64,000 bases of DNA, from contig NZ_JARP01000001.1 of NCBI RefSeq assembly GCF_000708595.2, positions 248,001-312,000 on the forward strand. The letters are read 5' to 3'. The notes beneath the pieces were generated by a model, which ran no database searches, was not told where the DNA came from, and saw nothing but the letters and a program-made list of their open reading frames with translations. The translations under genes were made by a program, and so were the position numbers. This DNA comes from Flavobacterium sp. KJJ (lineage in GTDB: Bacteria; Bacteroidota; Bacteroidia; Flavobacteriales; Flavobacteriaceae). Positions 1-64,000 of the stretch are shown here, in pieces; within the stretch, counting starts at the first letter, position 1, and each line of letters starts with the position of its first letter.

Positions 1-1430
1 AAAGCAATCAATTGATCACGAATTTGATCAGAAAGTGCAAAGTTTTTATCAGCTCTTGCTTGATTTCTCATACCAATAAGCATGTTTATAACGCCTTCTA
101 ATTTATCATTATTACTGTCAGAAGCCTTTTCGTCGCTTAAGCCTAAAACATCAAAAACAAAAGCATTTACTGTTGTCGAAAATGTTTTTAAATCTTCAGC
201 AGAAATAGTTTCTTTTCCTTCTTTTAATAAATTGATATATCGAACTGCTTCAAATAATTGTGCAATTAAAATAGGTGTATTAAAGTCGTCATTCATAGCA
301 TCGTAAGACAACTGTTTCCAAGAAGCAATATCTAGAGAGCTAGTCGGACTTGCTGAGATACTAGGTAATGCGTCAACAGCTTCCATCAATCTTTTATAAC
401 CTTTTTCTGCAGCTACAATGGCGTCATCAGAAAAATCTAAAATACTTCTGTAGTGTGCCTGCAGCATAAAAAAACGTGTTACAGAAGCTGAAAAAGCTTT
501 GCTCAGAATATTGTTGTCTCCGCTTAAGATTTCACCTGGCAAAATATTATTTCCAGTTGATTTTGCCATTTTCTTACCGTTTAAAGTAAGCATATTGGCA
601 TGCATCCAGTAATTTACTGGGGATTGACCAGTACAAGCTTCGTTTTGAGCAATTTCACATTCGTGGTGAGGAAATTTTAAATCCATTCCGCCTCCGTGAA
701 TATCAAAATGATTTCCTAAATATTTTGTGCTCATTGCAGTACATTCTAAGTGCCATCCAGGGAAACCATCGCTCCACGGTGAAGGCCATCTCATGATATG
801 TTCTGGTTCTGCCTTTTTCCAAAGTGCAAAATCCTGTGGGTTTCTCTTGTCAGACTGACCATCAAGATCACGGGTATTAGCAAGCATATCTTCGATATTT
901 CTGCCGCTTAAAACTCCGTAATTGTTTGTTTCATTGTATTTAACCACATCAAAATAAACTGAACCGTTGGCAATATAGCCAATTCCGGTATCAATAATCT
1001 TTTTGATAATTTCTATTTGCTCTATAATATGTCCTGTAGCAGTTGGCTCAATACTTGGCGGTAAAAAGTTGAAAGCTTTTAGAATATCATGAAAATCAAC
1101 AGTATATCGCTGTACAACTTCCATTGGTTCTAACTGCTCTAAACGTGCTTTTTTTGCAATTTTGTCTTCACCTTCATCAACATCGTCTACAATATGACCA
1201 ACATCGGTAATATTTCGAACATAGCGAACTTTATAATCAAGATGCAAAAAATACCTGAATATTACATCAAAAGACATAAAAGTTCTAACATTTCCTAAGT
1301 GTACATTGCTATAAACCGTAGGTCCGCAAACATACATTCCAACATTTCCTTCATGAATTGGGCTGAAATTTTCTTTTTCACCCGAAAGTGAATTGTATAT
1401 TTTTAGATGTTGACTTGTATATAAAGGCAT
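1..1430 (-). CDS. cysS: Cysteine--tRNA ligase, 3' end cut by window
   Basis: Class I aminoacyl-tRNA synthetase that charges tRNA-Cys in the cytosol. The ORF is open to the left edge of the window, so about 476 residues are visible and the extreme C-terminus is missing. The N-terminus has the zinc-ligand Cys35 in YVCGPTVY and the HIGH-type motif HLGN at 44-47. A KMAKS motif (KMSKS loop) lies at 287-291. The last visible residues ([15 protein letters not shown]) match the family's C-terminal helical region, so only some 15-20 residues should be outside. The start ATG (1428-1430) is chosen because the family's usual N-terminus begins there. It lies about 65 bp downstream of the minus-strand gene folE and may be read with it. 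Confidence 0.97.
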
Positions 1431-1495
1431 ATTTATTTTTGCTGTTTAATCGTTTAATTGTTTATATCTGATTTGGTTGGTGGTAACGAGATAAA

Positions 1496-2167
1496 CTAAA
1501 ATTGAGTTTCTAATTTAATGTAATCTAGAAATTCTCTTTTAGTTTGAGGGTCTTTAAATTTTCCGCCAAATTCAGATGTAACTGTACTGCTTTCGATATC
1601 TTTAATTCCTCTTGAATTAACACAAAGGTGTTTTGCATCGATAACACAGGCAACATCCTCTGTTCCTAAAGCTTTCTGAAGTTCTTGAACAATCTGCATT
1701 GTTAAGCGCTCTTGTACTTGAGGTCTTTTTGCATAATATTCTACAATTCGGTTCATTTTAGATAAACCAATAACTCTACCGCTTGAAATATAAGCTACAT
1801 GAGCTCTTCCAATAATTGGCAGTAAATGGTGTTCGCAGGTAGAATAAACGGTAATGTTTTTTTCAACTAACATTTCACCGTATTTGTAATTATTTTCAAA
1901 AGTTGATGCTTTTGGTTGTTTTGAAGGATTTAAACCACCAAAAATTTCCTTTACAAACATTTTTGCTACTCGGTTTGGAGTACCTTTTATGCTGTCATCT
2001 GTTAAATCCATTCCAAGTGTTTGGAGAATGTTTTCGACATCTTTTTTTATTTTTTCTATTTTTTCATCATCGCTTAAGTCAAAAGCGTCCTGTCTTACAG
2101 GGTTTTTCGCGTTGCTGCTGAAATGACTGTCACCAATTTCGTCTAAAAAATCTTCGTTATTTATCAT
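1496..2167 (-). CDS. folE: GTP cyclohydrolase I
   Basis: Converts GTP to 7,8-dihydroneopterin triphosphate, the first step of tetrahydrofolate synthesis, as a cytosolic homodecamer. At 223 residues it has the usual length of the bacterial enzyme. The zinc site is intact: Cys111 in CEHH (111-114) and Cys182 in AKHLC. The C-terminal SRGI and SEFGGKF segments are also typical. The first 25 residues are acidic, polar and not conserved in the family. It lies 65 bp upstream of cysS on the same strand, while about 200 bp including a terminator separate it from the aminotransferase upstream. Confidence 0.97.
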   Translation of the reverse strand: MINNEDFLDEIGDSHFSSNAKNPVRQDAFDLSDDEKIEKIKKDVENILQTLGMDLTDDSIKGTPNRVAKMFVKEIFGGLNPSKQPKASTFENNYKYGEMLVEKNITVYSTCEHHLLPIIGRAHVAYISSGRVIGLSKMNRIVEYYAKRPQVQERLTMQIVQELQKALGTEDVACVIDAKHLCVNSRGIKDIESSTVTSEFGGKFKDPQTKREFLDYIKLETQF

Positions 2168-2315
2168 TAAAAACTACTATTATAATGGGTATATCTTTTT
2201 AAGGCGGTAAAGATAATTAATAAAAAGGAAACCTTTTCTATGGTTTTTACTATTTAATTGCTCCTTTTTGGATATAATTGAAAATAAAATAAAAACGAAG
2301 TTTTTTAAACATGAA

Positions 2316-2348
2316 AAAGGCAATAACGTAATACATTATTGCCTTTTA
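2316..2348 (-). terminator. Terminator of the aminotransferase gene
   Basis: A perfect 12-bp stem (AAAAGGCAATAA / TTATTGCCTTTT) with a 9-nt loop lies 20 bp beyond the aminotransferase stop. On the minus strand the stem ends in a T run, the intrinsic terminator arrangement. Confidence 0.8.
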
Positions 2349-2368
2349 AGATTTTATTTTGTTAGCTT

Positions 2369-3565
2369 TTATCTTTTTTTATAAGCTAAAAGCGCTTCTT
2401 TTAAAATATTAACTGCTGTTGTTAAATCTTTCTTATTCAGTACATAAGCTATTCTTACTTGATTGAGTCCCATTCCTGGAGTTGAATAAAAACCAGCTGC
2501 AGGAGCGACCATGACAGTTTCTCCATTCAAATCGTAGCTTTCTAAAAGCCATTGCGCAAAATCATCAGAATTTTCGATTGGCAATTGAGCAATGCAATAA
2601 AAGGCTCCTTTTGGTTTGGTAACTATTACGCCTTCGATTTTATTTAATTCTGTAATTAAAGTATCACGTCTGCTTTTGTATTCTGCAATTACTTCGTCAA
2701 AATAACTCTGAGGTGTATCTATAGCCGCTTCACATGCAATTTGCTCAATTGTTGGTGGACTCAAGCGAGCCTGTGCAAATTTCATTACAGTTGAGAGCAC
2801 ATCTTTATTTTTTGTAACTAAACAGCCTATTCTTGCGCCACACATACTATAGCGTTTTGAAACAGAGTCTACCATAATTACATTTTGCTGTACATCTTCT
2901 AAATTCATTACTGAATAGTGCACATCATCTCCATCATATAAAAATTCACGATATACTTCATCTGCAATTAGATACAAATCGTGTTTTTTGATCAAGCTTG
3001 CCAATTGCTTAATTTCAGCTTCTGAATATAGATAACCGGTAGGATTACCTGGATTGCAAATTAAAATTGCTTTAGTTTTTGGTGTAATTAATTTCTCAAC
3101 ATCTTCAATACTTGGCAAGGCAAATCCGCTTTCAATTGTAGAAATAACAGGAATTACTGTTGCGCTCGTTGATGATGCAAACGCATGATAATTAGCATAA
3201 AAAGGTTCTGGGATAATGATTTCATCTCCAGGATCTGTAATAGTGGCCAGTGCAAACAACAAGGCTTCAGAGCCACCAGTAGTAATAATGATGTCTTCTG
3301 CGTTTACGTTTACATTTTGGCGCTGGTAAAATTTCGCTAATTTTTTTCTATAACTTTCATATCCGGCAGATGGACTGTATTCTATAAGAGTCAAATCAAT
3401 ATTTTTTACCGCCTCGATGGCCACTTCGGGTGTCTTGATATCCGGTTGACCAATGTTTAGATGATACACTTTGTGTCCTTTTTGCTTTGCGATATCTGCA
3501 TAAGGTGCAAGCTTGCGTATCGGAGATTCGGGCATGTTTCTGCCTTTGTTTGAAATTGTTGGCAT
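2369..3565 (-). CDS. Pyridoxal-phosphate-dependent class I/II aminotransferase (AspC-like)
   Basis: A fold-type I PLP aminotransferase of 398 residues, similar to bacterial aspartate/aromatic aminotransferases. Visible motifs are the GGSEALLFA cofactor-phosphate segment, the NPGNPTG motif, DEVYREF, the Schiff-base lysine Lys237 in SVSKRYSMCGARIG, and a C-terminal RIAYV segment with the substrate-carboxylate arginine. Which amino acid it uses cannot be read from sequence; aspartate is the usual assignment. It stands alone, with its own terminator downstream. The promoter region has a TGCAAATTTGCA palindrome just upstream of the start. Confidence 0.92.
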   Translation of the reverse strand: MPTISNKGRNMPESPIRKLAPYADIAKQKGHKVYHLNIGQPDIKTPEVAIEAVKNIDLTLIEYSPSAGYESYRKKLAKFYQRQNVNVNAEDIIITTGGSEALLFALATITDPGDEIIIPEPFYANYHAFASSTSATVIPVISTIESGFALPSIEDVEKLITPKTKAILICNPGNPTGYLYSEAEIKQLASLIKKHDLYLIADEVYREFLYDGDDVHYSVMNLEDVQQNVIMVDSVSKRYSMCGARIGCLVTKNKDVLSTVMKFAQARLSPPTIEQIACEAAIDTPQSYFDEVIAEYKSRRDTLITELNKIEGVIVTKPKGAFYCIAQLPIENSDDFAQWLLESYDLNGETVMVAPAAGFYSTPGMGLNQVRIAYVLNKKDLTTAVNILKEALLAYKKR

Positions 3566-3687
3566 GAGATTAAATTATTGAAGTGCAAATTTGCATTTTT
3601 TTTTCGAATTTAATCTAAACATTAGCGGTACTTGTAAAAATGTAACAATTAACATTATTTTTAGTAATTTTATAATAAAAACCATAA

Positions 3688-5013
3688 ATGAAAAAATATT
3701 TAGTATTGTTTTTTGGGCTTTTCTTGTCTTTTAACAGTTATGCTCAAGAGGATTTTAACCTTGCAGGTTATAGTACTAAGACTACAATTCCTTTTAAATT
3801 GATAAATAATCTTGTTTTTATTCCGATAAAAGTGAATGGAGTCGAATTGAATTTCTTACTTGATTCTGGTGTAGAGGAAACTATTTTGTTTAGTATGGAA
3901 GAAAAACAAGAGGTTAGCTTTAATAATGTTGAAAAAATAAGATTAAGAGGTTTAGGAAGTGAAGAGGAAATAGAAGGGTTGAAATCGACTAACAATATTT
4001 TAGAAACGCATGGTTTAATTTCTAAAAATCATTTGGTCTATATTATTTTAGATCAAAATTTTAATTTATCATCACACATCGGAATTCCGGTAAACGGCAT
4101 AATTGGATATAAATTTTTTAAAAACAATTTAGTAGAAATTAATTATCTAAAGAAAAAGGTATACGTATATCAAAACGATAGAAAAATTAAGGAAAAATTG
4201 CAAAAAAAATTCAAATCGGTTCCAATTTCTATTGAAAAATCTAAGCCTTACATCACTACTACAGCAATTGTGGATAGCGTTAGTGTATCTGCTAAATTAC
4301 TTATTGATATTGGGAATAGTGATGCGTTTTGGATTTTCGAAAATAATAAAATCAAATTGCCTAAAAAGAATTTTCCTGACTTTTTAGGAAAAGGTTTTAG
4401 TGGCGATATTGAAGGTCACCGGGCTAAGATTGCCAAAATTTCAATAGATGAATTCGATTTTAAAAATCCGATTGTTTCTTTTCCAGATTCGACTTCTATC
4501 CGAAATGTTGCAATGGTTCCTGGTCGAATAGGTTCGATAGGAGGAGAAGTTTTAAAACGCTTCACTTTAGTTTTGGATTATACAGACGAAAAACTCTATC
4601 TCAAAAAAAATAATAAATTTTCAGAACCATTTACTTATAATAAAAGTGGGATTACCATTCAGCATAATGGTTTGCAGTGGGTACAGGAAACGGTTCATTT
4701 AGAGACAGTACAAGTGGTTAATTCTATGTCAGATGTGGGTTATGATGCTAAAAATGATGATAATTTTAAATACAAATTTTCATTAAAACCAGTATACGAA
4801 ATTGTAAATATTCGTAAAAATTCTACTGCTGAAAAATGTGGTTTGCAAAAAGGAGATATTATAGTAAGCATAAACAATACTTTGCCTTATAAATATTCTC
4901 TTCAACAGTTGAATAATCTCTTAAAATCAGAAGATGATGTCTGGATAACAATGGAAGTAGAAAGAAATAGTCTAGTCTTAAAATTTAGATTTAAATTAGA
5001 AGATGAATTGTAA
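3688..5013 (+). CDS. Secreted retropepsin-like aspartyl protease with PDZ domain
   Basis: A 441-residue exported protein with a signal peptide ending near residue 20 (SYAQ). Two retropepsin-like half-domains can be seen. The first carries LNFLLDSGVEETI with Asp59, and the second carries LLIDIGNSDAFW with Asp207. The canonical DTG/DTG triads are therefore DSG and DIG. A PDZ-like domain follows at about 360-425 (AEKCGLQKGDIIVSINN). This order (two aspartyl-protease lobes then PDZ) is common in Bacteroidota proteins of unknown substrate. The catalytic aspartates are present, but activity is not proven because the second triad is altered. The gene is monocistronic, divergent from the aminotransferase. 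Confidence 0.8.
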   Translation: MKKYLVLFFGLFLSFNSYAQEDFNLAGYSTKTTIPFKLINNLVFIPIKVNGVELNFLLDSGVEETILFSMEEKQEVSFNNVEKIRLRGLGSEEEIEGLKSTNNILETHGLISKNHLVYIILDQNFNLSSHIGIPVNGIIGYKFFKNNLVEINYLKKKVYVYQNDRKIKEKLQKKFKSVPISIEKSKPYITTTAIVDSVSVSAKLLIDIGNSDAFWIFENNKIKLPKKNFPDFLGKGFSGDIEGHRAKIAKISIDEFDFKNPIVSFPDSTSIRNVAMVPGRIGSIGGEVLKRFTLVLDYTDEKLYLKKNNKFSEPFTYNKSGITIQHNGLQWVQETVHLETVQVVNSMSDVGYDAKNDDNFKYKFSLKPVYEIVNIRKNSTAEKCGLQKGDIIVSINNTLPYKYSLQQLNNLLKSEDDVWITMEVERNSLVLKFRFKLEDEL

Positions 5014-5169
5014 AGATGTTATTAATATAGAACTGGTTTTGATTTTTAAATTAATATTATTAGCTAATTTTTGATATTAAATAAATTTTGTGAAAATTTA
5101 ACTGTTAAAATCGTTTTTTTGTTTATCTAGCGGTATTAATTTATTAAGTTTATAGCAAAATATAACTTT

Positions 5170-7809
5170 ATGGCCAAAAAATACATTAATTTCTTACAAA
5201 TAACCTTAATTTTTGTTTTTTTATCCTTAATGCCCCATACTATGTCTGCACAATGTGCAGGTGAAGACGGACAATTTACTGTTTGTAATATTACAGATCC
5301 CAGCAGTAAGACAATTGATCTATTTAGTAAATTAACAGGATCGCCACTTACTGGAGGAATTTGGAAAGATGATAATAGCTCGGGGGGACTAAATAGTACT
5401 ACAGGAATTTTAAATGTACAGCAAATCCGCAGAAGTGGTATATATCATTATACCTATACAGTTGACGGAATTGGTCTTTGTCCGGATAATGCTGCAACAG
5501 TAACAATTACAGTAGGTGGTTATGCAGGAGTTCCTTCTAATGCAGTTGTCTGTACTTCTGTCGTGATGTATAATCTTTTTCAAGCTTTTAATGGTCTTTA
5601 TTTAGGAGCTCAGTCTAATGGTAAGTGGTTTAATGATACTACAAATGAATATTTACCAGATTCTGATGGATCATATATTGATGTTTCTAATTATAAAAAA
5701 GGAGATTATCCGTTTACTTACACAATGGCTGCAGTAGGTACTTGTCCTGCAGTTTCTTCAAATGTTATAATTTCTGTTTACGAAGCGCCTAAAGCAGGAA
5801 CTGCAACAAAATTGCTATTGTGTGCTACAGATGGACTGTCAGCTTATACGAATGTTGATTTGAATACCTTACTATCTGGACAGGATCCTAATGGTACTTG
5901 GACAGATCAAAGTGGTACTGGAGAACTCACTTTTAGTGGAGACCACTTTGTTGATGCTCAAAAAATTTACAATAAATTTGGTACAGGTATCTTTAAATTT
6001 AATTATAAAGTTTTATCTACAGAAAATTCTATTTGTGTTGATGATGACGAGACTGTTGAAATTGTTATTGAAAAAAAACTAGATTTTACAGGGTCTACAA
6101 TTAAAGTAAATTCTGATATATGCGAAACAGATATTGCAACAGCAACTTATTATGTAACAATTGATAGAAATACTGCAGCAATACCAGATGGGAATTATTA
6201 TGTTCAATTGAATGTCTCAGGGTTTAATGGTGGTGGAGAGCTTTTTCAAGCTACTTTTCTTAATGGAAAACTTACTTTTCCAATTAGTTCAAAATATTTC
6301 CAACAGGTTGGAAATTATGTTGTAAATATTCTTAATATTTATTCGGTTGACGGGTATAGGGCATGTCAAAATATTTTAAACTTAACAGATACATTATCTG
6401 TTTTTCCAATACCTGATTTAATAGGCGCAAAAATAGCACCTATTATAGCTTGTCAAAATACCAATTCAACTGTAAATATATCTGATGCAATTAAGGTTGC
6501 TGATGGTACATATGATATTCGTTATACTATTTCAGGTGCAAATAATGCATCATCACAAATAGCGACAGTTACTTTTAGTGGAGGCAGTGCAAGCTTTCCT
6601 TTGCAGGCAATTTTAAATTCACAAAACGGAAATTCTGTCATCACTATTACAAGTATAAAACAAGAAACTACAACTTGTTCAAATACAGCTAATCTTAGAG
6701 GAGATATTATTGTAAATTCACTTCCAAATGCTTCGAATGTAAAAATACAGATTCCTGATGCTATTTGCTTCGGATCTCCAGTGAACGCTGCAGTTTCAGG
6801 ATTGGGAACTTTAACGAATGTAAAATTATCATATGTCCTTTCTGGCAGTAATACAGCTACGGTGCAGACAATTGACTTAAGTCCTGTAAACGGAAATGCT
6901 ACCTTTACAATTCCAGCAAATTTGCTTCTAAATACTGGCTTGACAACTGCTACAGTTACAAATTTAATCAACAATGTTACAGGCTGTTCTGCTAATGTTA
7001 CCGGAGCGTCTGATCCTTTTTCATTGAATCCTATTCCAGTTGCACCAGTTGCGGTCAATCAATCTTTTTGTAAATATGATCTCCCTACCGTTGCCAATTT
7101 AGTACCAAATGGTGCGCAGTTTAGCTGGTACATTTCTGCCACGGCAACAACGCCTCTTGCAAGTACTTATCTATTAAAATCAGAAGATTATTATGTGAAA
7201 GAAACTGCTTTGGGATGTACATCTGAGGCAACAAAAATTTCAGTTACTTTAAATGATATTCCGGCTCCTGAATTAAATCAGGATGGGGAAAAATTCTGCG
7301 GATTAGACTCACCAACTATTGCCGATTTATCGAATAATACAAACGCATCATCTTCAATAGTTTGGTACGATTCCAATGGAATTTTACAGGCGTCAACAAA
7401 TCCTCTAATTGATAAAAAGGAATATATTGGATACGATTTTTCAACAGCAACACCAAGCTGTCGTTCTTTTGATAGCCTGAAAGTTATAGTTTCACTAACT
7501 AATTGTCCTGAAGTGCCTAGTACTTTCTTTATTCCTGATGGATTTTCACCAAACGGAGATGGCGTAAACGATGTTTTTGTTATTCCGGATATTGACTTTC
7601 TGTATCCTGATTATATTATTGAAATTTTCAATAGATATGGAAACGGGATGTACAGAGGCGGAAAAGATAAACCAGGCTGGGACGGATTAAATTATGAAAC
7701 GCAAGGCCTGAATCATGGAATTGCGCCAAACGGAGTTTATTTTTATGTTCTCCATTTTAATAAAGATAACAAGCCTCCTAAACAAGGCCGCCTTTATTTA
7801 AATAGATAA
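5170..7809 (+). CDS. T9SS type B sorting-domain (gliding motility-associated) surface protein
   Basis: An 879-residue secreted protein. It has an N-terminal signal peptide (to about residue 27, ending MSAQ), then several degenerate Ig-like/adhesin-type repeats of about 90-100 residues with paired cysteines. A C-terminal type B sorting domain covers about 790-879 and is recognised by FFIPDGFSPNGDGVNDVFVI, EIFNRYG, the GWDG segment and the final NGVYFYVL strand. Family knowledge: such CTDs direct export through the type IX secretion system and retention at the cell surface, as for SprB. Next to it lie a PorP/SprF-type and an OmpA-type gene, the usual partners of a type B substrate. The adhesive role is inferred. 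Confidence 0.9.
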   Translation: MAKKYINFLQITLIFVFLSLMPHTMSAQCAGEDGQFTVCNITDPSSKTIDLFSKLTGSPLTGGIWKDDNSSGGLNSTTGILNVQQIRRSGIYHYTYTVDGIGLCPDNAATVTITVGGYAGVPSNAVVCTSVVMYNLFQAFNGLYLGAQSNGKWFNDTTNEYLPDSDGSYIDVSNYKKGDYPFTYTMAAVGTCPAVSSNVIISVYEAPKAGTATKLLLCATDGLSAYTNVDLNTLLSGQDPNGTWTDQSGTGELTFSGDHFVDAQKIYNKFGTGIFKFNYKVLSTENSICVDDDETVEIVIEKKLDFTGSTIKVNSDICETDIATATYYVTIDRNTAAIPDGNYYVQLNVSGFNGGGELFQATFLNGKLTFPISSKYFQQVGNYVVNILNIYSVDGYRACQNILNLTDTLSVFPIPDLIGAKIAPIIACQNTNSTVNISDAIKVADGTYDIRYTISGANNASSQIATVTFSGGSASFPLQAILNSQNGNSVITITSIKQETTTCSNTANLRGDIIVNSLPNASNVKIQIPDAICFGSPVNAAVSGLGTLTNVKLSYVLSGSNTATVQTIDLSPVNGNATFTIPANLLLNTGLTTATVTNLINNVTGCSANVTGASDPFSLNPIPVAPVAVNQSFCKYDLPTVANLVPNGAQFSWYISATATTPLASTYLLKSEDYYVKETALGCTSEATKISVTLNDIPAPELNQDGEKFCGLDSPTIADLSNNTNASSSIVWYDSNGILQASTNPLIDKKEYIGYDFSTATPSCRSFDSLKVIVSLTNCPEVPSTFFIPDGFSPNGDGVNDVFVIPDIDFLYPDYIIEIFNRYGNGMYRGGKDKPGWDGLNYETQGLNHGIAPNGVYFYVLHFNKDNKPPKQGRLYLNR

Positions 7810-7841
7810 TTCCGTTTTACATTATTTAATACAATTTTCAA

Positions 7842-8777
7842 ATGAAAAAAATAATATTCTTTATAAGTTTTCTTTTTTACATAACGACAGCCTCCGCCCA
7901 GCAAGATCCTGAATATACACACTACATGTATAATATGAGTGTTGTAAATCCGGCGTATGCGACTGGAACTCCGGCTATGATGAATTTTGGAGGCTTGTAC
8001 AGAACACAATGGGTTGGAGCAGTTGGAGCACCAAAGACTTTCACTTTTTTCGGACATACTGCCTTAAGCGAAAAAATAGAAGTGGGGTTGTCATTAGTAT
8101 CTGATGATATTGGTGACGGAGCCAAAAAAGAAAATAATTTCTATGCAGATTTTGCTTATGTACTGAATTTAGGCGGAAAAAATAAACTTTCCCTCGGGCT
8201 TAAAGCTGGTTTCTCAGCTTTGCAGACTAATTTTAACGGATTTGTGCTCCAAAGCGGAAACGCAGCAACCGATGCAGCTTTTGCAGAAGATATCAACGTA
8301 ACTAAACCAAATATTGGAATAGGCGCGTACTATTTTAGAGATAATTTCTACGTAGGATTATCAGCTCCCAATTTGTTAAAATCAAAACAAATTGAAGAAA
8401 AATCAGGAATAAACGCTTACGGATCTGAAGAAATTCATACTTATTTAACCGCCGGATATGTTTTTCAGCTTAATGATATGTGGAAATTCAAACCTGCTTC
8501 TATGGCAAAATTTGTCAAAGGTGCTCCGGTTTCTGTAGATATTACGGCTAATGTTTTATACAATGAAAAATTTGAGTTAGGTGCAGCGTATCGAATTAAT
8601 GATGGTATAAGTGCTTTAGCAAATATCAATGTTACGCCTTCTTTGAGAGTTGGTTATGCATACGATTATACACTTTCAAACTTAGGTCAGTTTAATTCTG
8701 GAACGCATGAAATTATGCTTCTTTTTGATTTAGATTTATTAGGAAAAGGATATGATAAATCACCTAGATTCTTTTAA
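7842..8777 (+). CDS. PorP/SprF family T9SS-associated outer-membrane protein
   Basis: A 311-residue outer-membrane beta-barrel of the PorP/SprF family. The N-terminal signal peptide ends at TASAQ, followed by the family hallmark QDPEYTHYMYNMSVVNPAYAG-like segment. Alternating hydrophobic strands run to the C-terminus, which ends in an aromatic residue (PRFF). In Flavobacterium, SprF-like proteins are needed to export or attach the type B substrate encoded beside them, so this one probably serves the 879-residue protein 32 bp upstream. The next gene's start almost touches its stop, so the three genes are almost certainly one transcript. Confidence 0.93.
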   Translation: MKKIIFFISFLFYITTASAQQDPEYTHYMYNMSVVNPAYATGTPAMMNFGGLYRTQWVGAVGAPKTFTFFGHTALSEKIEVGLSLVSDDIGDGAKKENNFYADFAYVLNLGGKNKLSLGLKAGFSALQTNFNGFVLQSGNAATDAAFAEDINVTKPNIGIGAYYFRDNFYVGLSAPNLLKSKQIEEKSGINAYGSEEIHTYLTAGYVFQLNDMWKFKPASMAKFVKGAPVSVDITANVLYNEKFELGAAYRINDGISALANINVTPSLRVGYAYDYTLSNLGQFNSGTHEIMLLFDLDLLGKGYDKSPRFF

Positions 8778-8778
8778 A

Positions 8779-10920
8779 ATGAAAAATATGAAAAAACTAC
8801 TAGTTATTATATTCGTATTTTCAATACAGTTTATAAACGCCCAAAGCAAAGAGTTAACAAGAGCGAAGCGATTTTTTGATAAAACATATTACAGTGAGGC
8901 TATTCTTTTATATCAAAAATTAGCTGACGAAAGTCCATCTCAAGAAGTAATAAAAAACTTGGCGGATTCTTATTATTACACAAATGATTTGATTAAGGCG
9001 CAGCGTTATTATCGTCTTTTAGTTCAGAATTACAATCAAAATTTAGATAGAGAATACTATTTTAGATATGCTCAAACTTTAAAAGCAAGCAATAGTTATG
9101 CTGATGCAAATGCAGTCTTAAAAGAGTATTATGCAAACTCAACTACGAGCAAAGACTCTATTTATTTTAGAAATGAACTGAAAGAGCTTGAAAATGTTTC
9201 GGCTATTGGAAATCGATTTGAGATTAAAAATCTAGTTATAAATACACCAAATTCTGAATTTGGAGCTGTAAAGTTTAATGGCAATTTAGTATTTGCTGGC
9301 GTAAAGCTAAAACCAGGATTGTTTGATAAAAAATACAAATGGGATAATGAAACATATTTGAATTTAGTTTCAGTTCCACTTGAAAGTATAAATACTCCAA
9401 ATGTACTTGTTAGTTATTTTGCTGATGAATTAAAAACAGGAATGCATGAAGCAAACGCTGTTTTTACAAAAGATGGCAAGACCGTTTATTTTACACGTAA
9501 TAATTCTAAAAACGGAACGAAGAAAAGAAATGATCAAAAAGTTTCGAATCTTCAAATTTTTAAAGCGGAGTTGGTTGAAGGAAAATGGAAAAATATTGTT
9601 TCGCTTCCATTCAACAGTCCAAATTATTCTGTAGAACACCCAGCTTTAAGTGCTGATGAAAAAGTATTGTATTTTGCTTCTGATATGCCAGGAACAATAG
9701 GTTCTTTTGATATTTATTCGGTAAATATTAATAAAGGAGCATATGATACGCCTCGAAATTTAGGGCCAATTGTTAATACAGAAAAAAGAGAACAGTTTCC
9801 GTTTGTTTCAAATGACAACAAGCTATATTTTTCTTCAGATGGACATTTAGGGTACGGATCACTTGATGTTTTTGTTTCTGATATAAAAGGGAATGAGTAT
9901 TCTGAACCGGTAAATATTGGTTTACCACTAAACTCTAATTTAGATGATTTTTCATTTAATATTGATTCAAATACAAAAGAAGGCTATTTTGCTTCAAATA
10001 GAGAAGGAGGAAAAGGAAAAGACGATATTTATCAATTTAAAGAAATTAAAGATTTAATTGTAGAAGACTGCAAACAGTTTATTGCTGGTACAATTACAGA
10101 CGTTGATACTAATTTAGTTCTAGAAAATGCGACAGTAATTTTACAAGATGCAAACAAAAATACTTTAAATACTATCACAACTTCGGCAGATGGAAAATTC
10201 AGTTTTACAGTTGCCTGCGAAAGTTCGTATAGCGTTGTAGCTTTTAAAGAAAAATATACCAACGAATCTAAATCTTTAGTAATAGGAAAAGTTAGAAATG
10301 TAACGAATGACGGTTCTTTAGCATTGAAATCTTTAGAAGCAATAAAATTAGAAGAAAAAGAAATTGCTGAGAATAAAAGAAAACAAGAAATTATTCTAGA
10401 AGAAGAAAAGAAGAAAAAAGATGCATTGGCTATTATTGCTTTAAATGAAGCAACTAAAAAAGCAAAAGCAGATGAAATCGTTGCGGCAGAAGCCAAGAAA
10501 AAAGAGAAAGTAAAACAAATTATTGCACAGGAAAAAGATGTAGTAAAAGACAATAAAGACAGGCTGATTATTAAAACAGATCCTATTTATTTTGATTACA
10601 ACATGTGGTACATTCGTAAAGAATCTAAAGTGGTTTTAGGAAGAGTAGTAGCTTTGATGAATAAATATCCTGATATGGTTATTGAAATTGGTTCACACAC
10701 AGATTCACGTGGAAATGCTAAGTTTAATGAAAATCTATCTCAAAAAAGAGCCAACTCAACCAGAGAATTTATCATAGAGTCAGGTATAAATGCAAAAAGA
10801 GTTGTTGCTAAAGGTTATGGAGAATCAGTGCCAATTGTGAAATGCAAAACAGATGATGCTTGTTCTGAAGAAGACCACGAATTGAACAGAAGAAGTGAAT
10901 TTGTAATTAAAAATTTATAA
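8779..10920 (+). CDS. OmpA-family protein with TPR, PD40 propeller and C-terminal peptidoglycan-binding domain
   Basis: A 713-residue envelope protein. The start chosen is the ATG at 8779, which gives a clean signal peptide (MKNMKK, hydrophobic core, FINAQ). A longer reading from 8752 would overlap the upstream gene and place nine extra residues before the signal. Domains in order: TPR-like helices (about 15-120), WD40/PD40-type propeller repeats (about 140-430; YFASDMPG, LYFSSDGHLGYGSLDVF), a carboxypeptidase-regulatory-like Ig fold (about 435-515), a Lys/Glu-rich helical linker (about 530-590), and an OmpA domain with IGSHTDSRG and LNRRSEF. It resembles the OmpA partners of PorP/SprF and probably anchors the T9SS substrate complex to peptidoglycan. 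Confidence 0.92.
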   Translation: MKNMKKLLVIIFVFSIQFINAQSKELTRAKRFFDKTYYSEAILLYQKLADESPSQEVIKNLADSYYYTNDLIKAQRYYRLLVQNYNQNLDREYYFRYAQTLKASNSYADANAVLKEYYANSTTSKDSIYFRNELKELENVSAIGNRFEIKNLVINTPNSEFGAVKFNGNLVFAGVKLKPGLFDKKYKWDNETYLNLVSVPLESINTPNVLVSYFADELKTGMHEANAVFTKDGKTVYFTRNNSKNGTKKRNDQKVSNLQIFKAELVEGKWKNIVSLPFNSPNYSVEHPALSADEKVLYFASDMPGTIGSFDIYSVNINKGAYDTPRNLGPIVNTEKREQFPFVSNDNKLYFSSDGHLGYGSLDVFVSDIKGNEYSEPVNIGLPLNSNLDDFSFNIDSNTKEGYFASNREGGKGKDDIYQFKEIKDLIVEDCKQFIAGTITDVDTNLVLENATVILQDANKNTLNTITTSADGKFSFTVACESSYSVVAFKEKYTNESKSLVIGKVRNVTNDGSLALKSLEAIKLEEKEIAENKRKQEIILEEEKKKKDALAIIALNEATKKAKADEIVAAEAKKKEKVKQIIAQEKDVVKDNKDRLIIKTDPIYFDYNMWYIRKESKVVLGRVVALMNKYPDMVIEIGSHTDSRGNAKFNENLSQKRANSTREFIIESGINAKRVVAKGYGESVPIVKCKTDDACSEEDHELNRRSEFVIKNL

Positions 10921-10945
10921 TGAATTAAAAAATACGATTTTAATT

Positions 10946-10973
10946 AAGAAGCCTTTTTTTTGGCTTCTTTTTT
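10946..10973 (+). terminator. Terminator of the T9SS cluster
   Basis: Stem AAGAAGCC / GGCTTCTT with a T-rich 8-nt loop, followed by further T residues, lies 26 bp after the OmpA-family stop codon. Confidence 0.75.
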
Positions 10974-11015
10974 ATTTAATTTTATAAGATAACAATCTAC
11001 TTAAAATAATAAATT

Positions 11016-11495
11016 ATGAAAAATCTAGTAATACCTTGTTTGTTTTTAGTTTGCATAGCATTTCAAAGCTGTAAAAAAGAGCAAAGCCAAAAAGTTGATG
11101 CTGTTCCTGCCGATGCTGAAAAGGTTGTAAGTACCCAATGTTACAAAGCCGTTTATGAAAAAGATACTATTGATTTAAAATTGAATACTTTAAAAAGCGG
11201 TAAAATAAGTGGAAAAATGGTAATGAAGGCAGCTGCAGCAACGGAGAAAACTGGTGAAATCAGTGGAGAATTTCATGGTGATACCTTATTTGTAGATTAT
11301 ACTTTTATTGAGGTAACTAATAAAAATAAAACCTTCAAGAACCCAATGGCATTTCTTAAAAAAGACAAACAGCTTATTTTAGGAAACGGAACAATGCAGA
11401 CTACTATGGGAGTAACTTATTTGGTTAAAGATAAGCCTATCGATTTTGACCGCGTAAAATATAAATTTGAAACTGTTGATTGCGTTGAAAAATAA
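11016..11495 (+). CDS. Small lipoprotein of unknown function
   Basis: A 159-residue predicted lipoprotein: hydrophobic signal peptide ending in the lipobox FQSC (Cys19), then a Lys/Ser/Gln-rich tether. The body alternates short beta-strand-like segments (KSGKISGKMVMK, KTGEISGEFHGDTLFVDYTF), resembling a small beta-barrel or lipocalin-like fold; this is an impression, not a family match. It sits between the T9SS cluster terminator and a convergent terminator. Substrate or partner is unknown. Confidence 0.75.
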   Translation: MKNLVIPCLFLVCIAFQSCKKEQSQKVDAVPADAEKVVSTQCYKAVYEKDTIDLKLNTLKSGKISGKMVMKAAAATEKTGEISGEFHGDTLFVDYTFIEVTNKNKTFKNPMAFLKKDKQLILGNGTMQTTMGVTYLVKDKPIDFDRVKYKFETVDCVEK

Positions 11496-11519
11496 AAAAC
11501 GGATCAGAGAAAAATAAAA

Positions 11520-11549
11520 AAAGCCGTTTCTAATTCAAGAAACGGCTTT
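11520..11549 (-). terminator. Terminator between convergent genes
   Basis: Perfect 11-bp stem AAAGCCGTTTC / GAAACGGCTTT with an 8-nt loop. The T run is strong on the minus strand (DUF1573 gene, stop at 11572) and weak on the plus strand, so it mainly ends the minus-strand gene but may serve the lipoprotein gene too. Confidence 0.8.
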
Positions 11550-11571
11550 GCTATTTTAAACTTTAATTTTT

Positions 11572-11952
11572 TTATAAAACTTCACCTTTAATTTTTAAGG
11601 CTACTCTTCCGTCAGGATAATTGACAGCGTTAGTTTCAACGGTTATTGTTTTGCGAATAGGACCAGAAACCATATTATACTTAACATCAATTTTTCCTTT
11701 TTTTCCTGGCATTACAGCTGTCCCAGGCTTTGTAACAATAATAGAACTTACTGTCGATTCTGCACCAATGATAAGCAACGGCGCATCTCCGGTATTAGTA
11801 AATTCAAAGGAGCGAACTCCGTTGTCACTCTTAGAAATTTTTCCATAATCAATAGTATTATCTTGGGCTGCAAATTCAATTTTTGGGCCGTTTTGTGCAT
11901 AACCTATTGCACTAAACAATACGATAGCAATAAAAGAGGCAACATTTTTCAT
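11572..11952 (-). CDS. DUF1573 domain protein, secreted
   Basis: A small exported protein of 126 residues. The start is set at the ATG at 11950-11952 because it begins a proper signal peptide (MKNVASFIAIVLF...GYAQ); the longer frame up to 12003 adds 17 residues ahead of it. The body fits DUF1573, an Ig/ASH-like fold: a strand with DYGKISKSDNGVRSFEFTNTGDAPLLI, then PGKKGKIDVKYN and a final KGEVL strand. Many Bacteroidota have several such proteins in the periplasm or on the surface; no biochemical role is known. It is convergent with the lipoprotein gene. Confidence 0.85.
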   Translation of the reverse strand: MKNVASFIAIVLFSAIGYAQNGPKIEFAAQDNTIDYGKISKSDNGVRSFEFTNTGDAPLLIIGAESTVSSIIVTKPGTAVMPGKKGKIDVKYNMVSGPIRKTITVETNAVNYPDGRVALKIKGEVL

Positions 11953-12043
11953 TTTGAAATTGTTTTTAAGTTGTAAGTAAATATACATTCTTTTAATTAA
12001 CACACAAATTATTAAATCGCTTTTTATAGTGTCTTTAATTATT

Positions 12044-12051
12044 TACTTTTG
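12044..12051 (+). promoter_or_regulatory. Possible -7 box upstream of valS
   Basis: TACTTTTG followed by C fits the Bacteroidota TAnnTTTG element. It would give a leader of about 160 nt before valS; no clear -33 TTG box is seen at the expected distance, so this is tentative. Confidence 0.3.
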
Positions 12052-12215
12052 CTGTCAATTATAATTACAAAAATTGAACCAAAGTTTTTTTTGGTTTATT
12101 TTGTTTGACTGTTTGTCTTTTTATTAATTCGCAAAATAACGATTAATAAAGAACTGATAAACAAATCAGATATTAACAAATCAACAAATTAACGATTAAA
12201 CATATCCACTATAAA

Positions 12216-14852
12216 ATGACAATTCCAGCACAATTTGACGCTAAGACGATCGAGAATAAATGGTATGATTACTGGATGAAAAATAACTATTTTCATTCAG
12301 AACCAGATCATAGAACACCTTATACTATTGTAATTCCACCGCCGAATGTCACTGGAGTATTGCACATGGGACATATGCTGAACAATACAATTCAGGATGT
12401 TTTAATTCGCCGTGCACGTCTTAAAGGTTTCAATGCCTGCTGGGTTCCGGGAACGGATCACGCCTCTATTGCAACTGAAGCAAAAGTTGTAGCAAAATTA
12501 AAAGCAGAAGGAATCAATAAAAATGATTTAACGCGTGAAGAATTTTTGGCGCACGCTTGGGAATGGACAGATAAATATGGTGGTGTAATTTTAGATCAGC
12601 TTAAAAAGCTTGGAGCGTCGTGCGACTGGGAAAGAACCAAATTTACGATGGATCCAGATATGTCTGCATCTGTAATTAAATCGTTTGTTGATTTATACAA
12701 CAAAGGTTTGATATATAGAGGTTACCGAATGGTGAACTGGGATCCAGAAGCTAAAACAACTTTGTCAGACGAAGAAGTTATTTACGAAGAACAACAAGGA
12801 AAATTATTTTTCTTAAAATATAAAATTGAAGGTTCAGAAGATTTCTTGACGATTGCAACAACACGTCCAGAGACTATCTTCGGAGATACTGCAATTTGCA
12901 TCAACCCGAACGATGAGCGTTTTACACATTTAAAAGGTAAAAAAGCAATCGTTCCAATTTGTGGCAGAGTAATTCCGATTATTGAAGATGAATATGTAGA
13001 TGTAGAATTCGGAACAGGATGTTTAAAAGTAACGCCTGCTCATGATATGAACGATAAAACGCTGGGTGAAAAACACAATCTAGAAATCGTTGATATTTTT
13101 AATGAAGATGCGACTTTAAATAGTTTCGGATTGCATTATCAAGGAAAAGATCGTTTTGTGGTTCGTACTGAAATTGCAAAAGAATTAGAAGAAATTGGAG
13201 CTTTAGCAAAAACAGAAATCCACTTGAATAAAGTAGGAACTTCTGAAAGAACAAAAGCGGTAATCGAACCAAGATTATCAGACCAATGGTTCTTGAAAAT
13301 GGAAGAATTGGTAAAACCGGCAATTAAGTCAGTTTTAGAAACGGGAGATATTAAATTACATCCAAAACGTTTCGAAAATACTTATGCGCACTGGTTAAAC
13401 AATATTCGCGATTGGAACATTTCTCGTCAGTTATGGTGGGGACAACAAATCCCAGCTTATTATTACGGAGACGGAAAAGAAGATTTTGTAGTGGCTGAAA
13501 ATATCGAAGATGCTTTAGCTTTAGCAAAAGAAAAAACATCTAACAACTCACTTACAACAGCTGACTTAAAACAAGATGTTGATGCCTTAGATACTTGGTT
13601 CTCCTCTTGGTTATGGCCAATGTCAGTTTTCGGTGGAATTATGGATCCAGAAAGTCCAGATTTCAAATATTACTATCCAACAAATGACTTGGTAACAGGT
13701 CCAGATATTTTATTTTTCTGGGTTGCGAGAATGATTATCGCAGGTTACGAATATGCAGGCGAAAAACCATTTACAAACGTATATTTAACTGGTTTAGTTC
13801 GTGACAAACAACGTCGTAAAATGTCTAAATCTTTAGGAAATTCCCCTGATCCTTTAGACTTGATCGATAAATTCGGAGCTGACGGTGTTCGTGTAGGGTT
13901 GCTTTTAAGCGCTTCTGCAGGAAACGACATTATGTTTGATGAAGAATTATGTAATCAAGGAAAAGCGTTCTCTAATAAAATATGGAATGCCTTCAAATTG
14001 ATTAAAGGATGGGAAGTTTCAGAAACTATAGCTCAGCCTGAATCATCAAAAGTAGCAATCGAATGGTATGAAGCGAAATTACAACAGACTTTAGTTGACA
14101 TTGAAGATAATTTTGAGAAATACAGAATTTCAGATTCATTAATGGCAATTTATAAATTGGTTTGGGATGATTTCTGTTCTTGGTTCCTTGAAATGATTAA
14201 ACCAGCATATCAACAGCCAATTGATAAAACAACGTTTGACAAAGCAATTGAAATGTTAGAAAGCAACTTGAAATTACTTCACCCATTTATGCCTTTCTTA
14301 ACGGAGGAAATCTGGCATTTAATTGCAGATAGAACTGCGGAAGAAGCTTTAATTGTTTCAACCTGGCCAGAATTAAAACCTTTTAACGCGAGCTTAATTT
14401 CTGATTTTGAAAATACAATTGAAGTAATTTCCGGAATCAGAACGATCAGAAAAGACAAAAATATTCCGTTTAAAGATGCTATCGAATTAAAAGCAATTAA
14501 CAGCGAGAACATTTCAACTTATTTTGATACAATTGTAACAAAATTAGGAAACATTTCTGCTTTCGAGTATGTTTCGGCAAAAGTTGACGGGGCGTTATCT
14601 TTCCGTGTAAAATCAAATGAATATTTCATTCCGATTTCAGGAGGAAATATTGATGTTGAAGCAGAAATTGCAAAACTAACTACAGAGTTGGTTTATACGC
14701 AAGGTTTCTTAAAATCGGTTCAGGCAAAACTATCAAACGAAAAATTTGTTGCCGGAGCGCCAGAGAAAGTTTTAGCTAACGAAAAACAAAAAGAAGCAGA
14801 TGCTTTAGCAAAAATTGCTACAATCGAGCAAAGTATTGCTGGCTTGAAATAA
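12216..14852 (+). CDS. valS: Valine--tRNA ligase
   Basis: Class Ia aminoacyl-tRNA synthetase charging tRNA-Val, with editing of mischarged threonine. At 878 residues it has the normal bacterial length. Visible motifs are PPPNVTGVLHMGHML with HMGH at 50-53, the CP1 editing-domain segment (ATTRPETIFGDTAI), the DTWFSSWLWP catalytic-core segment, and KMSKSLGNSPDP beginning at Lys535. The anticodon-binding helical domain follows. The final 60 residues form the typical C-terminal Lys/Glu-rich coiled coil. It is monocistronic and followed by two stacked hairpins. Confidence 0.98.
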   Translation: MTIPAQFDAKTIENKWYDYWMKNNYFHSEPDHRTPYTIVIPPPNVTGVLHMGHMLNNTIQDVLIRRARLKGFNACWVPGTDHASIATEAKVVAKLKAEGINKNDLTREEFLAHAWEWTDKYGGVILDQLKKLGASCDWERTKFTMDPDMSASVIKSFVDLYNKGLIYRGYRMVNWDPEAKTTLSDEEVIYEEQQGKLFFLKYKIEGSEDFLTIATTRPETIFGDTAICINPNDERFTHLKGKKAIVPICGRVIPIIEDEYVDVEFGTGCLKVTPAHDMNDKTLGEKHNLEIVDIFNEDATLNSFGLHYQGKDRFVVRTEIAKELEEIGALAKTEIHLNKVGTSERTKAVIEPRLSDQWFLKMEELVKPAIKSVLETGDIKLHPKRFENTYAHWLNNIRDWNISRQLWWGQQIPAYYYGDGKEDFVVAENIEDALALAKEKTSNNSLTTADLKQDVDALDTWFSSWLWPMSVFGGIMDPESPDFKYYYPTNDLVTGPDILFFWVARMIIAGYEYAGEKPFTNVYLTGLVRDKQRRKMSKSLGNSPDPLDLIDKFGADGVRVGLLLSASAGNDIMFDEELCNQGKAFSNKIWNAFKLIKGWEVSETIAQPESSKVAIEWYEAKLQQTLVDIEDNFEKYRISDSLMAIYKLVWDDFCSWFLEMIKPAYQQPIDKTTFDKAIEMLESNLKLLHPFMPFLTEEIWHLIADRTAEEALIVSTWPELKPFNASLISDFENTIEVISGIRTIRKDKNIPFKDAIELKAINSENISTYFDTIVTKLGNISAFEYVSAKVDGALSFRVKSNEYFIPISGGNIDVEAEIAKLTTELVYTQGFLKSVQAKLSNEKFVAGAPEKVLANEKQKEADALAKIATIEQSIAGLK

Positions 14853-14863
14853 GAAGTTGCTAT

Positions 14864-14890
14864 CCTAACAGGTTCCTAAAACCTGTTAGG
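14864..14890 (+). terminator. Hairpin after valS
   Basis: Perfect 11-bp stem CCTAACAGGTT / AACCTGTTAGG with a 5-nt loop, 11 bp past the valS stop. There is no T run directly behind it, so it probably acts with the second hairpin at 14901. Confidence 0.5.
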
Positions 14891-14900
14891 TATAAATATA

Positions 14901-14937
14901 AAAACCCGATAAATTTTTAAAATTTGTCGGGTTTTTT
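14901..14937 (+). terminator. Terminator of valS
   Basis: Stem AAAACCCGA / TCGGGTTTT extended by an inner A/T-rich stem, followed by TTTTTT. It shares the AAACCCGA...TCGGGTTT frame with the hairpins at 18358 and 52178. Confidence 0.8.
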
Positions 14938-15057
14938 ATTTGTAATAAATGTATTACTTTTTCGTTTGGTAAATAGTTTATGATTTTTAAATATAAGTAT
15001 ATTAAAAATCTATAATTTTAAGTACAACTTATCTCTTTAATTTTATTCTCATTTATA

Positions 15058-16116
15058 ATGAAAAACAGTATTTTACTTCTTTTTATTTCAATCGTATTTT
15101 GGTCTTGTTCGAATAAAGAAAACAAAATTGAAAATGTTGAAAGGGCTTTTTATTACTGGAAAAATAGTTCATATTTTGATTCAGAATCTGTTAAAGGGAT
15201 TAATAAATTAAAGGTAAAAAAAATATATTATAAATTATTTGAAGTCGATTATAATGAGTCAATGGGTAATTTTCCTTATCAAAAAAATTCACCAAATGAA
15301 TATATGTTTCGTAATCTGGATTCTCTAAATATTGTGCCGACTGTTTTTATAAGAAATGATATATTTCAATATAATAATGAAAAATCACTTGATAAGCTGG
15401 CAGATAATATTGTTTTTTTAGTCGATAAATATCATAAAGAATCATATTACTTTAACGAAGAAAAGGTAATTTTTGAATATGATGAAATTCAAATTGATTG
15501 CGATTGGACAAAATCAACTAAAGACAAGTATTTTTATCTGCTGAAAAAGATTAAAGAACTCTCAAAAAAACAAATCAGTTGTACACTTCGTCTTTATCCT
15601 TATAAATATCCAGATATTATGGGAGTCCCACCAGTAGATAAAGCAATGCTGATGTGCTACAACTTAATAAAACCATTAGAAAACAAAACAAAAAATTCCA
15701 TTTTAGATCTGGATGAATTAAAGTCATATTTAAATAAAAGAAGAAGTTATCCATTACATTTGGATGTAGCATTACCCGTTTTTTATTGGACACAATGGTA
15801 TCAAAATGATCGTTTTTCTGGCTTGTTGAATATAAATTCTGCCGATATGAAAACATTTACAAAAGAAGTTAAGCCAATGTGGTATGAAGTAACAAAAGAT
15901 ACTACTTATAATGATAAGAATTATTTTAGAATTGGTGACCAGATAAAATGTGAAGAAGTAGATTCAAAAAAAATAATGGAGGCAATTTCAATTATAAAAA
16001 ATAATGTTGAGCTGGATAAAAACACCACAATTTCATTATTTGATTTAGGCGAAAGTACTTTTAAAAAATACAGCAATGCAGAAATTTCTAGTTTTTACAG
16101 CTCTTTTAGTAAGTAG
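15058..16116 (+). CDS. Lipoprotein, probable DUF3142-like TIM-barrel protein
   Basis: A 352-residue protein with a lipoprotein signal (hydrophobic stretch then FWSC, Cys17). The central part looks like a TIM-barrel glycoside-hydrolase-like fold: a strand ending EIQIDCDWT, then a helix (KYFYLLKKIKELSK), a strand ISCTLRLYPYKY, GVPPVDKAMLMCYN, and later LHLDVALPVFYWTQW. This order resembles DUF3142; I recall the family from pattern only, and no catalytic activity is established. The last 41 bp overlap the following gene in another frame, a sign of translational coupling. Location should be outer-membrane or periplasmic. The A+T-rich codon use is like its neighbours'. Confidence 0.7.
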   Translation: MKNSILLLFISIVFWSCSNKENKIENVERAFYYWKNSSYFDSESVKGINKLKVKKIYYKLFEVDYNESMGNFPYQKNSPNEYMFRNLDSLNIVPTVFIRNDIFQYNNEKSLDKLADNIVFLVDKYHKESYYFNEEKVIFEYDEIQIDCDWTKSTKDKYFYLLKKIKELSKKQISCTLRLYPYKYPDIMGVPPVDKAMLMCYNLIKPLENKTKNSILDLDELKSYLNKRRSYPLHLDVALPVFYWTQWYQNDRFSGLLNINSADMKTFTKEVKPMWYEVTKDTTYNDKNYFRIGDQIKCEEVDSKKIMEAISIIKNNVELDKNTTISLFDLGESTFKKYSNAEISSFYSSFSK

Positions 16117-18340
16117 CTTTTTCAAGAGCTTTGCTTGCGGTTATTCTCCGTATGGCGAGGACATTCGGTATTCTATTCTTAAACCAGAGTATTTTAAATT
16201 TTCCGGATTCGGAGCATTTTATTATAATGCTAATATTTTGGGGTATAATTATGATGAAAAAAATAGTAATAAAGCAATTGATGCTAATATTATAGATTGG
16301 TATAATTATACCAATAAAAAAGTTTCAATAAATGAAATAGAGGATTTTAATTTCAATTTATCATTTACAGATATTAATCCAAAAAGTAATAACGAATTTA
16401 TCAGGTATTTATATGAAAACAATAAAAAAGAGGCTATTGCTTATTTAAAAATAGCTAAAAACAGCGAAATAAATCCTTATGAAGAAGACGTTTGGGAACG
16501 AAATGAATTTTTGGATCATGATCGAAGTGCGTTATTAGATAAAATAATTCGCATTATACAAAAAGAACAAAACCAATATTTTAAGCGTAAGTATGCTTTT
16601 TTAGCAATTCGGCTTGCCTATTATTCACTAAGAAGCGAGAAGTTAGAATCCGTATTTGAATCAAATTTCAGAAATAAACAAAAAGATTATCTCTATTATT
16701 GGAGCCTGTTTTTTTATACAATGAGAAATTCAGATCCAGGGAAAATAATTGATGTCGTTAATTTGATGGCAAATTCTGCTGAGAAAAGATATGCAAGTTA
16801 TTATTTTTTTGATTTTGAAGTTAAGGAAGCTTTAAAATATGCCAAAAGCAAAGAAGAAATAGCAAATATATATGCCTATGCTTCTGTACAGAAAGTAGAT
16901 AAAAACCTTAATTATTTAAAAAAGATTTATATAAATAATCCAAAATCTGAAATTCTGGATTTTCTGATTTTGCGAGAAGCTAATAAGATTGAAGATTGGG
17001 TTTATACTCCATATTACTCTAATTATTCGCCTTCCACTGAATTTGGATCATCTTGGTGGATCCATGAGGGTGATAAAATAACAACTGAAACTTTAAGGAA
17101 ACGTTCTGAAAAAGACAGATTGTATGCAAAAGAAGTTCTGGATTTCATAAATTCGGTTGAAATCAATAAAACTCAAAATCCCTTAGTTTGGAAAGCGATT
17201 CAGATTAATTTGCAATTTATATCTAAGGATTATTCTTCTTGTCTAAAGAGAATTGAATCTTTTGAAAAAGAATATCCAAAAGAGAAAATAACAGAAGAAA
17301 TTGAAAAAATAAAGGCACTCTGCATTATAGCTAATCAGGAAAATGGAAATGCTGTTATAAAACCTCAAATAGAAGATATTATTTTAAAATATAAAAATGA
17401 TGAACGTTTTATTTTTGCTTTAGGGCGCGAATTAGAATTTAGAGGAAATATTGAAGATGGATTAGCTTTAATATCTCTGATTAGTAATGAACAAGATAAT
17501 TATCGTTATCATTATGATAATGTGGAATGGCGCTCTAACAGAATTAAAACTTCTGAAAATCTAGAAGAATTTTACACCTATTTTGATTATTTAGATTTTG
17601 TTTATTCGGCAAATGATCTTCAAAAAATAGTAAATAAAATAGAAGAGAACAATACAACTGATTTTGAAAAGAAAATCTATGCTAAGCTTATTCGTGATAA
17701 AGATTATCTCAAAGATTTATTAGGAACAAAATTCATTAGGGAAGATCAATTAAATAAGGCTTTAACCACTTTCAAAGAATTACCTGAAAAATACTGGCAG
17801 GATAATTATAATGGTTGGGAAAGAGGAAAATATGATGAGTATTATCTATTTGACCAAAATCCATTTTATGATTTTAAGCATACAAAAAACTTTATTCAGC
17901 ATGAAGAAAAATATTTTGTAACCAAACTTTCTATAACTGAGCATTTGATTAAATATACCAATTTGGCAAATAACTCAAAAACAAAAGATCGGGATTATTA
18001 CTATTTTTTAGTTGCAAATTGCTATTACAATATGACAGATTATGGGAATTCCTGGATGATGCGCCGTTATTCGAGTAGATCATATTGGGACAAATACAAT
18101 AATGAATCCTATATTGATGACATTGAATATAGAAGTAGAAGTAAAGCTATCGCAAATTATAAATTAGCTTATCAAAATGCCAAAACAGATAAATTCAAGG
18201 CTTTATGTTTAAGAATGATGGATTATGCTGAAAAGAATGAATATTCTAATTCTAAAAGAGTTAAATCTCAATTTCCTGAATTCACTTCAGATTTATCGGG
18301 CTGCGAAAGCTTAGAAGAATATTTTAAAGCAAGAAGATAG
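16076..18340 (+). CDS. Large exported helical-repeat protein of unknown function
   Basis: A 754-residue protein that begins inside the preceding lipoprotein gene (41-bp overlap, different frame). The N-terminus MQKFLVFTALLVSSFFKSFAC is a signal peptide. Cleavage could be before Cys21 (a loose lipobox SFAC) or just after it. The rest is rich in Tyr, Asn, Lys and Glu and is almost all helical, with TPR/HEAT-like pairs of amphipathic helices (for example around 150-290 and 380-480) and no catalytic motif that I can recognise. Tyr- and Trp-rich loops (YTPYYSNYSPSTEFGSSWW) interrupt the helices. The overlap implies that it works with the DUF3142-like lipoprotein; the function is unknown. Confidence 0.75.
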   Translation: MQKFLVFTALLVSSFFKSFACGYSPYGEDIRYSILKPEYFKFSGFGAFYYNANILGYNYDEKNSNKAIDANIIDWYNYTNKKVSINEIEDFNFNLSFTDINPKSNNEFIRYLYENNKKEAIAYLKIAKNSEINPYEEDVWERNEFLDHDRSALLDKIIRIIQKEQNQYFKRKYAFLAIRLAYYSLRSEKLESVFESNFRNKQKDYLYYWSLFFYTMRNSDPGKIIDVVNLMANSAEKRYASYYFFDFEVKEALKYAKSKEEIANIYAYASVQKVDKNLNYLKKIYINNPKSEILDFLILREANKIEDWVYTPYYSNYSPSTEFGSSWWIHEGDKITTETLRKRSEKDRLYAKEVLDFINSVEINKTQNPLVWKAIQINLQFISKDYSSCLKRIESFEKEYPKEKITEEIEKIKALCIIANQENGNAVIKPQIEDIILKYKNDERFIFALGRELEFRGNIEDGLALISLISNEQDNYRYHYDNVEWRSNRIKTSENLEEFYTYFDYLDFVYSANDLQKIVNKIEENNTTDFEKKIYAKLIRDKDYLKDLLGTKFIREDQLNKALTTFKELPEKYWQDNYNGWERGKYDEYYLFDQNPFYDFKHTKNFIQHEEKYFVTKLSITEHLIKYTNLANNSKTKDRDYYYFLVANCYYNMTDYGNSWMMRRYSSRSYWDKYNNESYIDDIEYRSRSKAIANYKLAYQNAKTDKFKALCLRMMDYAEKNEYSNSKRVKSQFPEFTSDLSGCESLEEYFKARR

Positions 18341-18357
18341 AGCTATTTATTTCAATT

Positions 18358-18390
18358 AAACCCGACAGGTTTTTAAAACCTGTCGGGTTT
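18358..18390. terminator. Bidirectional terminator between convergent genes
   Basis: A near-perfect palindrome of 33 bases, AAACCCGACAGGTTTT pairing with AAAACCTGTCGGGTTT, between the stop codons of the helical-repeat protein gene (18340) and the permease gene (18402). Confidence 0.8.
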
Positions 18391-18401
18391 GTTTTTAAAA
18401 T

Positions 18402-19724
18402 TTAATTTTTATTTAATTTCTTCAAAACCAAAAACAAAGGATAAGAAACAATGGTAATTCCTATAATAACAATAAAGCTTGTAGGATCGCTGTAAATGAA
18501 TCCTATTAATAAAGCAATAGAAGCGACAATAGCAATTATCGTTGTCCACGGATACCAGGCTGAGCGGTAAGGTCTTGCCAATTCAGGTTCTGATTTTCTA
18601 AGTTTTAAAAGCGAAGCATACGCTAATCCCCAAACAATAATAGAGATAAAAGCGGCAAATGAAAATAAGACTTCGAATGAGCCAATACAGATTATTAATA
18701 ATAAGCTGATAAAAGCTGAAACCAAAAGCGAGACAATAGGAGTTCCACCTTTATTTACTGTTGTTCCTTTTTCTATAAAAAATCCGTCACGGCTTAATCC
18801 GTATAAAATTCTTGGCGGAATCATCATAAAAGCATTCAGAATACTAATTAAAGAGAAAATAGAAATTACCGTTACAATTATGGCGCCTTTTTCTCCAAAA
18901 AGAATTTTAGCAACATCGGCAGCGGCCAAGCTCGATTTAGCGACAGTTTCAATTGGAAGCACGTAAAAGAAAGCAACATTTACCAAAACATAAATCGCTA
19001 TGACAAGCAATACACCGCTAAATAAGGATTTTGGAATATTTTTGCTCGGATCATCATTTTCTTCTGCAAAAAAGCAAACGCTGTTCCAGCCGTTATAAGT
19101 TCCGATGATAAGCTGCAATGATTTGAAAAATCCAAATAATAATCCGATTTGAAATAAGGAATTATCGGTTTGAATTGGAGCTAATTTTACTCCAGAATAC
19201 ATAAAGCACGCTACAACCAAACAAACAAAACAGATGACTTTAATAAAACTGGTAATTTGCTGAAAAGCACTTCCGTTTTTGACACCGCTTAAATGCAGCA
19301 ATAAAAAAGCTATTAATAAAGAAATGGCCATTACAGTAGAGTAGTTGCGCAGATCTGGAAACAGAATAATTAAATATTCGCTGATTACAATGCAGTAAAA
19401 AGCTGGCGGAATCACATTTGTGATATAATCAAACCAACCTGATAAAAATCCTGCATAATCTCCGAAAGCTCTTTTAATATAATTATATGATCCTCCCGCT
19501 TTTGGCAACATTGTAGCCAATTCAGCATAAGAATTAGCACCAATTAAAATATACAAACCTCCAAAAAGCCAGGAAGCAATGATAAGCCAATAATTTTCTA
19601 GAAGACCAGCAATGCTTCCGGGTGTTCTTAGAATTCCAACTCCAATTGTTCCTCCAATCAATACTGCAATATTAAAACTTAATCCGAGGCTTTTTTTTAA
19701 TTGGTTTTTTGTGGAATCTGACAT
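18402..19724 (-). CDS. APC-superfamily amino acid permease
   Basis: A 440-residue inner-membrane transporter with about 12 hydrophobic helices. TM1 carries the unwound glycine-rich substrate loop (IGGTIGVGIL), TM2 the GANSYAELATMLPKAGGSYNYI segment typical of APC transporters, and TM6 follows with YNGWNSVCFFAEE. It is closest in pattern to the LAT/YfnA-type amino acid transporters. The substrate is not readable from the sequence. It stands alone, 193 bp downstream of the siderophore receptor gene with that gene's terminator between them. Confidence 0.88.
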   Translation of the reverse strand: MSDSTKNQLKKSLGLSFNIAVLIGGTIGVGILRTPGSIAGLLENYWLIIASWLFGGLYILIGANSYAELATMLPKAGGSYNYIKRAFGDYAGFLSGWFDYITNVIPPAFYCIVISEYLIILFPDLRNYSTVMAISLLIAFLLLHLSGVKNGSAFQQITSFIKVICFVCLVVACFMYSGVKLAPIQTDNSLFQIGLLFGFFKSLQLIIGTYNGWNSVCFFAEENDDPSKNIPKSLFSGVLLVIAIYVLVNVAFFYVLPIETVAKSSLAAADVAKILFGEKGAIIVTVISIFSLISILNAFMMIPPRILYGLSRDGFFIEKGTTVNKGGTPIVSLLVSAFISLLLIICIGSFEVLFSFAAFISIIVWGLAYASLLKLRKSEPELARPYRSAWYPWTTIIAIVASIALLIGFIYSDPTSFIVIIGITIVSYPLFLVLKKLNKN

Positions 19725-19804
19725 AGGTAGAATTTTGTTTTTGTTAGAATTGAAATGGTGTCACAAAAGTAAATATAATTAGAGTACTTTCTTTTATCAA
19801 AACA

Positions 19805-19836
19805 AAAAACCTCATCTATTACTAAATGAGGTTTTT
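19805..19836 (-). terminator. Terminator of the siderophore receptor gene
   Basis: Perfect 11-bp stem AAAAACCTCAT / ATGAGGTTTTT with a 10-nt loop, 81 bp beyond the receptor stop codon on the minus strand, with T residues in the descending arm. Confidence 0.7.
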
Positions 19837-19916
19837 GAATCTAAAACCAAAACTCCTTTTATTTTTCAAAAATGAAATGCAGAAAGCTTTGGAATAAAAA
19901 AAATCTAATTCAAATT

Positions 19917-22199
19917 TTAAAATTTATATCTCAAACTTGTCATGACTTGACGAGGCGCAATTGGATTCACACTATAATTTTCGTGAACGGTATAATTCAG
20001 CTCATTTGTAATGTTTGATAATCTGCATAAGATTGAGAATTTTTTCCATTCATACCCAAGAGAAGCATCTACGGTAACATAACCTTCCAACGGAATATCA
20101 CGATCTCTAATCGTTACTGTATAAGTTGGCGGATTGGTTGCAGGCACAACAGCAGTCCATAAATAATCATCATTCCAGCCTCCTGTACGATCTCCAACAT
20201 AATTTCCGATAGCTCCAAAAGTTACCCCTTTAAAGAATCCGTTTTGTAATTTATAGAAAAAGCTTAAGTTGGCAGTGTTTTTTGGAGTTCTTGCCAATAC
20301 ATCTCCAACAACAAGACTTCCGTTTGTTCCGGATGATTTAGATACTTTAGTTTCATTAAAACTATAACCGGCCATAATATTCAATCCTTCAACAGGTGTA
20401 GCCGTAATGTCTATTTCGACCCCTTTTCCTTTTGTAGCTCCTACCAATTCCTTTATAGCAGTATTAGCATTTTGCGTAACTCCATCTGCTAAAAATTGTG
20501 CAGTCTGCGCTAAATTGTTATTCGTTATTTGATAAACGGTTACGTTTGTACTCAATAAACCTTTCCAGAAATCTTTTTTAATACCCACTTCATATTGATC
20601 AATAATCGAAGGATCTAAAGGTTTTAAATCTGCTGTAGTTCCCGTATTTGGGGTAAAAGAGTTGGAGTAACTTGCAAACAACGATAAATCTTTAGTTGGC
20701 TGTACAACCAATCCTGCTTTAGGAGAAAAAGCTTTGTTTACGGTTTTAGCTCCTTCTACGGCTTGAGCATTTTCAAGCGGAGTTGTAATAACACCTTTTG
20801 TAACTACTTCTTTAGAAGTTGTAACGTAACTTTCCTGCCATGACCAACGCAATCCGGCTAAAACTTTAATATGTTTTGTAACCGAAATTAAATCCTGAGC
20901 ATAAGCTCCAAAACGTTGTGTATTGGTAGTAGCCAATTGCGTTGCTCTTGTTGGGTAAGGTATAACACGACTTTGTGTACTGTAATCGTAAGTGTAAAGA
21001 TTTATTGCTGTCGCTTCTGTCGTAATTGCTGTTGTAGCAGTTGGTGTTGCATAAAAACCATACGTATAACTTGGAGCAATAGAATTTTCATAATCAGCTC
21101 CGGTAAAGATTTGATGTTTGATGCTTCCTGTATTGAAGGTTCCCTGTAAACTTAACTGGTCACCAAAAATTTGCTCGGCACCGTCAGATTTTGTTAAACC
21201 GCGTTTCCAGTTTCCATTGGCTTCAATTGTACTTAATTGTGCTGTCGAGGTTTGAGTTCTTCTGTAAGACTGATAAGAAGAGTTGAAATTTAATTTCCAG
21301 TTTTTATTAAAATCGTGATTAAACAATAAAGAAGCACTAGAAGATTTAGTGTTTGCTGTTGACCAAAGCGCTCCGAAGAATTCGTTGCGAGGCAAATCTA
21401 AAATTGTTTTTCCATAAATTCCCGTACCAAAATCCGGCGTCCAGTCTGCGCTTAAATAATCTCCTTGTAATGTAATTTGAGTTTTATCTGAGATATGAAA
21501 AAGAAACGAAGGGTTGATGTAAATACGTTCGTTTTTCACGAAATCCCTAAAGCTTTCTGAGTTTTCATAAGATCCTGTAAATCGATATGCTATTGATTTA
21601 TTTAAAGGTCCGTAAAAGTCAATAGACGGTTTGTAATAATTGTAGCTTCCCATTTGCATGGAAATTTCTCCACCGCTTGTAAATTTTGGTGTTTTGGTAA
21701 CCAAATTCATAATGCCGCCCGGTGCCACATTTCCGTATAGTAAAGCTGAACCACCTTTTAAGAATTCAACTTTTTCTAAAGAAGAAACTTCTGGTATTGA
21801 ACCCGCGTTATAACGAAAACCATTTTTAAACATATTGTTTGCCGACATATCATATCCTCTTGAAAAGAAGGATTCCTGTGCGCCACCACGAGCAGATCCT
21901 ACATAAACACCGTTTAAGTTCTTTACAACTTCACTTAATCTGATGGCTTGTTGCTGTTCTATTACTTCGCTTCCAATTATTTGAACGCTTTGTGGCAAGT
22001 CCATCACTTTTATTCCTGAACGTGCGGCTTCAATTGGTTTTTTAGGCTTATTCGCTGTAATTAAAACTTCGTTAAGAGTTTCTCCTTTTTTATTTTTTAC
22101 GGTATCATTTATAGAAATTCCGTTATCTGTACTTGAATATTCCTGACTGTATGAAGTAAAACTTAAAAGCGCTACAGAGATGAGTAAAATGTATTTCAT
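19917..22199 (-). CDS. TonB-dependent siderophore receptor
   Basis: A 760-residue outer-membrane receptor. The signal peptide ends at SYSQ. It has a TonB-box/plug region: ETLNEVLITANK, then the plug domain (DLPQSVQIIGSEVIEQQQ, LNGVYVGS, FFSRGYDMS, EKVEFLKGGSALLYGNVAPGGIMNLVTKTP), followed by the 22-strand barrel ending in the C-terminal aromatic signature RYKF. The plug motifs match the TIGR01783 siderophore type (FhuA/FpvA-like) rather than SusC. It has no N-terminal carboxypeptidase-like domain. No signalling domain or Fur box was confirmed. It imports a ferric chelate with energy from TonB. Confidence 0.93.
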   Translation of the reverse strand: MKYILLISVALLSFTSYSQEYSSTDNGISINDTVKNKKGETLNEVLITANKPKKPIEAARSGIKVMDLPQSVQIIGSEVIEQQQAIRLSEVVKNLNGVYVGSARGGAQESFFSRGYDMSANNMFKNGFRYNAGSIPEVSSLEKVEFLKGGSALLYGNVAPGGIMNLVTKTPKFTSGGEISMQMGSYNYYKPSIDFYGPLNKSIAYRFTGSYENSESFRDFVKNERIYINPSFLFHISDKTQITLQGDYLSADWTPDFGTGIYGKTILDLPRNEFFGALWSTANTKSSSASLLFNHDFNKNWKLNFNSSYQSYRRTQTSTAQLSTIEANGNWKRGLTKSDGAEQIFGDQLSLQGTFNTGSIKHQIFTGADYENSIAPSYTYGFYATPTATTAITTEATAINLYTYDYSTQSRVIPYPTRATQLATTNTQRFGAYAQDLISVTKHIKVLAGLRWSWQESYVTTSKEVVTKGVITTPLENAQAVEGAKTVNKAFSPKAGLVVQPTKDLSLFASYSNSFTPNTGTTADLKPLDPSIIDQYEVGIKKDFWKGLLSTNVTVYQITNNNLAQTAQFLADGVTQNANTAIKELVGATKGKGVEIDITATPVEGLNIMAGYSFNETKVSKSSGTNGSLVVGDVLARTPKNTANLSFFYKLQNGFFKGVTFGAIGNYVGDRTGGWNDDYLWTAVVPATNPPTYTVTIRDRDIPLEGYVTVDASLGYEWKKFSILCRLSNITNELNYTVHENYSVNPIAPRQVMTSLRYKF

Positions 22200-22397
22200 A
22201 TCGTTTATTAAGAATAATTAAAAATAATGGCGCAAAGATAAATAGCTGTATTGTTTTTAACAAAGTTTATTTAGATTAATTATTATTAATAATGTAACAG
22301 TTTGATTAATAGTTTTTTGATTTTTTAATTAGTAAGAAAAATAGCGTTATTATTTGTTTATTTAATCTAGGTATTTTAAATTTTAAACTTTTGCCAT

Positions 22398-22430
22398 AAA
22401 AAAACCTTGCTCAAGAACAAGGTTTTTTTT
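22398..22430 (-). terminator. Terminator of the DUF4198 gene
   Basis: A-run, stem CCTTG...CAAGG, T-run (AAAAAAACCTTG / CAAGGTTTTTTTT) with an 8-nt loop, 33 bp beyond the DUF4198 stop. It separates that gene from the siderophore receptor gene. Confidence 0.75.
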
Positions 22431-22462
22431 AACTAAACAATTGTATTAAATAAAGGGCATTA

Positions 22463-23188
22463 CTATTTTACTGAAATCAGGTAGGTAGCCATTTTCCAGA
22501 TTTCATCATATTTTTTGCCATTGTGTTCTCCAGATGATTTCTCTGTATACGCGAATTCAACCATATAATTTCCGGGCCAGATTGGCGTAAACGAAACCTC
22601 CCCATTTTCGTTACTCCATAATTCTTTTTCCCAACCGTTTGGAGCAATTACTTTCATTTTTTGCTCTTTAGCGATTTTGCCATCATACAAAGCATTTACA
22701 TTAATTTTTGTATTTTGTTTCGCCGCTAAAACATCTTTAGAAAATAAACTAATAATGTTTGAGTTAGCTACAGCTTCATTTCCTTTTGTCGCATTGCCAA
22801 TTGTAACGGTAGCACTAGAATTATAATCTAAAACCATAGTTCCGTAAACATCTTTTACTTTGTGATGCATAATGATTGTATAGACACCATCTTCATCTGG
22901 TGTAAAAAAAGCTTGGTATTTATTCTCTAAAGACTTTGCTGTAAGTTTGATTTCTTTTTTTGATGGAGTGATTACGACCAAAGAAAAATCTTTTAAATCT
23001 GAAAACCATTTGTCCGCTTTCGTAATATCATTCTCTGAAAATTCTCCAAAATAAACTGAAATTTCCTGTGCTTTTCCTTTTGTTCCTGTTGCTTTAGTTT
23101 CTATCCAAAGGGCGTGAGCAAATAGTTGTGGAGTTGCAACTAACATTAAAAGTAAAAATGCTAGTTTTTTTAAAGTTTTAGATTTCAT
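22463..23188 (-). CDS. DUF4198 periplasmic protein, possibly metal-uptake related
   Basis: A 241-residue exported protein. The start is set at the ATG at 23186-23188 because it opens a signal peptide (MKSKTLKKLAFLLLMLVATPQLFA); the longer frame adds 14 residues before it. After cleavage the protein begins HALWIETK, the His-containing N-terminus typical of DUF4198, followed by Ig-like strands (GVYTIIMHHKVKDVYG) and a C-terminal NYMVEFAYTEKSSGEHNGK. Members of this family often sit next to TonB receptors or Ni/Co transporters and are thought to help bind or deliver metal. Here the next gene downstream is the siderophore receptor. Confidence 0.82.
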   Translation of the reverse strand: MKSKTLKKLAFLLLMLVATPQLFAHALWIETKATGTKGKAQEISVYFGEFSENDITKADKWFSDLKDFSLVVITPSKKEIKLTAKSLENKYQAFFTPDEDGVYTIIMHHKVKDVYGTMVLDYNSSATVTIGNATKGNEAVANSNIISLFSKDVLAAKQNTKINVNALYDGKIAKEQKMKVIAPNGWEKELWSNENGEVSFTPIWPGNYMVEFAYTEKSSGEHNGKKYDEIWKMATYLISVK

Positions 23189-23449
23189 AATATGAAGTTT
23201 AAGTTGAATAAATTGAGATTGTTTTTGCAAACTTAAGTCTTATTTAGAATAATTAAAAATAAAAAATCAATATTTCTTTGAGAAACGCATTTAATGAGAA
23301 ATTAATTTTTCTGAATTAAAACTGGACTGAAAGTTTCTAATAAAAGGCTTCTTATATAAAGTGTTGATATTTATCTATTTGCTTGAAAATCTGTTTCTGA
23401 TTAAATGAGACAAAAAAATTAAAAGGCTAAAAATTGGGTTTAAAAACCA

Positions 23450-23457
23450 TAAATTTG
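23450..23457 (+). promoter_or_regulatory. -7 box of the MFS transporter gene
   Basis: TAAATTTG followed by C is an exact TAnnTTTG element, 20 bp before the ATG at 23478. No convincing -33 box was found at the standard spacing. Confidence 0.45.
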
Positions 23458-23477
23458 CAATCTGAAAAAATGGCTTC

Positions 23478-24638
23478 ATGATTTTACCTTTCTTTAAAAG
23501 AATTCAAAATACACCAAGAGGTTTCCGAATAGCAAATACTGTGTTTTTTTTCCTGTCCGGATTCGGATATTCTTCATGGGTTTCGAGAATTCCGCACATA
23601 CAAGCACAATTGCATTTGTCTGAAGCCGAATTTGGAGCTGTTTTATTCGCATTTCCAATTGGCTTGATGTTGACAATGCCTTTTACAGGAAGATTATTAA
23701 ATAAGTACAGTAGTCGTTATATTATGCTGTTGGGTGCTATTATGTTTAATATTGTTCTATCGTTGCCTGGTTTAGTTGCTTTTGTATGGCAGCTTGTAAT
23801 TGTACTTTTAATCTTTGGAGCTTCTCGAAATATTTTCAATTTATCGATTAATGCACAATCGCTCGAGGTTCAAAAATTATATTCAAAATCTATTATAACC
23901 CGTTTTCATGCGGTTTGGAGTATTGCTGTTTTCTCAGGAGCAGGTTTAGGGTATGTAATGGTGACACAACGTATTGCACCCTCACATCATTTATTGGGAG
24001 TAAGTGTTTTTATGATGGCGCTTACAGCTTGTTTTTATCCATTAAGTATTCATAATGAACCAACACCAGTTAAAAAGAAATTCTTTTCGATGCCCGAAAA
24101 AAACTTGATCAAATTTGCCCTGATTTGTTTTGTTTCTATGGCTTGCGAAAATACGATGTACGATTGGAGCGGTATATATTTTAAAAATATACTGCATGCC
24201 TCGCCAAAGTTAACTAGTGCTGCATTTGTATTTTTTGCAACGGCTGTAACCTTAGGACGTCTGGTTGGAGATTATGGTGTAATGAAATTTGGAACTAAAA
24301 AAATTCTGCTTTACAGCGGCATATTAATTACTGTTGGTTTTGGCATTTGTTTTATCCTGCCGTATGCTTACCCAACGATTTTTGGCTACGTTTTAATTGG
24401 TTTTGGGGTTTCCTGCGTGGTTCCATTAGTGTTTAGTATTGCAGGAAGATCTTCAAAATTAAGCAGTGGTTCTGCGTTAACATCGATATCAACTATTGGT
24501 TATTTAGGATTTTTATTGGTGCCGCCAATGGTTGGTTTTATTTCTGAATATTTAAGTATGAAATGGGCATTCTTAATTATGGCAATTTTAGGAATTCTGA
24601 TGATTTTTATGGTGAATAAGATCGGGGAGAATGAGTAG
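23478..24638 (+). CDS. MFS transporter
   Basis: A 386-residue inner-membrane protein with 12 predicted helices of the major facilitator superfamily. The first loop has the motif-A-like segment GRLLNKYSSRY after TM2, and the second half has the equivalent GRLVGDYGVMKFGTKK. The overall pattern (GFGYSSWVSRIPHIQAQLHLSEAEFG at the N-terminus) is that of the YbjJ-like MFS group, whose substrates are undefined. It is monocistronic, divergent from the DUF4198 gene. Confidence 0.85.
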   Translation: MILPFFKRIQNTPRGFRIANTVFFFLSGFGYSSWVSRIPHIQAQLHLSEAEFGAVLFAFPIGLMLTMPFTGRLLNKYSSRYIMLLGAIMFNIVLSLPGLVAFVWQLVIVLLIFGASRNIFNLSINAQSLEVQKLYSKSIITRFHAVWSIAVFSGAGLGYVMVTQRIAPSHHLLGVSVFMMALTACFYPLSIHNEPTPVKKKFFSMPEKNLIKFALICFVSMACENTMYDWSGIYFKNILHASPKLTSAAFVFFATAVTLGRLVGDYGVMKFGTKKILLYSGILITVGFGICFILPYAYPTIFGYVLIGFGVSCVVPLVFSIAGRSSKLSSGSALTSISTIGYLGFLLVPPMVGFISEYLSMKWAFLIMAILGILMIFMVNKIGENE

Positions 24639-24678
24639 TTTTTTTTTTTGAACTTATTAAGAAGCTAAGATACTAAAT

Positions 24679-25155
24679 CTACTTCTTCGTCATAACAAAC
24701 TTCTCCTTAGTCACTTTTCCTTGTAAATTCCCAGAAATTTCAGCTGTTAGAGTATTATTTGCCCCTTTTGTATACGTTATTTTTTGAGGATAATCGTGTG
24801 ACGGATTTTCAAAAACCAATTTGTTTGCGGTTTCTGTAGTAGATGGAAAATCGATTGCTTTGTCATTGTTTTGTCCGTTTACAGTTGCGCTGTACATTAG
24901 CATTTCGCCGTGCTGAGACAAAGTTATTTTTTCGAAATGCAAAGTGTCTTTTGATTTTATAAAATACGAAGTCGCACTAAAAGTACTGTCGTTTACTTTT
25001 TCCCAGTTTTCGGTAAGTACGCCATTATCTGACTTATTTTCCCAATTTCCGATTAGCCAGTCGGCTATTTTGATTTTATCTTTTTCTGTAGATTCCTTTT
25101 TTTGACAAGAAACAAATGCCAATACAAGTGCTAAAAGAGTTATTTTCTGAAACAT
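24679..25155 (-). CDS. DUF6265-like lipoprotein
   Basis: A 158-residue lipoprotein with signal peptide and lipobox VSC (Cys17), then a KKESTEKDK tether. The body starts with DWLIGNWENKSDNGVLTENWEKVNDSTFSATSY-type strands and ends with HDYPQKITYT and LTAEISG. This fits DUF6265, a calycin-like beta-barrel family with no known function. It is convergent with the MFS gene and lies 200 bp downstream of topB on the same strand. Confidence 0.75.
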   Translation of the reverse strand: MFQKITLLALVLAFVSCQKKESTEKDKIKIADWLIGNWENKSDNGVLTENWEKVNDSTFSATSYFIKSKDTLHFEKITLSQHGEMLMYSATVNGQNNDKAIDFPSTTETANKLVFENPSHDYPQKITYTKGANNTLTAEISGNLQGKVTKEKFVMTKK

Positions 25156-25354
25156 ATTTTTGGTTTTTTGATGTTAAACTGAAGTACTAAAGTATGAAAA
25201 AAAAATTAGCCAGTAATTACGCTAATTTTTTATTTTTCCCACCACATGCTGCTGATTTAGACAGATTTTAATTTTGATTATAATCAGCGTAAATCTGCTT
25301 AAATCTTTTTAAATCTGCGTGAAAAAAAATCACATTGATTCTTAAACCAAAAAA

Positions 25355-27658
25355 TTAAACGCTTTCCTGTAAAATAGAATACACCAGTTCTTTAGTTGGT
25401 TTTTGATCTTTAAGTTTTGCCCTGACATCATCAAAAGTGACTTTAAAATCACAGCCTAATTTATAATCGCCACAACCATAAGCAGTTTTTCCTTTCATAA
25501 CAGTTCCTTTTTTGCACTTAGGGCAATTTAAAGAATCTGATGTTGAGGCCGGAGCTGGTTTTACTGCTGTTTTCTTCGGTTCTAATTTGAGTTTATAGTT
25601 TTCTTCAAAACGAATCAAACCTTCAACAGTTCCAGAATCGGTTTTAAAACCTTTTATGTTTACTGTCGATCCTTTTTGAACCAATCTTAAATACTGACTT
25701 TCTGTGATTTTTTTACCGGCAAAAACATACGGAAGTACAAAGTCACAACCGGCTTTATATTCACTGCATCCAAAAGCCGATTTTCCTTTTATCAGATTTC
25801 CTTTTTTACATTTCGGACACGTTTCTGCCAAAATTCCGGCAGCTTTCTTTTTCTCCGCTTTTACGATTGGCTTTTGAATCGTTGCAGCGTGCGAAATATT
25901 GGCGTGTCGGGTTTCACTTCTAACTTCTGTTACCAAAGCTTCTACCATGCGTTTCATGTTTTTTATGAACGCACCGGCTGTAAAAGTACCTTTTTCAATA
26001 TCTTTTAGCTGTTTTTCCCAGGAACCTGTAAGTTCTGCCGATTTGATCAGTTCATTCTGAATCGTATCAATCAGCTGAATTCCCGTTGGAGTTGGCAAAA
26101 CCTGCTTTTTATTTCGAACAATATATTGGCGTTTAAAAAGCGTTTCGATAATATTCGCGCGTGTTGATGGACGTCCAATTCCGTTTTCTTTCATCAATTC
26201 GCGCAAGTCTTCATCGTCTACTTGTTTTCCCGCGGTTTCCATGGCGCGTAGCAGAGTTGCCTCTGTAAACTGATTTGGCGGTTTTGTTTCTTTTTCTAAG
26301 AATGAAGGTTCATGGGGACCTTTTTCTCCAACAACAAAACTTGGCAATAAATCAGCTTCTTTTTCTTTGGCATTTGGATCTTCAAATACAACTCGAAATC
26401 CTTTTTTTAGAATTTCTTTTCCCGTTGCTTTAAACATTACATCGTCAGCTTTTCCAATTACTGTTGTATTTGCAACCAAACAGTCGTCATAAAAAACGGC
26501 AATAAAACGTTTTACAATAATATCATAAACCTGTTGCTGATTGTACGGTAAATTGCTTTCGATTCCGGTTGGAATAATAGCGTGGTGATCCGTAACTTTT
26601 TTATCGTTAAAAATTTTTGGTGATTTTTTAATCTTCTTTTCTAAAACGGGCTGCGTCAAAGCTGCATACTTCGTCAGTTTTTGCAAAATTCCAGGTACTT
26701 TCGGATAAATATCATTTGGCAAAAAAGTCGTATCAACTCTAGGATACGTTACCACTTTTTGCTCGTACAGCGATTGCGCAATTTTAAGCGTTTCATCTGC
26801 CGAAAATCCAAATTTTGTATTGCAATATACTTGCAGGCCAGTTAAATCAAAAAGTTTTGGCGCAAATTCGTTTCCGTTTTTTTTATCAATTGAAACAATT
26901 TCGAAGTCGCTTTCTTTGACTTTGTTGGCTAAAATTTCTCCATCTTCTTTATTTAAAAAACGGCCTTCTTCATAACTAAAAAGTGTTTCTCTATATAAAG
27001 TCTGTAATTCCCAATAGGGTTGGGGCTTAAAATTTTCAATTTCTTTAAAACGATCCACAACCATTGCTAATGTTGGGGTCTGCACGCGTCCGATAGACAA
27101 TACTTGTTTATAACCGCCATGTTTTACGGTATACAAACGTGTGGCATTCATGCCTAATAGCCAGTCGCCAATCGCTCTCGAAAATCCGGCGTAAAAGAGA
27201 TTATCGTAATTAGTCGATGGTTTTAAGTTTTCAAAACCTTCCTTTATGGCTTCGGTAGTTAGAGATGAAATCCATAAGCGCTGTACTTCGCCCTTATAAT
27301 TCGCCTCATTCATCACCCAACGCTGAATCAATTCTCCTTCTTGTCCGGCATCCCCGCAGTTTATAACGACTTCGGCTTTGTCGAATAGGCTTTTTACAAT
27401 TTTAAATTGCTTTTGAATTCCTGAATTTTGAACCACTTTTGTCTCAAACTTTTCAGGAAGCATAGGCAGATTATTTAAATCCCAGCTTTTCCAATGTGGT
27501 TTGTAATCGTTCGGTTCTTTCAGGGTACATAAATGTCCAAAAGTATATGTTACGGCATAACCGTTTCCTTCGTAATAGCCATCGTGTTTGGTATTGGCAC
27601 CCAAAACGGATGCGATTTCACGTGCTACACTTGGTTTTTCGGCAATACAGACCTTCAT
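25355..27658 (-). CDS. topB: DNA topoisomerase III
   Basis: Type IA topoisomerase of 767 residues that relaxes or decatenates DNA through single-strand passage. The TOPRIM domain starts at residue 1 (MKVCIAEKPSVAREIA), with the acidic motif in NCGDAGQEGELIQRW. The catalytic tyrosine is Tyr305 in VTYPRVDTTFLP. GRPSTRANIIETL and the other core motifs are present. The C-terminus holds two zinc-binding repeats (CPKCKKG...GCSEYKAGCDF and CPKCKKG...GCGDYKLGCDF), as in Bacteroidota TopB proteins. No mobile-element genes lie beside it, so it is probably the chromosomal housekeeping copy. Confidence 0.96.
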   Translation of the reverse strand: MKVCIAEKPSVAREIASVLGANTKHDGYYEGNGYAVTYTFGHLCTLKEPNDYKPHWKSWDLNNLPMLPEKFETKVVQNSGIQKQFKIVKSLFDKAEVVINCGDAGQEGELIQRWVMNEANYKGEVQRLWISSLTTEAIKEGFENLKPSTNYDNLFYAGFSRAIGDWLLGMNATRLYTVKHGGYKQVLSIGRVQTPTLAMVVDRFKEIENFKPQPYWELQTLYRETLFSYEEGRFLNKEDGEILANKVKESDFEIVSIDKKNGNEFAPKLFDLTGLQVYCNTKFGFSADETLKIAQSLYEQKVVTYPRVDTTFLPNDIYPKVPGILQKLTKYAALTQPVLEKKIKKSPKIFNDKKVTDHHAIIPTGIESNLPYNQQQVYDIIVKRFIAVFYDDCLVANTTVIGKADDVMFKATGKEILKKGFRVVFEDPNAKEKEADLLPSFVVGEKGPHEPSFLEKETKPPNQFTEATLLRAMETAGKQVDDEDLRELMKENGIGRPSTRANIIETLFKRQYIVRNKKQVLPTPTGIQLIDTIQNELIKSAELTGSWEKQLKDIEKGTFTAGAFIKNMKRMVEALVTEVRSETRHANISHAATIQKPIVKAEKKKAAGILAETCPKCKKGNLIKGKSAFGCSEYKAGCDFVLPYVFAGKKITESQYLRLVQKGSTVNIKGFKTDSGTVEGLIRFEENYKLKLEPKKTAVKPAPASTSDSLNCPKCKKGTVMKGKTAYGCGDYKLGCDFKVTFDDVRAKLKDQKPTKELVYSILQESV

Positions 27659-27754
27659 TTCTTATTTTGATTTAAAGGCGAAATTAGGAATTTTTTATAA
27701 GAAAAGGGACAAAGGTTTTTAGGAACAAAGGGACAAAGGTTTATTTGGGCTCAT

Positions 27755-27870
27755 GCAAAAGCGCAAAGTTTTTCCTTATTAATTTTAAACTTAGCGTCTT
27801 GGCGACTTTGCGAGAAAATTGTGCATTGTGATTAAAGCAAAAATAATCTCGCAAAAGCGCAAAGTTTTTC
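27755..27870. repeat. Intergenic direct and inverted GCAAAG repeats
   Basis: In the gap between topB and the monooxygenase gene, a 20-bp sequence (GCAAAAGCGCAAAGTTTTTC) occurs twice, at 27755-27774 and 27851-27870. Between them, TTTGCGAGA is the inverse of TCTCGCAAA before the second copy. The same GCAAAG vocabulary returns in the hairpins at 48563 and 53123. Confidence 0.6.
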
Positions 27871-27879
27871 TTTTATTAT

Positions 27880-29040
27880 TTATTCTCTGCTAAAAAACGC
27901 CAACATTGTTTCTAATGAGTCTTTCGAATGCATTTTCTCACCATTTTCAAGTGACTCTTGTGCTGCTTTTGAAGCTCTTTCACGCATATTATTTTCATAA
28001 TTACCAATGGCTTCCTGAATTGTATTATAGGTATTAGAAGTCAGACATTCACTCAGTTCTAAAGCATCCAGCATCGCCATATTAGCACCTTCGCCGGCAA
28101 AAGGAGGCATAACATGTGCAGCATCTCCAATTATAGTTGTATTAGAAAGTGTTTCCCAGTTTTGATCTAAAGGCATGCAATAAATAGGACGCGGAATATA
28201 CGCTGCAGAAACATTTTCGAAAAGTTCATACCAAGTAATGCTCCATTCTGGATATACTTTTTTAAACCATTCTACTATTTGAGATTTGTCAGAAAAATCT
28301 AAACCGCTGTTCTGCGTCCAATTTTCATCGACTTTAAAGCTGGCGTAGAAGCCTAAAGCGCCGTCTCCTTTTTGTCCCAACAAGATATTTTTCTCATTTC
28401 CAAAAGCCATTATTTTTCCGCCATTCAGCAGCGAATCGATATGCGGTGCCGCTTTTTTAGATTCATAAATATTGCCTTCCAGCATTGTTATGCCTGAATA
28501 AAATGGTTTGATATCAGTAATGTAGGGACGGATTTTAGAATTGGCACCGTCAGAACCAATGACAATATCTGCATAAACTGATGAGCCGTTTTTGAAATGC
28601 AATAACCAGCCTCCATTTTGTTTTTCCATCGAAATAAAATGACTGTCCCAGATGATCGTTTCGGGTTTTAAGGATTCCAGTAAAATTTTTCGCAATACAC
28701 CGCGGTCAATTTCAGGACGAAAATATTCATTGTCAAAATCTTCTTCAAGATTTGTTTCGTGGTCGCTGTAAAATATTTTTGCCTGTTCGTCTAAAATCAA
28801 GGTTTTATCAGCACCCGGCATAAAGTTGTTTTTAAATTCATTAAATAAATTGGCTTTGCGAATCGCTGCCAAACCTGATTCGTCATGCAAATCTAATGGC
28901 GAGCCTTGTACTCTTGCGTTTTTATTTAAATCTCTTTCGTATACTTTTACATTTACATTTTTCAATTGCAAAAGTCTGGCTAAAGTAAGTCCGCCTGGAC
29001 CGCCGCCAATAATAGCGACTTGTTTATTTTCTAGTAACAT
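27880..29040 (-). CDS. FAD-dependent monooxygenase of the TetX-like family
   Basis: A 386-residue class A flavoprotein monooxygenase. It has the FAD-binding GGGPGG motif (12-17), YERD at the end of the second strand, the IGSDGANSKIR (DG) motif and IIGDAAHVMPPFAGEGAN (GD) motif. Length and order match Tet(X), and the segment GDAAH-MPPFAG-G-N is nearly the same. At positions I align with the Tet(X) tetracycline-binding residues Gln192, Arg213 and His234, this protein has Glu, Lys and Gly, so drug inactivation is doubtful. Flavobacteriaceae carry many such homologues. The AraC gene 60 bp upstream may control it. The substrate is unknown. Confidence 0.88.
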   Translation of the reverse strand: MLLENKQVAIIGGGPGGLTLARLLQLKNVNVKVYERDLNKNARVQGSPLDLHDESGLAAIRKANLFNEFKNNFMPGADKTLILDEQAKIFYSDHETNLEEDFDNEYFRPEIDRGVLRKILLESLKPETIIWDSHFISMEKQNGGWLLHFKNGSSVYADIVIGSDGANSKIRPYITDIKPFYSGITMLEGNIYESKKAAPHIDSLLNGGKIMAFGNEKNILLGQKGDGALGFYASFKVDENWTQNSGLDFSDKSQIVEWFKKVYPEWSITWYELFENVSAAYIPRPIYCMPLDQNWETLSNTTIIGDAAHVMPPFAGEGANMAMLDALELSECLTSNTYNTIQEAIGNYENNMRERASKAAQESLENGEKMHSKDSLETMLAFFSRE

Positions 29041-29100
29041 TCCGTTTTTTTTAGATTTAATTTTATCCCGTCAGCTTTTCAGCTTTGGATCGGGACAAAA

Positions 29101-29856
29101 TTATTGCTCTTTTAGAACGGATAATAGTATAAATCGGTCATCCTTATTTTTTAGCAGTTCGCTCGGTACAACGCCAGAGAATTTTTTGATTTCCTTGATG
29201 AAATGATTTTGATCTGCGAAGTTTAATTCTGGAAAAAGTCGGCCTTGAGCAATATGTTCTAAAGACGCTTTGAAACGTAGAATTTTACAAAAAGCATTTA
29301 ATGAAAGTCCGAATTTCTTATTGAAATAACGGTTGATTTCTCGACTGCTCCAAGCTATTTTTTCAGAAAGCTCCTGTACTTTGATTTCGCCGTTTGAAGC
29401 GTAAATTAAATCAAAAAGCTGGCATTTTCTTTCGTCGATTTTGCTTGGTAAAAGTTCGCTTAGTTTTAAGATTATTTTTTGATGAAAGGCATCAAAATCT
29501 TTTAAATCATTGACATTAACATTCCAAAAATCTGTTGAGAGATTTTTTGCGCTGTTTAATATGTCGGCAATAGAAGTCTGTAAAATATATTCAACTCCCA
29601 AAGGTTTAAAACTGACTTTGAAGGCAATGGTGTGTGGCGGAATAGCGCGTTGTTCTGGAACTGTTTCTAATCCGATTAAGGTGACATGAAAAGCTGCTGT
29701 TTCAGATTGAAGAAAAAACAAATCAATTCTTCCGTCAGGCATTAATACGACTTCTTTAGGTTTATCTGACAGATTCTGAAACATTCCAATGTTTTCTACA
29801 AAGTCAGCCAGTGGTTTTTCTGGCACGATGAATCTGTAATGGAAGTCGTTGTTCAT
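29101..29856 (-). CDS. AraC-family transcriptional regulator
   Basis: A 251-residue regulator. The N-terminal part (about 1-140) resembles the cupin-like DUF6597 domain found in Bacteroidota AraC proteins (MPDGRIDLFFL, PPHTIAFKVSFKPLGVEYIL). The C-terminal part is a two-helix-turn-helix AraC DNA-binding domain (EIKVQELSEKIAWSSREINRYFNKKFGLSLNAFCKILRF, then FADQNHFIKEIKKFSGVVPSELL). It lies 60 bp upstream of the TetX-like monooxygenase gene, same strand, and probably forms a transcription unit with it. The inducer is not known. Confidence 0.88.
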   Translation of the reverse strand: MNNDFHYRFIVPEKPLADFVENIGMFQNLSDKPKEVVLMPDGRIDLFFLQSETAAFHVTLIGLETVPEQRAIPPHTIAFKVSFKPLGVEYILQTSIADILNSAKNLSTDFWNVNVNDLKDFDAFHQKIILKLSELLPSKIDERKCQLFDLIYASNGEIKVQELSEKIAWSSREINRYFNKKFGLSLNAFCKILRFKASLEHIAQGRLFPELNFADQNHFIKEIKKFSGVVPSELLKNKDDRFILLSVLKEQ

Positions 29857-29968
29857 TGTTAGTGGAGATTTTACCGCAAAGAGCAGTTTTTTATTGATTT
29901 TAATTATACCCCTTTTATTTCATCCCTCGTTGCTTGGGATGACAAGATTAAGCGTGAATTTTATAAAA

Positions 29969-31078
29969 CTAAGCTTTCTTTTTTCTTTCTGTTAAATATT
30001 TCCGAATTGGAATATCATAAAAAATCATGGTTAAATAAGCAAAACCAAGCAAAATAATTGTGCCTAAAGTTATAATAAAAAACAGTTGATTTGCATCTGG
30101 TTTGTACTTTGCGTAATAGTTCGCAAACATCCACATAACGGCATAATGCGTCATGTATAACGGGTATGATATTTTTCCAAAAAAGACGCATATTTTTCTG
30201 AATCCGCTGCTTAATTTTGCTCCGGCTCCTAATGCAATTAATAATGGAAAATAGAGCAAAACGACTACAGGTTCTGTCAGCCAATTCAAATTTGAAAAAG
30301 GAAGTAAAAAGGCTAGGAGCAATAAAACAGATAAGCCTATAAACCCAAGTTGAGATTTAATTATCCAATTAGAACGGTAAAGTAGCATACCGGCTAAAAA
30401 AGAATAGGAAATTCGCGCTCCGCCGTCCCAAAAGGTTTCGCCGCTCCAACCGCCCAATAACGAACCGCCTGCTCGATTGCTGACAAAACAAATTCCGACT
30501 GCAGCAAAAACAGTTAATAAAAATAGGGAACGACGGCTTAATTTGTAAAGAAAAAGCGCGTATAGAATATTAGCAGCATATTCCCAAAACAAAGACCAAG
30601 CAGGCGCATTTAAGCCAAACAAATTGAAATAACGATCTGCCATTACCGGAAACGGAATCAAGAGAATCGAACTCAAAAATACCAAAAGTATTTTGCCAGT
30701 TTCGTACGTTTGAGCATGTCCGCCAAACGGATCAAAAAGAAAAGCCAGCAAACCCAAAACCGAGCCAAAAATAACCAAAGGATGCAACCTGATTAATCTT
30801 AAATTAAAAAAATCGGTAAGTTTCATTTTGGCAATACGGTCGTGATACGCATACGCAATGACAAATCCAGAAAGGCAAAAGAAAAAGTCAACGGCTAAAA
30901 ATCCATGAGCAATAAAATTTTTTTCTGGCGTATAAACGATTTCCATAAAATGAAAAACAACAATGGCTAAAGCAGCGATTCCTCTTAAGCCGTCTAGGAT
31001 TTCAAAATGCTGTTTTGGTTTTATTGGTTCGATATTTATGTTTTCGTCAGGTTGAATTTTTAGTTTTTGGATGTTCAT
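29969..31078 (-). CDS. Acyltransferase 3 (OafA/YrhL-like) membrane protein
   Basis: An inner-membrane O-acyltransferase of 369 residues with about 10 helices. The family start is clear in HFEILDGLRGIAALAIVVFHF, with the conserved Arg and the His at the end of TM1, and in LAVDFFFCLSGFVIAYAY and the RLIRLHPL segment. I set the start at the ATG at 31076-31078 (MNIQKLKIQ), because the longer frame runs into the end of the upstream PhzF-like gene. Such enzymes acetylate cell-surface sugars or secondary metabolites; the acceptor is unknown here. It follows the PhzF-like gene by 43 bp. Confidence 0.88.
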   Translation of the reverse strand: MNIQKLKIQPDENINIEPIKPKQHFEILDGLRGIAALAIVVFHFMEIVYTPEKNFIAHGFLAVDFFFCLSGFVIAYAYHDRIAKMKLTDFFNLRLIRLHPLVIFGSVLGLLAFLFDPFGGHAQTYETGKILLVFLSSILLIPFPVMADRYFNLFGLNAPAWSLFWEYAANILYALFLYKLSRRSLFLLTVFAAVGICFVSNRAGGSLLGGWSGETFWDGGARISYSFLAGMLLYRSNWIIKSQLGFIGLSVLLLLAFLLPFSNLNWLTEPVVVLLYFPLLIALGAGAKLSSGFRKICVFFGKISYPLYMTHYAVMWMFANYYAKYKPDANQLFFIITLGTIILLGFAYLTMIFYDIPIRKYLTERKKKA

Positions 31079-31121
31079 AGAAGTCTTTCTATTTTTAAAT
31101 GGTTTTTCAGACCAAAAATAT

Positions 31122-31919
31122 TTATAAAACAAATTCCCCTTCCAAGACAATTACAGCTTCTCCTAAAATAAAAACTTTTTCATCTACAAGTTCCGTACTC
31201 ATTGTTCCTGTTCGTAATGAAGACTGAAACGCTCTGAATTTTGTTTTATTCAATTTTTTAGCCCAATATTTTGTCAAAAAGGTTTGAATACCGCCTGTTA
31301 CCGGATCTTCATTCGTTCCGGCCCATGGCCAAAAATAACGGTAATGAAAATCGAAATTTTCATGGTCTGAAACAGCAGTTACAAGCACTCCGCTAATTCC
31401 TGTGTGCGAATTTAGCAATGCTGTAAAATCTGGTTTTAAATTAGCGAGTTCAGGTGCACTCTTAATTTCGATTAAAATGATTTTATTATTTGGGCTGTAT
31501 CTTTGGTCTTCAATTTCAGCAATTCCGAGTGCTTTTAGCATATTTTGAGGCACTTCAATTTCTTCTGTTTCGTAAACAGGAAATTGCATTTTGATTTTAT
31601 TGCCTGCTTTTTCAATAAACAGTTCAACATTTTCGTAGTTAATAAATTTTATACTTTCGAATGAAGTCGTATTGAAAATGATTTTAGACGAAGCCAGTGT
31701 CGCGTGCCCGCATAACGGAATTTCAGTTTTTGGACTGTAAAACCGAATGCTGTAACTGTTGTCTGTTATTGGTCGTATAAAAGCAGTTTCAGAAAAACCA
31801 ATTTCAGTCGCAATGGCCTGCATTGTAGCGGCATCTAATTCGGTTTCAGGCAAACAAACTGCAGCAGGATTTCCTTTAAATTTTTCATTGGTAAAAGAGT
31901 CAACAAAATAAGTTTTCAT
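31122..31919 (-). CDS. PhzF-family isomerase
   Basis: A 265-residue protein of the PhzF/YddE (DAP-epimerase-like) fold. The general acid/base Glu44 is in EIGFSETAFI. The two half-domain motifs are CGHATLASS and EDPVTGGIQT, as in the family. True phenazine PhzF acts on DHHA, but no other phenazine gene is nearby and most homologues have unknown isomerase or epimerase activities. It is probably co-transcribed with the acyltransferase gene downstream. The start is preceded by an A-rich leader. Confidence 0.9.
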   Translation of the reverse strand: MKTYFVDSFTNEKFKGNPAAVCLPETELDAATMQAIATEIGFSETAFIRPITDNSYSIRFYSPKTEIPLCGHATLASSKIIFNTTSFESIKFINYENVELFIEKAGNKIKMQFPVYETEEIEVPQNMLKALGIAEIEDQRYSPNNKIILIEIKSAPELANLKPDFTALLNSHTGISGVLVTAVSDHENFDFHYRYFWPWAGTNEDPVTGGIQTFLTKYWAKKLNKTKFRAFQSSLRTGTMSTELVDEKVFILGEAVIVLEGEFVL

Positions 31920-32020
31920 TTTTTTTATTTTGGTTAAGTATAGTTATTATTCGCTTCTTCTATCTATTCTGAAATATAGCAAAGCGATTGCAAGTTGCAA
32001 AAAAAAATATATTCGAAGAG

Positions 32021-32623
32021 TTATTTGAAAGATGTAATAAAGTTTTCTCTTAAGATAGCTCCTAAATTTTCATCTTCATAGAGGATAACTGCTGTAAAGA
32101 GATGATTGCTTATATAAGAACTGTAAATTTCTTGGGTTAAAACTAACTTGCTTGTTTGAGAATACATATGAATCAAAATTTTGTAAAAGTCATATTGACC
32201 TAGTTTTAAATCGCTATTTACAACGTCAAACTTAATTCTTTCTTTTGAGTACATCTCTTGCAGTACTTTCAAAGATGTGGATTTATGTTCTTCAAACGTG
32301 ATTTTCTCCTTGTCTTGTAAAGATTCGTAAGCCGCTGTAAAAATATTTTGTTTGCCTTTTCTAAAACTTATTAGAGTTGTAATTTCTTTGCCGCTATTTT
32401 CTTCTTTAGATCCAAAATCCAGGTCTTCTAATTCTCCTTCTGAAATTATGCTAAAACCAACCGGAATGTCAATTTGCCAATCGAGCAAATTATTTTTATC
32501 ATTTGCGTCTGCAGAAATCTCCTTTTTTACTTCATTTTTATTCGAAGGATTAATTTGTTTTTGCTGACAAAAGCAAGAAAAGGGAATAAAAAGCAATAAA
32601 AAGTTAAAGTATATTTTTTCCAT
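32021..32623 (-). CDS. Exported protein of unknown function
   Basis: A 200-residue protein with a signal peptide that ends near FSCFCQ (either a lipobox at Cys17 or ordinary cleavage after Cys19-Gln). The mature part begins with a polar stretch (KQINPSNKNEVKKEI) and has the layout of a PsbP/Mog1-like alpha-beta fold: IDIPVGFSIISEGELEDLDFG, ITTLISFRKGKQN, a long helix, YDFYKILIHMYSQTSKLVLTQEIYSSYI. No family could be named. It is one of a run of small envelope genes on this strand. Confidence 0.7.
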   Translation of the reverse strand: MEKIYFNFLLLFIPFSCFCQQKQINPSNKNEVKKEISADANDKNNLLDWQIDIPVGFSIISEGELEDLDFGSKEENSGKEITTLISFRKGKQNIFTAAYESLQDKEKITFEEHKSTSLKVLQEMYSKERIKFDVVNSDLKLGQYDFYKILIHMYSQTSKLVLTQEIYSSYISNHLFTAVILYEDENLGAILRENFITSFK

Positions 32624-32656
32624 AATATCTGTTTAATAATTTTTGTGTTTCGATAA

Positions 32657-32681
32657 TATGGATTGCCAATCCGCGCTATTT
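32657..32681 (-). repeat. REP-like palindrome, inverted copy 1
   Basis: Contains the perfect palindrome GGATTG-C-CAATCC followed by GCGCTAT. It matches in reverse orientation the element seen at 33860 and 34360. It lies between the 200-residue exported protein gene and the DUF218 gene. Confidence 0.65.
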
Positions 32682-32684
32682 AAA

Positions 32685-33242
32685 TTACTGTGTATAATAA
32701 CCTGCAAATTCTCTGATAATCGAATATACATCTTTAATTTCAAAATAATTTGGACTTACACTGCTTACATTCTGAAAACCTTGCTTTTTAAATAACATTT
32801 TTGTTCTCGTTACATGAAAATATTGCGATACGACAATTATGCTTTTAAAGTGCAGACTATCTTTTAGTTTCATTATATTTTCTACCGTTGCGCGCGTATT
32901 GTTTCCGAAGTTGTCGACAATAATTAAAGAATCAGGGACTTTATTTGCCACTAAAAAATCTCTCATTTTATTTCCTTCATAAAAACCTTCTTTGCCTAAA
33001 CCGCCGCTCACGATTATTTTTTTTATGCGGCGATTTTGGTATAAACCGAGTCCGCATTCTAAGTGCTTTTTAAGACGTTCTGAGAGTGTTCCGTCTTCGT
33101 TTACTTTGTTGCCAAGAATAACCGCAACATCGGCATTTTTTCCGTTATCGCTCAAACCATCAACGGTTATAAATATGGTGTGACCAATAAACCAAATTAA
33201 AAATAGGGTTAGGAGTATTTTAAATGTTCGTTTCCAGTTCAT
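32685..33242 (-). CDS. DUF218 (YdcF/SanA/ElyC-like) membrane protein
   Basis: A 185-residue protein with one N-terminal transmembrane helix (FKILLTLFLIWFIGHTIF) and a DUF218 domain on the outer face. Family motifs are VILGNKVNEDGTLSERLKKHLECGL, IIVSGGLG-EGF-EG, VDNFGNNTRATVEN and the final IVVSQYFHVTRTKMLFKKQG. SanA/ElyC relatives act in envelope integrity and polysaccharide-precursor metabolism; the reaction is not known. A REP-like palindrome touches its 3' end. Confidence 0.87.
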   Translation of the reverse strand: MNWKRTFKILLTLFLIWFIGHTIFITVDGLSDNGKNADVAVILGNKVNEDGTLSERLKKHLECGLGLYQNRRIKKIIVSGGLGKEGFYEGNKMRDFLVANKVPDSLIIVDNFGNNTRATVENIMKLKDSLHFKSIIVVSQYFHVTRTKMLFKKQGFQNVSSVSPNYFEIKDVYSIIREFAGYYTQ

Positions 33243-33322
33243 GAAATGATTGGTAATTAGTGATCTAGGTATTTGATAGATTTCGTTAAGTAAGATACCT
33301 TACATTAATGAATCAAAATTTG

Positions 33323-33823
33323 TTAGTACAAAATAAATGTCTTGCTGTAGACACGTTTATTTTCGATATAAAGGTTCATTTCCCATTTTCCTTTAATTAA
33401 CTCATAAGGTTCGTCTAAGCTGTATGAAGAAGCAGAAGGAATATTTGTTGGTCTTTGAGTGGTATATTTTATACTTTTAAATTTTTCTCCTTTATTGTTT
33501 GTTACTTTTTCTGGATAAATCCATTCAATGTCGATCGCCAGATTAACAGTGTCTTTGGCTTTTACCATATAAACTACTCCAAAATTTGCTTTTTTTACAG
33601 CCTTAATCGAATCCGTATTTTTGATTATGACAAAATCTTTTAGCCATCCATGAGTGCCTGTTGGAGTGTTGTTAACTTGTTCCGTTGTGCCATCTTCGAC
33701 TTTTGCCAGTCCGTAGTCAAGTTCTTTAAGTTCTAAAGTTCCATAACTTTTAGATTTAATAGCAGCTTGCGAAAAAATAGTTTGTAAAACAAAGAACGAA
33801 AGTAAAGTGTAGATAATTTTCAT
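33323..33823 (-). CDS. Exported DUF3859-like protein
   Basis: A 166-residue protein with a signal peptide (MKIIYTLLSFFVLQTIFSQ). The mature part is an Ig-like beta sandwich: ANFGVVYMVKAKDTVNLAIDIEWIYPE, then DEPYELIKGKWEMNLYIENKRVYSKTF. The G-K-W-hydrophobic-Y/W ending is like DUF3859, a family of unknown role; the match is from pattern only. It is the next gene upstream of the DUF218 gene on the same strand. Confidence 0.7.
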   Translation of the reverse strand: MKIIYTLLSFFVLQTIFSQAAIKSKSYGTLELKELDYGLAKVEDGTTEQVNNTPTGTHGWLKDFVIIKNTDSIKAVKKANFGVVYMVKAKDTVNLAIDIEWIYPEKVTNNKGEKFKSIKYTTQRPTNIPSASSYSLDEPYELIKGKWEMNLYIENKRVYSKTFILY

Positions 33824-33859
33824 TTGTATTGGGCTGGTTTTGAGTTAAGACATTTAGTT

Positions 33860-33897
33860 CGATAGCGCTGATTTGCAATCCGTGCCCGCAAAGATTA
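33860..33897 (+). repeat. REP-like palindrome, direct copy 2
   Basis: A 38-bp element: CGATAGCGC, then a palindromic core around GATTTGCAATC, then CGTGCCCGCAAAGATTA. It differs by one base from the copy starting exactly 500 bp further on. Confidence 0.85.
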
Positions 33898-33908
33898 CTA
33901 TTTTTTTA

Positions 33909-34325
33909 TTATGGCTGTAATGAATCTATTATTTTATTGACTTTGACTAATTCTAGTTTGCTTTTTTGAGTTTCTTTTTCTGTAATGTTTATTGTGAATG
34001 AACAAATAAACATTTTGTCGTTTACAATTAAAAGCCAGTAGGTAATGAAATTTAGTTCATCTTCATCGGAATATTTTATGCCATTAAATCCGTTTTGGGT
34101 TTTAAGCTTTTCTGCTCGTCCTTCAAAACTTTTCATTTCAGATTCTAATAATTCATCACCTTTTTTTTGATCAATTTGAATTGAAGATATTCTTAGATTT
34201 CCTGTCCATTCTATAGTGTCAAAAAAAGCATTTGTGTTTTTTTCATCCTCATATTCAGCCCAGTTTTCTGGTAAGAAAATTTTATATCCAAATTCAGAAA
34301 TAAATTCTTTATTGTTAAAATTCAT
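33909..34325 (-). CDS. Small cytosolic protein, possibly DUF3805
   Basis: A 138-residue protein with no signal peptide. The ATG at 34323-34325 is used because the upstream part of the open frame is encoded by the REP-like palindrome (34360-34397) and is unlikely to be translated. The sequence has FGYKIFLPENWAEYEDEKNTNAFFD, then TGNLRISSIQ and later FITYWLLIVNDKMFICSFTIN. This layout is like DUF3805/PsbP-like small proteins of Bacteroidota, but I am unsure. The gene lies between two direct copies of the REP-like element. Confidence 0.6.
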   Translation of the reverse strand: MNFNNKEFISEFGYKIFLPENWAEYEDEKNTNAFFDTIEWTGNLRISSIQIDQKKGDELLESEMKSFEGRAEKLKTQNGFNGIKYSDEDELNFITYWLLIVNDKMFICSFTINITEKETQKSKLELVKVNKIIDSLQP

Positions 34326-34359
34326 TTGGTTTATATTATTAATGATTTTAGAGCGACTC

Positions 34360-34397
34360 CGATAGCGCGGATTTGCAATCCGTGCCCGCAAAGATTA
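34360..34397 (+). repeat. REP-like palindrome, direct copy 3
   Basis: Second direct 38-bp copy: CGATAGCGCGG, palindromic core GGATTTGCAATCC, then GTGCCCGCAAAGATTA. The core forms a hairpin. It lies just upstream of the small DUF3805-like gene start. Confidence 0.85.
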
Positions 34398-34412
34398 ATT
34401 TTTTATAAATAT

Positions 34413-34443
34413 AAAAAAGCTACATGATCTTTGTAGCTTTTTT
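34413..34443. terminator. Bidirectional hairpin, terminator-like
   Basis: Perfect 12-bp stem AAAAAAGCTACA / TGTAGCTTTTTT with a 7-nt loop, carrying A/T runs for both strands. It lies between two REP-like elements, with no obvious plus-strand gene to terminate. Confidence 0.6.
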
Positions 34444-34477
34444 ACTTTAAATATTTGTATTGCGTCTCATTGTTGTA

Positions 34478-34504
34478 GGCACGGATTGAAAATCCGCAAT
34501 CGGG
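34478..34504 (-). repeat. REP-like palindrome, inverted copy 4
   Basis: GGCACGGATT-GAA-AATCCGCAATCGGG is a diverged copy in reverse orientation to those at 33860 and 34360. Copies 3 and 4 thus make a head-to-head pair, as in BIME-type REP arrangements. Confidence 0.7.
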
Positions 34505-34523
34505 TTGCAGTTTTTTTAAATGT

Positions 34524-34558
34524 AAAAAAAAATACGCAAAGTCAGAGACGTTTGCGTA
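34524..34558 (-). terminator. Terminator of the Rad50-like ATPase operon
   Basis: Perfect 8-bp stem TACGCAAA / TTTGCGTA with a 10-nt loop. On the minus strand it is followed by nine T residues. It lies 49 bp past the ATPase stop codon. Confidence 0.8.
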
Positions 34559-34606
34559 GCTTTTCGTGAGAACACTTTGGAGAGCGGGGTTTGTCGATTT
34601 ATAGAA

Positions 34607-37039
34607 TTAATCTTTCCAATCGTATTTAGTTTTGCCACATCCTCCACATCTAATTTGTTTATTTACAGTATCGAAATTTCTTACTGAAACTTTAGTTTTT
34701 TTGCATTTCTCATCTTGACAGTTAAAAATGTTTTCCATTTCTTTGATATCTGCCCAAAAAGCTTTCAAATCACCTATTTTGGGATTAAAACGATTGTCAT
34801 GAGAAAGAAGATTTCCTAACACAGAAGAGCTTGCTACTCGATCTATAGTCGGAAATTGATTTTGTAAATCTTTACTCTTTGATCTTATTCTTGATTTTAA
34901 TTCATTAAGTAATTCATCTGGCATTCTTTTTTCATTTACTTCATTAAGTCTGAAACTTACTTTTACATCAAGATTAATGCATATTTCTTTTAAGGAATAT
35001 TCTAGATATTTCCTTAGTGGATTACCCAACCCATCAATTTCTGATCCTGCAATTTTTTTCTCAATTTTAGCTTTGAGTTCCCCTGTAGAGTCTTCAAAAT
35101 GGGTTCCTCTAGATTCTGTCCATTTTATTTCGTTAACAACCCAACCATTTTTTTTCGCTAATGGCTTTACCAAATTTCTAAACCATTCTTCTTCGTGAGT
35201 TAATAGTATAATTTGAAAATTTGAAAATTTTTCAAAAAGTAAATCGGCAAATCTCTTTCTGTGATTTGAGTCAAAACTAGAAATTACGTCATCCAATATT
35301 ATAAATTCATTTAAATGATTAAAAGCTTTAACTGATGCTAAAAAAAAAGAAATACCAAAACAATTAAGATGTGATTCACTAAAGTATTTTTGAGGTGGAG
35401 ATACCCAATCTCCATTGTATTTATATTGAATTGTTATACCATTAAGTTCATCTTCTTCACCAATAGTAATAATCTTTATTTCCTGAAATGGTTCATCAGG
35501 ATTCATATATTGATAGTATTCATTTATCTTGGTAGAAAATGAATTAATAAAGTTATCAAGTCCTTCTTTTTGAGCTTTTACAAATTCATTATAGATAATG
35601 GCAAGAGATGTACTTTGTTTTTTAAGGTTTTGACGATCTTCTTCAAGTGTTTTGATTTTTAAAAAAGCCTCTTTTGAAGATAAAATGTTTGAATAAATTT
35701 CAGTTATATTGTCCTTTTTAATTAATTCATTAATGTTTTTAAGTCTTTTAGCTAAGTTTTCTAAAAATAAAAAGTCGAATTTATTTAAAAAAATTTCCAT
35801 AACATTTTTAATCTTTTCCCCAGAGGTGACTTTTACGTAACTGGTACCTTCCATGATGTTGATTTTTTTCTTCAATGATTCCAGCTCTTTTTTTTCTTGC
35901 TCATTTTCTTGCAGTTTAAATATTGGATCCAATAACAAAAAATCAATTCTTTTACCTCTTTCGATAGTTGTAGCTTTAACCAACTCTTGAGACTTTTTAA
36001 AAGAAGTCAACTTTTGAGATGCTTCTTCTACCTCTTTAAGGCGTTCAGCGATTTCATTGCGTAAGTCATTAATATTTTTATGTTGTAAACAAAGTGGGCA
36101 ACTTTGTTTTTTATGATACTTTTGGATAATATTATCTCCTAGTTTTAAAAATTCGCCTATATAAGTTTTCATTATACCCTCAACATCTTCTGCAATTTTT
36201 TGAAATTCGTTGTAATAATTTAGATAATTTAGATTGATGTTTTCAATTTCTGATTGAATTCCACTAGAAACAGTTTGAATTTTTTCAATAAAGTTCTTTT
36301 CTTTAATAAGTTTTTCATTAGTTGCTAATTTTAGAGTTTCCAATAATAAATTTAAATCTTCAAAATTGGCCACTTTGATGTTAACGTTTAATGGAATTAT
36401 AATTGAATTTATAATGTCAAATAATTCTTGCTCTTGATTAGTAGAAACTGCAATTTTTTCAGCAAGAATTCTTTTTTGACCTAAAATTTGACCTTCAAAA
36501 TTTTGTGTTCTTATTTCTGTATTAATAGAAAAATATGCTTTTCTTAAAATTTCTTTCTTTTTAGTAATTTCAGAATAACCAATGATATCTGATAAGTATT
36601 TCAATTTATCTCCCTTTGTTATATCAACAAAATTATTTAAACTTTTATATCTTAAAATTAAGTTTTCTTCTTTTGAATCAATTAAGTATTGCTTAATTAA
36701 CTCTGTTTTAATTGTATAATCTTGTTCCAATTTTTCTTTTTTGAAAAAGAGTGTTTTTGAAGTATCTAAATCAGTTTTTTTATGAAATTTCAAGTTAATT
36801 TCAGCAACCTCACCTTTCTCTAGGTACGCATTTCTAAGAGCATCCTTTAAATCTATCTCTATACTTCCTAAATGCGAAACCTTATTGGTGTAAAACCATT
36901 CAATCGAATCAGAAATACTACTTTTTCCCATTCCATTATCGCCATAAAGTACAATAGATTTACCATTTAATTCTAATGATAATGTTTCTTTTACTCCTCG
37001 CAATCCTTTTATATCGATTTGTTTAAGTTTGTTTTTCAT
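34607..37039 (-). CDS. Rad50/RecF-like AAA (ABC-type) ATPase with zinc hook and C-terminal zinc ribbon
   Basis: An 810-residue SMC/RecF-class ATPase. Walker A is GDNGMGKSS (33-41). Long coiled-coil arms (about 180-310 and 320-500) surround a zinc-hook-like CPLC at 314-317. The signature-like segment is FSESHLNCFG (Ser554), Walker B is FIILDD (Asp583, Asp584), and the H-loop His615 is in LTHEEEWF. After the ATPase comes an extra domain (about 640-770; LRKYLEYSLKEIC and LGNLLSHDN) with no known name to me. The end is a zinc ribbon with Cys774, Cys779, Cys798 and Cys801. RloC, PtuA and similar defence ATPases share the ATPase class, but no nuclease motif could be assigned. It overlaps a 62-codon gene by 17 bp. 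Confidence 0.85.
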   Translation of the reverse strand: MKNKLKQIDIKGLRGVKETLSLELNGKSIVLYGDNGMGKSSISDSIEWFYTNKVSHLGSIEIDLKDALRNAYLEKGEVAEINLKFHKKTDLDTSKTLFFKKEKLEQDYTIKTELIKQYLIDSKEENLILRYKSLNNFVDITKGDKLKYLSDIIGYSEITKKKEILRKAYFSINTEIRTQNFEGQILGQKRILAEKIAVSTNQEQELFDIINSIIIPLNVNIKVANFEDLNLLLETLKLATNEKLIKEKNFIEKIQTVSSGIQSEIENINLNYLNYYNEFQKIAEDVEGIMKTYIGEFLKLGDNIIQKYHKKQSCPLCLQHKNINDLRNEIAERLKEVEEASQKLTSFKKSQELVKATTIERGKRIDFLLLDPIFKLQENEQEKKELESLKKKINIMEGTSYVKVTSGEKIKNVMEIFLNKFDFLFLENLAKRLKNINELIKKDNITEIYSNILSSKEAFLKIKTLEEDRQNLKKQSTSLAIIYNEFVKAQKEGLDNFINSFSTKINEYYQYMNPDEPFQEIKIITIGEEDELNGITIQYKYNGDWVSPPQKYFSESHLNCFGISFFLASVKAFNHLNEFIILDDVISSFDSNHRKRFADLLFEKFSNFQIILLTHEEEWFRNLVKPLAKKNGWVVNEIKWTESRGTHFEDSTGELKAKIEKKIAGSEIDGLGNPLRKYLEYSLKEICINLDVKVSFRLNEVNEKRMPDELLNELKSRIRSKSKDLQNQFPTIDRVASSSVLGNLLSHDNRFNPKIGDLKAFWADIKEMENIFNCQDEKCKKTKVSVRNFDTVNKQIRCGGCGKTKYDWKD

Positions 37040-37211
37040 CTTTTTTTCTTAATTGCTCTAGTCCATTTTTTATAGCTTTTTCACTTAGTAGGTCATCTTT
37101 GTAAAGTTGAGAGATTAATTGAGAAATTTTAGGGTCAACACCTTTTAGTGATTGTATAGTTTCAAAAAAGGAATCTAAAATTTCTTGACCGGATTTTACT
37201 TCTTTGCTCAT
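37023..37211 (-). CDS. Small charged helical protein, partner of the ATPase
   Basis: A 62-residue protein with no signal or membrane segment, rich in Lys, Glu, Gln and Leu. It is predicted as two or three amphipathic helices (GQEILDSFFETIQSLK and SEKAIKNGLEQLRKK). Its last 17 bp overlap the ATPase start region in another frame, so the two are translationally coupled and the peptide is probably a cofactor or regulator of the ATPase. No family recognised. A small helical partner beside a large coiled-coil ATPase is a layout often seen in accessory/defence loci; function here is inferred only. Confidence 0.7.
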   Translation of the reverse strand: MSKEVKSGQEILDSFFETIQSLKGVDPKISQLISQLYKDDLLSEKAIKNGLEQLRKKDEKQT

Positions 37212-37719
37212 TTTTTCTATTTAAAATATTTATATATTGTTGAATTATCAGATTATGCGCTTTTAAAACTAAATTTGTTTACTTGCCTTCTAATTAAATT
37301 TGAAAGAAAATTTATCAATCTTAAATTTTGTGCAAAAAGCTGTTTTTTCTCTTTTTTATTTATGACATCTTATCATAAATCAGTGCTTTTGGTGGAAGTA
37401 GTAGGCGTAAATGTAAACAAACATCGTCTTTAATTTAAATTAAACACTGCGTAAAAACACCTGATTTTATTTAAAATAATTTTGTTAAAAGTAAATACCA
37501 TTAATTGAATGATTTTACGGAAATCCATAAAAGTAAATTAAAACTCAGAAATCCCCCAGTTTCTGATAGAATTGAAAATACTTTTATAAATTAGAGCAAA
37601 AAAATGTAACGTATCCGAAGTTTCAATATAAATCCATTCCGTAAAACCAACAAAATCCCCACAAATAATCATAATGGTAATCTGATTACTTGAAACTGTG
37701 AACTGATTACTTTTTTTTG
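37212..37719. other. Intergenic region between the ATPase operon and prfA
   Basis: About 510 bp, very A+T rich. It must hold the divergent promoters. I see no ORF with gene-like composition, no tandem repeat and no strong hairpin; a 10-bp inverted pair (TTTTACGGAA / TTCCGTAAAA) lies about 120 bp apart. The plus-strand open frame at 37185-37433 looks like chance. Confidence 0.6.
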
Positions 37720-37728
37720 TAATTTTGC
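37720..37728 (+). promoter_or_regulatory. -7 box of prfA
   Basis: TAATTTTGC is a full TAnnTTTG element followed by C, 24 bp before the prfA ATG. The same nonamer precedes pyrF at 47676. No clear -33 box at the usual distance. Confidence 0.5.
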
Positions 37729-37751
37729 ACTCCAATAAAAGGAATTATAAA

Positions 37752-38828
37752 ATGTTAGATAGACTTCAAATAGTAAAACAACGTTTTGACGAGATTTCAG
37801 ATTTGATTATCCAGCCGGATGTTATTTCTGATCAGAAACGTTATGTGCAATTGAATCAAGAGTACAAAAACTTAAAAGCATTGGCTGAAAAGCGTGATGA
37901 ATATGTGCTTTTGATGGCTAATATAGATGAGGCAAACGAAATTATTGCGGATGGAAGTGATGCAGATATGACCGAAATGGCCAAAATGCAATTAGACGAA
38001 GCAAAAGAAAGATTGCCGGAACTTGAGGAAGAAATTAAATTTATGTTGATTCCTAAAGATCCTGAAGATGCTAAAAATGTTATGGTCGAGATTCGCGCCG
38101 GAACGGGTGGGGACGAGGCTAGTATTTTTGCTGGTGATTTATTCAGAATGTATACTAAATATTGCGAGAATAAAGGTTGGAGAACCTCGGTTGTCGATAT
38201 GAACGAAGGAACTTCTGGAGGTTTCAAAGAGGTTATTTTTGAAGTTTCTGGAGAAGATGTTTACGGAACTTTGAAGTTTGAAGCTGGTGTGCACCGTGTT
38301 CAGCGTGTGCCTCAGACAGAAACGCAAGGTCGTGTGCATACATCTGCAGCAACGGTTATGGTTTTACCAGAAGCAGAAGAGTTTGATGTTCAAATCGATA
38401 TGAATGATGTTCGTGTAGATTTCTTCTGTTCATCAGGACCTGGAGGACAATCGGTAAATACAACGAAATCTGCAGTACGTTTAACGCACATTCCGACAGG
38501 ATTAGTGGCGCAATGTCAAGATCAGAAATCGCAGCATAAAAATAAAGATAAGGCATTGAACGTTTTGCGTTCTCGTTTATACGAACAAGAATTGGCGAAG
38601 AAAGAAGCGGAAGATGCTACAAAACGTACCTCTCAGGTAAGTTCTGGTGACCGTTCGGCTAAAATTCGTACATACAACTATGCTCAAGGTCGTGTAACAG
38701 ATCACAGAGTTGGTTTGACTTTATACGATTTAGGAAATATCATGAATGGGGACATTCAGAAAATTGTTGCCGAATTACAATTGGTAAACAACATGGAGAA
38801 ATTGAAAGAGGCGTCTGAAGTTTTCTAA
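37752..38828 (+). CDS. prfA: Peptide chain release factor 1
   Basis: Recognises UAA and UAG stop codons and triggers peptide release on the ribosome. The protein is 358 residues from the ATG at 37752, the family's usual length. The earlier in-frame ATG at 37725 overlaps the -7 box and was not used. The GGQ motif is at 231-233 in [24 protein letters not shown], and the expected [15 protein letters not shown] and HKNKDKA segments flank it. The codon-recognition domain lies in the middle, around residues 180-200. A strong terminator follows. Confidence 0.98.
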
Positions 38829-38885
38829 TTTTTTTAGACTTCTTAGAATTTTAGATAGTAGACTTCTTAAACTTTATATAATAGT

Positions 38886-38914
38886 AAAGCCGAACTTTTT
38901 GTTCGGCTTTTTTT
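38886..38914 (+). terminator. Terminator of prfA
   Basis: AAAGCCGAAC-TTTTT-GTTCGGCTTT followed by further T residues: a 10-bp stem, 5-nt loop and T run, 57 bp past the prfA stop. Confidence 0.9.
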
Positions 38915-39114
38915 ATGGCCAATTCACTCCCAAGCTTCTAAATGATATATTGAAAAAATGCAAGAACCTTCTTAAGAATTTTAAAAAAATCAGCATTTTA
39001 ACAGTAAATCCTAATAAATCTCTAGGAGGTTCCGTTTTTTTTGCTTTTTTTGTTGTTAAGTTCTTTTCTATTATTAGTAACAGAATTTATCAACCAACCA
39101 ACCAATTAAAATTT

Positions 39115-40446
39115 ATGAAGAGAACTTTATTATTATGTTGCTTCTTTGGAAGCTTTTTTTATGCGCGCGGGCAATCATATTTTGGGTTTAGAGATGATAA
39201 TTACGCTGGAATTCAGGCTGTATTATTTAACCCGTCTGCGATTGTAGATTCTAAATACAAAGCCGATGTTACTGTAGCTTCAGCAAGCGCGACGGTACAA
39301 AATGATTTGTACGGTCTTAATTTTCCAGAACTTTTAGACGGCAGTTATGATTTGCAGACGGATGCAAACAAACACATTAAATCCAATAATAGAGGAAATT
39401 TTAATGCCGATATTTTAGGGCCATCTTTTATGCTGAATCTGGCACCGACTCATGCTATTGCACTCTTTTCGAGAGTTCGCAGCGTAACCAATGTTATGGA
39501 TGTAAACGGAGAACTTGTTAATCAGGTAAATCAGGATATCGACGGATCTAAGAGTTTTTTATTTACAGGCGGAAGTCCGAATGCAGTCAGTAATTCCTGG
39601 GCTGAGATTGGCGCCAGCTATGCGACCGTTTTATTAGATCGCGAAGATCATTTTATAAAAGCCGGTATTACTTTAAAATATTTAATGGCAGGAACCAATG
39701 GATACATCAACGGAAACGATTTGAGTATTGCTTTTAATAAAAATGATGCTAACCCAGCTTTGAGCCAATATTACTCAACAGGAACGCTTAGAACGTCTGC
39801 AAGTTATGATTATGAAAACGGAAAAAATCCTGAGTTTGACGCCACTTCTGCAGGAGTAGGCGTTGATTTGGGTTTTACGTATGAATACCGCACAAACTGC
39901 CACACGTGTATTGGAAACCGATATAAATTGAAAGCAGCGGTTTCTATAACAGATATCGGAAAATTGAATTATAAAAATGCTATAGAAAACACCTATAACC
40001 TAACCGGAAGCGTAACGCAGGATGATATCGACAGTTCTGATAATATTTTCGAATTTTTTAATACGCATTATACCAAAACTTCATCAAGGAAAGGAGTTCA
40101 AGCGAATTTGCCAACAGCCCTGCACACCAATTTTGACTGGAATATTGATAATAGATTTTATTTGAATTTAAGTACAGATATCGGATTGGTCGATGCGAAA
40201 AAAATAAATGCAACCGCTATTGCCAATTCGGTTTCGTTTACGCCAAGATATGAAACAAGACAATTTAGTTTTTATCTTCCCGTAACCTGGATGGAATACA
40301 GCGGTACTCAAGTAGGAACCGGTTTTAGAGCGGGTCCGATATTTATTGGTTCTGGCTCACTGATTTCTAATTTGTTTTCAAATGATGCGAAAGCCTGTAA
40401 TTTATATGTTGGATTAAAACTTCCGATTTATCAAAATTACAATTAG
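39115..40446 (+). CDS. DUF5723 outer-membrane protein
   Basis: A 443-residue exported beta-barrel protein. The start is set at the ATG at 39115 (MKRTLLLCCFFGSFFYARGQ), which gives a signal peptide; the open frame reaches back to 38899, but that part contains the prfA terminator. The mature protein starts SYFGFRDDNYAGIQAVLFNPSAIVDSKYKADV, matching the PorP-like N-terminal pattern of DUF5723, followed by repeated amphipathic strands. It probably forms a barrel of unknown cargo; DUF5723 proteins are common in gliding and T9SS Bacteroidota. Confidence 0.82.
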   Translation: MKRTLLLCCFFGSFFYARGQSYFGFRDDNYAGIQAVLFNPSAIVDSKYKADVTVASASATVQNDLYGLNFPELLDGSYDLQTDANKHIKSNNRGNFNADILGPSFMLNLAPTHAIALFSRVRSVTNVMDVNGELVNQVNQDIDGSKSFLFTGGSPNAVSNSWAEIGASYATVLLDREDHFIKAGITLKYLMAGTNGYINGNDLSIAFNKNDANPALSQYYSTGTLRTSASYDYENGKNPEFDATSAGVGVDLGFTYEYRTNCHTCIGNRYKLKAAVSITDIGKLNYKNAIENTYNLTGSVTQDDIDSSDNIFEFFNTHYTKTSSRKGVQANLPTALHTNFDWNIDNRFYLNLSTDIGLVDAKKINATAIANSVSFTPRYETRQFSFYLPVTWMEYSGTQVGTGFRAGPIFIGSGSLISNLFSNDAKACNLYVGLKLPIYQNYN

Positions 40447-40502
40447 AAATGCGATCCCCGAGTCTCGGAACTAGAACTCATTTGCTGCGATTTTAAAATG
40501 AA

Positions 40503-40540
40503 AAGAGACTGTTTCACTAATGTGAGACAGTCTCTTTTTT
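40503..40540 (+). terminator. Terminator of the DUF5723 gene
   Basis: Stem AGAGACTGTTTCAC / GTGAGACAGTCTCT (one G-T pair) with T residues after it, 57 bp beyond the stop. Confidence 0.85.
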
Positions 40541-40576
40541 GGTTCAGATTAAGATAAATCTTTAAGTTTTTTTAAA

Positions 40577-40605
40577 CTTAGCAACTTAGTGTCTTAGTAT
40601 CTTAG
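40577..40605. repeat. Four CTTAG units with 8-bp period
   Basis: CTTAG occurs at exact 8-bp spacing (TTAG at 40578, 40586, 40594 and 40602). It lies in the 370-bp gap between the convergent DUF5723 gene and the stress island. Nothing else is seen in this gap apart from the DUF5723 terminator. Confidence 0.55.
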
Positions 40606-40817
40606 AACCTTTTTTGTGATAAAATATAGTGAAGGATATTAACTGTTTAACCGTTGTTTAAATTTAAAATTTTCAAAACGTATAAAGCAAGTTAGATACC
40701 TAGAAATACTCGTGTAAATTCAAAACATTTATATAGATTCGAGTAAACGTATACACCATTTTTCAATACTATTTCGCTAAACTTTTCCATAATACATAAT
40801 AAATTAAAGTTATACAA

Positions 40818-41189
40818 TTACTCTTCTGATGATTCGTGTTGTGATGATTCTTGATTAGGAGATTGATGATGCGGTTTTGATACCAAATTGGTAACAACTA
40901 ATTGTAAAAGAGAACCAAAAACGCCTTTAAGCATTGAATCGCTTTTTCCTACTACTAGTTTTTTTGCCAGAAACCCTAATCCAATACTTATTGCAGTTTG
41001 GGCTACATGACTTTTAAAACCTACCGTCTCATTAATTTCTTCAACCGTATTTCTGATAAGATTAAGAGGTTTTAAATTCTCTTTAATGCCATCAATTTCA
41101 TCCTTTATAGCGCACCATTCGGCATCTTGCCTAGTTTCTAACAGTGCTATTTGCTGATTTAATGTTTCAATTGTGTAAACAGTTTCCAT
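40818..41189 (-). CDS. Hypothetical protein, stress island member
   Basis: A 123-residue protein without signal peptide. The N-terminal part is charged and helical (LNQQIALLETRQDAEWCAIKDEIDGIKENL); the middle has a hydrophobic, glycine-containing stretch (AQTAISIGLGFLAKKLVVG) that may be a membrane helix; the end is a Ser/Gln/His-rich tail. It follows the holin-like protein gene by 27 bp on the same strand. Such short proteins beside phage-holin-like and YtxH genes occur in many Flavobacteriaceae; the role is unknown. Confidence 0.75.
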   Translation of the reverse strand: METVYTIETLNQQIALLETRQDAEWCAIKDEIDGIKENLKPLNLIRNTVEEINETVGFKSHVAQTAISIGLGFLAKKLVVGKSDSMLKGVFGSLLQLVVTNLVSKPHHQSPNQESSQHESSEE

Positions 41190-41216
41190 TACAGTCTTTT
41201 TTTATCAATTATTAAA

Positions 41217-41576
41217 TCAGTCTTTTGTTTCTTTTAATATGCTGGAAATAATCATATTTCCAAGAGGTGTTTTTATTAGCTTATGCTGTGTTTTAAGCAA
41301 TACAATTGCCACAACTAAGTAAAAAAGCGCCATGATAAAAAAACCGTAATAATACTCTCCAAGTTCTTTTCCAATCCACAGACTAAGTCCGATGTTAAGG
41401 AATAAGGTGAAAAATGCAACAACAGCTCCAACTGCTATCTTTGAAGTTAGTGATGAAACAACATCAGCTACAGAAGAAACTGTTTTAAGTTTAAGTAATT
41501 CTAAACTCGTTTTAGTATAATTCTCTGCTTTTTCATAAAGATTTAAATTGTCGTTTGTTGTTGCATTTGTTTCCAT
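41217..41576 (-). CDS. Holin-like (superfamily III / DUF1469-like) membrane protein
   Basis: A 119-residue inner-membrane protein. It has an amphipathic N-terminal helix (YEKAENYTKTSLELLKLKTVSSVADVVSSLTSK) followed by two transmembrane helices (IAVGAVVAFFTLFLNIGLSLWIG and YYGFFIMALFYLVVAIVLL). This is the pattern of the YqjE/Holin-X group. It is not evidence of a phage; such proteins often sit with YtxH and CsbD as envelope-stress genes, as they do here. Gap of 35 bp to the upstream YtxH gene. Confidence 0.8.
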   Translation of the reverse strand: METNATTNDNLNLYEKAENYTKTSLELLKLKTVSSVADVVSSLTSKIAVGAVVAFFTLFLNIGLSLWIGKELGEYYYGFFIMALFYLVVAIVLLKTQHKLIKTPLGNMIISSILKETKD

Positions 41577-41611
41577 AATAGAGGGTATTTATGATTTAAA
41601 AATTTCACTTT

Positions 41612-41896
41612 TTAATAGTTCGATTTTACAGTTTTTGCTTCATCTTTAATAGTGTTGAAGTCTTCTTTTGCTTGATTGAATTTTGCTTTTCCTTCTTCGA
41701 TAATATCTTTTCCGCTAGAAGTAATTGTGCTTACAACTCCATCAAATTTTGATTTTAAATTATCTCCGTAATCTTTAGATTTATCTGAGATTTTTTTTCT
41801 TGTGTTTGACCCTTTGTCTGGTGCGAATAATACACCTAAAAATGCTCCTGCAGCTGCAGCTCCTAAAATTCCTAAAATTGTGTTACTAGTTTTCAT
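41612..41896 (-). CDS. YtxH-domain protein
   Basis: A 94-residue protein with an N-terminal glycine/alanine-rich membrane-anchoring helix (GILGAAAAGAFLGVLFAPDKGSNTRKKI), typical of YtxH/GvpP-like stress proteins, followed by a long charged coiled-coil tail (GDNLKSKFDGVVSTI...KAKFNQAKEDFNTIKDEAKTVK). YtxH is a general stress gene in Bacillus. It belongs to the minus-strand stress island. Confidence 0.88.
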   Translation of the reverse strand: MKTSNTILGILGAAAAGAFLGVLFAPDKGSNTRKKISDKSKDYGDNLKSKFDGVVSTITSSGKDIIEEGKAKFNQAKEDFNTIKDEAKTVKSNY

Positions 41897-41943
41897 AATA
41901 TTTGATTTAGTGATTAATATAAATTATTTAATAATATTTGTTT

Positions 41944-42096
41944 TTAAATGTCTCGACCTTTGATAAGTCTGAATAGTACTGCGATAATAGCAATTACTAA
42001 TAATATGTGAATGATACTTCCGAAGCTGTACACGAAGAACCCAAGGGCCCAAAGTATAACCAAAATCACTGCGATTGTATATAATAAATTTGACAT
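41944..42096 (-). CDS. Lmo0937-family small membrane protein
   Basis: A 50-residue peptide too short for most ORF callers. It begins MSNLLYTIAVILVILWALGF and has two hydrophobic helices separated by VYSFGSIIH, then ends FRLIKGRDI. Length, two helices and the basic tail match the Lmo0937-type membrane proteins of Bacteroidota and Firmicutes, whose function is unknown. It lies 47 bp upstream of the YtxH gene and 34 bp downstream of the barrel protein gene, same strand, within the stress island. Confidence 0.85.
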   Translation of the reverse strand: MSNLLYTIAVILVILWALGFFVYSFGSIIHILLVIAIIAVLFRLIKGRDI

Positions 42097-42130
42097 GGTA
42101 TTTATATTTTAAGGGGTTAATTAATTATTC

Positions 42131-42778
42131 TTAATTCAATTTATACGATAAGTATAATGATAAGTTGCTGTTTTTAGCATCTGGAAAAGTGTAAGTTTGT
42201 CCTAGAACAGTTCTTTCTTTACCAATAGTTGTTAATCCGTAGTTGTAACGTAAACCAATACTAACTGGACTAAAATCTACTCCAACACCTGCTACAATAC
42301 CTGCATCAAATTTGTTTAAGTCATCTGTATCGATATCCTCATCAAAATTAGCTGATCCGTCTCCAGTTAATTTAGAACTTACAAGGTAAGATGCATATCC
42401 ACCAGCCTGAAGATTAAAGTTTTTAGTAATATTTACTCTTACTAATAATGGAACTTCGATATAGTTTAATTTGAATTTTGCATTTCCACTAGCTGCATCA
42501 TTGTTATATTCTAATTTTGAACCTCTTGTGGTAAACAAAATTTCTGGCTGAATAGCGACAAAATCTGATACTGGCAATGTGGCATAAACACCGGCATTAA
42601 AACCATATAAAATATTTTCGTCAGTTGCTTCATCATTGTCTGATAAAAAATTAGACATATTAAAACCTCCTTTTATACCAAACTCGGTATTTACATTATT
42701 GTCCTGAGCGTGAAGCATTCCAAATGAAGCTGTCATAAAAAGGGTTAAGGCGCATAAAAAATTTGATTGCAATTTCAT
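42131..42778 (-). CDS. Outer-membrane beta-barrel (porin-family) protein
   Basis: A 215-residue protein with signal peptide (ending MLHAQ) and an eight-stranded barrel layout of the PorT/OmpW-like type: FGIKGGFNMSNF, YGFNAGVYATLPVSDFVAIQPEILFTTRG, YIEVPLLVRVNI, and a final LSLYLSYKLN with the C-terminal strand. An acidic loop (DGSANFDEDIDTDDLNKFD) lies outside. It is a stress-island member; the ligand is unknown. Confidence 0.85.
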   Translation of the reverse strand: MKLQSNFLCALTLFMTASFGMLHAQDNNVNTEFGIKGGFNMSNFLSDNDEATDENILYGFNAGVYATLPVSDFVAIQPEILFTTRGSKLEYNNDAASGNAKFKLNYIEVPLLVRVNITKNFNLQAGGYASYLVSSKLTGDGSANFDEDIDTDDLNKFDAGIVAGVGVDFSPVSIGLRYNYGLTTIGKERTVLGQTYTFPDAKNSNLSLYLSYKLN

Positions 42779-42825
42779 AGTTAAAAAATTTAGTTAATAA
42801 TAATAATTTGTATAAAGGCTTTTAA

Positions 42826-43392
42826 TTAAACTCTGTTTTTAATTGTTTCAATTTCGCGTATCAATTCGTACTGTTGAGGCAAATATTGAAGCACTAATTT
42901 TAAAATGGTTTCATCATTAGTTTCAGTTGAAATTTTTTCGAACACTTTAATCTGTTCTGATAAATCTTCTGAAATCAAATTAAGAAACGTGGTATTAAAA
43001 TTTGAATCATTAGTATCAATCAATTTGTATAAATCTCTTTTATGAGCTGCATTTATATCTGTAATTATAATGAGCCTTTTATTAGCCATTTCATTTACTG
43101 TCTGCAGCAATTGATTCTGTTGATTTTCAATTTTTTTGCTTAATTCCTGTATCGAATTTTCTGAACGTTTTTGTTGTGCAATTTTACTTTTTGAAATAAT
43201 TGAATTACTTACATTTGCGACTGTTATAAAAAAATAAGTTTCAGCTTGCTCTGTATCATTCTTATTAAAAGTTTCCGATTTTAAAGGATTTATCTTTTGA
43301 TGTTCTTTCCTTTTACATGAAAAAGAAAATACGAAAATCAATAAGAAAAGGACTTTAAAAATAGTTGCTCTTAACAGGCGCATTGCTTTCAT
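42826..43392 (-). CDS. DUF4142-like lipoprotein
   Basis: A 188-residue protein with a lipoprotein signal (hydrophobic helix, then SFSC, Cys26). The body is a helical bundle: ETYFFITVANVSNSIISKSKIAQQ, a helix with QELSKKIENQQNQLLQTVNEMAN, and further helices. This is the layout of DUF4142 (ferritin-like four-helix bundle), although the usual His and Glu signature is not clear, so the family call is tentative. It is the first gene after the kinase terminator. Confidence 0.65.
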   Translation of the reverse strand: MKAMRLLRATIFKVLFLLIFVFSFSCKRKEHQKINPLKSETFNKNDTEQAETYFFITVANVSNSIISKSKIAQQKRSENSIQELSKKIENQQNQLLQTVNEMANKRLIIITDINAAHKRDLYKLIDTNDSNFNTTFLNLISEDLSEQIKVFEKISTETNDETILKLVLQYLPQQYELIREIETIKNRV

Positions 43393-43466
43393 TATTACTT
43401 CATAAAGTATTACATTACAAAGATGCTAACGAATACCTTCTTTTGCTTTACAGCATAAAAAAGAAA

Positions 43467-43500
43467 CGTTATATAATTCCCATAATGGATTTATATAACG
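43467..43500. terminator. Second hairpin upstream of the kinase terminator
   Basis: Perfect 10-bp A/T-rich stem CGTTATATAA / TTATATAACG with a 14-nt loop, followed by C and a T run on the plus strand and by a T-rich run on the minus strand. Confidence 0.55.
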
Positions 43501-43540
43501 CTTTTTACGCCTTTTTTCAGGCAGTTTTTAATACATGAAA

Positions 43541-43584
43541 AAAGCGTTTACTGTAAAAGATAACTCCTTTAATAGTAAACGCTT
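43541..43584 (-). terminator. Terminator of the kinase/regulator operon
   Basis: Perfect 11-bp stem AAGCGTTTACT / AGTAAACGCTT with a 21-nt loop and six T residues on the minus strand, 20 bp past the kinase stop. Confidence 0.75.
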
Positions 43585-43603
43585 GTCTTACAAATTGTAT
43601 GTT

Positions 43604-45388
43604 TTATTCGGGAAGAAAAACGGTAAATGTTGACCCTTTTCCGATAGTGCTGTCTGCCACAATATATCCTTTATGATTCTCGACAATTTTTTTACAGATC
43701 GCTAAACCAATTCCGGTTCCAGGATAATCTGTTTTTGAATGCAGCCGCTGAAACAAAACAAAAATGGTTTCTTTAAATTGAGGATCAAATCCCATTCCGT
43801 TATCTGTAAAAATAATTTTATGAAATTTTTTCACAGACTGATCTAATAAATCAGGGTAATCTGCAGAAAGTACTTTTTCACTTTCAATCGTAATTTCTGG
43901 TATAGTATTAGGCTGGCTGTATTTTAAAGAATTTCCAATTAGGTTGATGAAAAGCTGTTCAATTTGATACGGTATCACTGAAAGTTTTGGCAATTTTGAA
44001 ACTTGAATAATCGCTTTTTTTTCTTGGATGATTTCTGTTAATTCAGATTCAGCATTTTCGAACAGTTCATTCAAATTCGATTTTATGAATTCTTTTTTCG
44101 TTGTATTCGTTCTCGAGAATAGCAATAAGTCATCAATTAAAACACGCATTCTCTTTGCCGATACTTCAATTTTAGAAATATAATCGCGCGCACTGTCAGA
44201 CATAACTGCTTTGTCAGCCTCTGGAACTCTCGAAATAAAAGTCTGAATTTTTCTAAGCGGTTCCTGCAAATCATGACTTGCAACATGATTAAAAGATGCG
44301 AGTTCCTTGTTGCTTTTTTCTAATTCTCTATTTCGTTCCTGAAGTTCAATATTTAAAAGATGCTCGTCTGTAATATCAAAATTAATTCCGAGTAAGATTT
44401 TGCTCCCCTGCTGATCTGTCAATAATTTTCCAGTCGATTTAAAATATCTGATTTCAAGATCAGGACGAGAAACTTTATAGTATATAAATGGCAATTGTTT
44501 TTTTTCTATAATTCCTGCCATAGATTTAGCAATAGCATCTTTGTCATCAGGATGTACAAAATCTAGAAAACTTTCTTTTTCTGGAACAAAAGATCCAGGT
44601 TCAACTCCCAGTAAACGAAATTGATTGTCTGAGTAATCGATTTTATCAGAATCTAAATCCCACTGCCAAGTACTGAATTTACCAATAATTTCAGATTCGG
44701 CCATTAAGCCGCTCGAAATTAAAAGTTTTTTATTGTAGACTTTCAATCGTTCAATATCTCTGCTGATTTGTCTGTAAGCTAATAAAATAAAAAGAAGAGC
44801 AGTTAAAAATAAAGAAATAGAAAAAACCGGACTTAATGAGATCTCTTCATCATAAATTTTTAGTCTTTTGTCTAAATATTTCTTTTCGATATCATTCATT
44901 TTGTCTACCTGAAAGCGAATATTTTCCATCAGAATTCTTCCCCCAAACATATGATTGTCGAGTTTTCTTTTATCGTATGTTTTAGGATCGGCATATTTTA
45001 GGCAATTCTCAAAAGAAACGAATCGCTGAATAATCAATTTGAATAATCGTTCCAAATTTTGCTGCTGTACAGGGTTGTCAGCAGTTAATTTTTTTAAGGT
45101 AATAAAAGAGGCGTTTACCTTGTCGCGCGAATAAAGATACGGACTTAAAAATCTGCCATTTCGGGTAATAATGTACCCTCTCTGGCCCGTCTCGGCATCT
45201 TTAATCGCCGACATTAATTTTTCTAATTGAATGTTAATTTCATACGTATGCATTACCAACTTACTAGATTCATTTAAATCTTGATTGTGTTTGTAACCAA
45301 TAGAAGAAAGAAATAACAGGATGAAAACTGCGATTACAAAAATAACTCTCAATGAGTTTGAAGAATTAAAATTTGGTATCCATTTCAT
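43604..45388 (-). CDS. CHASE3/PAS sensor histidine kinase
   Basis: A 594-residue membrane kinase. TM1 is near residues 13-30, then an extracytoplasmic CHASE3 domain (about 40-175; LEKLMSAIKDAETGQRGYI), TM2 near 188-205, a PAS domain with PAC tail (about 230-350), and the HisKA domain with phospho-accepting His372 in ASHDLQEPLRKI. The ATP-binding part has the N-box (LIGNSLKYS), DNGMGFDP and GTGIGLAICKKIVE. Family knowledge: this type, as in cyanobacterial Cph1-Rcp1 pairs, phosphorylates a single-domain response regulator; one lies 14 bp upstream. The signal is unknown. Confidence 0.93.
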   Translation of the reverse strand: MKWIPNFNSSNSLRVIFVIAVFILLFLSSIGYKHNQDLNESSKLVMHTYEINIQLEKLMSAIKDAETGQRGYIITRNGRFLSPYLYSRDKVNASFITLKKLTADNPVQQQNLERLFKLIIQRFVSFENCLKYADPKTYDKRKLDNHMFGGRILMENIRFQVDKMNDIEKKYLDKRLKIYDEEISLSPVFSISLFLTALLFILLAYRQISRDIERLKVYNKKLLISSGLMAESEIIGKFSTWQWDLDSDKIDYSDNQFRLLGVEPGSFVPEKESFLDFVHPDDKDAIAKSMAGIIEKKQLPFIYYKVSRPDLEIRYFKSTGKLLTDQQGSKILLGINFDITDEHLLNIELQERNRELEKSNKELASFNHVASHDLQEPLRKIQTFISRVPEADKAVMSDSARDYISKIEVSAKRMRVLIDDLLLFSRTNTTKKEFIKSNLNELFENAESELTEIIQEKKAIIQVSKLPKLSVIPYQIEQLFINLIGNSLKYSQPNTIPEITIESEKVLSADYPDLLDQSVKKFHKIIFTDNGMGFDPQFKETIFVLFQRLHSKTDYPGTGIGLAICKKIVENHKGYIVADSTIGKGSTFTVFLPE

Positions 45389-45402
45389 GTGGTATGCTAA
45401 TG

Positions 45403-45852
45403 TTATTTTAGTCGCAGCAAGAAATTATCACGATTTAACCCGGAGGTATGATAGTGCCAGTTTACGGTCACGACTTCATTTATTATTTTTTTAAGCGTAT
45501 TAAAGTCGCTCGGCTTTTTGATGTAAATATTCGCGCCTTGGATAAAAGTGTCTTCAATGTCTTCTTCAGAAGATGAAGTAGAGTAGATCGCAATAATAAT
45601 GTCTTTTAATCGATCCGTTTTTTTGATTTCTATCAAACACTCTTTACCTGTTTTTTTCGGCATATTTAAATCCAGAAATAAGATATCAGGCAGTTTGTTG
45701 TCTGTGTTGTGTAGATGATCCATGAGCTGCATCCCATCGTGAACAAAATCTACTTTAGTCTGAATTTTTATTTCTTCAAAAGCGTCCTTAAAAAAAAGAC
45801 GATCATCTTCATCATCATCAGCCAATAAAATGTATAATGCGTTTTTTTGCAT
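45403..45852 (-). CDS. Single-domain response regulator (Rcp1-like)
   Basis: A 149-residue receiver domain without output domain. The acidic pocket is LLADDDEDDRLFF, the phosphoacceptor is Asp61 in FLDLNMPKKTG, the switch Ser/Thr lies in YSTSSSEEDI and the conserved lysine in YIKKPSDF. This is the usual partner of the CHASE3/PAS kinase whose gene follows after 14 bp. It presumably relays phosphate to another protein. The AraC-like protein encoded 21 bp upstream could be in the same transcript. Confidence 0.93.
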   Translation of the reverse strand: MQKNALYILLADDDEDDRLFFKDAFEEIKIQTKVDFVHDGMQLMDHLHNTDNKLPDILFLDLNMPKKTGKECLIEIKKTDRLKDIIIAIYSTSSSEEDIEDTFIQGANIYIKKPSDFNTLKKIINEVVTVNWHYHTSGLNRDNFLLRLK

Positions 45853-45873
45853 TTTAATATGGTATTTGGGTTT

Positions 45874-46425
45874 TTATTTTAAATTTTCTCTTCGTTTCTT
45901 TATTATTCTTTGGAAGGCCGATGGCGTAATTCCGGTTGTATTTTTAAACTGAGTACTCAAATGCGCAACACTGGAGTAATTTAGTAAAAAAGCAATTTCT
46001 GTCAAACTCATTTCATTAATAATAATTAATTGTTTGGCTCTTTCAATTTTCTGTAAAATGATAAAATTTTCAATAGAAGAATAAGTTACTTCCGAAAATA
46101 CGTTCGATAAGTAACCATAACTGTGATTTAATTTTTCAGCCAAAAATACAGAACTTTTATAATTATTGCTGTCTTCCATAAAAACAAGCTCAATTATTGC
46201 GTCTTTAATTTTTTGAACTAAAACACTTTTTTGATTCTCAACGATCTCAAAACCACAAGGACTCAATTTATTTTTTAAAGCTTCGATCGCATCAGCATCA
46301 AGATTATCATTAATCTCGATCTCGCCAAACCCTAGACTTGTAAAATTTATATTATTTTGATCCAGGTTATGTTTTAAAAAAAGCGAGCAAATGGTATTGA
46401 TGTCAAACTTTATAAATAGTTTCAT
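45874..46425 (-). CDS. AraC-family regulator with degenerate HMA-like N-terminal domain
   Basis: A 183-residue protein. The N-terminal 70 residues follow the pattern of the heavy-metal-associated domain found in some Bacteroidota AraC proteins (LGFGEIEINDNL, ALKNKLSPCGFEIVENQKSVLVQKIKDAI), but the CxxC metal site is lost: only one Cys remains in DINTICSLF. The C-terminus is the two-HTH AraC domain (SVFLAEKLNHSYGYLSNVFSEVTYSSIENFIILQKIERAKQLI...FLLNYSSVAHLSTQFKNTTGITPSAF). It lies 21 bp upstream of the response regulator gene, so it may be co-transcribed with the signalling pair. Confidence 0.88.
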   Translation of the reverse strand: MKLFIKFDINTICSLFLKHNLDQNNINFTSLGFGEIEINDNLDADAIEALKNKLSPCGFEIVENQKSVLVQKIKDAIIELVFMEDSNNYKSSVFLAEKLNHSYGYLSNVFSEVTYSSIENFIILQKIERAKQLIIINEMSLTEIAFLLNYSSVAHLSTQFKNTTGITPSAFQRIIKKRRENLK

Positions 46426-46529
46426 TTTGTAGAAAATTTTGTTAAAGATAATTAATTTATTTTTGGTTCAAGCCTTTAATGCTTGTTATAGATTTAGAAA
46501 CATTAAAAAAGTAAATAAATTTTTCAAAA

Positions 46530-46563
46530 AAATACCGCCTAATATTTTTACTAGACGGTATTT
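46530..46563 (-). terminator. Terminator of the csbD-like gene
   Basis: Stem AAATACCGcCTA / TAGaCGGTATTT with one mismatched pair, followed on the minus strand by T residues, 20 bp past the CsbD stop codon. Confidence 0.7.
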
Positions 46564-46582
46564 GTGTTTGATTTAGAGAGTT

Positions 46583-46768
46583 TTACAAATCTGCAATGAT
46601 TTTTCTAACTTCATCTTTTGTCTTACCTAATTTTTGTTGGATTTTTCCGTACATTTCGTCATCCTTTCCTTCTTCATACAGTAAATCATCATCTGTCAGG
46701 TCAGCATATTTTTGTTTAAGTTTCCCTTTTAACTCGTTCCAATTTCCTTTTATTTCTGTAGTATTCAT
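46583..46768 (-). CDS. CsbD-family stress protein
   Basis: A 61-residue hydrophilic protein of the CsbD family ([22 protein letters not shown], then [26 protein letters not shown]). CsbD-like proteins are induced by general stress in many bacteria but have no known biochemical function. It has its own terminator. Together with the Dps-, YtxH-, holin-like and Lmo0937-like genes it makes this region a stress island. Confidence 0.93.
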
Positions 46769-46876
46769 GATCGTAAATTTTATGTATTAATAGTATCGTA
46801 AAATTGCAAATTCTCAATTGCTAAAGTGTTACATCAATTTAGCCGAGCGCTGCATAATTCACATTCGAATTTTTTT

Positions 46877-47350
46877 TTAAACTTGATAACGACGTAAAAT
46901 CCAAGCCATTTTTTCGTGTTCCTGCAATAATCCCGTTACAAAATCAGCTGAACCAAAATCATTATTATCTTCTTCAAAAACAGGGATATAATCTCTGAAT
47001 TCTGTAACCATTTGTTCATGATTGTCTAAAAGTTCTTCCAGCATATGTTTTTGTGATGCATATTCTTTTGGAGATTCTTTTAAAGTCGAATTTTCAATAA
47101 ACTCTTTCATCGTACCAATAGTTTTTTCTCCCAATTGGCTAATGCGTTCTGCAACCTCATCAATATTAGCTTCTAAAACTCGATATTGATCTTCAAATAA
47201 TTTATGAAGCTCCATAAAACTGTTTCCAGAAATATTCCAGTGAAATTTTCTTGTCTTAACGTATAACGTCATTTCGTTAGATAAAATCGTGGCTAATATG
47301 TGTGTACTTTTCTTAAGGTTTTTCGGCGTTATTCCAATATTTGGGCTCAT
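46877..47350 (-). CDS. dps: Dps-family DNA-binding ferritin
   Basis: A 157-residue Dps protein. The ATG at 47348-47350 (MSPNIGITPKN) is preferred because a -7 box lies just upstream and the remaining 39 codons of the longer frame are not Dps-like. The ferroxidase site is visible in TRKFHWNISGNSFMELHKLFEDQYRVLEANIDEVAERI, with His, His, Asp and Glu at usual positions. The dodecamer stores iron, detoxifies peroxide and protects DNA. It is at the far end of the stress island; the divergent gene is pyrF. Confidence 0.93.
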   Translation of the reverse strand: MSPNIGITPKNLKKSTHILATILSNEMTLYVKTRKFHWNISGNSFMELHKLFEDQYRVLEANIDEVAERISQLGEKTIGTMKEFIENSTLKESPKEYASQKHMLEELLDNHEQMVTEFRDYIPVFEEDNNDFGSADFVTGLLQEHEKMAWILRRYQV

Positions 47351-47375
47351 AATTGTCTGATTTAAGGTTCGGTAA

Positions 47376-47383
47376 CAAAAATA
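47376..47383 (-). promoter_or_regulatory. -7 box of dps
   Basis: On the minus strand TATTTTTG fits TAnnTTTG, about 25 bp before the dps ATG. No clear -33 box is seen. Confidence 0.45.
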
Positions 47384-47452
47384 GATTAGTCGGTCTCTTT
47401 TTTTCTTACATAATTTTGGCAAGATGTTATATGAATTCAATGTTAATTTGGG

Positions 47453-47529
47453 AAAGTGAGAAGTCAAAAGTGAAAAGTGAAAAGTGAAAAGTGAAAAGTC
47501 AAAAGTGAAAAGTCACAAGTCACAAGTAA
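47453..47529. repeat. Tandem heptanucleotide array A, 11 units
   Basis: Eleven contiguous 7-bp units with consensus AAAGTGA (variants GAAGTCA, AAAGTCA, CAAGTCA, CAAGTAA), exactly 77 bp. It lies in the divergent gap between dps and pyrF and is separated by 16 bp from the second array. Confidence 0.9.
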
Positions 47530-47545
47530 AGTGAAAATGTGTGTG

Positions 47546-47664
47546 AACCTTAAACCTGAAACTTGAAACCTGAAACTTGAAACCTGAAACTTGAAACTTG
47601 AAACTTAAAACCTGAAACTTAAAACTTGAAACTTGAAACTTGAAAACTCCAACCTGCAACCTCA
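47546..47664. repeat. Tandem heptanucleotide array B, 17 units
   Basis: Seventeen contiguous 7-bp units of the type AACYTGA (AACCTGA, AACTTGA, AACTTAA; the last three degenerate), exactly 119 bp. It ends only 12 bp before the -7 box of pyrF. The unit differs from that of array A. Confidence 0.9.
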
Positions 47665-47675
47665 AAAATTATTTG

Positions 47676-47684
47676 TAATTTTGC
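47676..47684 (+). promoter_or_regulatory. -7 box of pyrF
   Basis: TAATTTTGC, the same nonamer as before prfA, 19 bp ahead of the pyrF ATG. The region where a -33 box would be falls at the end of heptamer array B. Confidence 0.5.
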
Positions 47685-47702
47685 CGCACTAGCAAATACA
47701 AT

Positions 47703-48530
47703 ATGACAACACAACAACTACACGAACAAATTCTTTTAAAAAAATCATTTTTATGCGTAGGATTGGATCCCGATTTGACGAAAATTCCACCTCATTTATT
47801 AGAAACTGAAGATCCTATTTTCGAATTCAATAAAGCCATAATCGATGCAACACATGATTTGGCTGTCGGATACAAGCCAAATACAGCTTTCTTTGAAGCA
47901 TACGGTTTAAAAGGTTGGATGTCACTTCAAAAAACAATCAATTACATTAACGAAAAGTTTCCAGAAATTTTTACGATTGCTGATGCTAAACGTGGCGATA
48001 TCGGAAATACGTCAAGTATGTATGCAAAAGCTTTTTTTGAAGATTTAAATTTTGATAGTGTAACAGTTGCCCCTTATATGGGCAAAGATTCTGTTGAGCC
48101 ATTTTTGGCTTTTGAAAATAAACACACAATTATGCTGGCTTTAACGTCTAATGAAGGCGCTTTTGATTTTCAGACTTTAACCACAAACGGAACGGAATTA
48201 TACAAACAAGTTTTAGAAACGTCTAAAACTTGGAAAAACAGCCAAAACTTAATGTACGTTGTGGGCGCTACAAAAGCCGAATATTTTGCCGATATCAGAA
48301 AAATTATTCCAGATAGTTTTTTATTAGTTCCCGGAATCGGCGCTCAAGGCGGAAGTCTTTCAGAAGTATGCAAATATGGCATGAACGATAAAGTTGGTTT
48401 ATTGGTAAACTCTGCAAGAGCAATTATATACGCTTCTAAAGGAACTGATTTTGCAGAAAAGGCAAGAGAAGAAGCTTTCATAGTGCAGCAGGAAATGGAA
48501 GAAATTTTAGGTTTCAAGTTTAAAGTTTAA
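47703..48530 (+). CDS. pyrF: Orotidine 5'-phosphate decarboxylase
   Basis: Last step of UMP synthesis: OMP to UMP plus CO2. The protein has 275 residues, the length of the longer type 2 PyrF found in Bacteroidota and mycobacteria. Motifs seen are LCVGLDPDL at the start, [12 protein letters not shown], the catalytic Asp/Lys network [10 protein letters not shown] at 94-103, and [11 protein letters not shown] for phosphate binding. In several Bacteroidota pyrF lies beside prfA; here they are about 9 kb apart. The region after the gene contains a large inverted repeat. Confidence 0.97.
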
Positions 48531-48562
48531 AGTTTCTGGTTTACTTTGAACTTAAAAATTTT

Positions 48563-48615
48563 ACCGCAAAGTTCGCAAAGCAAAATCCAACTCAAACCTT
48601 TGCGAACTTTGCGGT
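48563..48615. repeat. Long perfect inverted repeat after pyrF
   Basis: Perfect 18-bp arms ACCGCAAAGTTCGCAAAG and CTTTGCGAACTTTGCGGT around a 17-nt loop. There is no T run, so it is not a classical terminator. It lies between pyrF and the BtuF-like gene and shares GCAAAG words with repeats at 27755 and 53123. Confidence 0.85.
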
Positions 48616-48657
48616 TAAAACCACACTCAGAAACCTGAAACCTGAAACAAACAAAAC

Positions 48658-49458
48658 ATGAAACAACTAAAAGACCAGCTTGGCACTTTGCATACATTTG
48701 AAACTGCTCCAAAACGAATTATTTCGCTGGTTCCTTCTCAAACCGAATTACTATATGATTTAGGTTTAGAAGATAATATAATCGGAATCACAAAGTTTTG
48801 CGTGCATCCGTATCATTTAAAATCTACCAAGAAAATTGTTGGAGGAACTAAGAAAATTCACTTCGAAAAAATAAAATTATTACAGCCTGATATTATCATT
48901 TGCAATAAAGAAGAAAACACAGAAGAAATCGTAAAACAATTAAAGGAAATCTGTCCGGTTTGGGTAACCAATATTGTTTCTGTGGAAGATAATTTTCAGA
49001 TGATTTCAGATTTCGGACAATTGTTTAATTGCCGTACCGAATCTCAAAAATGGAATGACAAATTGGTTTTCGCCTTGAGCGATTTCAAAAAATATGTTCA
49101 AGATATTCCAGTAAAAAAGGCGGCCTATTTTATTTGGAAAAATCCTTATATGGTTGCTGGAAATGATACCTATATTAATGAATTATTAAAGTTAAATCAT
49201 TTTCAAAATATCTATTCAGAAAAAGGCCGTTATCCTGAAATTGAACTTAAAAAAATGCGTTTAGAAGGCGATCCAGATTTGGTTTTTCTTTCTTCAGAAC
49301 CTTATCCTTTTAAGGAAGAAGACGCTTTCGAAATTGGCCGTTTTACACATCACGCCAAAACAATTTTCGTCGACGGCGAAATGTTTTCCTGGCATGGAAG
49401 CCGATTATTAAAGGCTTTTGCTTATTTTAAAATACTTCATGAAAGACTGAAAAATTAA
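48658..49458 (+). CDS. BtuF/helical-backbone metal-receptor-like protein without signal peptide
   Basis: A 266-residue member of the periplasmic binding-protein family with helical backbone (BtuF/FepB type): RIISLVPSQTELLYDLGLEDNIIGITKFCVHP, then KIKLLQPDIIICNKEENTEEIVKQL, and WKNPYMVAGNDTYINELL. It begins MKQLKDQLGTLHTFETAPKR and has no signal peptide or lipobox, so it should stay in the cytosol unless the start is wrong; no upstream in-frame extension encoding a signal was seen. No permease gene is nearby. It could bind a corrinoid or haem-like ligand inside the cell; this is unproven. Confidence 0.82.
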   Translation: MKQLKDQLGTLHTFETAPKRIISLVPSQTELLYDLGLEDNIIGITKFCVHPYHLKSTKKIVGGTKKIHFEKIKLLQPDIIICNKEENTEEIVKQLKEICPVWVTNIVSVEDNFQMISDFGQLFNCRTESQKWNDKLVFALSDFKKYVQDIPVKKAAYFIWKNPYMVAGNDTYINELLKLNHFQNIYSEKGRYPEIELKKMRLEGDPDLVFLSSEPYPFKEEDAFEIGRFTHHAKTIFVDGEMFSWHGSRLLKAFAYFKILHERLKN

Positions 49459-49529
49459 ATCTTTGTATATAAAACTTTGTGCATTTTGCGTAACTCTTTA
49501 CTAATCTTGCTGTTATTCAAGTTAAAAGG

Positions 49530-50450
49530 CTAATTAAATGAACTTCTAAATTCTAAAGGTGAAACATTGGTTTTATTTTTAAATAATTTATTAAAAGACT
49601 GCGGATATTCAAAACCCAATTGAAAAGCAGTTTCGCTGACACTTAATGAGGTGGTGGTAAGCAATTCTTTTGCTTTTTCTATAATTTTGTTGTGAATATG
49701 ATGCTGTGTGCTTTGGCCTGTAAGTGACCGAAGCAGATCGCTTAAATAATTAGGCGAAACATTCAGTTCATCTGAAATATAAGCCACAGTAGGCAAACCT
49801 AATTTTTGAACTTTATCGCCTTCAAAATAATCAGATAAAAGATTTTCTAGTTTAACCAAAAGTGTGTTATTAGCGCTTTTTCGGGTAATAAATTGACGGT
49901 TGTAAAAACGGTTGCAATAATTAAGAAGCAGCTCAATATGAGAAACCATTACATCCTGGCTAAAGGCGTCAATTGAAGAAGAATATTCTTGCTCTATATT
50001 TTTCATGATTCCGGTAATCATGGTTTGTTCTTTTTCAGAAAGATGCAAAGCCTCACTAACTGCATACGAGAAATAGCTATATTCTTTAATGTTTTTTGCT
50101 AAAGCATAATTCTGAATAAAGTCAGGATGAATTACAAGCATGGCGCCATAGACTGCATTATCGACACTTACTTCTGTTGAGATTACTTGGCCCGGCGACA
50201 TAAAGGTCATAACGCCTTCATCAAAATCATAAAAATTCTGTCCGTATTTCATTTTTCCGGTAAACCCTTTTTTGATGCAGACCGTGTAAAAAGAATAAAC
50301 AACACTTTTAAGATTGTCGTCAAAATGACACGTTATCTTGCTCAGATCTACAAAACTTACTAACGGATGTTCTGGTTTTGGAATTTTAAGCATCGAATGT
50401 AATTCTGAAATAGATTGTATGTGATACGGAATATGAACTTCTTTTTTCAT
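49530..50450 (-). CDS. AraC-family transcriptional regulator
   Basis: A 306-residue regulator with an N-terminal cupin-like sensor domain (about 1-170; DFDEGVMTFMSPGQVIS) and the C-terminal AraC HTH pair (VAYISDELNVSPNYLSDLLRSLTGQSTQHHIHNKIIEKAKELLTTTSLSVSETAFQLGFEYPQSFNKLFKNKTNVSPLEFR). It is 66 bp downstream of the aldo/keto reductase gene on the same strand, so the two are probably one operon and the regulator may control it. Inducer unknown. Confidence 0.92.
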   Translation of the reverse strand: MKKEVHIPYHIQSISELHSMLKIPKPEHPLVSFVDLSKITCHFDDNLKSVVYSFYTVCIKKGFTGKMKYGQNFYDFDEGVMTFMSPGQVISTEVSVDNAVYGAMLVIHPDFIQNYALAKNIKEYSYFSYAVSEALHLSEKEQTMITGIMKNIEQEYSSSIDAFSQDVMVSHIELLLNYCNRFYNRQFITRKSANNTLLVKLENLLSDYFEGDKVQKLGLPTVAYISDELNVSPNYLSDLLRSLTGQSTQHHIHNKIIEKAKELLTTTSLSVSETAFQLGFEYPQSFNKLFKNKTNVSPLEFRSSFN

Positions 50451-50516
50451 TTTAAGAATATTTAAAAAATATATAAAGAGGAAAAGCTACCGTAAAGATA
50501 ACTTTTCCTTAGTATT

Positions 50517-51527
50517 TTATTGATCAATTCCGGCCATATTAGCTTCGTCATATCTGGCTCCGGTTTGAGTGCCAAGCGGAATGATTTTTTCCAGTCGATT
50601 CATTTCATCTGAAGTTAAAACCATTTGCGCCGCAGCAATGTTTTGTTCTACATATTTTACACGTTTCGTTCCCGGTATTGGCACAATGTTTTTTGAAGCG
50701 ATCCATGCTAATGCTAACTGCGAAGCAGTAATTTGTTTTTCATCTGCTAATTTTTTGATTTCGTTTACCAGTTCAATATTTTTTTGAAACTGTTCTCCCT
50801 GAAAACGCGGAATTGCTTTTCTAAAATCATTATCTGGAAAGTCATCTGGAGTTTGAATATCGCCAGAGATAAAGCCTCTGCCAAGTGGGGAGTAAGCGAC
50901 AAAACCAATTCCTAGTTCATTTAATGTATTTAAAATACCTGATTGTTCAACAGTTCTTTCAAATAAAGAATATTCTGTTTGTACAGCAGTTAAAGGATGA
51001 ATTTTATGTGCTCTTCCAATCGTTTCTGATGAAACTTCTGAAAGTCCAATGTAACCCACTTTTCCTTCCTTGACTAAATCAGCCATAGCTTGTACCGTTT
51101 CTTCAATTGGAGTATTTGGATCTAAGCGGTGTAAATAATACAAGTCTATATAATCTGTTCCTAAATTCTTAAGAGAACGTTCTACCGCTTTTTTTACATA
51201 TTCTTTTTTGCCATTAAATTGCCATGTAAGCTGTTCGCTATCATCAATTTCGTAACCAAACTTTGTCGCTAATGTATAAGCGTTGCGATTACTTTTTATG
51301 GCTTTGGCGATTAATCTTTCATTATGTAATGGACCGTATAAATCGGCTGTGTCCAGAAAATTTCCTCCTAATTCAAGTGAGCGATGTATAGTTGCAATTG
51401 CTTCTTTTTCATCGGCTTTGCCATAAATATCCATTCCGGCAATCTGAGTCATTCCCATACAGCCTAAACCAATATTTGGAATAATAAGTCCTTGGCTTCC
51501 TAATTTTATTTTTTTTAAACTATTCAT
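50517..51527 (-). CDS. Aldo/keto reductase
   Basis: A 336-residue NADPH-dependent reductase of the AKR superfamily, cytosolic TIM barrel. The start is the ATG at 51525-51527 (MNSLKKIKLGSQGLIIPNIGLG); the longer frame adds 17 residues. The catalytic tetrad is visible: Asp and Tyr in FLDTADLYGP, Lys in LATKFGYE and His in YYLHRLDPNTP. The cofactor end has AWIASKNIVPIPGTKRVKYVEQN. It resembles the YhdN/AKR13-type enzymes that reduce various aldehydes. It is paired with an AraC gene. Confidence 0.94.
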   Translation of the reverse strand: MNSLKKIKLGSQGLIIPNIGLGCMGMTQIAGMDIYGKADEKEAIATIHRSLELGGNFLDTADLYGPLHNERLIAKAIKSNRNAYTLATKFGYEIDDSEQLTWQFNGKKEYVKKAVERSLKNLGTDYIDLYYLHRLDPNTPIEETVQAMADLVKEGKVGYIGLSEVSSETIGRAHKIHPLTAVQTEYSLFERTVEQSGILNTLNELGIGFVAYSPLGRGFISGDIQTPDDFPDNDFRKAIPRFQGEQFQKNIELVNEIKKLADEKQITASQLALAWIASKNIVPIPGTKRVKYVEQNIAAAQMVLTSDEMNRLEKIIPLGTQTGARYDEANMAGIDQ

Positions 51528-51789
51528 AATGTCTTTTTTAAATTTTAGATAAAAATTGAGTAAGACAAAGATCTGCAAGTATTGCTCTTATAAAGTAGCT
51601 ATATCTCTTGTAATTGTATCCAGAATGAGTTTTACGGTTTTTTGTTTCATACTACAGGTTTTCTATCACAGAGATACTAAAGAAAATTAATAAAAACTTT
51701 GCGAAACTCTTTGAAAATCTTCGTGTAGCTCAATTGTAAAATATATGTATAAAGAAAAAAAACTGAAACCAAATTAGTACAAAAAAAGA

Positions 51790-51849
51790 ATGCCAGCATC
51801 TCGAAGACGCCGGCATCATTTAACTAACCAAAACCAAAATAATAAATAA
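51790..51849 (+). CDS. Possible 19-codon Arg-rich mini-ORF in a hairpin (leader peptide or small RNA)
   Basis: The frame ATG...TAA encodes MPASRRRRHHLTNQNQNNK, with four different Arg codons in a row (CGA AGA CGC CGG). Codons 2-9 form the hairpin TGCCAGCATCT / AGACGCCGGCA, which pairs better as G-U on the minus strand, where a T-rich run follows. After it comes the A-rich CTAACCAAAACCAAAATAATAAATAA, similar to leaders before other starts in this window. Translation is unproven; a minus-strand terminator or a small RNA is the alternative. Confidence 0.3.
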   Translation: MPASRRRRHHLTNQNQNNK

Positions 51850-52177
51850 CCAGTTTATTACAATACAAAGATCCAACATATATGAATGTTTCGCTGTTAA
51901 GGTTTTGTTATTAGTTTGTTGGACATAAGTTAAGATTTGAAATTTGTGCTTTCTGAGCTTTCTGCAGCGTTAAATAACTTTTTGTTATTAAAATATAAGA
52001 GCAATCAGTTTTACCTATTAATATAGTAAAGAATAGTTTTTATATTTAGTAATATGTTAAAAATCAATAAATTATACTTGAATAGAAATTAACAATTTCT
52101 ATGAAAACTTTGTTTTTGCTTCAGCAAAGCTTCTCTATTTTTCTATGTTTATCTTTTGCTAATTGATAAAAATAAAG
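51850..52177. other. Intergenic region, nothing assigned
   Basis: About 330 bp between the mini-ORF hairpin and the purU terminator. A+T rich, with no gene-like ORF and no strong repeat. The stretch 51660-51740 just upstream holds degenerate CTTTGCG/AAACTCTTTG words like those in other gaps of the window. Confidence 0.5.
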
Positions 52178-52211
52178 AAACCCGAAGGGCTTTTGAATAC
52201 CTATCGGGTTT
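52178..52211 (-). terminator. Terminator of purU
   Basis: AAACCCGA / TCGGGTTT stem with an 18-nt loop, 36 bp past the purU stop. It has the same arms as the hairpins at 14901 and 18358. Confidence 0.65.
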
Positions 52212-52246
52212 AAATTTTAACTTTTATGAATTTTGTCTTTCTGAGC

Positions 52247-53101
52247 CTAAGAAAATACAACTGTTTTATTGCTATAAACCATTGTTTTGCGTTCTGCATG
52301 CAATTTAATAGCACGAGCTAAAACAATTCGCTCCAAGTCGCGGCCTTTCATGATAAAATCGTCAACGGAATGTATGTGTGATACGCGAGCAATATCCTGC
52401 TCAATGATCGGACCTTCATCTAAATCAGCCGTAACATAATGGCTTGTTGCACCAATAATTTTTACACCACGCTTAAAAGCAGAGTGGTAAGGTTTTGCAC
52501 CCGGAAAAGCTGGCAAAAACGAATGATGAATATTAATAATTTTATTTTCGTAAAGCGAAATTAAATTTGGTGTAATAATCTGCATATAACGCGCTAAAAC
52601 AATAAAATTGATTTGGTATCGCTTTAATAATTCAATTTGCTTGGCTTCGCCTTCTTCTTTATTATCTTTTGTAAAAGGAACACAGTGAAACGGAATATCA
52701 AAACGTTCTGCAATTGATCTTAAATCATTATGATTGCTTATGATAACCGGAATCTCCACATTCAATTCACCTGCGCTGTAACGCCCTAAAATGTCAAACA
52801 AACAATGATCATACTTTGAAACAAATAACGCCATTTTTGGTTTTTGTTCCTGATTGTACAAATCCCATGACATATTAAAATCGGCAGCAAGCGTTTTGTC
52901 GAATTCTTCTTTTAGGCTTTCAATTGTAATTTTCGGATTAGCAAATTCACATTCTAATCGCATAAAAAACACATTTTGCTCCACATCAACATGCTGATCA
53001 ATATAGATAATATTTCCTTCTACTTTTGCTATAAATGTGGTCACTGCGGCAATAATTCCTTTTTGGTCTTTGCAGTGAATTAGAATGGTTATTTTTTGCA
53101 T
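52247..53101 (-). CDS. purU: Formyltetrahydrofolate deformylase
   Basis: Hydrolyses 10-formyl-THF to THF and formate, which balances the one-carbon pool and feeds purine synthesis. The protein has 284 residues. An N-terminal ACT domain (about 1-80; TILIHCKDQKGIIAAVTTFIAKVEGNIIYIDQHVD) is followed by the formyltransferase fold with MALFVSKYDHCLFDIL, the catalytic NIHHSFLPAFPGAKPY segment and TADLDEGPIIEQD. The ATG is preceded by CTAACCAAAATAACCAAA, an A-rich leader. Confidence 0.97.
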   Translation of the reverse strand: MQKITILIHCKDQKGIIAAVTTFIAKVEGNIIYIDQHVDVEQNVFFMRLECEFANPKITIESLKEEFDKTLAADFNMSWDLYNQEQKPKMALFVSKYDHCLFDILGRYSAGELNVEIPVIISNHNDLRSIAERFDIPFHCVPFTKDNKEEGEAKQIELLKRYQINFIVLARYMQIITPNLISLYENKIINIHHSFLPAFPGAKPYHSAFKRGVKIIGATSHYVTADLDEGPIIEQDIARVSHIHSVDDFIMKGRDLERIVLARAIKLHAERKTMVYSNKTVVFS

Positions 53102-53122
53102 TTTGGTTATTTTGGTTAGTGA

Positions 53123-53184
53123 CAGAGGTGCAAAGGTGCACAGTTACAAAGTGGCCTTTGCTACTTTGAACCTTTGCGCCTCTG
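53123..53184. repeat. Large imperfect hairpin upstream of purU
   Basis: Arms CAGAGGTGCAAAGGT and ACCTTTGCGCCTCTG (one G-T pair), with an inner ACAAAGT / ACTTTG stem. It lies between the DUF4197 gene stop and the purU start and has no T run. It is related in wording to the repeats at 27755 and 48563. Confidence 0.7.
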
Positions 53185-53197
53185 AGCCTTAAAAAAA

Positions 53198-53917
53198 CTA
53201 TTTTCCGTCCTGCATTGCAAACACACTTTTCAATAAAGGCGTTGTTCTTGCACTGATATTATTACGGATTTCTTTTTCTTCTACAGCAATCATTTTAAAA
53301 ACGCCAGATAAAGCTTGTGTTGTTGTATAATCAGTCAAATCTGGATTTACTTTTTTTACTAGCGGAATAGTGTTGTATTTATTGATGATTTTTGTCCAAA
53401 CCACATCAGCACCAACTTTTTCAAAAGAGCTTTTAATTACCGGATTAAATTTTCCGTATAAAGCGGTAGTCGTACTTCCTTGTAAGTAACTTGTTGCAGC
53501 GCTGTCATTTCCTAGTAAGATGTTTTTAGCATCAGTAAACGACATGTTTTTAACTGCCGATACGAAAATTGGAGTAGCTTCTTTCACTGCGTCTTCTGCA
53601 GCACGGTTCATCATTTTAATTCCTTCATCGGCAAGCGAACTAAGACCGACTTTTCTTAAAGTAGCGTCTACTTTTTGCAATTCAGCAGGCAATAGAATTT
53701 TTACAGCTTCATTTTTATAAAAACCATCAACAGCGGTCAGTTTGCTTACTTGTTGTGTAATTCCTTTATTTAGGGCTTCTTTAAGTCCCGCAGCAATGTC
53801 TACGCCGCCAATTCCGGGAAGCTGTGAAGATATTTGAGGCAATTGATTTAGCGTTTGTTGTACCTGAGCACATGAACTAAGAGAAAATACAAGAACTAAA
53901 ATTAAAATGTTTTTCAT
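53198..53917 (-). CDS. DUF4197 lipoprotein
   Basis: A 239-residue lipoprotein. The start at 53915-53917 gives the signal peptide MKNILILVLVFSLSSC with lipobox SSC (Cys16); the longer frame adds eight residues. The rest is alpha-helical and matches DUF4197: GLKEALNKGITQQVSKLTAVDGFYKNEAVKILLPAELQKV, a central AAEDAVKEATPIFVSAVKNMSFTDAKNILLG, and YTTTQALSGVFKMIAVEEKEIRNN. Function unknown. It lies upstream of purU on the same strand, 96 bp away. Confidence 0.87.
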   Translation of the reverse strand: MKNILILVLVFSLSSCAQVQQTLNQLPQISSQLPGIGGVDIAAGLKEALNKGITQQVSKLTAVDGFYKNEAVKILLPAELQKVDATLRKVGLSSLADEGIKMMNRAAEDAVKEATPIFVSAVKNMSFTDAKNILLGNDSAATSYLQGSTTTALYGKFNPVIKSSFEKVGADVVWTKIINKYNTIPLVKKVNPDLTDYTTTQALSGVFKMIAVEEKEIRNNISARTTPLLKSVFAMQDGK

Positions 53918-54071
53918 TATTGGGGTTTTTATGAGTTTCAAAAATACTACTTATTCAAAAACAAAGCCACAATTTTATTTCGGCACAGAAACATTTGTGT
54001 GATTATTAACAAATTTTATAAAAAGGTGGTCACTTAGTAACTTCTTGTTTTGATTTTTGTAGATAATAAAG

Positions 54072-54632
54072 TCAAGGCCAATACATTCTTTCATTATAAT
54101 TCCAATAAGTTTTACTAGAAATATAAGTTACCTGAAAGGTATTTATTGGAGATTTATTGGCATCAAATAATTCAATTCTGATGATTTTTTCATTGGTATC
54201 ATCTTTCATATCAATATTGCCTTCAGCATCATCGATCAATTTTTTTTTCTTTAGGTAGTCTTCTTTTTTATCAATTATAAATTTTGTTACAGCTTCATTT
54301 GCAGCTTCTGTTTCACCAGATAACTTTCCGTTGATATCAAACGTTTCTATTTTTTCCAGATAGCCATTTTTATAAGAAAATAATTGAAAAGCAAGAGCGC
54401 CATGAAGCATTTGAATTTTGTGTTTTAATACCCGAAAACGGAGCACTTGTTTTTTCGGATTTGTATATTCTATAGATCCATTTCCTTTTTTATCAACATT
54501 ATTAAATAAAACTCTATTTGGTTTTGAAAATGATACAACTCTATTAGTATAAATGTGATATTGAGTATCAGACTGCGCTAACAGCAACATACTTTGAAAA
54601 AAAGTGAGGTATAAAATTAATAGTAATTTCAT
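54072..54632 (-). CDS. Exported protein of unknown function
   Basis: A 186-residue protein with a signal peptide (ending LLAQ). The mature part is beta-rich at first (YHIYTNRVVSFSKPNRVLF, VLRFRVLKHKIQML), then a charged helix (AVTKFIIDKKEDYLKKKKLIDDAEG) and a final RIELFDANKSPINTFQVTYISSKTYW. No family recognised. It is 41 bp downstream of another small exported protein gene; the two probably share a transcript. Confidence 0.7.
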   Translation of the reverse strand: MKLLLILYLTFFQSMLLLAQSDTQYHIYTNRVVSFSKPNRVLFNNVDKKGNGSIEYTNPKKQVLRFRVLKHKIQMLHGALAFQLFSYKNGYLEKIETFDINGKLSGETEAANEAVTKFIIDKKEDYLKKKKLIDDAEGNIDMKDDTNEKIIRIELFDANKSPINTFQVTYISSKTYWNYNERMYWP

Positions 54633-54673
54633 TTAATCGTTTTTTGCAGATGGATAAGAAAGCTGAACAGCAC

Positions 54674-55291
54674 TTAATAAAAGCTCCCTTGAATATTTTC
54701 TCTGTCAGTTTGTTTGATTTCAGTTTCTGAAAAAGAGTAAGTAGATTTTTCAGTCCATTTCCAATTGCTTCCTTGATTTAAATCTACGCCCATAGCAGTA
54801 TAAATAATCGTAATGCTGTTTTTGCTGGTTGCCATTTTAAGTGCAATAAATCGATCCTGAGTTTTTGCTGCAGCTTCAGTTTTGTTGCAATATTGAAGGC
54901 TTTTAATCACTTTTTGATCTCCTTTAAACCATTCTTTTAAAAAAGATAAGTGTTTCTCAGAACATTGATGTCCCAAATTAAGTGCAGAAAGCAATTTGCA
55001 TTTTAAATTACTTTCATCTTCCTTTTTATCTCCATCCCAATAACATTCACTGCCTACAGAAGTTGCTATATAACCTAACGCTGCGCGCTGTTGATCGTTT
55101 GCGTTTTTGAGGTAATTTTCGTTTAATTGAAGGGTATTATTTTCATCTAACCAAAGTATTTTAATATAATCCGGAATTGTGACAACCGCGGTATTATTAT
55201 TTACGGTTCCTGATTTTTTATTTTTTAAGGTTTGAGAAAATAAAGTATTGGTACATATAAAGATTAGAAAAAAAAGCAGGCGTATATTCAT
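54674..55291 (-). CDS. Exported protein of unknown function
   Basis: A 205-residue protein with signal peptide (MNIRLLFFLIFICTNTLFSQ). The mature part has two to four cysteines (VGSECYWDGDKKEDESNLKCKLLSALNLGHQCSEKH), so it may form disulfides in the periplasm, and ends with beta strands (TIIYTAMGVDLNQGSNWKWTEKSTYSFSE). No family recognised. It is the upstream partner of the 186-residue protein gene and lies 81 bp from the Coa1-family gene. Confidence 0.7.
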   Translation of the reverse strand: MNIRLLFFLIFICTNTLFSQTLKNKKSGTVNNNTAVVTIPDYIKILWLDENNTLQLNENYLKNANDQQRAALGYIATSVGSECYWDGDKKEDESNLKCKLLSALNLGHQCSEKHLSFLKEWFKGDQKVIKSLQYCNKTEAAAKTQDRFIALKMATSKNSITIIYTAMGVDLNQGSNWKWTEKSTYSFSETEIKQTDRENIQGSFY

Positions 55292-55372
55292 GTAATTTGG
55301 AGATTAATTGGAGACAAAAGTAATTCTTTTATCATCTAAAACAGATTAGGTCTGATTAAATTGACGTGAAAT

Positions 55373-55792
55373 TTATTTCTGCAATAAATCAATTTCTTCA
55401 TCTGTATCTTCAAGATAAACAGACATTTCCTCGTATTTCCATTTTCCTCTTTTGTTGGCCACTACAAATAAGGTTCCTTTTCCTTTAGAACCTTTGATCG
55501 GAATCTGCAAATCGCAATTTCCGGTATCGTTGCTCACGTTAATACTTCCGGAAACCATTCCGTCAGTTTCAATCGGCTTTCCTAGTTTTTCGATTACCAG
55601 TTTATTGTGCTGTGCTTCATTCATGGCACCTTTATAAGCATCAGAATCTTTCATCATCGATGTAACTCCGAAAAATATTCCGGCTATAAATAATCCAAAA
55701 AGCACTAAAAGGCCTAAACATCCTGTTGGTACAAACCATTTCCAGTTTCTGTCCCACCAGTTTTTTCTAACTTCGTTGTAATTGTCTTCCAT
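55373..55792 (-). CDS. Coa1-family membrane protein
   Basis: A 139-residue protein with an N-terminal cytosolic stretch (NEVRKNWWDRNWKWFVPTG), one transmembrane helix (CLGLLVLFGLFIAGIFFGVTSMM) and a beta-rich outer domain (VSGSINVSNDTGNCDLQIPIKGSKGKGTLFVVANKRGKWKYEEM). This matches the cytochrome c oxidase assembly factor Coa1 family, widespread in Bacteroidota as small membrane proteins. Whether the bacterial members act in oxidase assembly is not known, and no oxidase gene is nearby. Confidence 0.85.
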   Translation of the reverse strand: MEDNYNEVRKNWWDRNWKWFVPTGCLGLLVLFGLFIAGIFFGVTSMMKDSDAYKGAMNEAQHNKLVIEKLGKPIETDGMVSGSINVSNDTGNCDLQIPIKGSKGKGTLFVVANKRGKWKYEEMSVYLEDTDEEIDLLQK

Positions 55793-55954
55793 AAAAGGTA
55801 ATTTTAGATTTGGGATTAAACGTCAGGAAGATAGCAGTAATCTTTCAAATCTAAAAATACTTCTTTAGAATTTTTCAGAATAAGAATTATTTTATTATTG
55901 GAAAAGTTTTAAAAACTAATATTTATTTTTTTTTATTAAAATAGAAATAAAAAA

Positions 55955-55986
55955 AATCGGAAAATCAAATGAATGAATTTCCGATT
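55955..55986 (-). terminator. Terminator of the L,D-transpeptidase gene
   Basis: AATCGGAAA / TTTCCGATT stem with an inner short stem, followed by a T run on the minus strand, 23 bp past the stop. Confidence 0.75.
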
Positions 55987-56008
55987 CTGTATTTTTTTAT
56001 TTTCTAAA

Positions 56009-57583
56009 TTAATTTGATGAAACAGATTCTGATGATAAAATAGTATTTAATTCATTGTCTTTTTCATAAACATCTTGAAAGAAACCAATTTCGCCATTTT
56101 CATTTACCATTGAAGTAAAATACGAGATGAAGATTGGAACTTTTTTAGCTAATTTAAAACTGCTTTCTGTTTTGCCGGCCATAGCTTTATCAATTTTATC
56201 CTGAGTCCATTCAGGATAATCTTTAAGCATTGCAACAGCTAATTCTTTTGCTAATTTCACATTAACACAACCATGACTGAAAGTTCTTTTTTCAAAGTCG
56301 AATAAAGTCTTAGACGGTGTATCATGCATGTAAATATCATCTGGATTCGGAAACATAAATTTTACTAGTCCCAAAGAGTTGTCTGGACCTGGTTTTTGTC
56401 TTACCTGACCTTTTACAATTTCCATATTATGATCGGCAAGATAATTTTTATCAGCAGCCATTTTAGATTTTAATTCGTTTTCTACTATGCTTTGAGGCAC
56501 AGTCCAATAAGGACTGAAAACAATTCGGTCAATTTCACTATTAAAAATGGTTGTTTTAGTAAGAGGAGAACCAACAAAAACACTAGATCTTAATTGTACT
56601 TTTCCGTTTTTAACATAAACCAATTCATAAGAAGGAACGTTTACTAAAACATACTCATCACTATTTGCAATTTGAGTGGCAATAGCGCGACATCTTTCCA
56701 TATTAAGTTTTAGCGTCTCCACTTTATCGGCAAGAGGCACATTCATTTCTTTAATATGTTCTTCTGCAAGAATATAATTGGGTTTAAATCCGTTACGAAC
56801 TTTGTATTTCATTACAGCATCCATCAATTCACGATCATAGACGTTGCTTTTAGAATCATTTTTTAAATCTCCTAATAAATACAAACGAGTTCTAACTTGG
56901 GCAATAGTGCTAGAAACAGCATCTGGTCGTAAATCTTTATAAGGTGTTTCTTCTGGAACAATTGGTTTCCATTTATTTGATCGCTCTAATTTTTTGTATT
57001 TATTTAAAAAGTCTTGTAATTTGTAATATTGATCGTATTCTACCTTAACATTATCGGTTTTTGAAGCAGTTGCTTCTTCGATGGTGCTGTAGTTAAAGAA
57101 ATCATTCAACAAATCATTGTATGACAATTTTTTCTTAGCTTCTGCATTACTTTTATTCATATACAATACATATAATGAGCTTAAAAGCATATCAGCATCT
57201 GTTTTGGAAAGTTTTGTTTCTGACGAAGAGTCAAACAGCTGATCGATTTCGTTTTGATAAGGAATAACCAAATCGTTTGTTTTTTTTGCTTTTTCATACA
57301 AAACAGCTCCAAACTCATTAACATTATCTTCATCAAGCCAAATAGATCCTAAAGTTCTATTTTTATACAAAGACATGACATCAGATTTGTATTTTTTTAA
57401 ATCCGAATATCTTTTGAAGAAATCATTTGAAATTTCTTCAGAGTCATTAGGATCTGAAGTGTTGTATTTGGTTGTAAAAGTTGAAGTTTTTTTATATGAA
57501 TGAATATCTTTTTCAGTTGTATTAAATGACAATACAAAAAAACTCAAACCTAAAATTACGGTGATTGGATATAGTGTTTTCAT
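56009..57583 (-). CDS. Large L,D-transpeptidase (YkuD domain)
   Basis: A 524-residue exported enzyme that forms 3-3 peptidoglycan cross-links or attaches proteins to peptidoglycan. It has an N-terminal hydrophobic signal segment (ITVILGLSFFVLSF), a long helical region (about 60-230; a scaffold domain as in YcbB/LdtD), a peptidoglycan-binding-like segment (VRTRLYLLGDL...MDAVMKYKVRNGF) and the YkuD domain (about 310-480). The catalytic motif is SHGCVNV, with His437 and nucleophile Cys439. YcbB-type length and order make LdtD-like activity the best guess. Confidence 0.9.
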   Translation of the reverse strand: MKTLYPITVILGLSFFVLSFNTTEKDIHSYKKTSTFTTKYNTSDPNDSEEISNDFFKRYSDLKKYKSDVMSLYKNRTLGSIWLDEDNVNEFGAVLYEKAKKTNDLVIPYQNEIDQLFDSSSETKLSKTDADMLLSSLYVLYMNKSNAEAKKKLSYNDLLNDFFNYSTIEEATASKTDNVKVEYDQYYKLQDFLNKYKKLERSNKWKPIVPEETPYKDLRPDAVSSTIAQVRTRLYLLGDLKNDSKSNVYDRELMDAVMKYKVRNGFKPNYILAEEHIKEMNVPLADKVETLKLNMERCRAIATQIANSDEYVLVNVPSYELVYVKNGKVQLRSSVFVGSPLTKTTIFNSEIDRIVFSPYWTVPQSIVENELKSKMAADKNYLADHNMEIVKGQVRQKPGPDNSLGLVKFMFPNPDDIYMHDTPSKTLFDFEKRTFSHGCVNVKLAKELAVAMLKDYPEWTQDKIDKAMAGKTESSFKLAKKVPIFISYFTSMVNENGEIGFFQDVYEKDNELNTILSSESVSSN

Positions 57584-57877
57584 TTTGTAAATTTTTACGT
57601 TTATACTTTTAGGTTATGAAAGTTTTGGTAAAAATTTGGGGCTTTTCTACATTGCTAAATTACTTTACTGGTCTGGAAAACAAGTTGTTGGATTTTATTT
57701 TAATTTTTCAAAATTGCCATGTCGACGTGGTCTATATACAATAAATACGATATCGATTGAAATTGTTACCCATTACAATAAACATCATTTCATTTTTTTG
57801 TTAACATAAAGCCATAAGGATGAACAAATATTAAAATATTTTGTAAATTGCTCCCTTAAAATTATCATATTCATAAA

Positions 57878-60800
57878 ATGGAACAGCAAATACCATATAT
57901 TCCTAAAAATAAAGTAAGAATTGTCACCGCAGCATCTCTTTTTGACGGACACGATGCAGCAATAAACATTATGCGTCGTATTATTCAGTCAACAGGAGTT
58001 GAAGTAATTCATCTTGGTCACGACCGAAGTGTAGAAGAAGTGGTGAATACCGCCATCCAAGAAGATGCAAATGCAATTGCTATGACATCATATCAAGGCG
58101 GGCACAACGAATACTTTAAATATATGTATGATTTGCTTCATGAAAAAGGGGCAGGGCATATTAAGATTTTTGGCGGTGGCGGCGGTGTTATTCTGCCAAG
58201 CGAAATTTCAGAATTGCATGAATATGGAATTACCAGAATTTATTCTCCAGATGATGGCCGTTCTTTAGGCCTGCAAGGAATGATAAACGATTTGGTTGAA
58301 CGTTCCGATTATCCAATTGGAGATAAACTAAATGGAGAAATTGACCATATCGAAAATAAAATTCCAACAGCAATTGCGAGATTAATTTCTGCAGCGGAGA
58401 ATTTTCCAGAAATAGCAAAACCAGTTTTTGATCAGATTCATACCAATAATACGGATTCTAAAATTCCAGTTCTGGGAATTACAGGAACGGGCGGGGCAGG
58501 AAAATCATCTTTAGTTGATGAATTGGTTCGCCGTTTTTTAATTGATTTTCCAGAAAAAACAATCGGATTAATTTCTGTTGATCCTTCTAAAAGAAAAACC
58601 GGAGGAGCACTTTTAGGAGACAGAATCCGCATGAATGCGATTAATAATCCACGAGTTTATATGCGTTCGCTCGCAACGCGTCAGTCGAATTTAGCATTGT
58701 CTAAATATGTTGCTGAAGCGATTCAGGTTCTAAAAGCAGCAAAATACGATTTGATTATTTTGGAAACTTCGGGAATTGGGCAATCAGATACCGAGATTAT
58801 GGATCATTCTGATGTATCCTTATATGTAATGACACCTGAATTTGGTGCCGCAACGCAATTAGAGAAAATTGACATGCTTGATTTTGCAGATTTAGTGGCA
58901 TTGAATAAATTCGATAAAAGAGGTGCTTTAGACGCCATTCGTGACGTTAAAAAACAATACCAGCGCAATCATAATCTATGGGATAAAAATCCAGATGAAA
59001 TGCCAGTTTTCGGAACTATTGCATCTCAGTTTAACGATCCAGGAATGAATACGCTTTACAAAGCGATTATGGATAAAATTGTCGAAAAAACAGATTCAAA
59101 CCTGAATTCGACTTTTGAAATCACGCGTGAAATGAGCGAAAAAATCTTCGTGATTCCACCGCACAGAACACGCTATTTATCTGAAATCGCTGAGAATAAT
59201 AGAAGTTATGATGAAAGTGCACTTTCGCAGCAAAAAGTAGTGCAGAAGTTATATGGAATCTTTAAAACCATAGAATCGGTTTCTGGTAAATTGCCACAGA
59301 TTAATAAAGCAGGAATTGATGATTCGACTGTTTTGCCAACTGGAATTCAGGAACATGATGAAAACAGAATCTTTCTAAATCTTTTACTGAATCAGTTCGA
59401 TAAGGTGAAAATGGATTTAGATCCGTACAATTGGGAAATTATCCTGAATTGGGATGAAAAAGTAAATAAATACAAAAATCCAGTTTACAGCTTTAAAGTT
59501 CGTGATAAGGAAATCAAGATTGCAACACATACCGAAAGTTTATCGCACTTACAGATTCCTAAAATTGCTTTGCCAAAGTACGAAGCTTGGGGCGATATTT
59601 TGCGTTGGAATTTACAAGAAAATGTTCCGGGAGAATTTCCGTTTGCTTCAGGATTATATCCTTTTAAACGTGAAGGCGAAGATCCGTCAAGAATGTTTGC
59701 GGGCGAGGGCGGACCAGAAAGAACCAATAAACGTTTTCATTATGTAAGTGCAGGATTGCCTGCAAAACGACTTTCAACAGCTTTTGACAGTGTAACTTTA
59801 TATGGAAATGATCCAGATTTGCGTCCGGATATTTACGGTAAAATTGGAAATGCAGGAGTTTCAATCTGTTGTTTAGATGATGCAAAAAAACTGTATTCAG
59901 GTTTCGATCTGGTTCATGCTTTAACATCTGTAAGTATGACCATTAACGGACCAGCGCCAATGTTGTTAGGTTTCTTTATGAATGCCGCAATCGATCAGCA
60001 ATGTGAGTACTATATTAAGGAGAACGAATTAGAAAAAGAAGTTGAAACAAAAATCAACAAAATATACAAAGACAAAGGTTTAGAAAGACCAAAATACCAA
60101 GGCGATTTGCCAGAAGGAAACAACGGTTTGGGTTTGATGCTTTTGGGGGTCACCGGAGATGAAGTTTTGCCTGTAGAAGTTTATAATGAAATAAAAGCCA
60201 AAACATTATCTCAAGTTAGAGGAACAGTTCAGGCTGATATTTTAAAAGAAGATCAGGCACAAAATACCTGTATTTTCTCAACCGAATTTGCACTTCGATT
60301 AATGGGCGACGTTCAGGAATATTTTATTACTAAAAACGTTCGTAATTTCTATTCAGTTTCGATTTCAGGATACCATATTGCTGAGGCAGGAGCGAACCCA
60401 ATTACGCAGTTGGCTTTTACGCTTTCTAATGGTTTCACTTACGTGGAATATTATTTGAGCCGCGGCATGAGCATCAATGATTTTGGACCAAATTTATCTT
60501 TCTTCTTTTCGAATGGAGTAGATCCTGAATATTCAGTTATCGGACGTGTGGCACGCAAGATTTGGGCGAAAGCCATGAAAAACAAATACGGAGCCAACGA
60601 AAGAGCACAGATGCTGAAATATCATATTCAAACTTCTGGACGTTCGTTACATGCGCAGGAAATTGATTTTAATGATATTAGAACCACTTTGCAGGCTTTG
60701 TATGCGATTTACGACAACTGTAATTCACTGCATACCAATGCTTACGATGAAGCGATTACAACACCAACAGAAGAGTCTGTACGTCGTGCAATGGCGATTC

Positions 60801-61318
60801 AGTTAATTATTAATAAGGAATTAGGTTTAGCCAAAAACGAAAACCCAATTCAAGGTTCATTTATTATTGAAGAATTAACTGATTTAGTAGAAGCAGCGGT
60901 GCTGCAGGAATTCGACAGAATTACGGAACGCGGTGGTGTATTAGGTGCAATGGAAACGATGTACCAAAGATCTAAAATTCAAGAAGAAAGTTTGTATTAC
61001 GAGACTTTAAAACACAACGGCGATTTTCCAATTGTAGGTGTAAATACTTTTTTGAGTTCGAAAGGTTCTCCAACGATAATTCCGGCAGAAGTAATTCGCG
61101 CCACCGAAGAAGAAAAACAATATCAGATTACGATGCTGGATAACTTGCATCAATTTCACGAAGCAAAAGTAAACGAGCATTTAAACAAACTACAGGAAGC
61201 GGCAATTAAAAACGAAAACTTATTCGACCATTTAATGGAAGCGACAAAGGTTTGTTCTTTGGGTCAGATTACTTCGGCATTGTTTGAAGTTGGAGGGCAG
61301 TATAGAAGGAATATGTAG
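57878..61318 (+). CDS. icmF: Fused isobutyryl-CoA mutase with GTPase chaperone (IcmF)
   Basis: A 1146-residue fusion. An N-terminal cobalamin-binding domain (about 10-145) carries His25 in LFDGHDAA, the lower ligand of adenosylcobalamin. A MeaB/ArgK-type GTPase domain follows (about 190-420), with Walker [10 protein letters not shown] at 203-211 and NKFDKRG. The mutase TIM barrel comes last. At the two specificity sites, Phe607 (RMFAGEG) and Gln795 replace the Tyr and Arg of methylmalonyl-CoA mutase. This pair marks isobutyryl-CoA mutase. It interconverts isobutyryl- and n-butyryl-CoA, linking valine and butyrate metabolism. It stands alone. Confidence 0.93.
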
Positions 61319-61338
61319 AATTTTAATAAAGAATAAAA

Positions 61339-61369
61339 AAAAAGCAGCTCCTGGAAAGAGCTGCTTTTT
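61339..61369. terminator. Bidirectional terminator after icmF
   Basis: Perfect 12-bp stem AAAAAGCAGCTC / GAGCTGCTTTTT with a 7-nt loop, between the stops of icmF (61318) and the convergent small protein gene (61393). Confidence 0.85.
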
Positions 61370-61392
61370 AACTTTTCGGGCAAAAAGAGTGA

Positions 61393-61779
61393 TTAACGGC
61401 GGAATCCAGGACTTTCGTTCACTGATTCGTCTAACTTAATTGCTTTTGATTTTTTAGCTGCAACAGTAATCTCATGTTTTACAACTTTATCATTCGCTTT
61501 TACTTCTAAGAAATAAGTTCCGGCTGGAAAACCTTCTAAACTTATTGTTTTTGAAATCTCTAATTTGTCTGAAGCAGAATCGCCTTTGTAAACCAAATTA
61601 TTGTTTTCATCATAGATAGAGAAAATTGATGTTTCAATAGTGTCTAAAGTAAAACTAACTACTTTTCCATTTCCGGTTTTTATGTTTAAAACATAATCCC
61701 CTTTTTTCTCAATTGCGTAAGTAAAGATTGTTGTTAATAAGACGGCAACAACTAAGCCCATTTTTGTAAATTTTGTCAT
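61393..61779 (-). CDS. Small exported Ig-like protein, array member 1 (divergent)
   Basis: A 128-residue protein with a signal peptide (MTKFTKMGLVVAVLLTTIFTYA). The mature part has the same plan as the three genes upstream of it: a GKGDYVLNIKTGNGKVVSFTLDT-type strand pair, SIYDENNNLVYKGDS, then EGFPAGTYFLEVKANDKVVKHEITV and a basic tail ending PGFRR. The C-terminal half resembles the end of a T9SS type A sorting domain (AGTY-LEV), but the protein is too short to hold a cargo. Function unknown. It is the most diverged copy. Confidence 0.8.
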   Translation of the reverse strand: MTKFTKMGLVVAVLLTTIFTYAIEKKGDYVLNIKTGNGKVVSFTLDTIETSIFSIYDENNNLVYKGDSASDKLEISKTISLEGFPAGTYFLEVKANDKVVKHEITVAAKKSKAIKLDESVNESPGFRR

Positions 61780-62054
61780 GTTTTTTTAAATTGTTTTTAA
61801 TTGTTAATTACTCTAAATAGTGGAACGGTAAAACTACAAAAGAAATTTAATTTTTGGCAATAAAATGTCATTTTTAGGTTGATAAGTTGCTGAATTAAAG
61901 ATGTTTCTGTCTTTTTACTACACTATGTACGTAAAAACTTAAATCTTGGATGTTTATTTTTGCATTTTTTTAAAAGTTTATGAATCAGTCTTTTAAAATT
62001 ATTAAGAATAGTTCTCCAGAAATAAATTTAGCGTCAATTTTATTTCAGTTTGAA

Positions 62055-62091
62055 ACAAAAAAAACAGCTCAATAACCACAAAGAGCTGTTT
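62055..62091 (-). terminator. Array terminator, copy 1
   Basis: A-run, AAACAGCTC / GAGCTGTTT with a 12-nt loop, T-run on the minus strand. It ends the gene starting at 62568. Near-identical hairpins recur at 62815 and 63612 after the other paralogues. Confidence 0.85.
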
Positions 62092-62160
62092 CTAAAACAA
62101 TCACGTTTTTAACTTTACTAACTATCTAACCTCATTTATACTTTATGAGAGTATAACTTT

Positions 62161-62568
62161 TTAGCGTACTGCTACGCCTGTATTTTTAGCAGTATAACCT
62201 GCTTTATAAACTGATGAAATTGCTTTAGATGATAAAACTGAAGCATCATCAGTAATTGTAATTTCGTGTCTTACTTTTTTTGTATTATCTTCAACTTCTA
62301 AGTAGTAAGTTCCTGCTGGAAACTCGGCTAAACTGAAAGTTCTCAAAATTCCGTCTTTACCTGAAGCGCTTTCAGAATAAAGAAGATTGCCATCTTTATC
62401 GTAAATAGCTAAATTGGCTTTTTTAACCTGATTTAGAGCAAACGTAATTAGTTTTCCATTTCCTTTAAGTACATGAACATTCAAATCTCCACTTCCTTCA
62501 ATTGCAAAACTGTTCATTCCTATAAAAAGTACTGCACATACTAAACTTAATTTTAAAATCTTTTTCAT
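62161..62568 (-). CDS. Small exported Ig-like protein, array member 2
   Basis: A 135-residue protein with signal peptide (MKKILKLSLVCAVLFIGMNSFA). Mature sequence: GDLNVHVLKGNGKLITFALNQ, then NLAIYDKDGNLLYSESASGKDG, LAEFPAGTYYLEVEDNTKKVRHEITITDD, and a C-terminal basic tail. It is very similar to the next two upstream genes (same blocks in the same order). The beta-rich plan suggests one Ig-like domain. The tail and the AGTYYLEV strand recall T9SS sorting domains, but the sequence lacks the usual long CTD. Role unknown. Confidence 0.82.
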   Translation of the reverse strand: MKKILKLSLVCAVLFIGMNSFAIEGSGDLNVHVLKGNGKLITFALNQVKKANLAIYDKDGNLLYSESASGKDGILRTFSLAEFPAGTYYLEVEDNTKKVRHEITITDDASVLSSKAISSVYKAGYTAKNTGVAVR

Positions 62569-62643
62569 AGCATTAGTTTTTAAATTAATAGTTTTAATTC
62601 TCTTTCTCTAATGCTAAATTACTTCAGGAAAAGATTGTTTTGC

Positions 62644-62718
62644 ACAACTCTATTTGCCAATTTCTATGCTATATTCTCATTTACGAAAGCGTTATAGGTT
62701 AAAGTTTGAATTATATTA
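62644..62718 (-). promoter_or_regulatory. Conserved upstream block of array member 2
   Basis: A 75-bp block (ACAACTCTATTTGCCAATTT through TTTACGAAAGCGTTATAGG to GAATTATATT), about 75-150 bp upstream of the member 2 start, is almost repeated at 63401-63475 upstream of member 3. Strong conservation outside the coding part suggests a shared promoter or operator. Confidence 0.6.
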
Positions 62719-62814
62719 ATCGTTTTTGTTAAATTGATTATTATTTTTCAATGTTTTATTTATTTTCGTATAAAGGCTTCATGGCTAATATATTCTTTCA
62801 GATTTTTATAGGCA

Positions 62815-62849
62815 TAAAAAAAACAGCTCAATTACCACAGAGAGCTGTT
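62815..62849 (-). terminator. Array terminator, copy 2
   Basis: AAACAGCTC / GAGCTGTT hairpin with an A-run on the plus strand (T-run on the minus strand); ends the gene starting at 63329. Confidence 0.8.
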
Positions 62850-62924
62850 CTTAAAAGGTTTAAAGTTTTAAAACTTACTAATGATCTAACCTCATTTTTT
62901 ATACCTATATATAAGTATAACTTT

Positions 62925-63329
62925 TTAGCGCGCCGCTACGCTTGAATTTTTTTCAAAACCAGATTTGTAAACAGTAGCAACTGCTTTTGCAGATAAAGCA
63001 GTGACACCGTTATTAATCGTAATTTCGTGCGTAACTTTTTTTGTATTGTCTTCAACTTCTAAATAGTAAGTTCCTTCTGGAAATTCTGCTAAATTAAAAG
63101 TTCTTAAAATTCCATCTTTACCTGAAGCATTTTCAGAATAAATTAGAGTTCCATCTTGTTCATAAATTGAAACACTTGCTTTTGTGATTCTATTAAGAGC
63201 AAACGTAATCACTTTCCCGTTACCTTTTAATACATGAACATTCAAATCTCCTTTTCCGCCAATTGCATAAGTGCTTATTCCACTGAAAAGCAATGCACAT
63301 ACTAAACTCGTTTTTACAATCTTTTTCAT
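62925..63329 (-). CDS. Small exported Ig-like protein, array member 3
   Basis: A 134-residue paralogue of member 2, with signal peptide (MKKIVKTSLVCALLFSGISTYA) and the same blocks: GKGDLNVHVLKGNGKVITFALNR, SIYEQDGTLIYSENASGKDGILRTF, LAEFPEGTYYLEVEDNTKKVTHEITINNG and a C-terminal tail ending in Arg. The spacing between stop codons in the array is 764 and 795 bp, as expected for tandem duplication. Confidence 0.82.
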   Translation of the reverse strand: MKKIVKTSLVCALLFSGISTYAIGGKGDLNVHVLKGNGKVITFALNRITKASVSIYEQDGTLIYSENASGKDGILRTFNLAEFPEGTYYLEVEDNTKKVTHEITINNGVTALSAKAVATVYKSGFEKNSSVAAR

Positions 63330-63400
63330 AGCATTAGTTTTTTTTAATTAATAGGTCTAATTCTCTGATGCTAAATTAGTTATGATTTATTTGTATTTAC

Positions 63401-63475
63401 ACAACTCTATTTTCCAATTTCGATGCTGTATTCTCATTTACGAAACCGTTATAGGTTAATTTTTGAATTATATTT
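63401..63475 (-). promoter_or_regulatory. Conserved upstream block of array member 3
   Basis: The second copy of the 75-bp upstream block described at 62644, at the same distance (about 72-146 bp) from its start codon. Confidence 0.6.
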
Positions 63476-63611
63476 ATTTTTTTTGTTAAATCAGTTATTA
63501 TTTTTTAATGAATTATGGTATTTAAGTTTACAATAAGCTAATGTTTAGGTAATTATTGCAAGGATAAAAATTGAAGTGGTTAATGTTATTTTATCAGAAA
63601 AAATAAGACAT

Positions 63612-63647
63612 AAAAAAAACAGCTCAATAACCACAAAGAGCTGTTTT
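63612..63647 (-). terminator. Array terminator, copy 3
   Basis: AAAACAGCTC / GAGCTGTTTT with a 12-nt loop and a T-run on the minus strand; ends the partial gene at 63720. Confidence 0.85.
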
Positions 63648-63719
63648 GAAAAACTTTTCAGTTTTTAAACTTTACTAACTATCTAACCTCATTTTATACT
63701 GTATAAGAGTATAACTTTT

Positions 63720-64000
63720 TTAGCGTACTGCTACGCTTGTATTTTTTGCAGCTTTATAAACTGATGAAATTGCTTTTGATGATAAAACAGAAGTGTTATC
63801 AGTAACTGTAATTTCGTGTCTTACTTTTTTCACGCTGTCTTCAACTTCTAATATATAAGTTCCTGCTGGAAATTCTTCAAAACTGAAAGTTCTTAAAATT
63901 CCGTCTTTTCCTGAAGCGTTTTCAGAATATAATAAGTTGCCATCTTTATCATAAATAGATAGGTTGGCTTTTTTTGTCTGGTTCAAGGCAAACGTAACAA
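63720..64000 (-). CDS. Small exported Ig-like protein, array member 4, 5' end cut by window
   Basis: The open frame continues past the right edge: 93 codons are seen before the window ends, and the signal peptide and first strand lie outside. The visible part (NQTKKANLSIYDKDGNLLYSENASGKDG, FEEFPAGTYILEVEDSVKKVRHEITVTDN, then SSVYKAAKNTSVAVR) is most like member 2. An internal Met in this frame should not be taken as a start because homology extends upstream of it. The array probably goes on beyond the window. Confidence 0.85.
   Translation of the reverse strand, partial: VTFALNQTKKANLSIYDKDGNLLYSENASGKDGILRTFSFEEFPAGTYILEVEDSVKKVRHEITVTDNTSVLSSKAISSVYKAAKNTSVAVR

What the first reader, a model, noticed from the sequence alone, without database searches (positions are those of the whole stretch)
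34607..37211. Unnamed two-gene Rad50-like ATPase system with a small helical partner
Seen: an 810-residue protein with Walker A, long coiled coils, a CPLC zinc hook (314-317), an ABC-like signature, Walker B (Asp583/584), H-loop His615, an extra unnamed domain (about 640-770) and a C-terminal Cys4 zinc ribbon, overlapping by 17 bp a 62-residue charged helical protein. Known: RloC, Septu PtuA and related ATPases of this class serve in phage defence or tRNA/DNA damage. Inference: a non-housekeeping system placed beside REP-like elements. I could not assign an RNase, nuclease or HEPN motif to the extra domain.
Basis: partly seen in the sequence, partly recalled or inferred. Interest (0 to 1): 0.65.

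Follow-up and report, generated by a model that had tools for sequence, protein, structure and literature searches.

The report
Rad50-like defence pair missing its nuclease
This pair of bacterial genes looks like the surviving two thirds of a rare, mobile three-gene set that joins a DNA-cutting enzyme to a DNA-sensing motor protein and often sits beside virus-restriction genes; here the cutter is gone, leaving a short scar.

Summary
Confirmed: at 34607-37211 (minus strand) lie an 810-aa Rad50-like ATPase with a CPLC zinc hook and a 62-aa helical protein whose gene overlaps it by 17 bp. Not housekeeping: 4 of 249 Flavobacterium genomes carry the ATPase.

In 16 of 16 distinct Bacteroidota-type relatives examined, a ~151-aa GIY-YIG nuclease gene ends 5-7 bp before the small gene. 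In 249 Flavobacterium genomes the nuclease occurs in 3, each with the ATPase; the window's genome alone has the ATPase without it. The 17 nt upstream of the window's small gene match the 3' end of a relative's nuclease gene (1 of 200,000 simulations). So the window holds a nuclease-less derivative of a three-gene operon.

R-M genes lie upstream in 10 of 16 relatives; remoter small-gene-plus-ATPase pairs sit beside BREX, SNF2/Mod or AbiE genes. Most likely mechanism (inferred, untested): a Lamassu-like DNA-sensing ATPase licensing a nuclease through the small protein. By the features tested it is not a Lamassu member. Nine paper searches listed no description of this trio; one likely source was not held.

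The parts
34607..37039 (-). Rad50-like ABC ATPase, 810 aa, zinc hook, C-terminal helical domain and Cys4 segment
36917..36943 (-). Walker A, residues 33-41 (GDNGMGKSS)
   Evidence: N35, G38, K39, S40 invariant in 14 of 14
36089..36100 (-). CPLC zinc hook, residues 314-317
   Evidence: C314, P315, C317 invariant in 14 of 14 ATPases
35288..35293 (-). Walker B D583-D584 (Asp, not Glu or Gln, at the second position)
   Evidence: invariant in 14 of 14
34724..35119 (-). C-terminal helical domain, residues 641-772, with N743 nearly invariant and H747 invariant; no Pfam match
34637..34720 (-). C-terminal Cys4 zinc-ribbon-like segment, residues 774-801
   Evidence: C774, C779, C801 invariant in 14 of 14
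37023..37211 (-). 62-aa three-helix protein whose gene overlaps the ATPase gene by 17 bp
37212..37228 (-). 17-nt scar: last three sense codons (Tyr-Phe-Lys), stop and 5-nt spacer of a lost GIY-YIG nuclease gene
   Evidence: identical to the nuclease/small-gene junction of Maribacter locus L013; 1 of 200,000 simulations reach 17; among the other ATG ORFs of the window (86 in all) the next best is 7

Best explanation
The window holds a nuclease-less derivative of a horizontally moving three-gene operon: GIY-YIG nuclease, small three-helix protein, zinc-hook Rad50-like ATPase. Shown from sequence: the gene order is the same in 16 of 16 distinct Bacteroidota-type relatives, the nuclease's motif residues are conserved, in 249 Flavobacterium genomes and in the plasmid collection the nuclease occurs only where the ATPase does, and the window keeps the last codons of the lost gene. 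Inferred from known families: the ATPase dimerises through its heads and CPLC hook and binds DNA (ends or unusual invader DNA); the small protein couples the ATPase to the nuclease and keeps it inactive until DNA is sensed; the released GIY-YIG nuclease then cuts DNA. Frequent placement behind R-M genes suggests a second layer that acts on DNA which restriction has cut or missed. In the window this effector step cannot occur through the original nuclease; the ATPase is intact and keeps its motifs, so the pair is either a recent relic or is kept for a residual DNA-binding or regulatory role.
For: Nuclease upstream in 14 of 14 genome-contig loci and in G112, G188, G225, G521; G112 and G225 carry nucleases identical to those of L019 and L020, so 16 distinct loci. 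G28, Y30, Y50-I51-G52, R64, E109, N127 invariant in 12 of 12 aligned nucleases. Flavobacterium, 249 genomes in each of two searches with the same n and the same handles shown: both 3, ATPase alone 1 (own), nuclease alone 0 at E 1e-6, neither 245; Fisher p 1.6e-6. Of 72,556 plasmid records the nuclease query hits 1, which also holds the only ATPase match covering at least 80% of the query, next to it. Own genome: no nuclease at E 1, while 4 of 4 positive-control genomes ring. Scar of 17 nt. Pairwise distances of the three proteins correlate, r 0.88-0.91 over 13 loci (not corrected for shared ancestry). R-M genes upstream on the same strand in 10 of 16 loci: L014, L015, L016, L018, L021, L022, L023, L025, L026, L044 (L016, L023, L026 and the Res of L015 assigned by resemblance to scanned ones; L022 has a 71-aa ORF between).
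Against: No functional data. Pfam GIY-YIG matches are below their cut-offs (best 21.2 against 22.4 bits, none for L027) and the profile finds no solved structure, so the nuclease assignment rests on motifs and on the annotation of the plasmid homologue. In that plasmid (L027) the nuclease gene is adjacent but divergent, not in the operon. The ten R-M neighbours include near-duplicates (L016/L023; L018/L026; L015 and L044 of one type), and in 5 of 16 loci (L013, L017, L019, L024, L043) I recognised none, though most neighbours there were not scanned. Remoter relatives keep small gene plus ATPase without this nuclease: 8 of the 9 plasmid loci opened. A weak nuclease-like fragment with an internal stop lies apart from the ATPase in G188 (E 9e-4). 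The scar is AT-rich. Whether the window pair still works is unknown: its ATPase departs at 13 of 255 otherwise invariant columns (others 1-24), its small protein at 5 of 23 (others 0-2), with the longest terminal branch of 14 but only the second highest ratio to the ATPase branch: weak evidence of relaxed constraint. Synonymous sites are near saturation.
Confidence: 0.72

Rival explanations
1. The small protein and ATPase are by themselves a working two-gene system; the nuclease is an optional add-on.
For: Pair without this nuclease in 8 of 9 plasmid loci opened and in viral-collection contig L108; the window ATPase is intact with all motifs.
Against: Within the window's own clade (support 100/99) every other member examined has the nuclease beside it: 16 of 16 in operon, and L027 divergently; the window keeps a scar of the gene.
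Confidence: 0.15
2. It is a Lamassu (LmuA-LmuC-LmuB, ABC-3C) system with a GIY-YIG effector and a miniature LmuC.
For: Best PADLOC hits are LmuB (2.8e-24, 3.9e-23); effector, small protein, ATPase in one operon as in PMC10586767 (passages); Foldseek also finds LmuAB-DNA 9ux7 (E 2.9e-6, rank 41). One of the ten LmuB-model hits, L106, also has an LDD-like Walker B (IDD) and falls nearer this family than the other LmuB hits do.
Against: Ten Bacteroidota hits to the same LmuB model score 184-488 bits against 80.5 here; an unrooted 29-row tree puts the 17 family ATPases on one side of a branch (84/83, modest, with long branches); Walker B is LDD, not the Gln reported for LmuB; an extra C-terminal region of about 170 residues; the nuclease is only about 151 aa, leaving no docking extension; the examples of effectors in the PMC10586767 passage do not include GIY-YIG.
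Confidence: 0.12
3. A DNA-repair protein of the Rad50/SbcC or RecF kind with no defence role.
For: Rad50/SMC head fold and CPxC hook; relatives carry a double-strand-break-repair GO tag by electronic inference.
Against: Sporadic: 4 of 249, 2 of 397, 1 of 395 genomes; variable site beside prfA; no Mre11 recognised beside it (not every ORF scanned); R-M, BREX and Abi neighbours.
Confidence: 0.07
4. Toxin-antitoxin-like: the small protein is an antitoxin against the ATPase or nuclease.
For: Small gene before and overlapping the ATPase gene; a weak HTH_71 hit (0.08, below cut-off).
Against: The window keeps the small protein after losing the nuclease; family hits of the small protein are weak and disagree (W2 0.001, RecG 0.002, C3a64 0.005, PDC-S05 0.03); nothing significant by fold; no toxic domain identified in the ATPase.
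Confidence: 0.06

Closest known systems
Lamassu / ABC-3C (LmuA-LmuC-LmuB, DdmABC)
   Same: Effector, small middle protein and Rad50-like ATPase, often with a zinc hook; LmuB is the closest PADLOC model.
   Different: Small GIY-YIG nuclease, 60-aa small protein, LDD Walker B, extra C-terminal helical domain plus Cys4 segment, score far below LmuB-model hits of the same phylum.
DndD/CxC ABC ATPase - DndE core (Dnd, PbeABCD), PMC10853773 (passages)
   Same: Obligate pair of coiled-coil ABC ATPase and small protein around which modification and nuclease genes, including URI/GIY-YIG nucleases, are exchanged.
   Different: DndE is described there as ribbon-helix-helix; the small protein here models as three helices without strands; CPxC, not CxC, hook; no DndD hit listed; PbeC matches two relatives only weakly (0.0015 and 0.0014).
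MADS mad3
   Same: Matches the ATPase of the window (7.6e-9) and of relatives (up to 2.8e-17), second to LmuB.
   Different: 374-position model against an 810-aa protein; other MADS genes were not looked for.
Septu PtuAB, PARIS AriAB, retron ATPases
   Same: ABC ATPase with a nuclease partner; weak PtuA/AriA/retron matches.
   Different: HNH or TOPRIM partners (recalled); the listed matches are mostly in the N-terminal head.
RloC/PrrC (AAA_13)
   Same: Zinc-hook ATPase (recalled); the alphaproteobacterial relative L027 matches AAA_13 (1.1e-12).
   Different: No anticodon-nuclease domain recognised in residues 640-810.
Rad50/SbcC-Mre11
   Same: Head fold and hook.
   Different: No Mre11 recognised beside the window pair; sporadic; shorter coiled coil (recalled).

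Membership tests
Lamassu | LmuB-type ATPase with strong family score | tested here: not met
   80.5 bits against PDLC03859 versus 184-488 for ten Bacteroidota hits to that model; tree separation 84/83, modest
Lamassu | LmuA effector with C-terminal docking domain | tested here: not met
   Nuclease of relatives is about 151 aa in all; none in the window's genome
Lamassu | Walker B Glu to Gln in LmuB (generally so, PMC10586767) | tested here: not met
   LDD in 14 of 14 family ATPases; the Gln was not verified in the LmuB hits here, and one of them, L106, has IDD
Lamassu | LmuC-type middle protein | tested here: inconclusive
   A small middle protein is present; no LmuC match up to E 1, nothing significant by fold
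GIY-YIG nuclease superfamily (partner in relatives) | GIY and YIG motifs plus Arg, Glu and Asn (motif recalled) | tested here: met
   All invariant in 12 of 12 except the middle residue of GIY (Leu/Ile); Pfam scores below cut-off
GIY-YIG nuclease superfamily (partner in relatives) | Nuclease activity | not testable with these tools
   needs biochemistry
Rad50/SMC ABC ATPases | Bipartite head with Walker A, signature, Walker B and H-loop, joined by a coiled coil with a zinc hook | tested here: met
Rad50/SbcC-Mre11 | Mre11/SbcD nuclease partner | tested here: inconclusive
   None recognised among the ORFs next to the window pair or listed in 16 relatives, but most were not scanned; SbcD annotated near 2 of 9 plasmid loci, L028 and L037
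RloC/PrrC | C-terminal anticodon nuclease (HEPN-like) domain | tested here: inconclusive
   No Pfam match for residues 641-775; N743 and H747 recall the NxxxH part of HEPN, without the Arg (recalled motif)
DndD-DndE | Ribbon-helix-helix small partner | tested here: inconclusive
   All-helical model, pLDDT 87.6; Foldseek gave nothing significant

The most novel reading that the evidence does not exclude
The small protein plus zinc-hook/Cys-ribbon ATPase is a general, unnamed companion module that is plugged into many DNA-modification defences in bacteria and haloarchaea (type III, Eco57I-like and type I R-M, BREX-5, SNF2/Mod operons), with a GIY-YIG nuclease as the dedicated effector in one clade. 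It would be a shared DNA-sensing layer that works with restriction, and the window would show what is left when the effector is purged.
Probability: 0.45. Interest if true: 0.72.

Novelty: new variant of a known kind. Interest (0 to 1): 0.56.

Why it matters
Rad50/SMC-like defence ATPases are common, but how they license an effector is open. Here is a compact set (a 60-aa adaptor, a small nuclease, one ATPase) with a natural effector-less mutant, found behind several kinds of R-M system. It makes two questions directly testable: does the small protein hold the nuclease in check, and does the ATPase sense products of restriction? It also warns that a defence gene pair read from one genome can be a truncated operon.

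Tried and rejected
Rejected: an intact nuclease elsewhere in the window or genome (best E 0.036, not at the locus; none); a resemblance of the small protein to the C-terminus of Mod (E 0.005-0.006), which vanished with a profile; carriage of the close family by phages (none; distant ATPases only, 5 of 13 of them matching just the Walker A region); a Pfam identity for the 641-810 region; a Bacteroidetes-type promoter before the window's small gene (no match; the motif is recalled). Single-sequence hits of the small protein (W2, RecG and others) and profile hits to PDB (Mpn444, 1e-4) look like chance helical matches: they disagree with one another. The nuclease search of 214 family genomes found none, but the one carrier known, G521, would have rung and so was evidently not in that sample: no positive control. 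VIA did not test residues past about 650. Lamassu membership was tested and not accepted. In the tree RecF and the LmuB-model hit L106 fell on the side of this family, on long branches, so the placing of the family among ABC ATPases is unsettled.

Rows dropped before counts: A1 holds 13 of 15 (L015, L023 left out as near-copies); A2 12 of 15 (L015, L023, L026 out; L027 in); A3 13 of 15 (L023, L026 out); A4 and A5 are 14 chosen loci; one search leaves one more near-copy out of each set; one search uses 13 of 14 loci (L023 out); one search uses 14 rows (L015, L023, L026 out; L043, L044 and the window in). I opened 9 of 49 plasmid records with an ATPase match. The genome samples overlap in part.
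Full report
Observation. The window carries, on the minus strand, a 62-aa ORF (37023-37211) overlapping by 17 bp an 810-aa ORF (34607-37039). The large protein has Walker A, a long coiled-coil region with a CPLC hook, an SESH signature, Walker B LDD, His615, a helical domain after residue 640 and four C-terminal cysteines. Pfam SMC_N matches at 8e-16. The predicted model is moderate (pLDDT 69, pTM 0.44), but its head matches Rad50 and SMC heads, and a family profile finds Rad50 first among solved structures (5.6e-22). The small protein is a confident three-helix model with no significant match among solved folds.

Not housekeeping. The ATPase is in 4 of 249 Flavobacterium genomes, 2 of 397 family genomes and 1 of 395 phylum genomes, own genome included in each. 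A wider profile gives 4 of 247. Beside prfA, eight relatives have other genes where the window has this pair (ORFs of 90 aa or more compared): the site is variable. Full-length relatives at 51-71% identity occur in Maribacter, Arenibacter, Flagellimonas, Cellulophaga, Leeuwenhoekiella, Lunatibacter and others, and on an Aliiroseovarius plasmid at 29%: scattered, as expected of horizontally moving genes.

The third gene. In 14 of 14 genome-contig loci and in genomes G112, G188, G225 and G521 a gene of about 151 codons lies immediately upstream, ending 5-7 nt before the small gene. G112 and G225 carry nucleases identical to those of L019 and L020, so I count 16 distinct loci; two pairs of these are near-copies. 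The alignment shows the GIY-YIG pattern: G28-x-Y30, Y50-I51-G52, R64, E109, N127 invariant in 12 of 12; which residues are catalytic is recalled from the superfamily, not tested. Pfam hits fall short of their cut-offs; the plasmid homologue is annotated as a GIY-YIG nuclease, but there it is divergent from the pair. The nuclease is tied to the ATPase: 3 of 249 Flavobacterium genomes have it at E 1e-6, all with the ATPase (Fisher p 1.6e-6), and of 72,556 plasmid records only one has it, the record with the only near-full-length ATPase.

The window lost it. Neither the window nor the own genome (99.98% complete) has this nuclease, while four positive-control genomes ring. Yet the 17 nt directly before the window's small gene equal the junction in Maribacter L013: codons Tyr-Phe-Lys, stop, five-nt spacer. 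A first-order simulation reaches this length in 1 of 200,000, and among 86 ATG ORFs of the window the next best is 7. The Tyr-Phe-Lys end is shared by the Bacteroidota nucleases aligned. So the pair descends from the three-gene form by a deletion or replacement that stopped a few codons short of the nuclease's end. The window's small protein then looks less constrained (5 of 23 otherwise invariant columns changed; others 0-2; longest of 14 terminal branches, second highest ratio to the ATPase branch), the ATPase less clearly so (13 of 255; others 1-24). This is suggestive only: the branch is long, and synonymous sites are near saturation.

Context. R-M genes stand upstream on the same strand in 10 of 16 loci: Res/Mod of type III kind (L014, L015, L016, L023, L025, L044), Eco57I-like (L018, L026, L022) and a type I HsdR (L021) (L016, L023, L026 by resemblance). 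L020 has a helicase and a T5orf172 nuclease. In L013, L017, L019, L024 and L043 I recognised none, though most neighbours there were not scanned. G521 and L022 have conjugation-like genes downstream (my reading of the ORFs, not searched). Remoter relatives keep a small gene overlapping the ATPase gene: 9 of 9 plasmid loci opened, by 4-26 nt, among them Halorhabdus between pglX and pglZ of BREX-5, Bradyrhizobium near SbcD, MmeI and AbiE, Rhizobium near AbiE. Sequence homology of those small proteins with the window's is shown only for L027. G670 and G763 lie in SNF2-AIPR-Mod operons (scanned in G670, where my ORF list shows no separate small gene; G763 by resemblance), and viral contig L109 has XRE, an SNF2-like helicase, small gene, ATPase and then Mod- and Res-like genes (by eye).

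Mechanism. By fold and gene order the trio resembles Lamassu, where LmuB is thought to sense and LmuA to act (PMC10586767, passages). I propose that the ATPase senses DNA, the small protein couples it to the GIY-YIG nuclease, and the nuclease cuts. The link to restriction is inferred from neighbours. In the window the effector is gone.

Known or new. Lamassu: the family score is far below that of ten LmuB-model hits in the phylum, a 29-row tree separates the groups with modest support (84/83), Walker B differs from the Gln reported, and a C-terminal domain is added; against this, one LmuB-model hit (L106) has IDD and lies nearer the family. Dnd-type pairs (PMC10853773, passages) share the logic of ATPase plus small partner with exchanged nucleases, but have another small-protein fold. 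The BREX survey PMC12839542 (passages) describes OLD-ABC modules as backup effectors; the passages I saw do not mention this pair. Full-text searches listed no paper that I recognised as describing GIY-YIG plus small protein plus Rad50-like ATPase; these were listings, and the most likely place, Krishnan et al. 2020, is not held, so the trio may be listed there. I therefore call it a new variant of a known kind, with that caveat.

Noticed in passing
33860-34500: REP-like repeats: 53-nt direct pair 500 bp apart (89%) and an inverted partial copy at 34473-34497, between the ATPase and the next genes.
   Followed up: partly
27742-37715: Variable interval beside prfA: in eight relatives no ORF of 90 aa or more next to prfA matches the window's genes of this interval; in 5 of 8 the conserved 25355-27658 gene closes the interval within 9 kb.
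   Followed up: partly
L033 3974-6638 (Halorhabdus tiamatea plasmid): Small gene plus ATPase of the same family between BREX-5 pglX and pglZ.
   Followed up: partly
L088, L089, L109: SNF2 helicase, ATPase (with a small gene in L089 and L109) and Mod-like gene in one operon, in two genomes and one viral contig.
   Followed up: partly
L042 (G188:C1:114595-114771): Weak C-terminal match to the nuclease family with an internal stop, perhaps a decayed second copy.
   Followed up: no
L018 and L026: Near-identical operon and upstream R-M genes in a Flavobacteriales MAG and in Lunatibacter: recent transfer or mis-binned contig.
   Followed up: no
L020 4129-5331: A second GIY-YIG type nuclease (T5orf172/MUG113) with a DEAD helicase directly upstream of the trio in F. 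enshiense.
   Followed up: no
L108 672-3325: 62-aa ORF plus 822-aa ATPase with the C-terminal cysteines on a contig of the viral collection.
   Followed up: no
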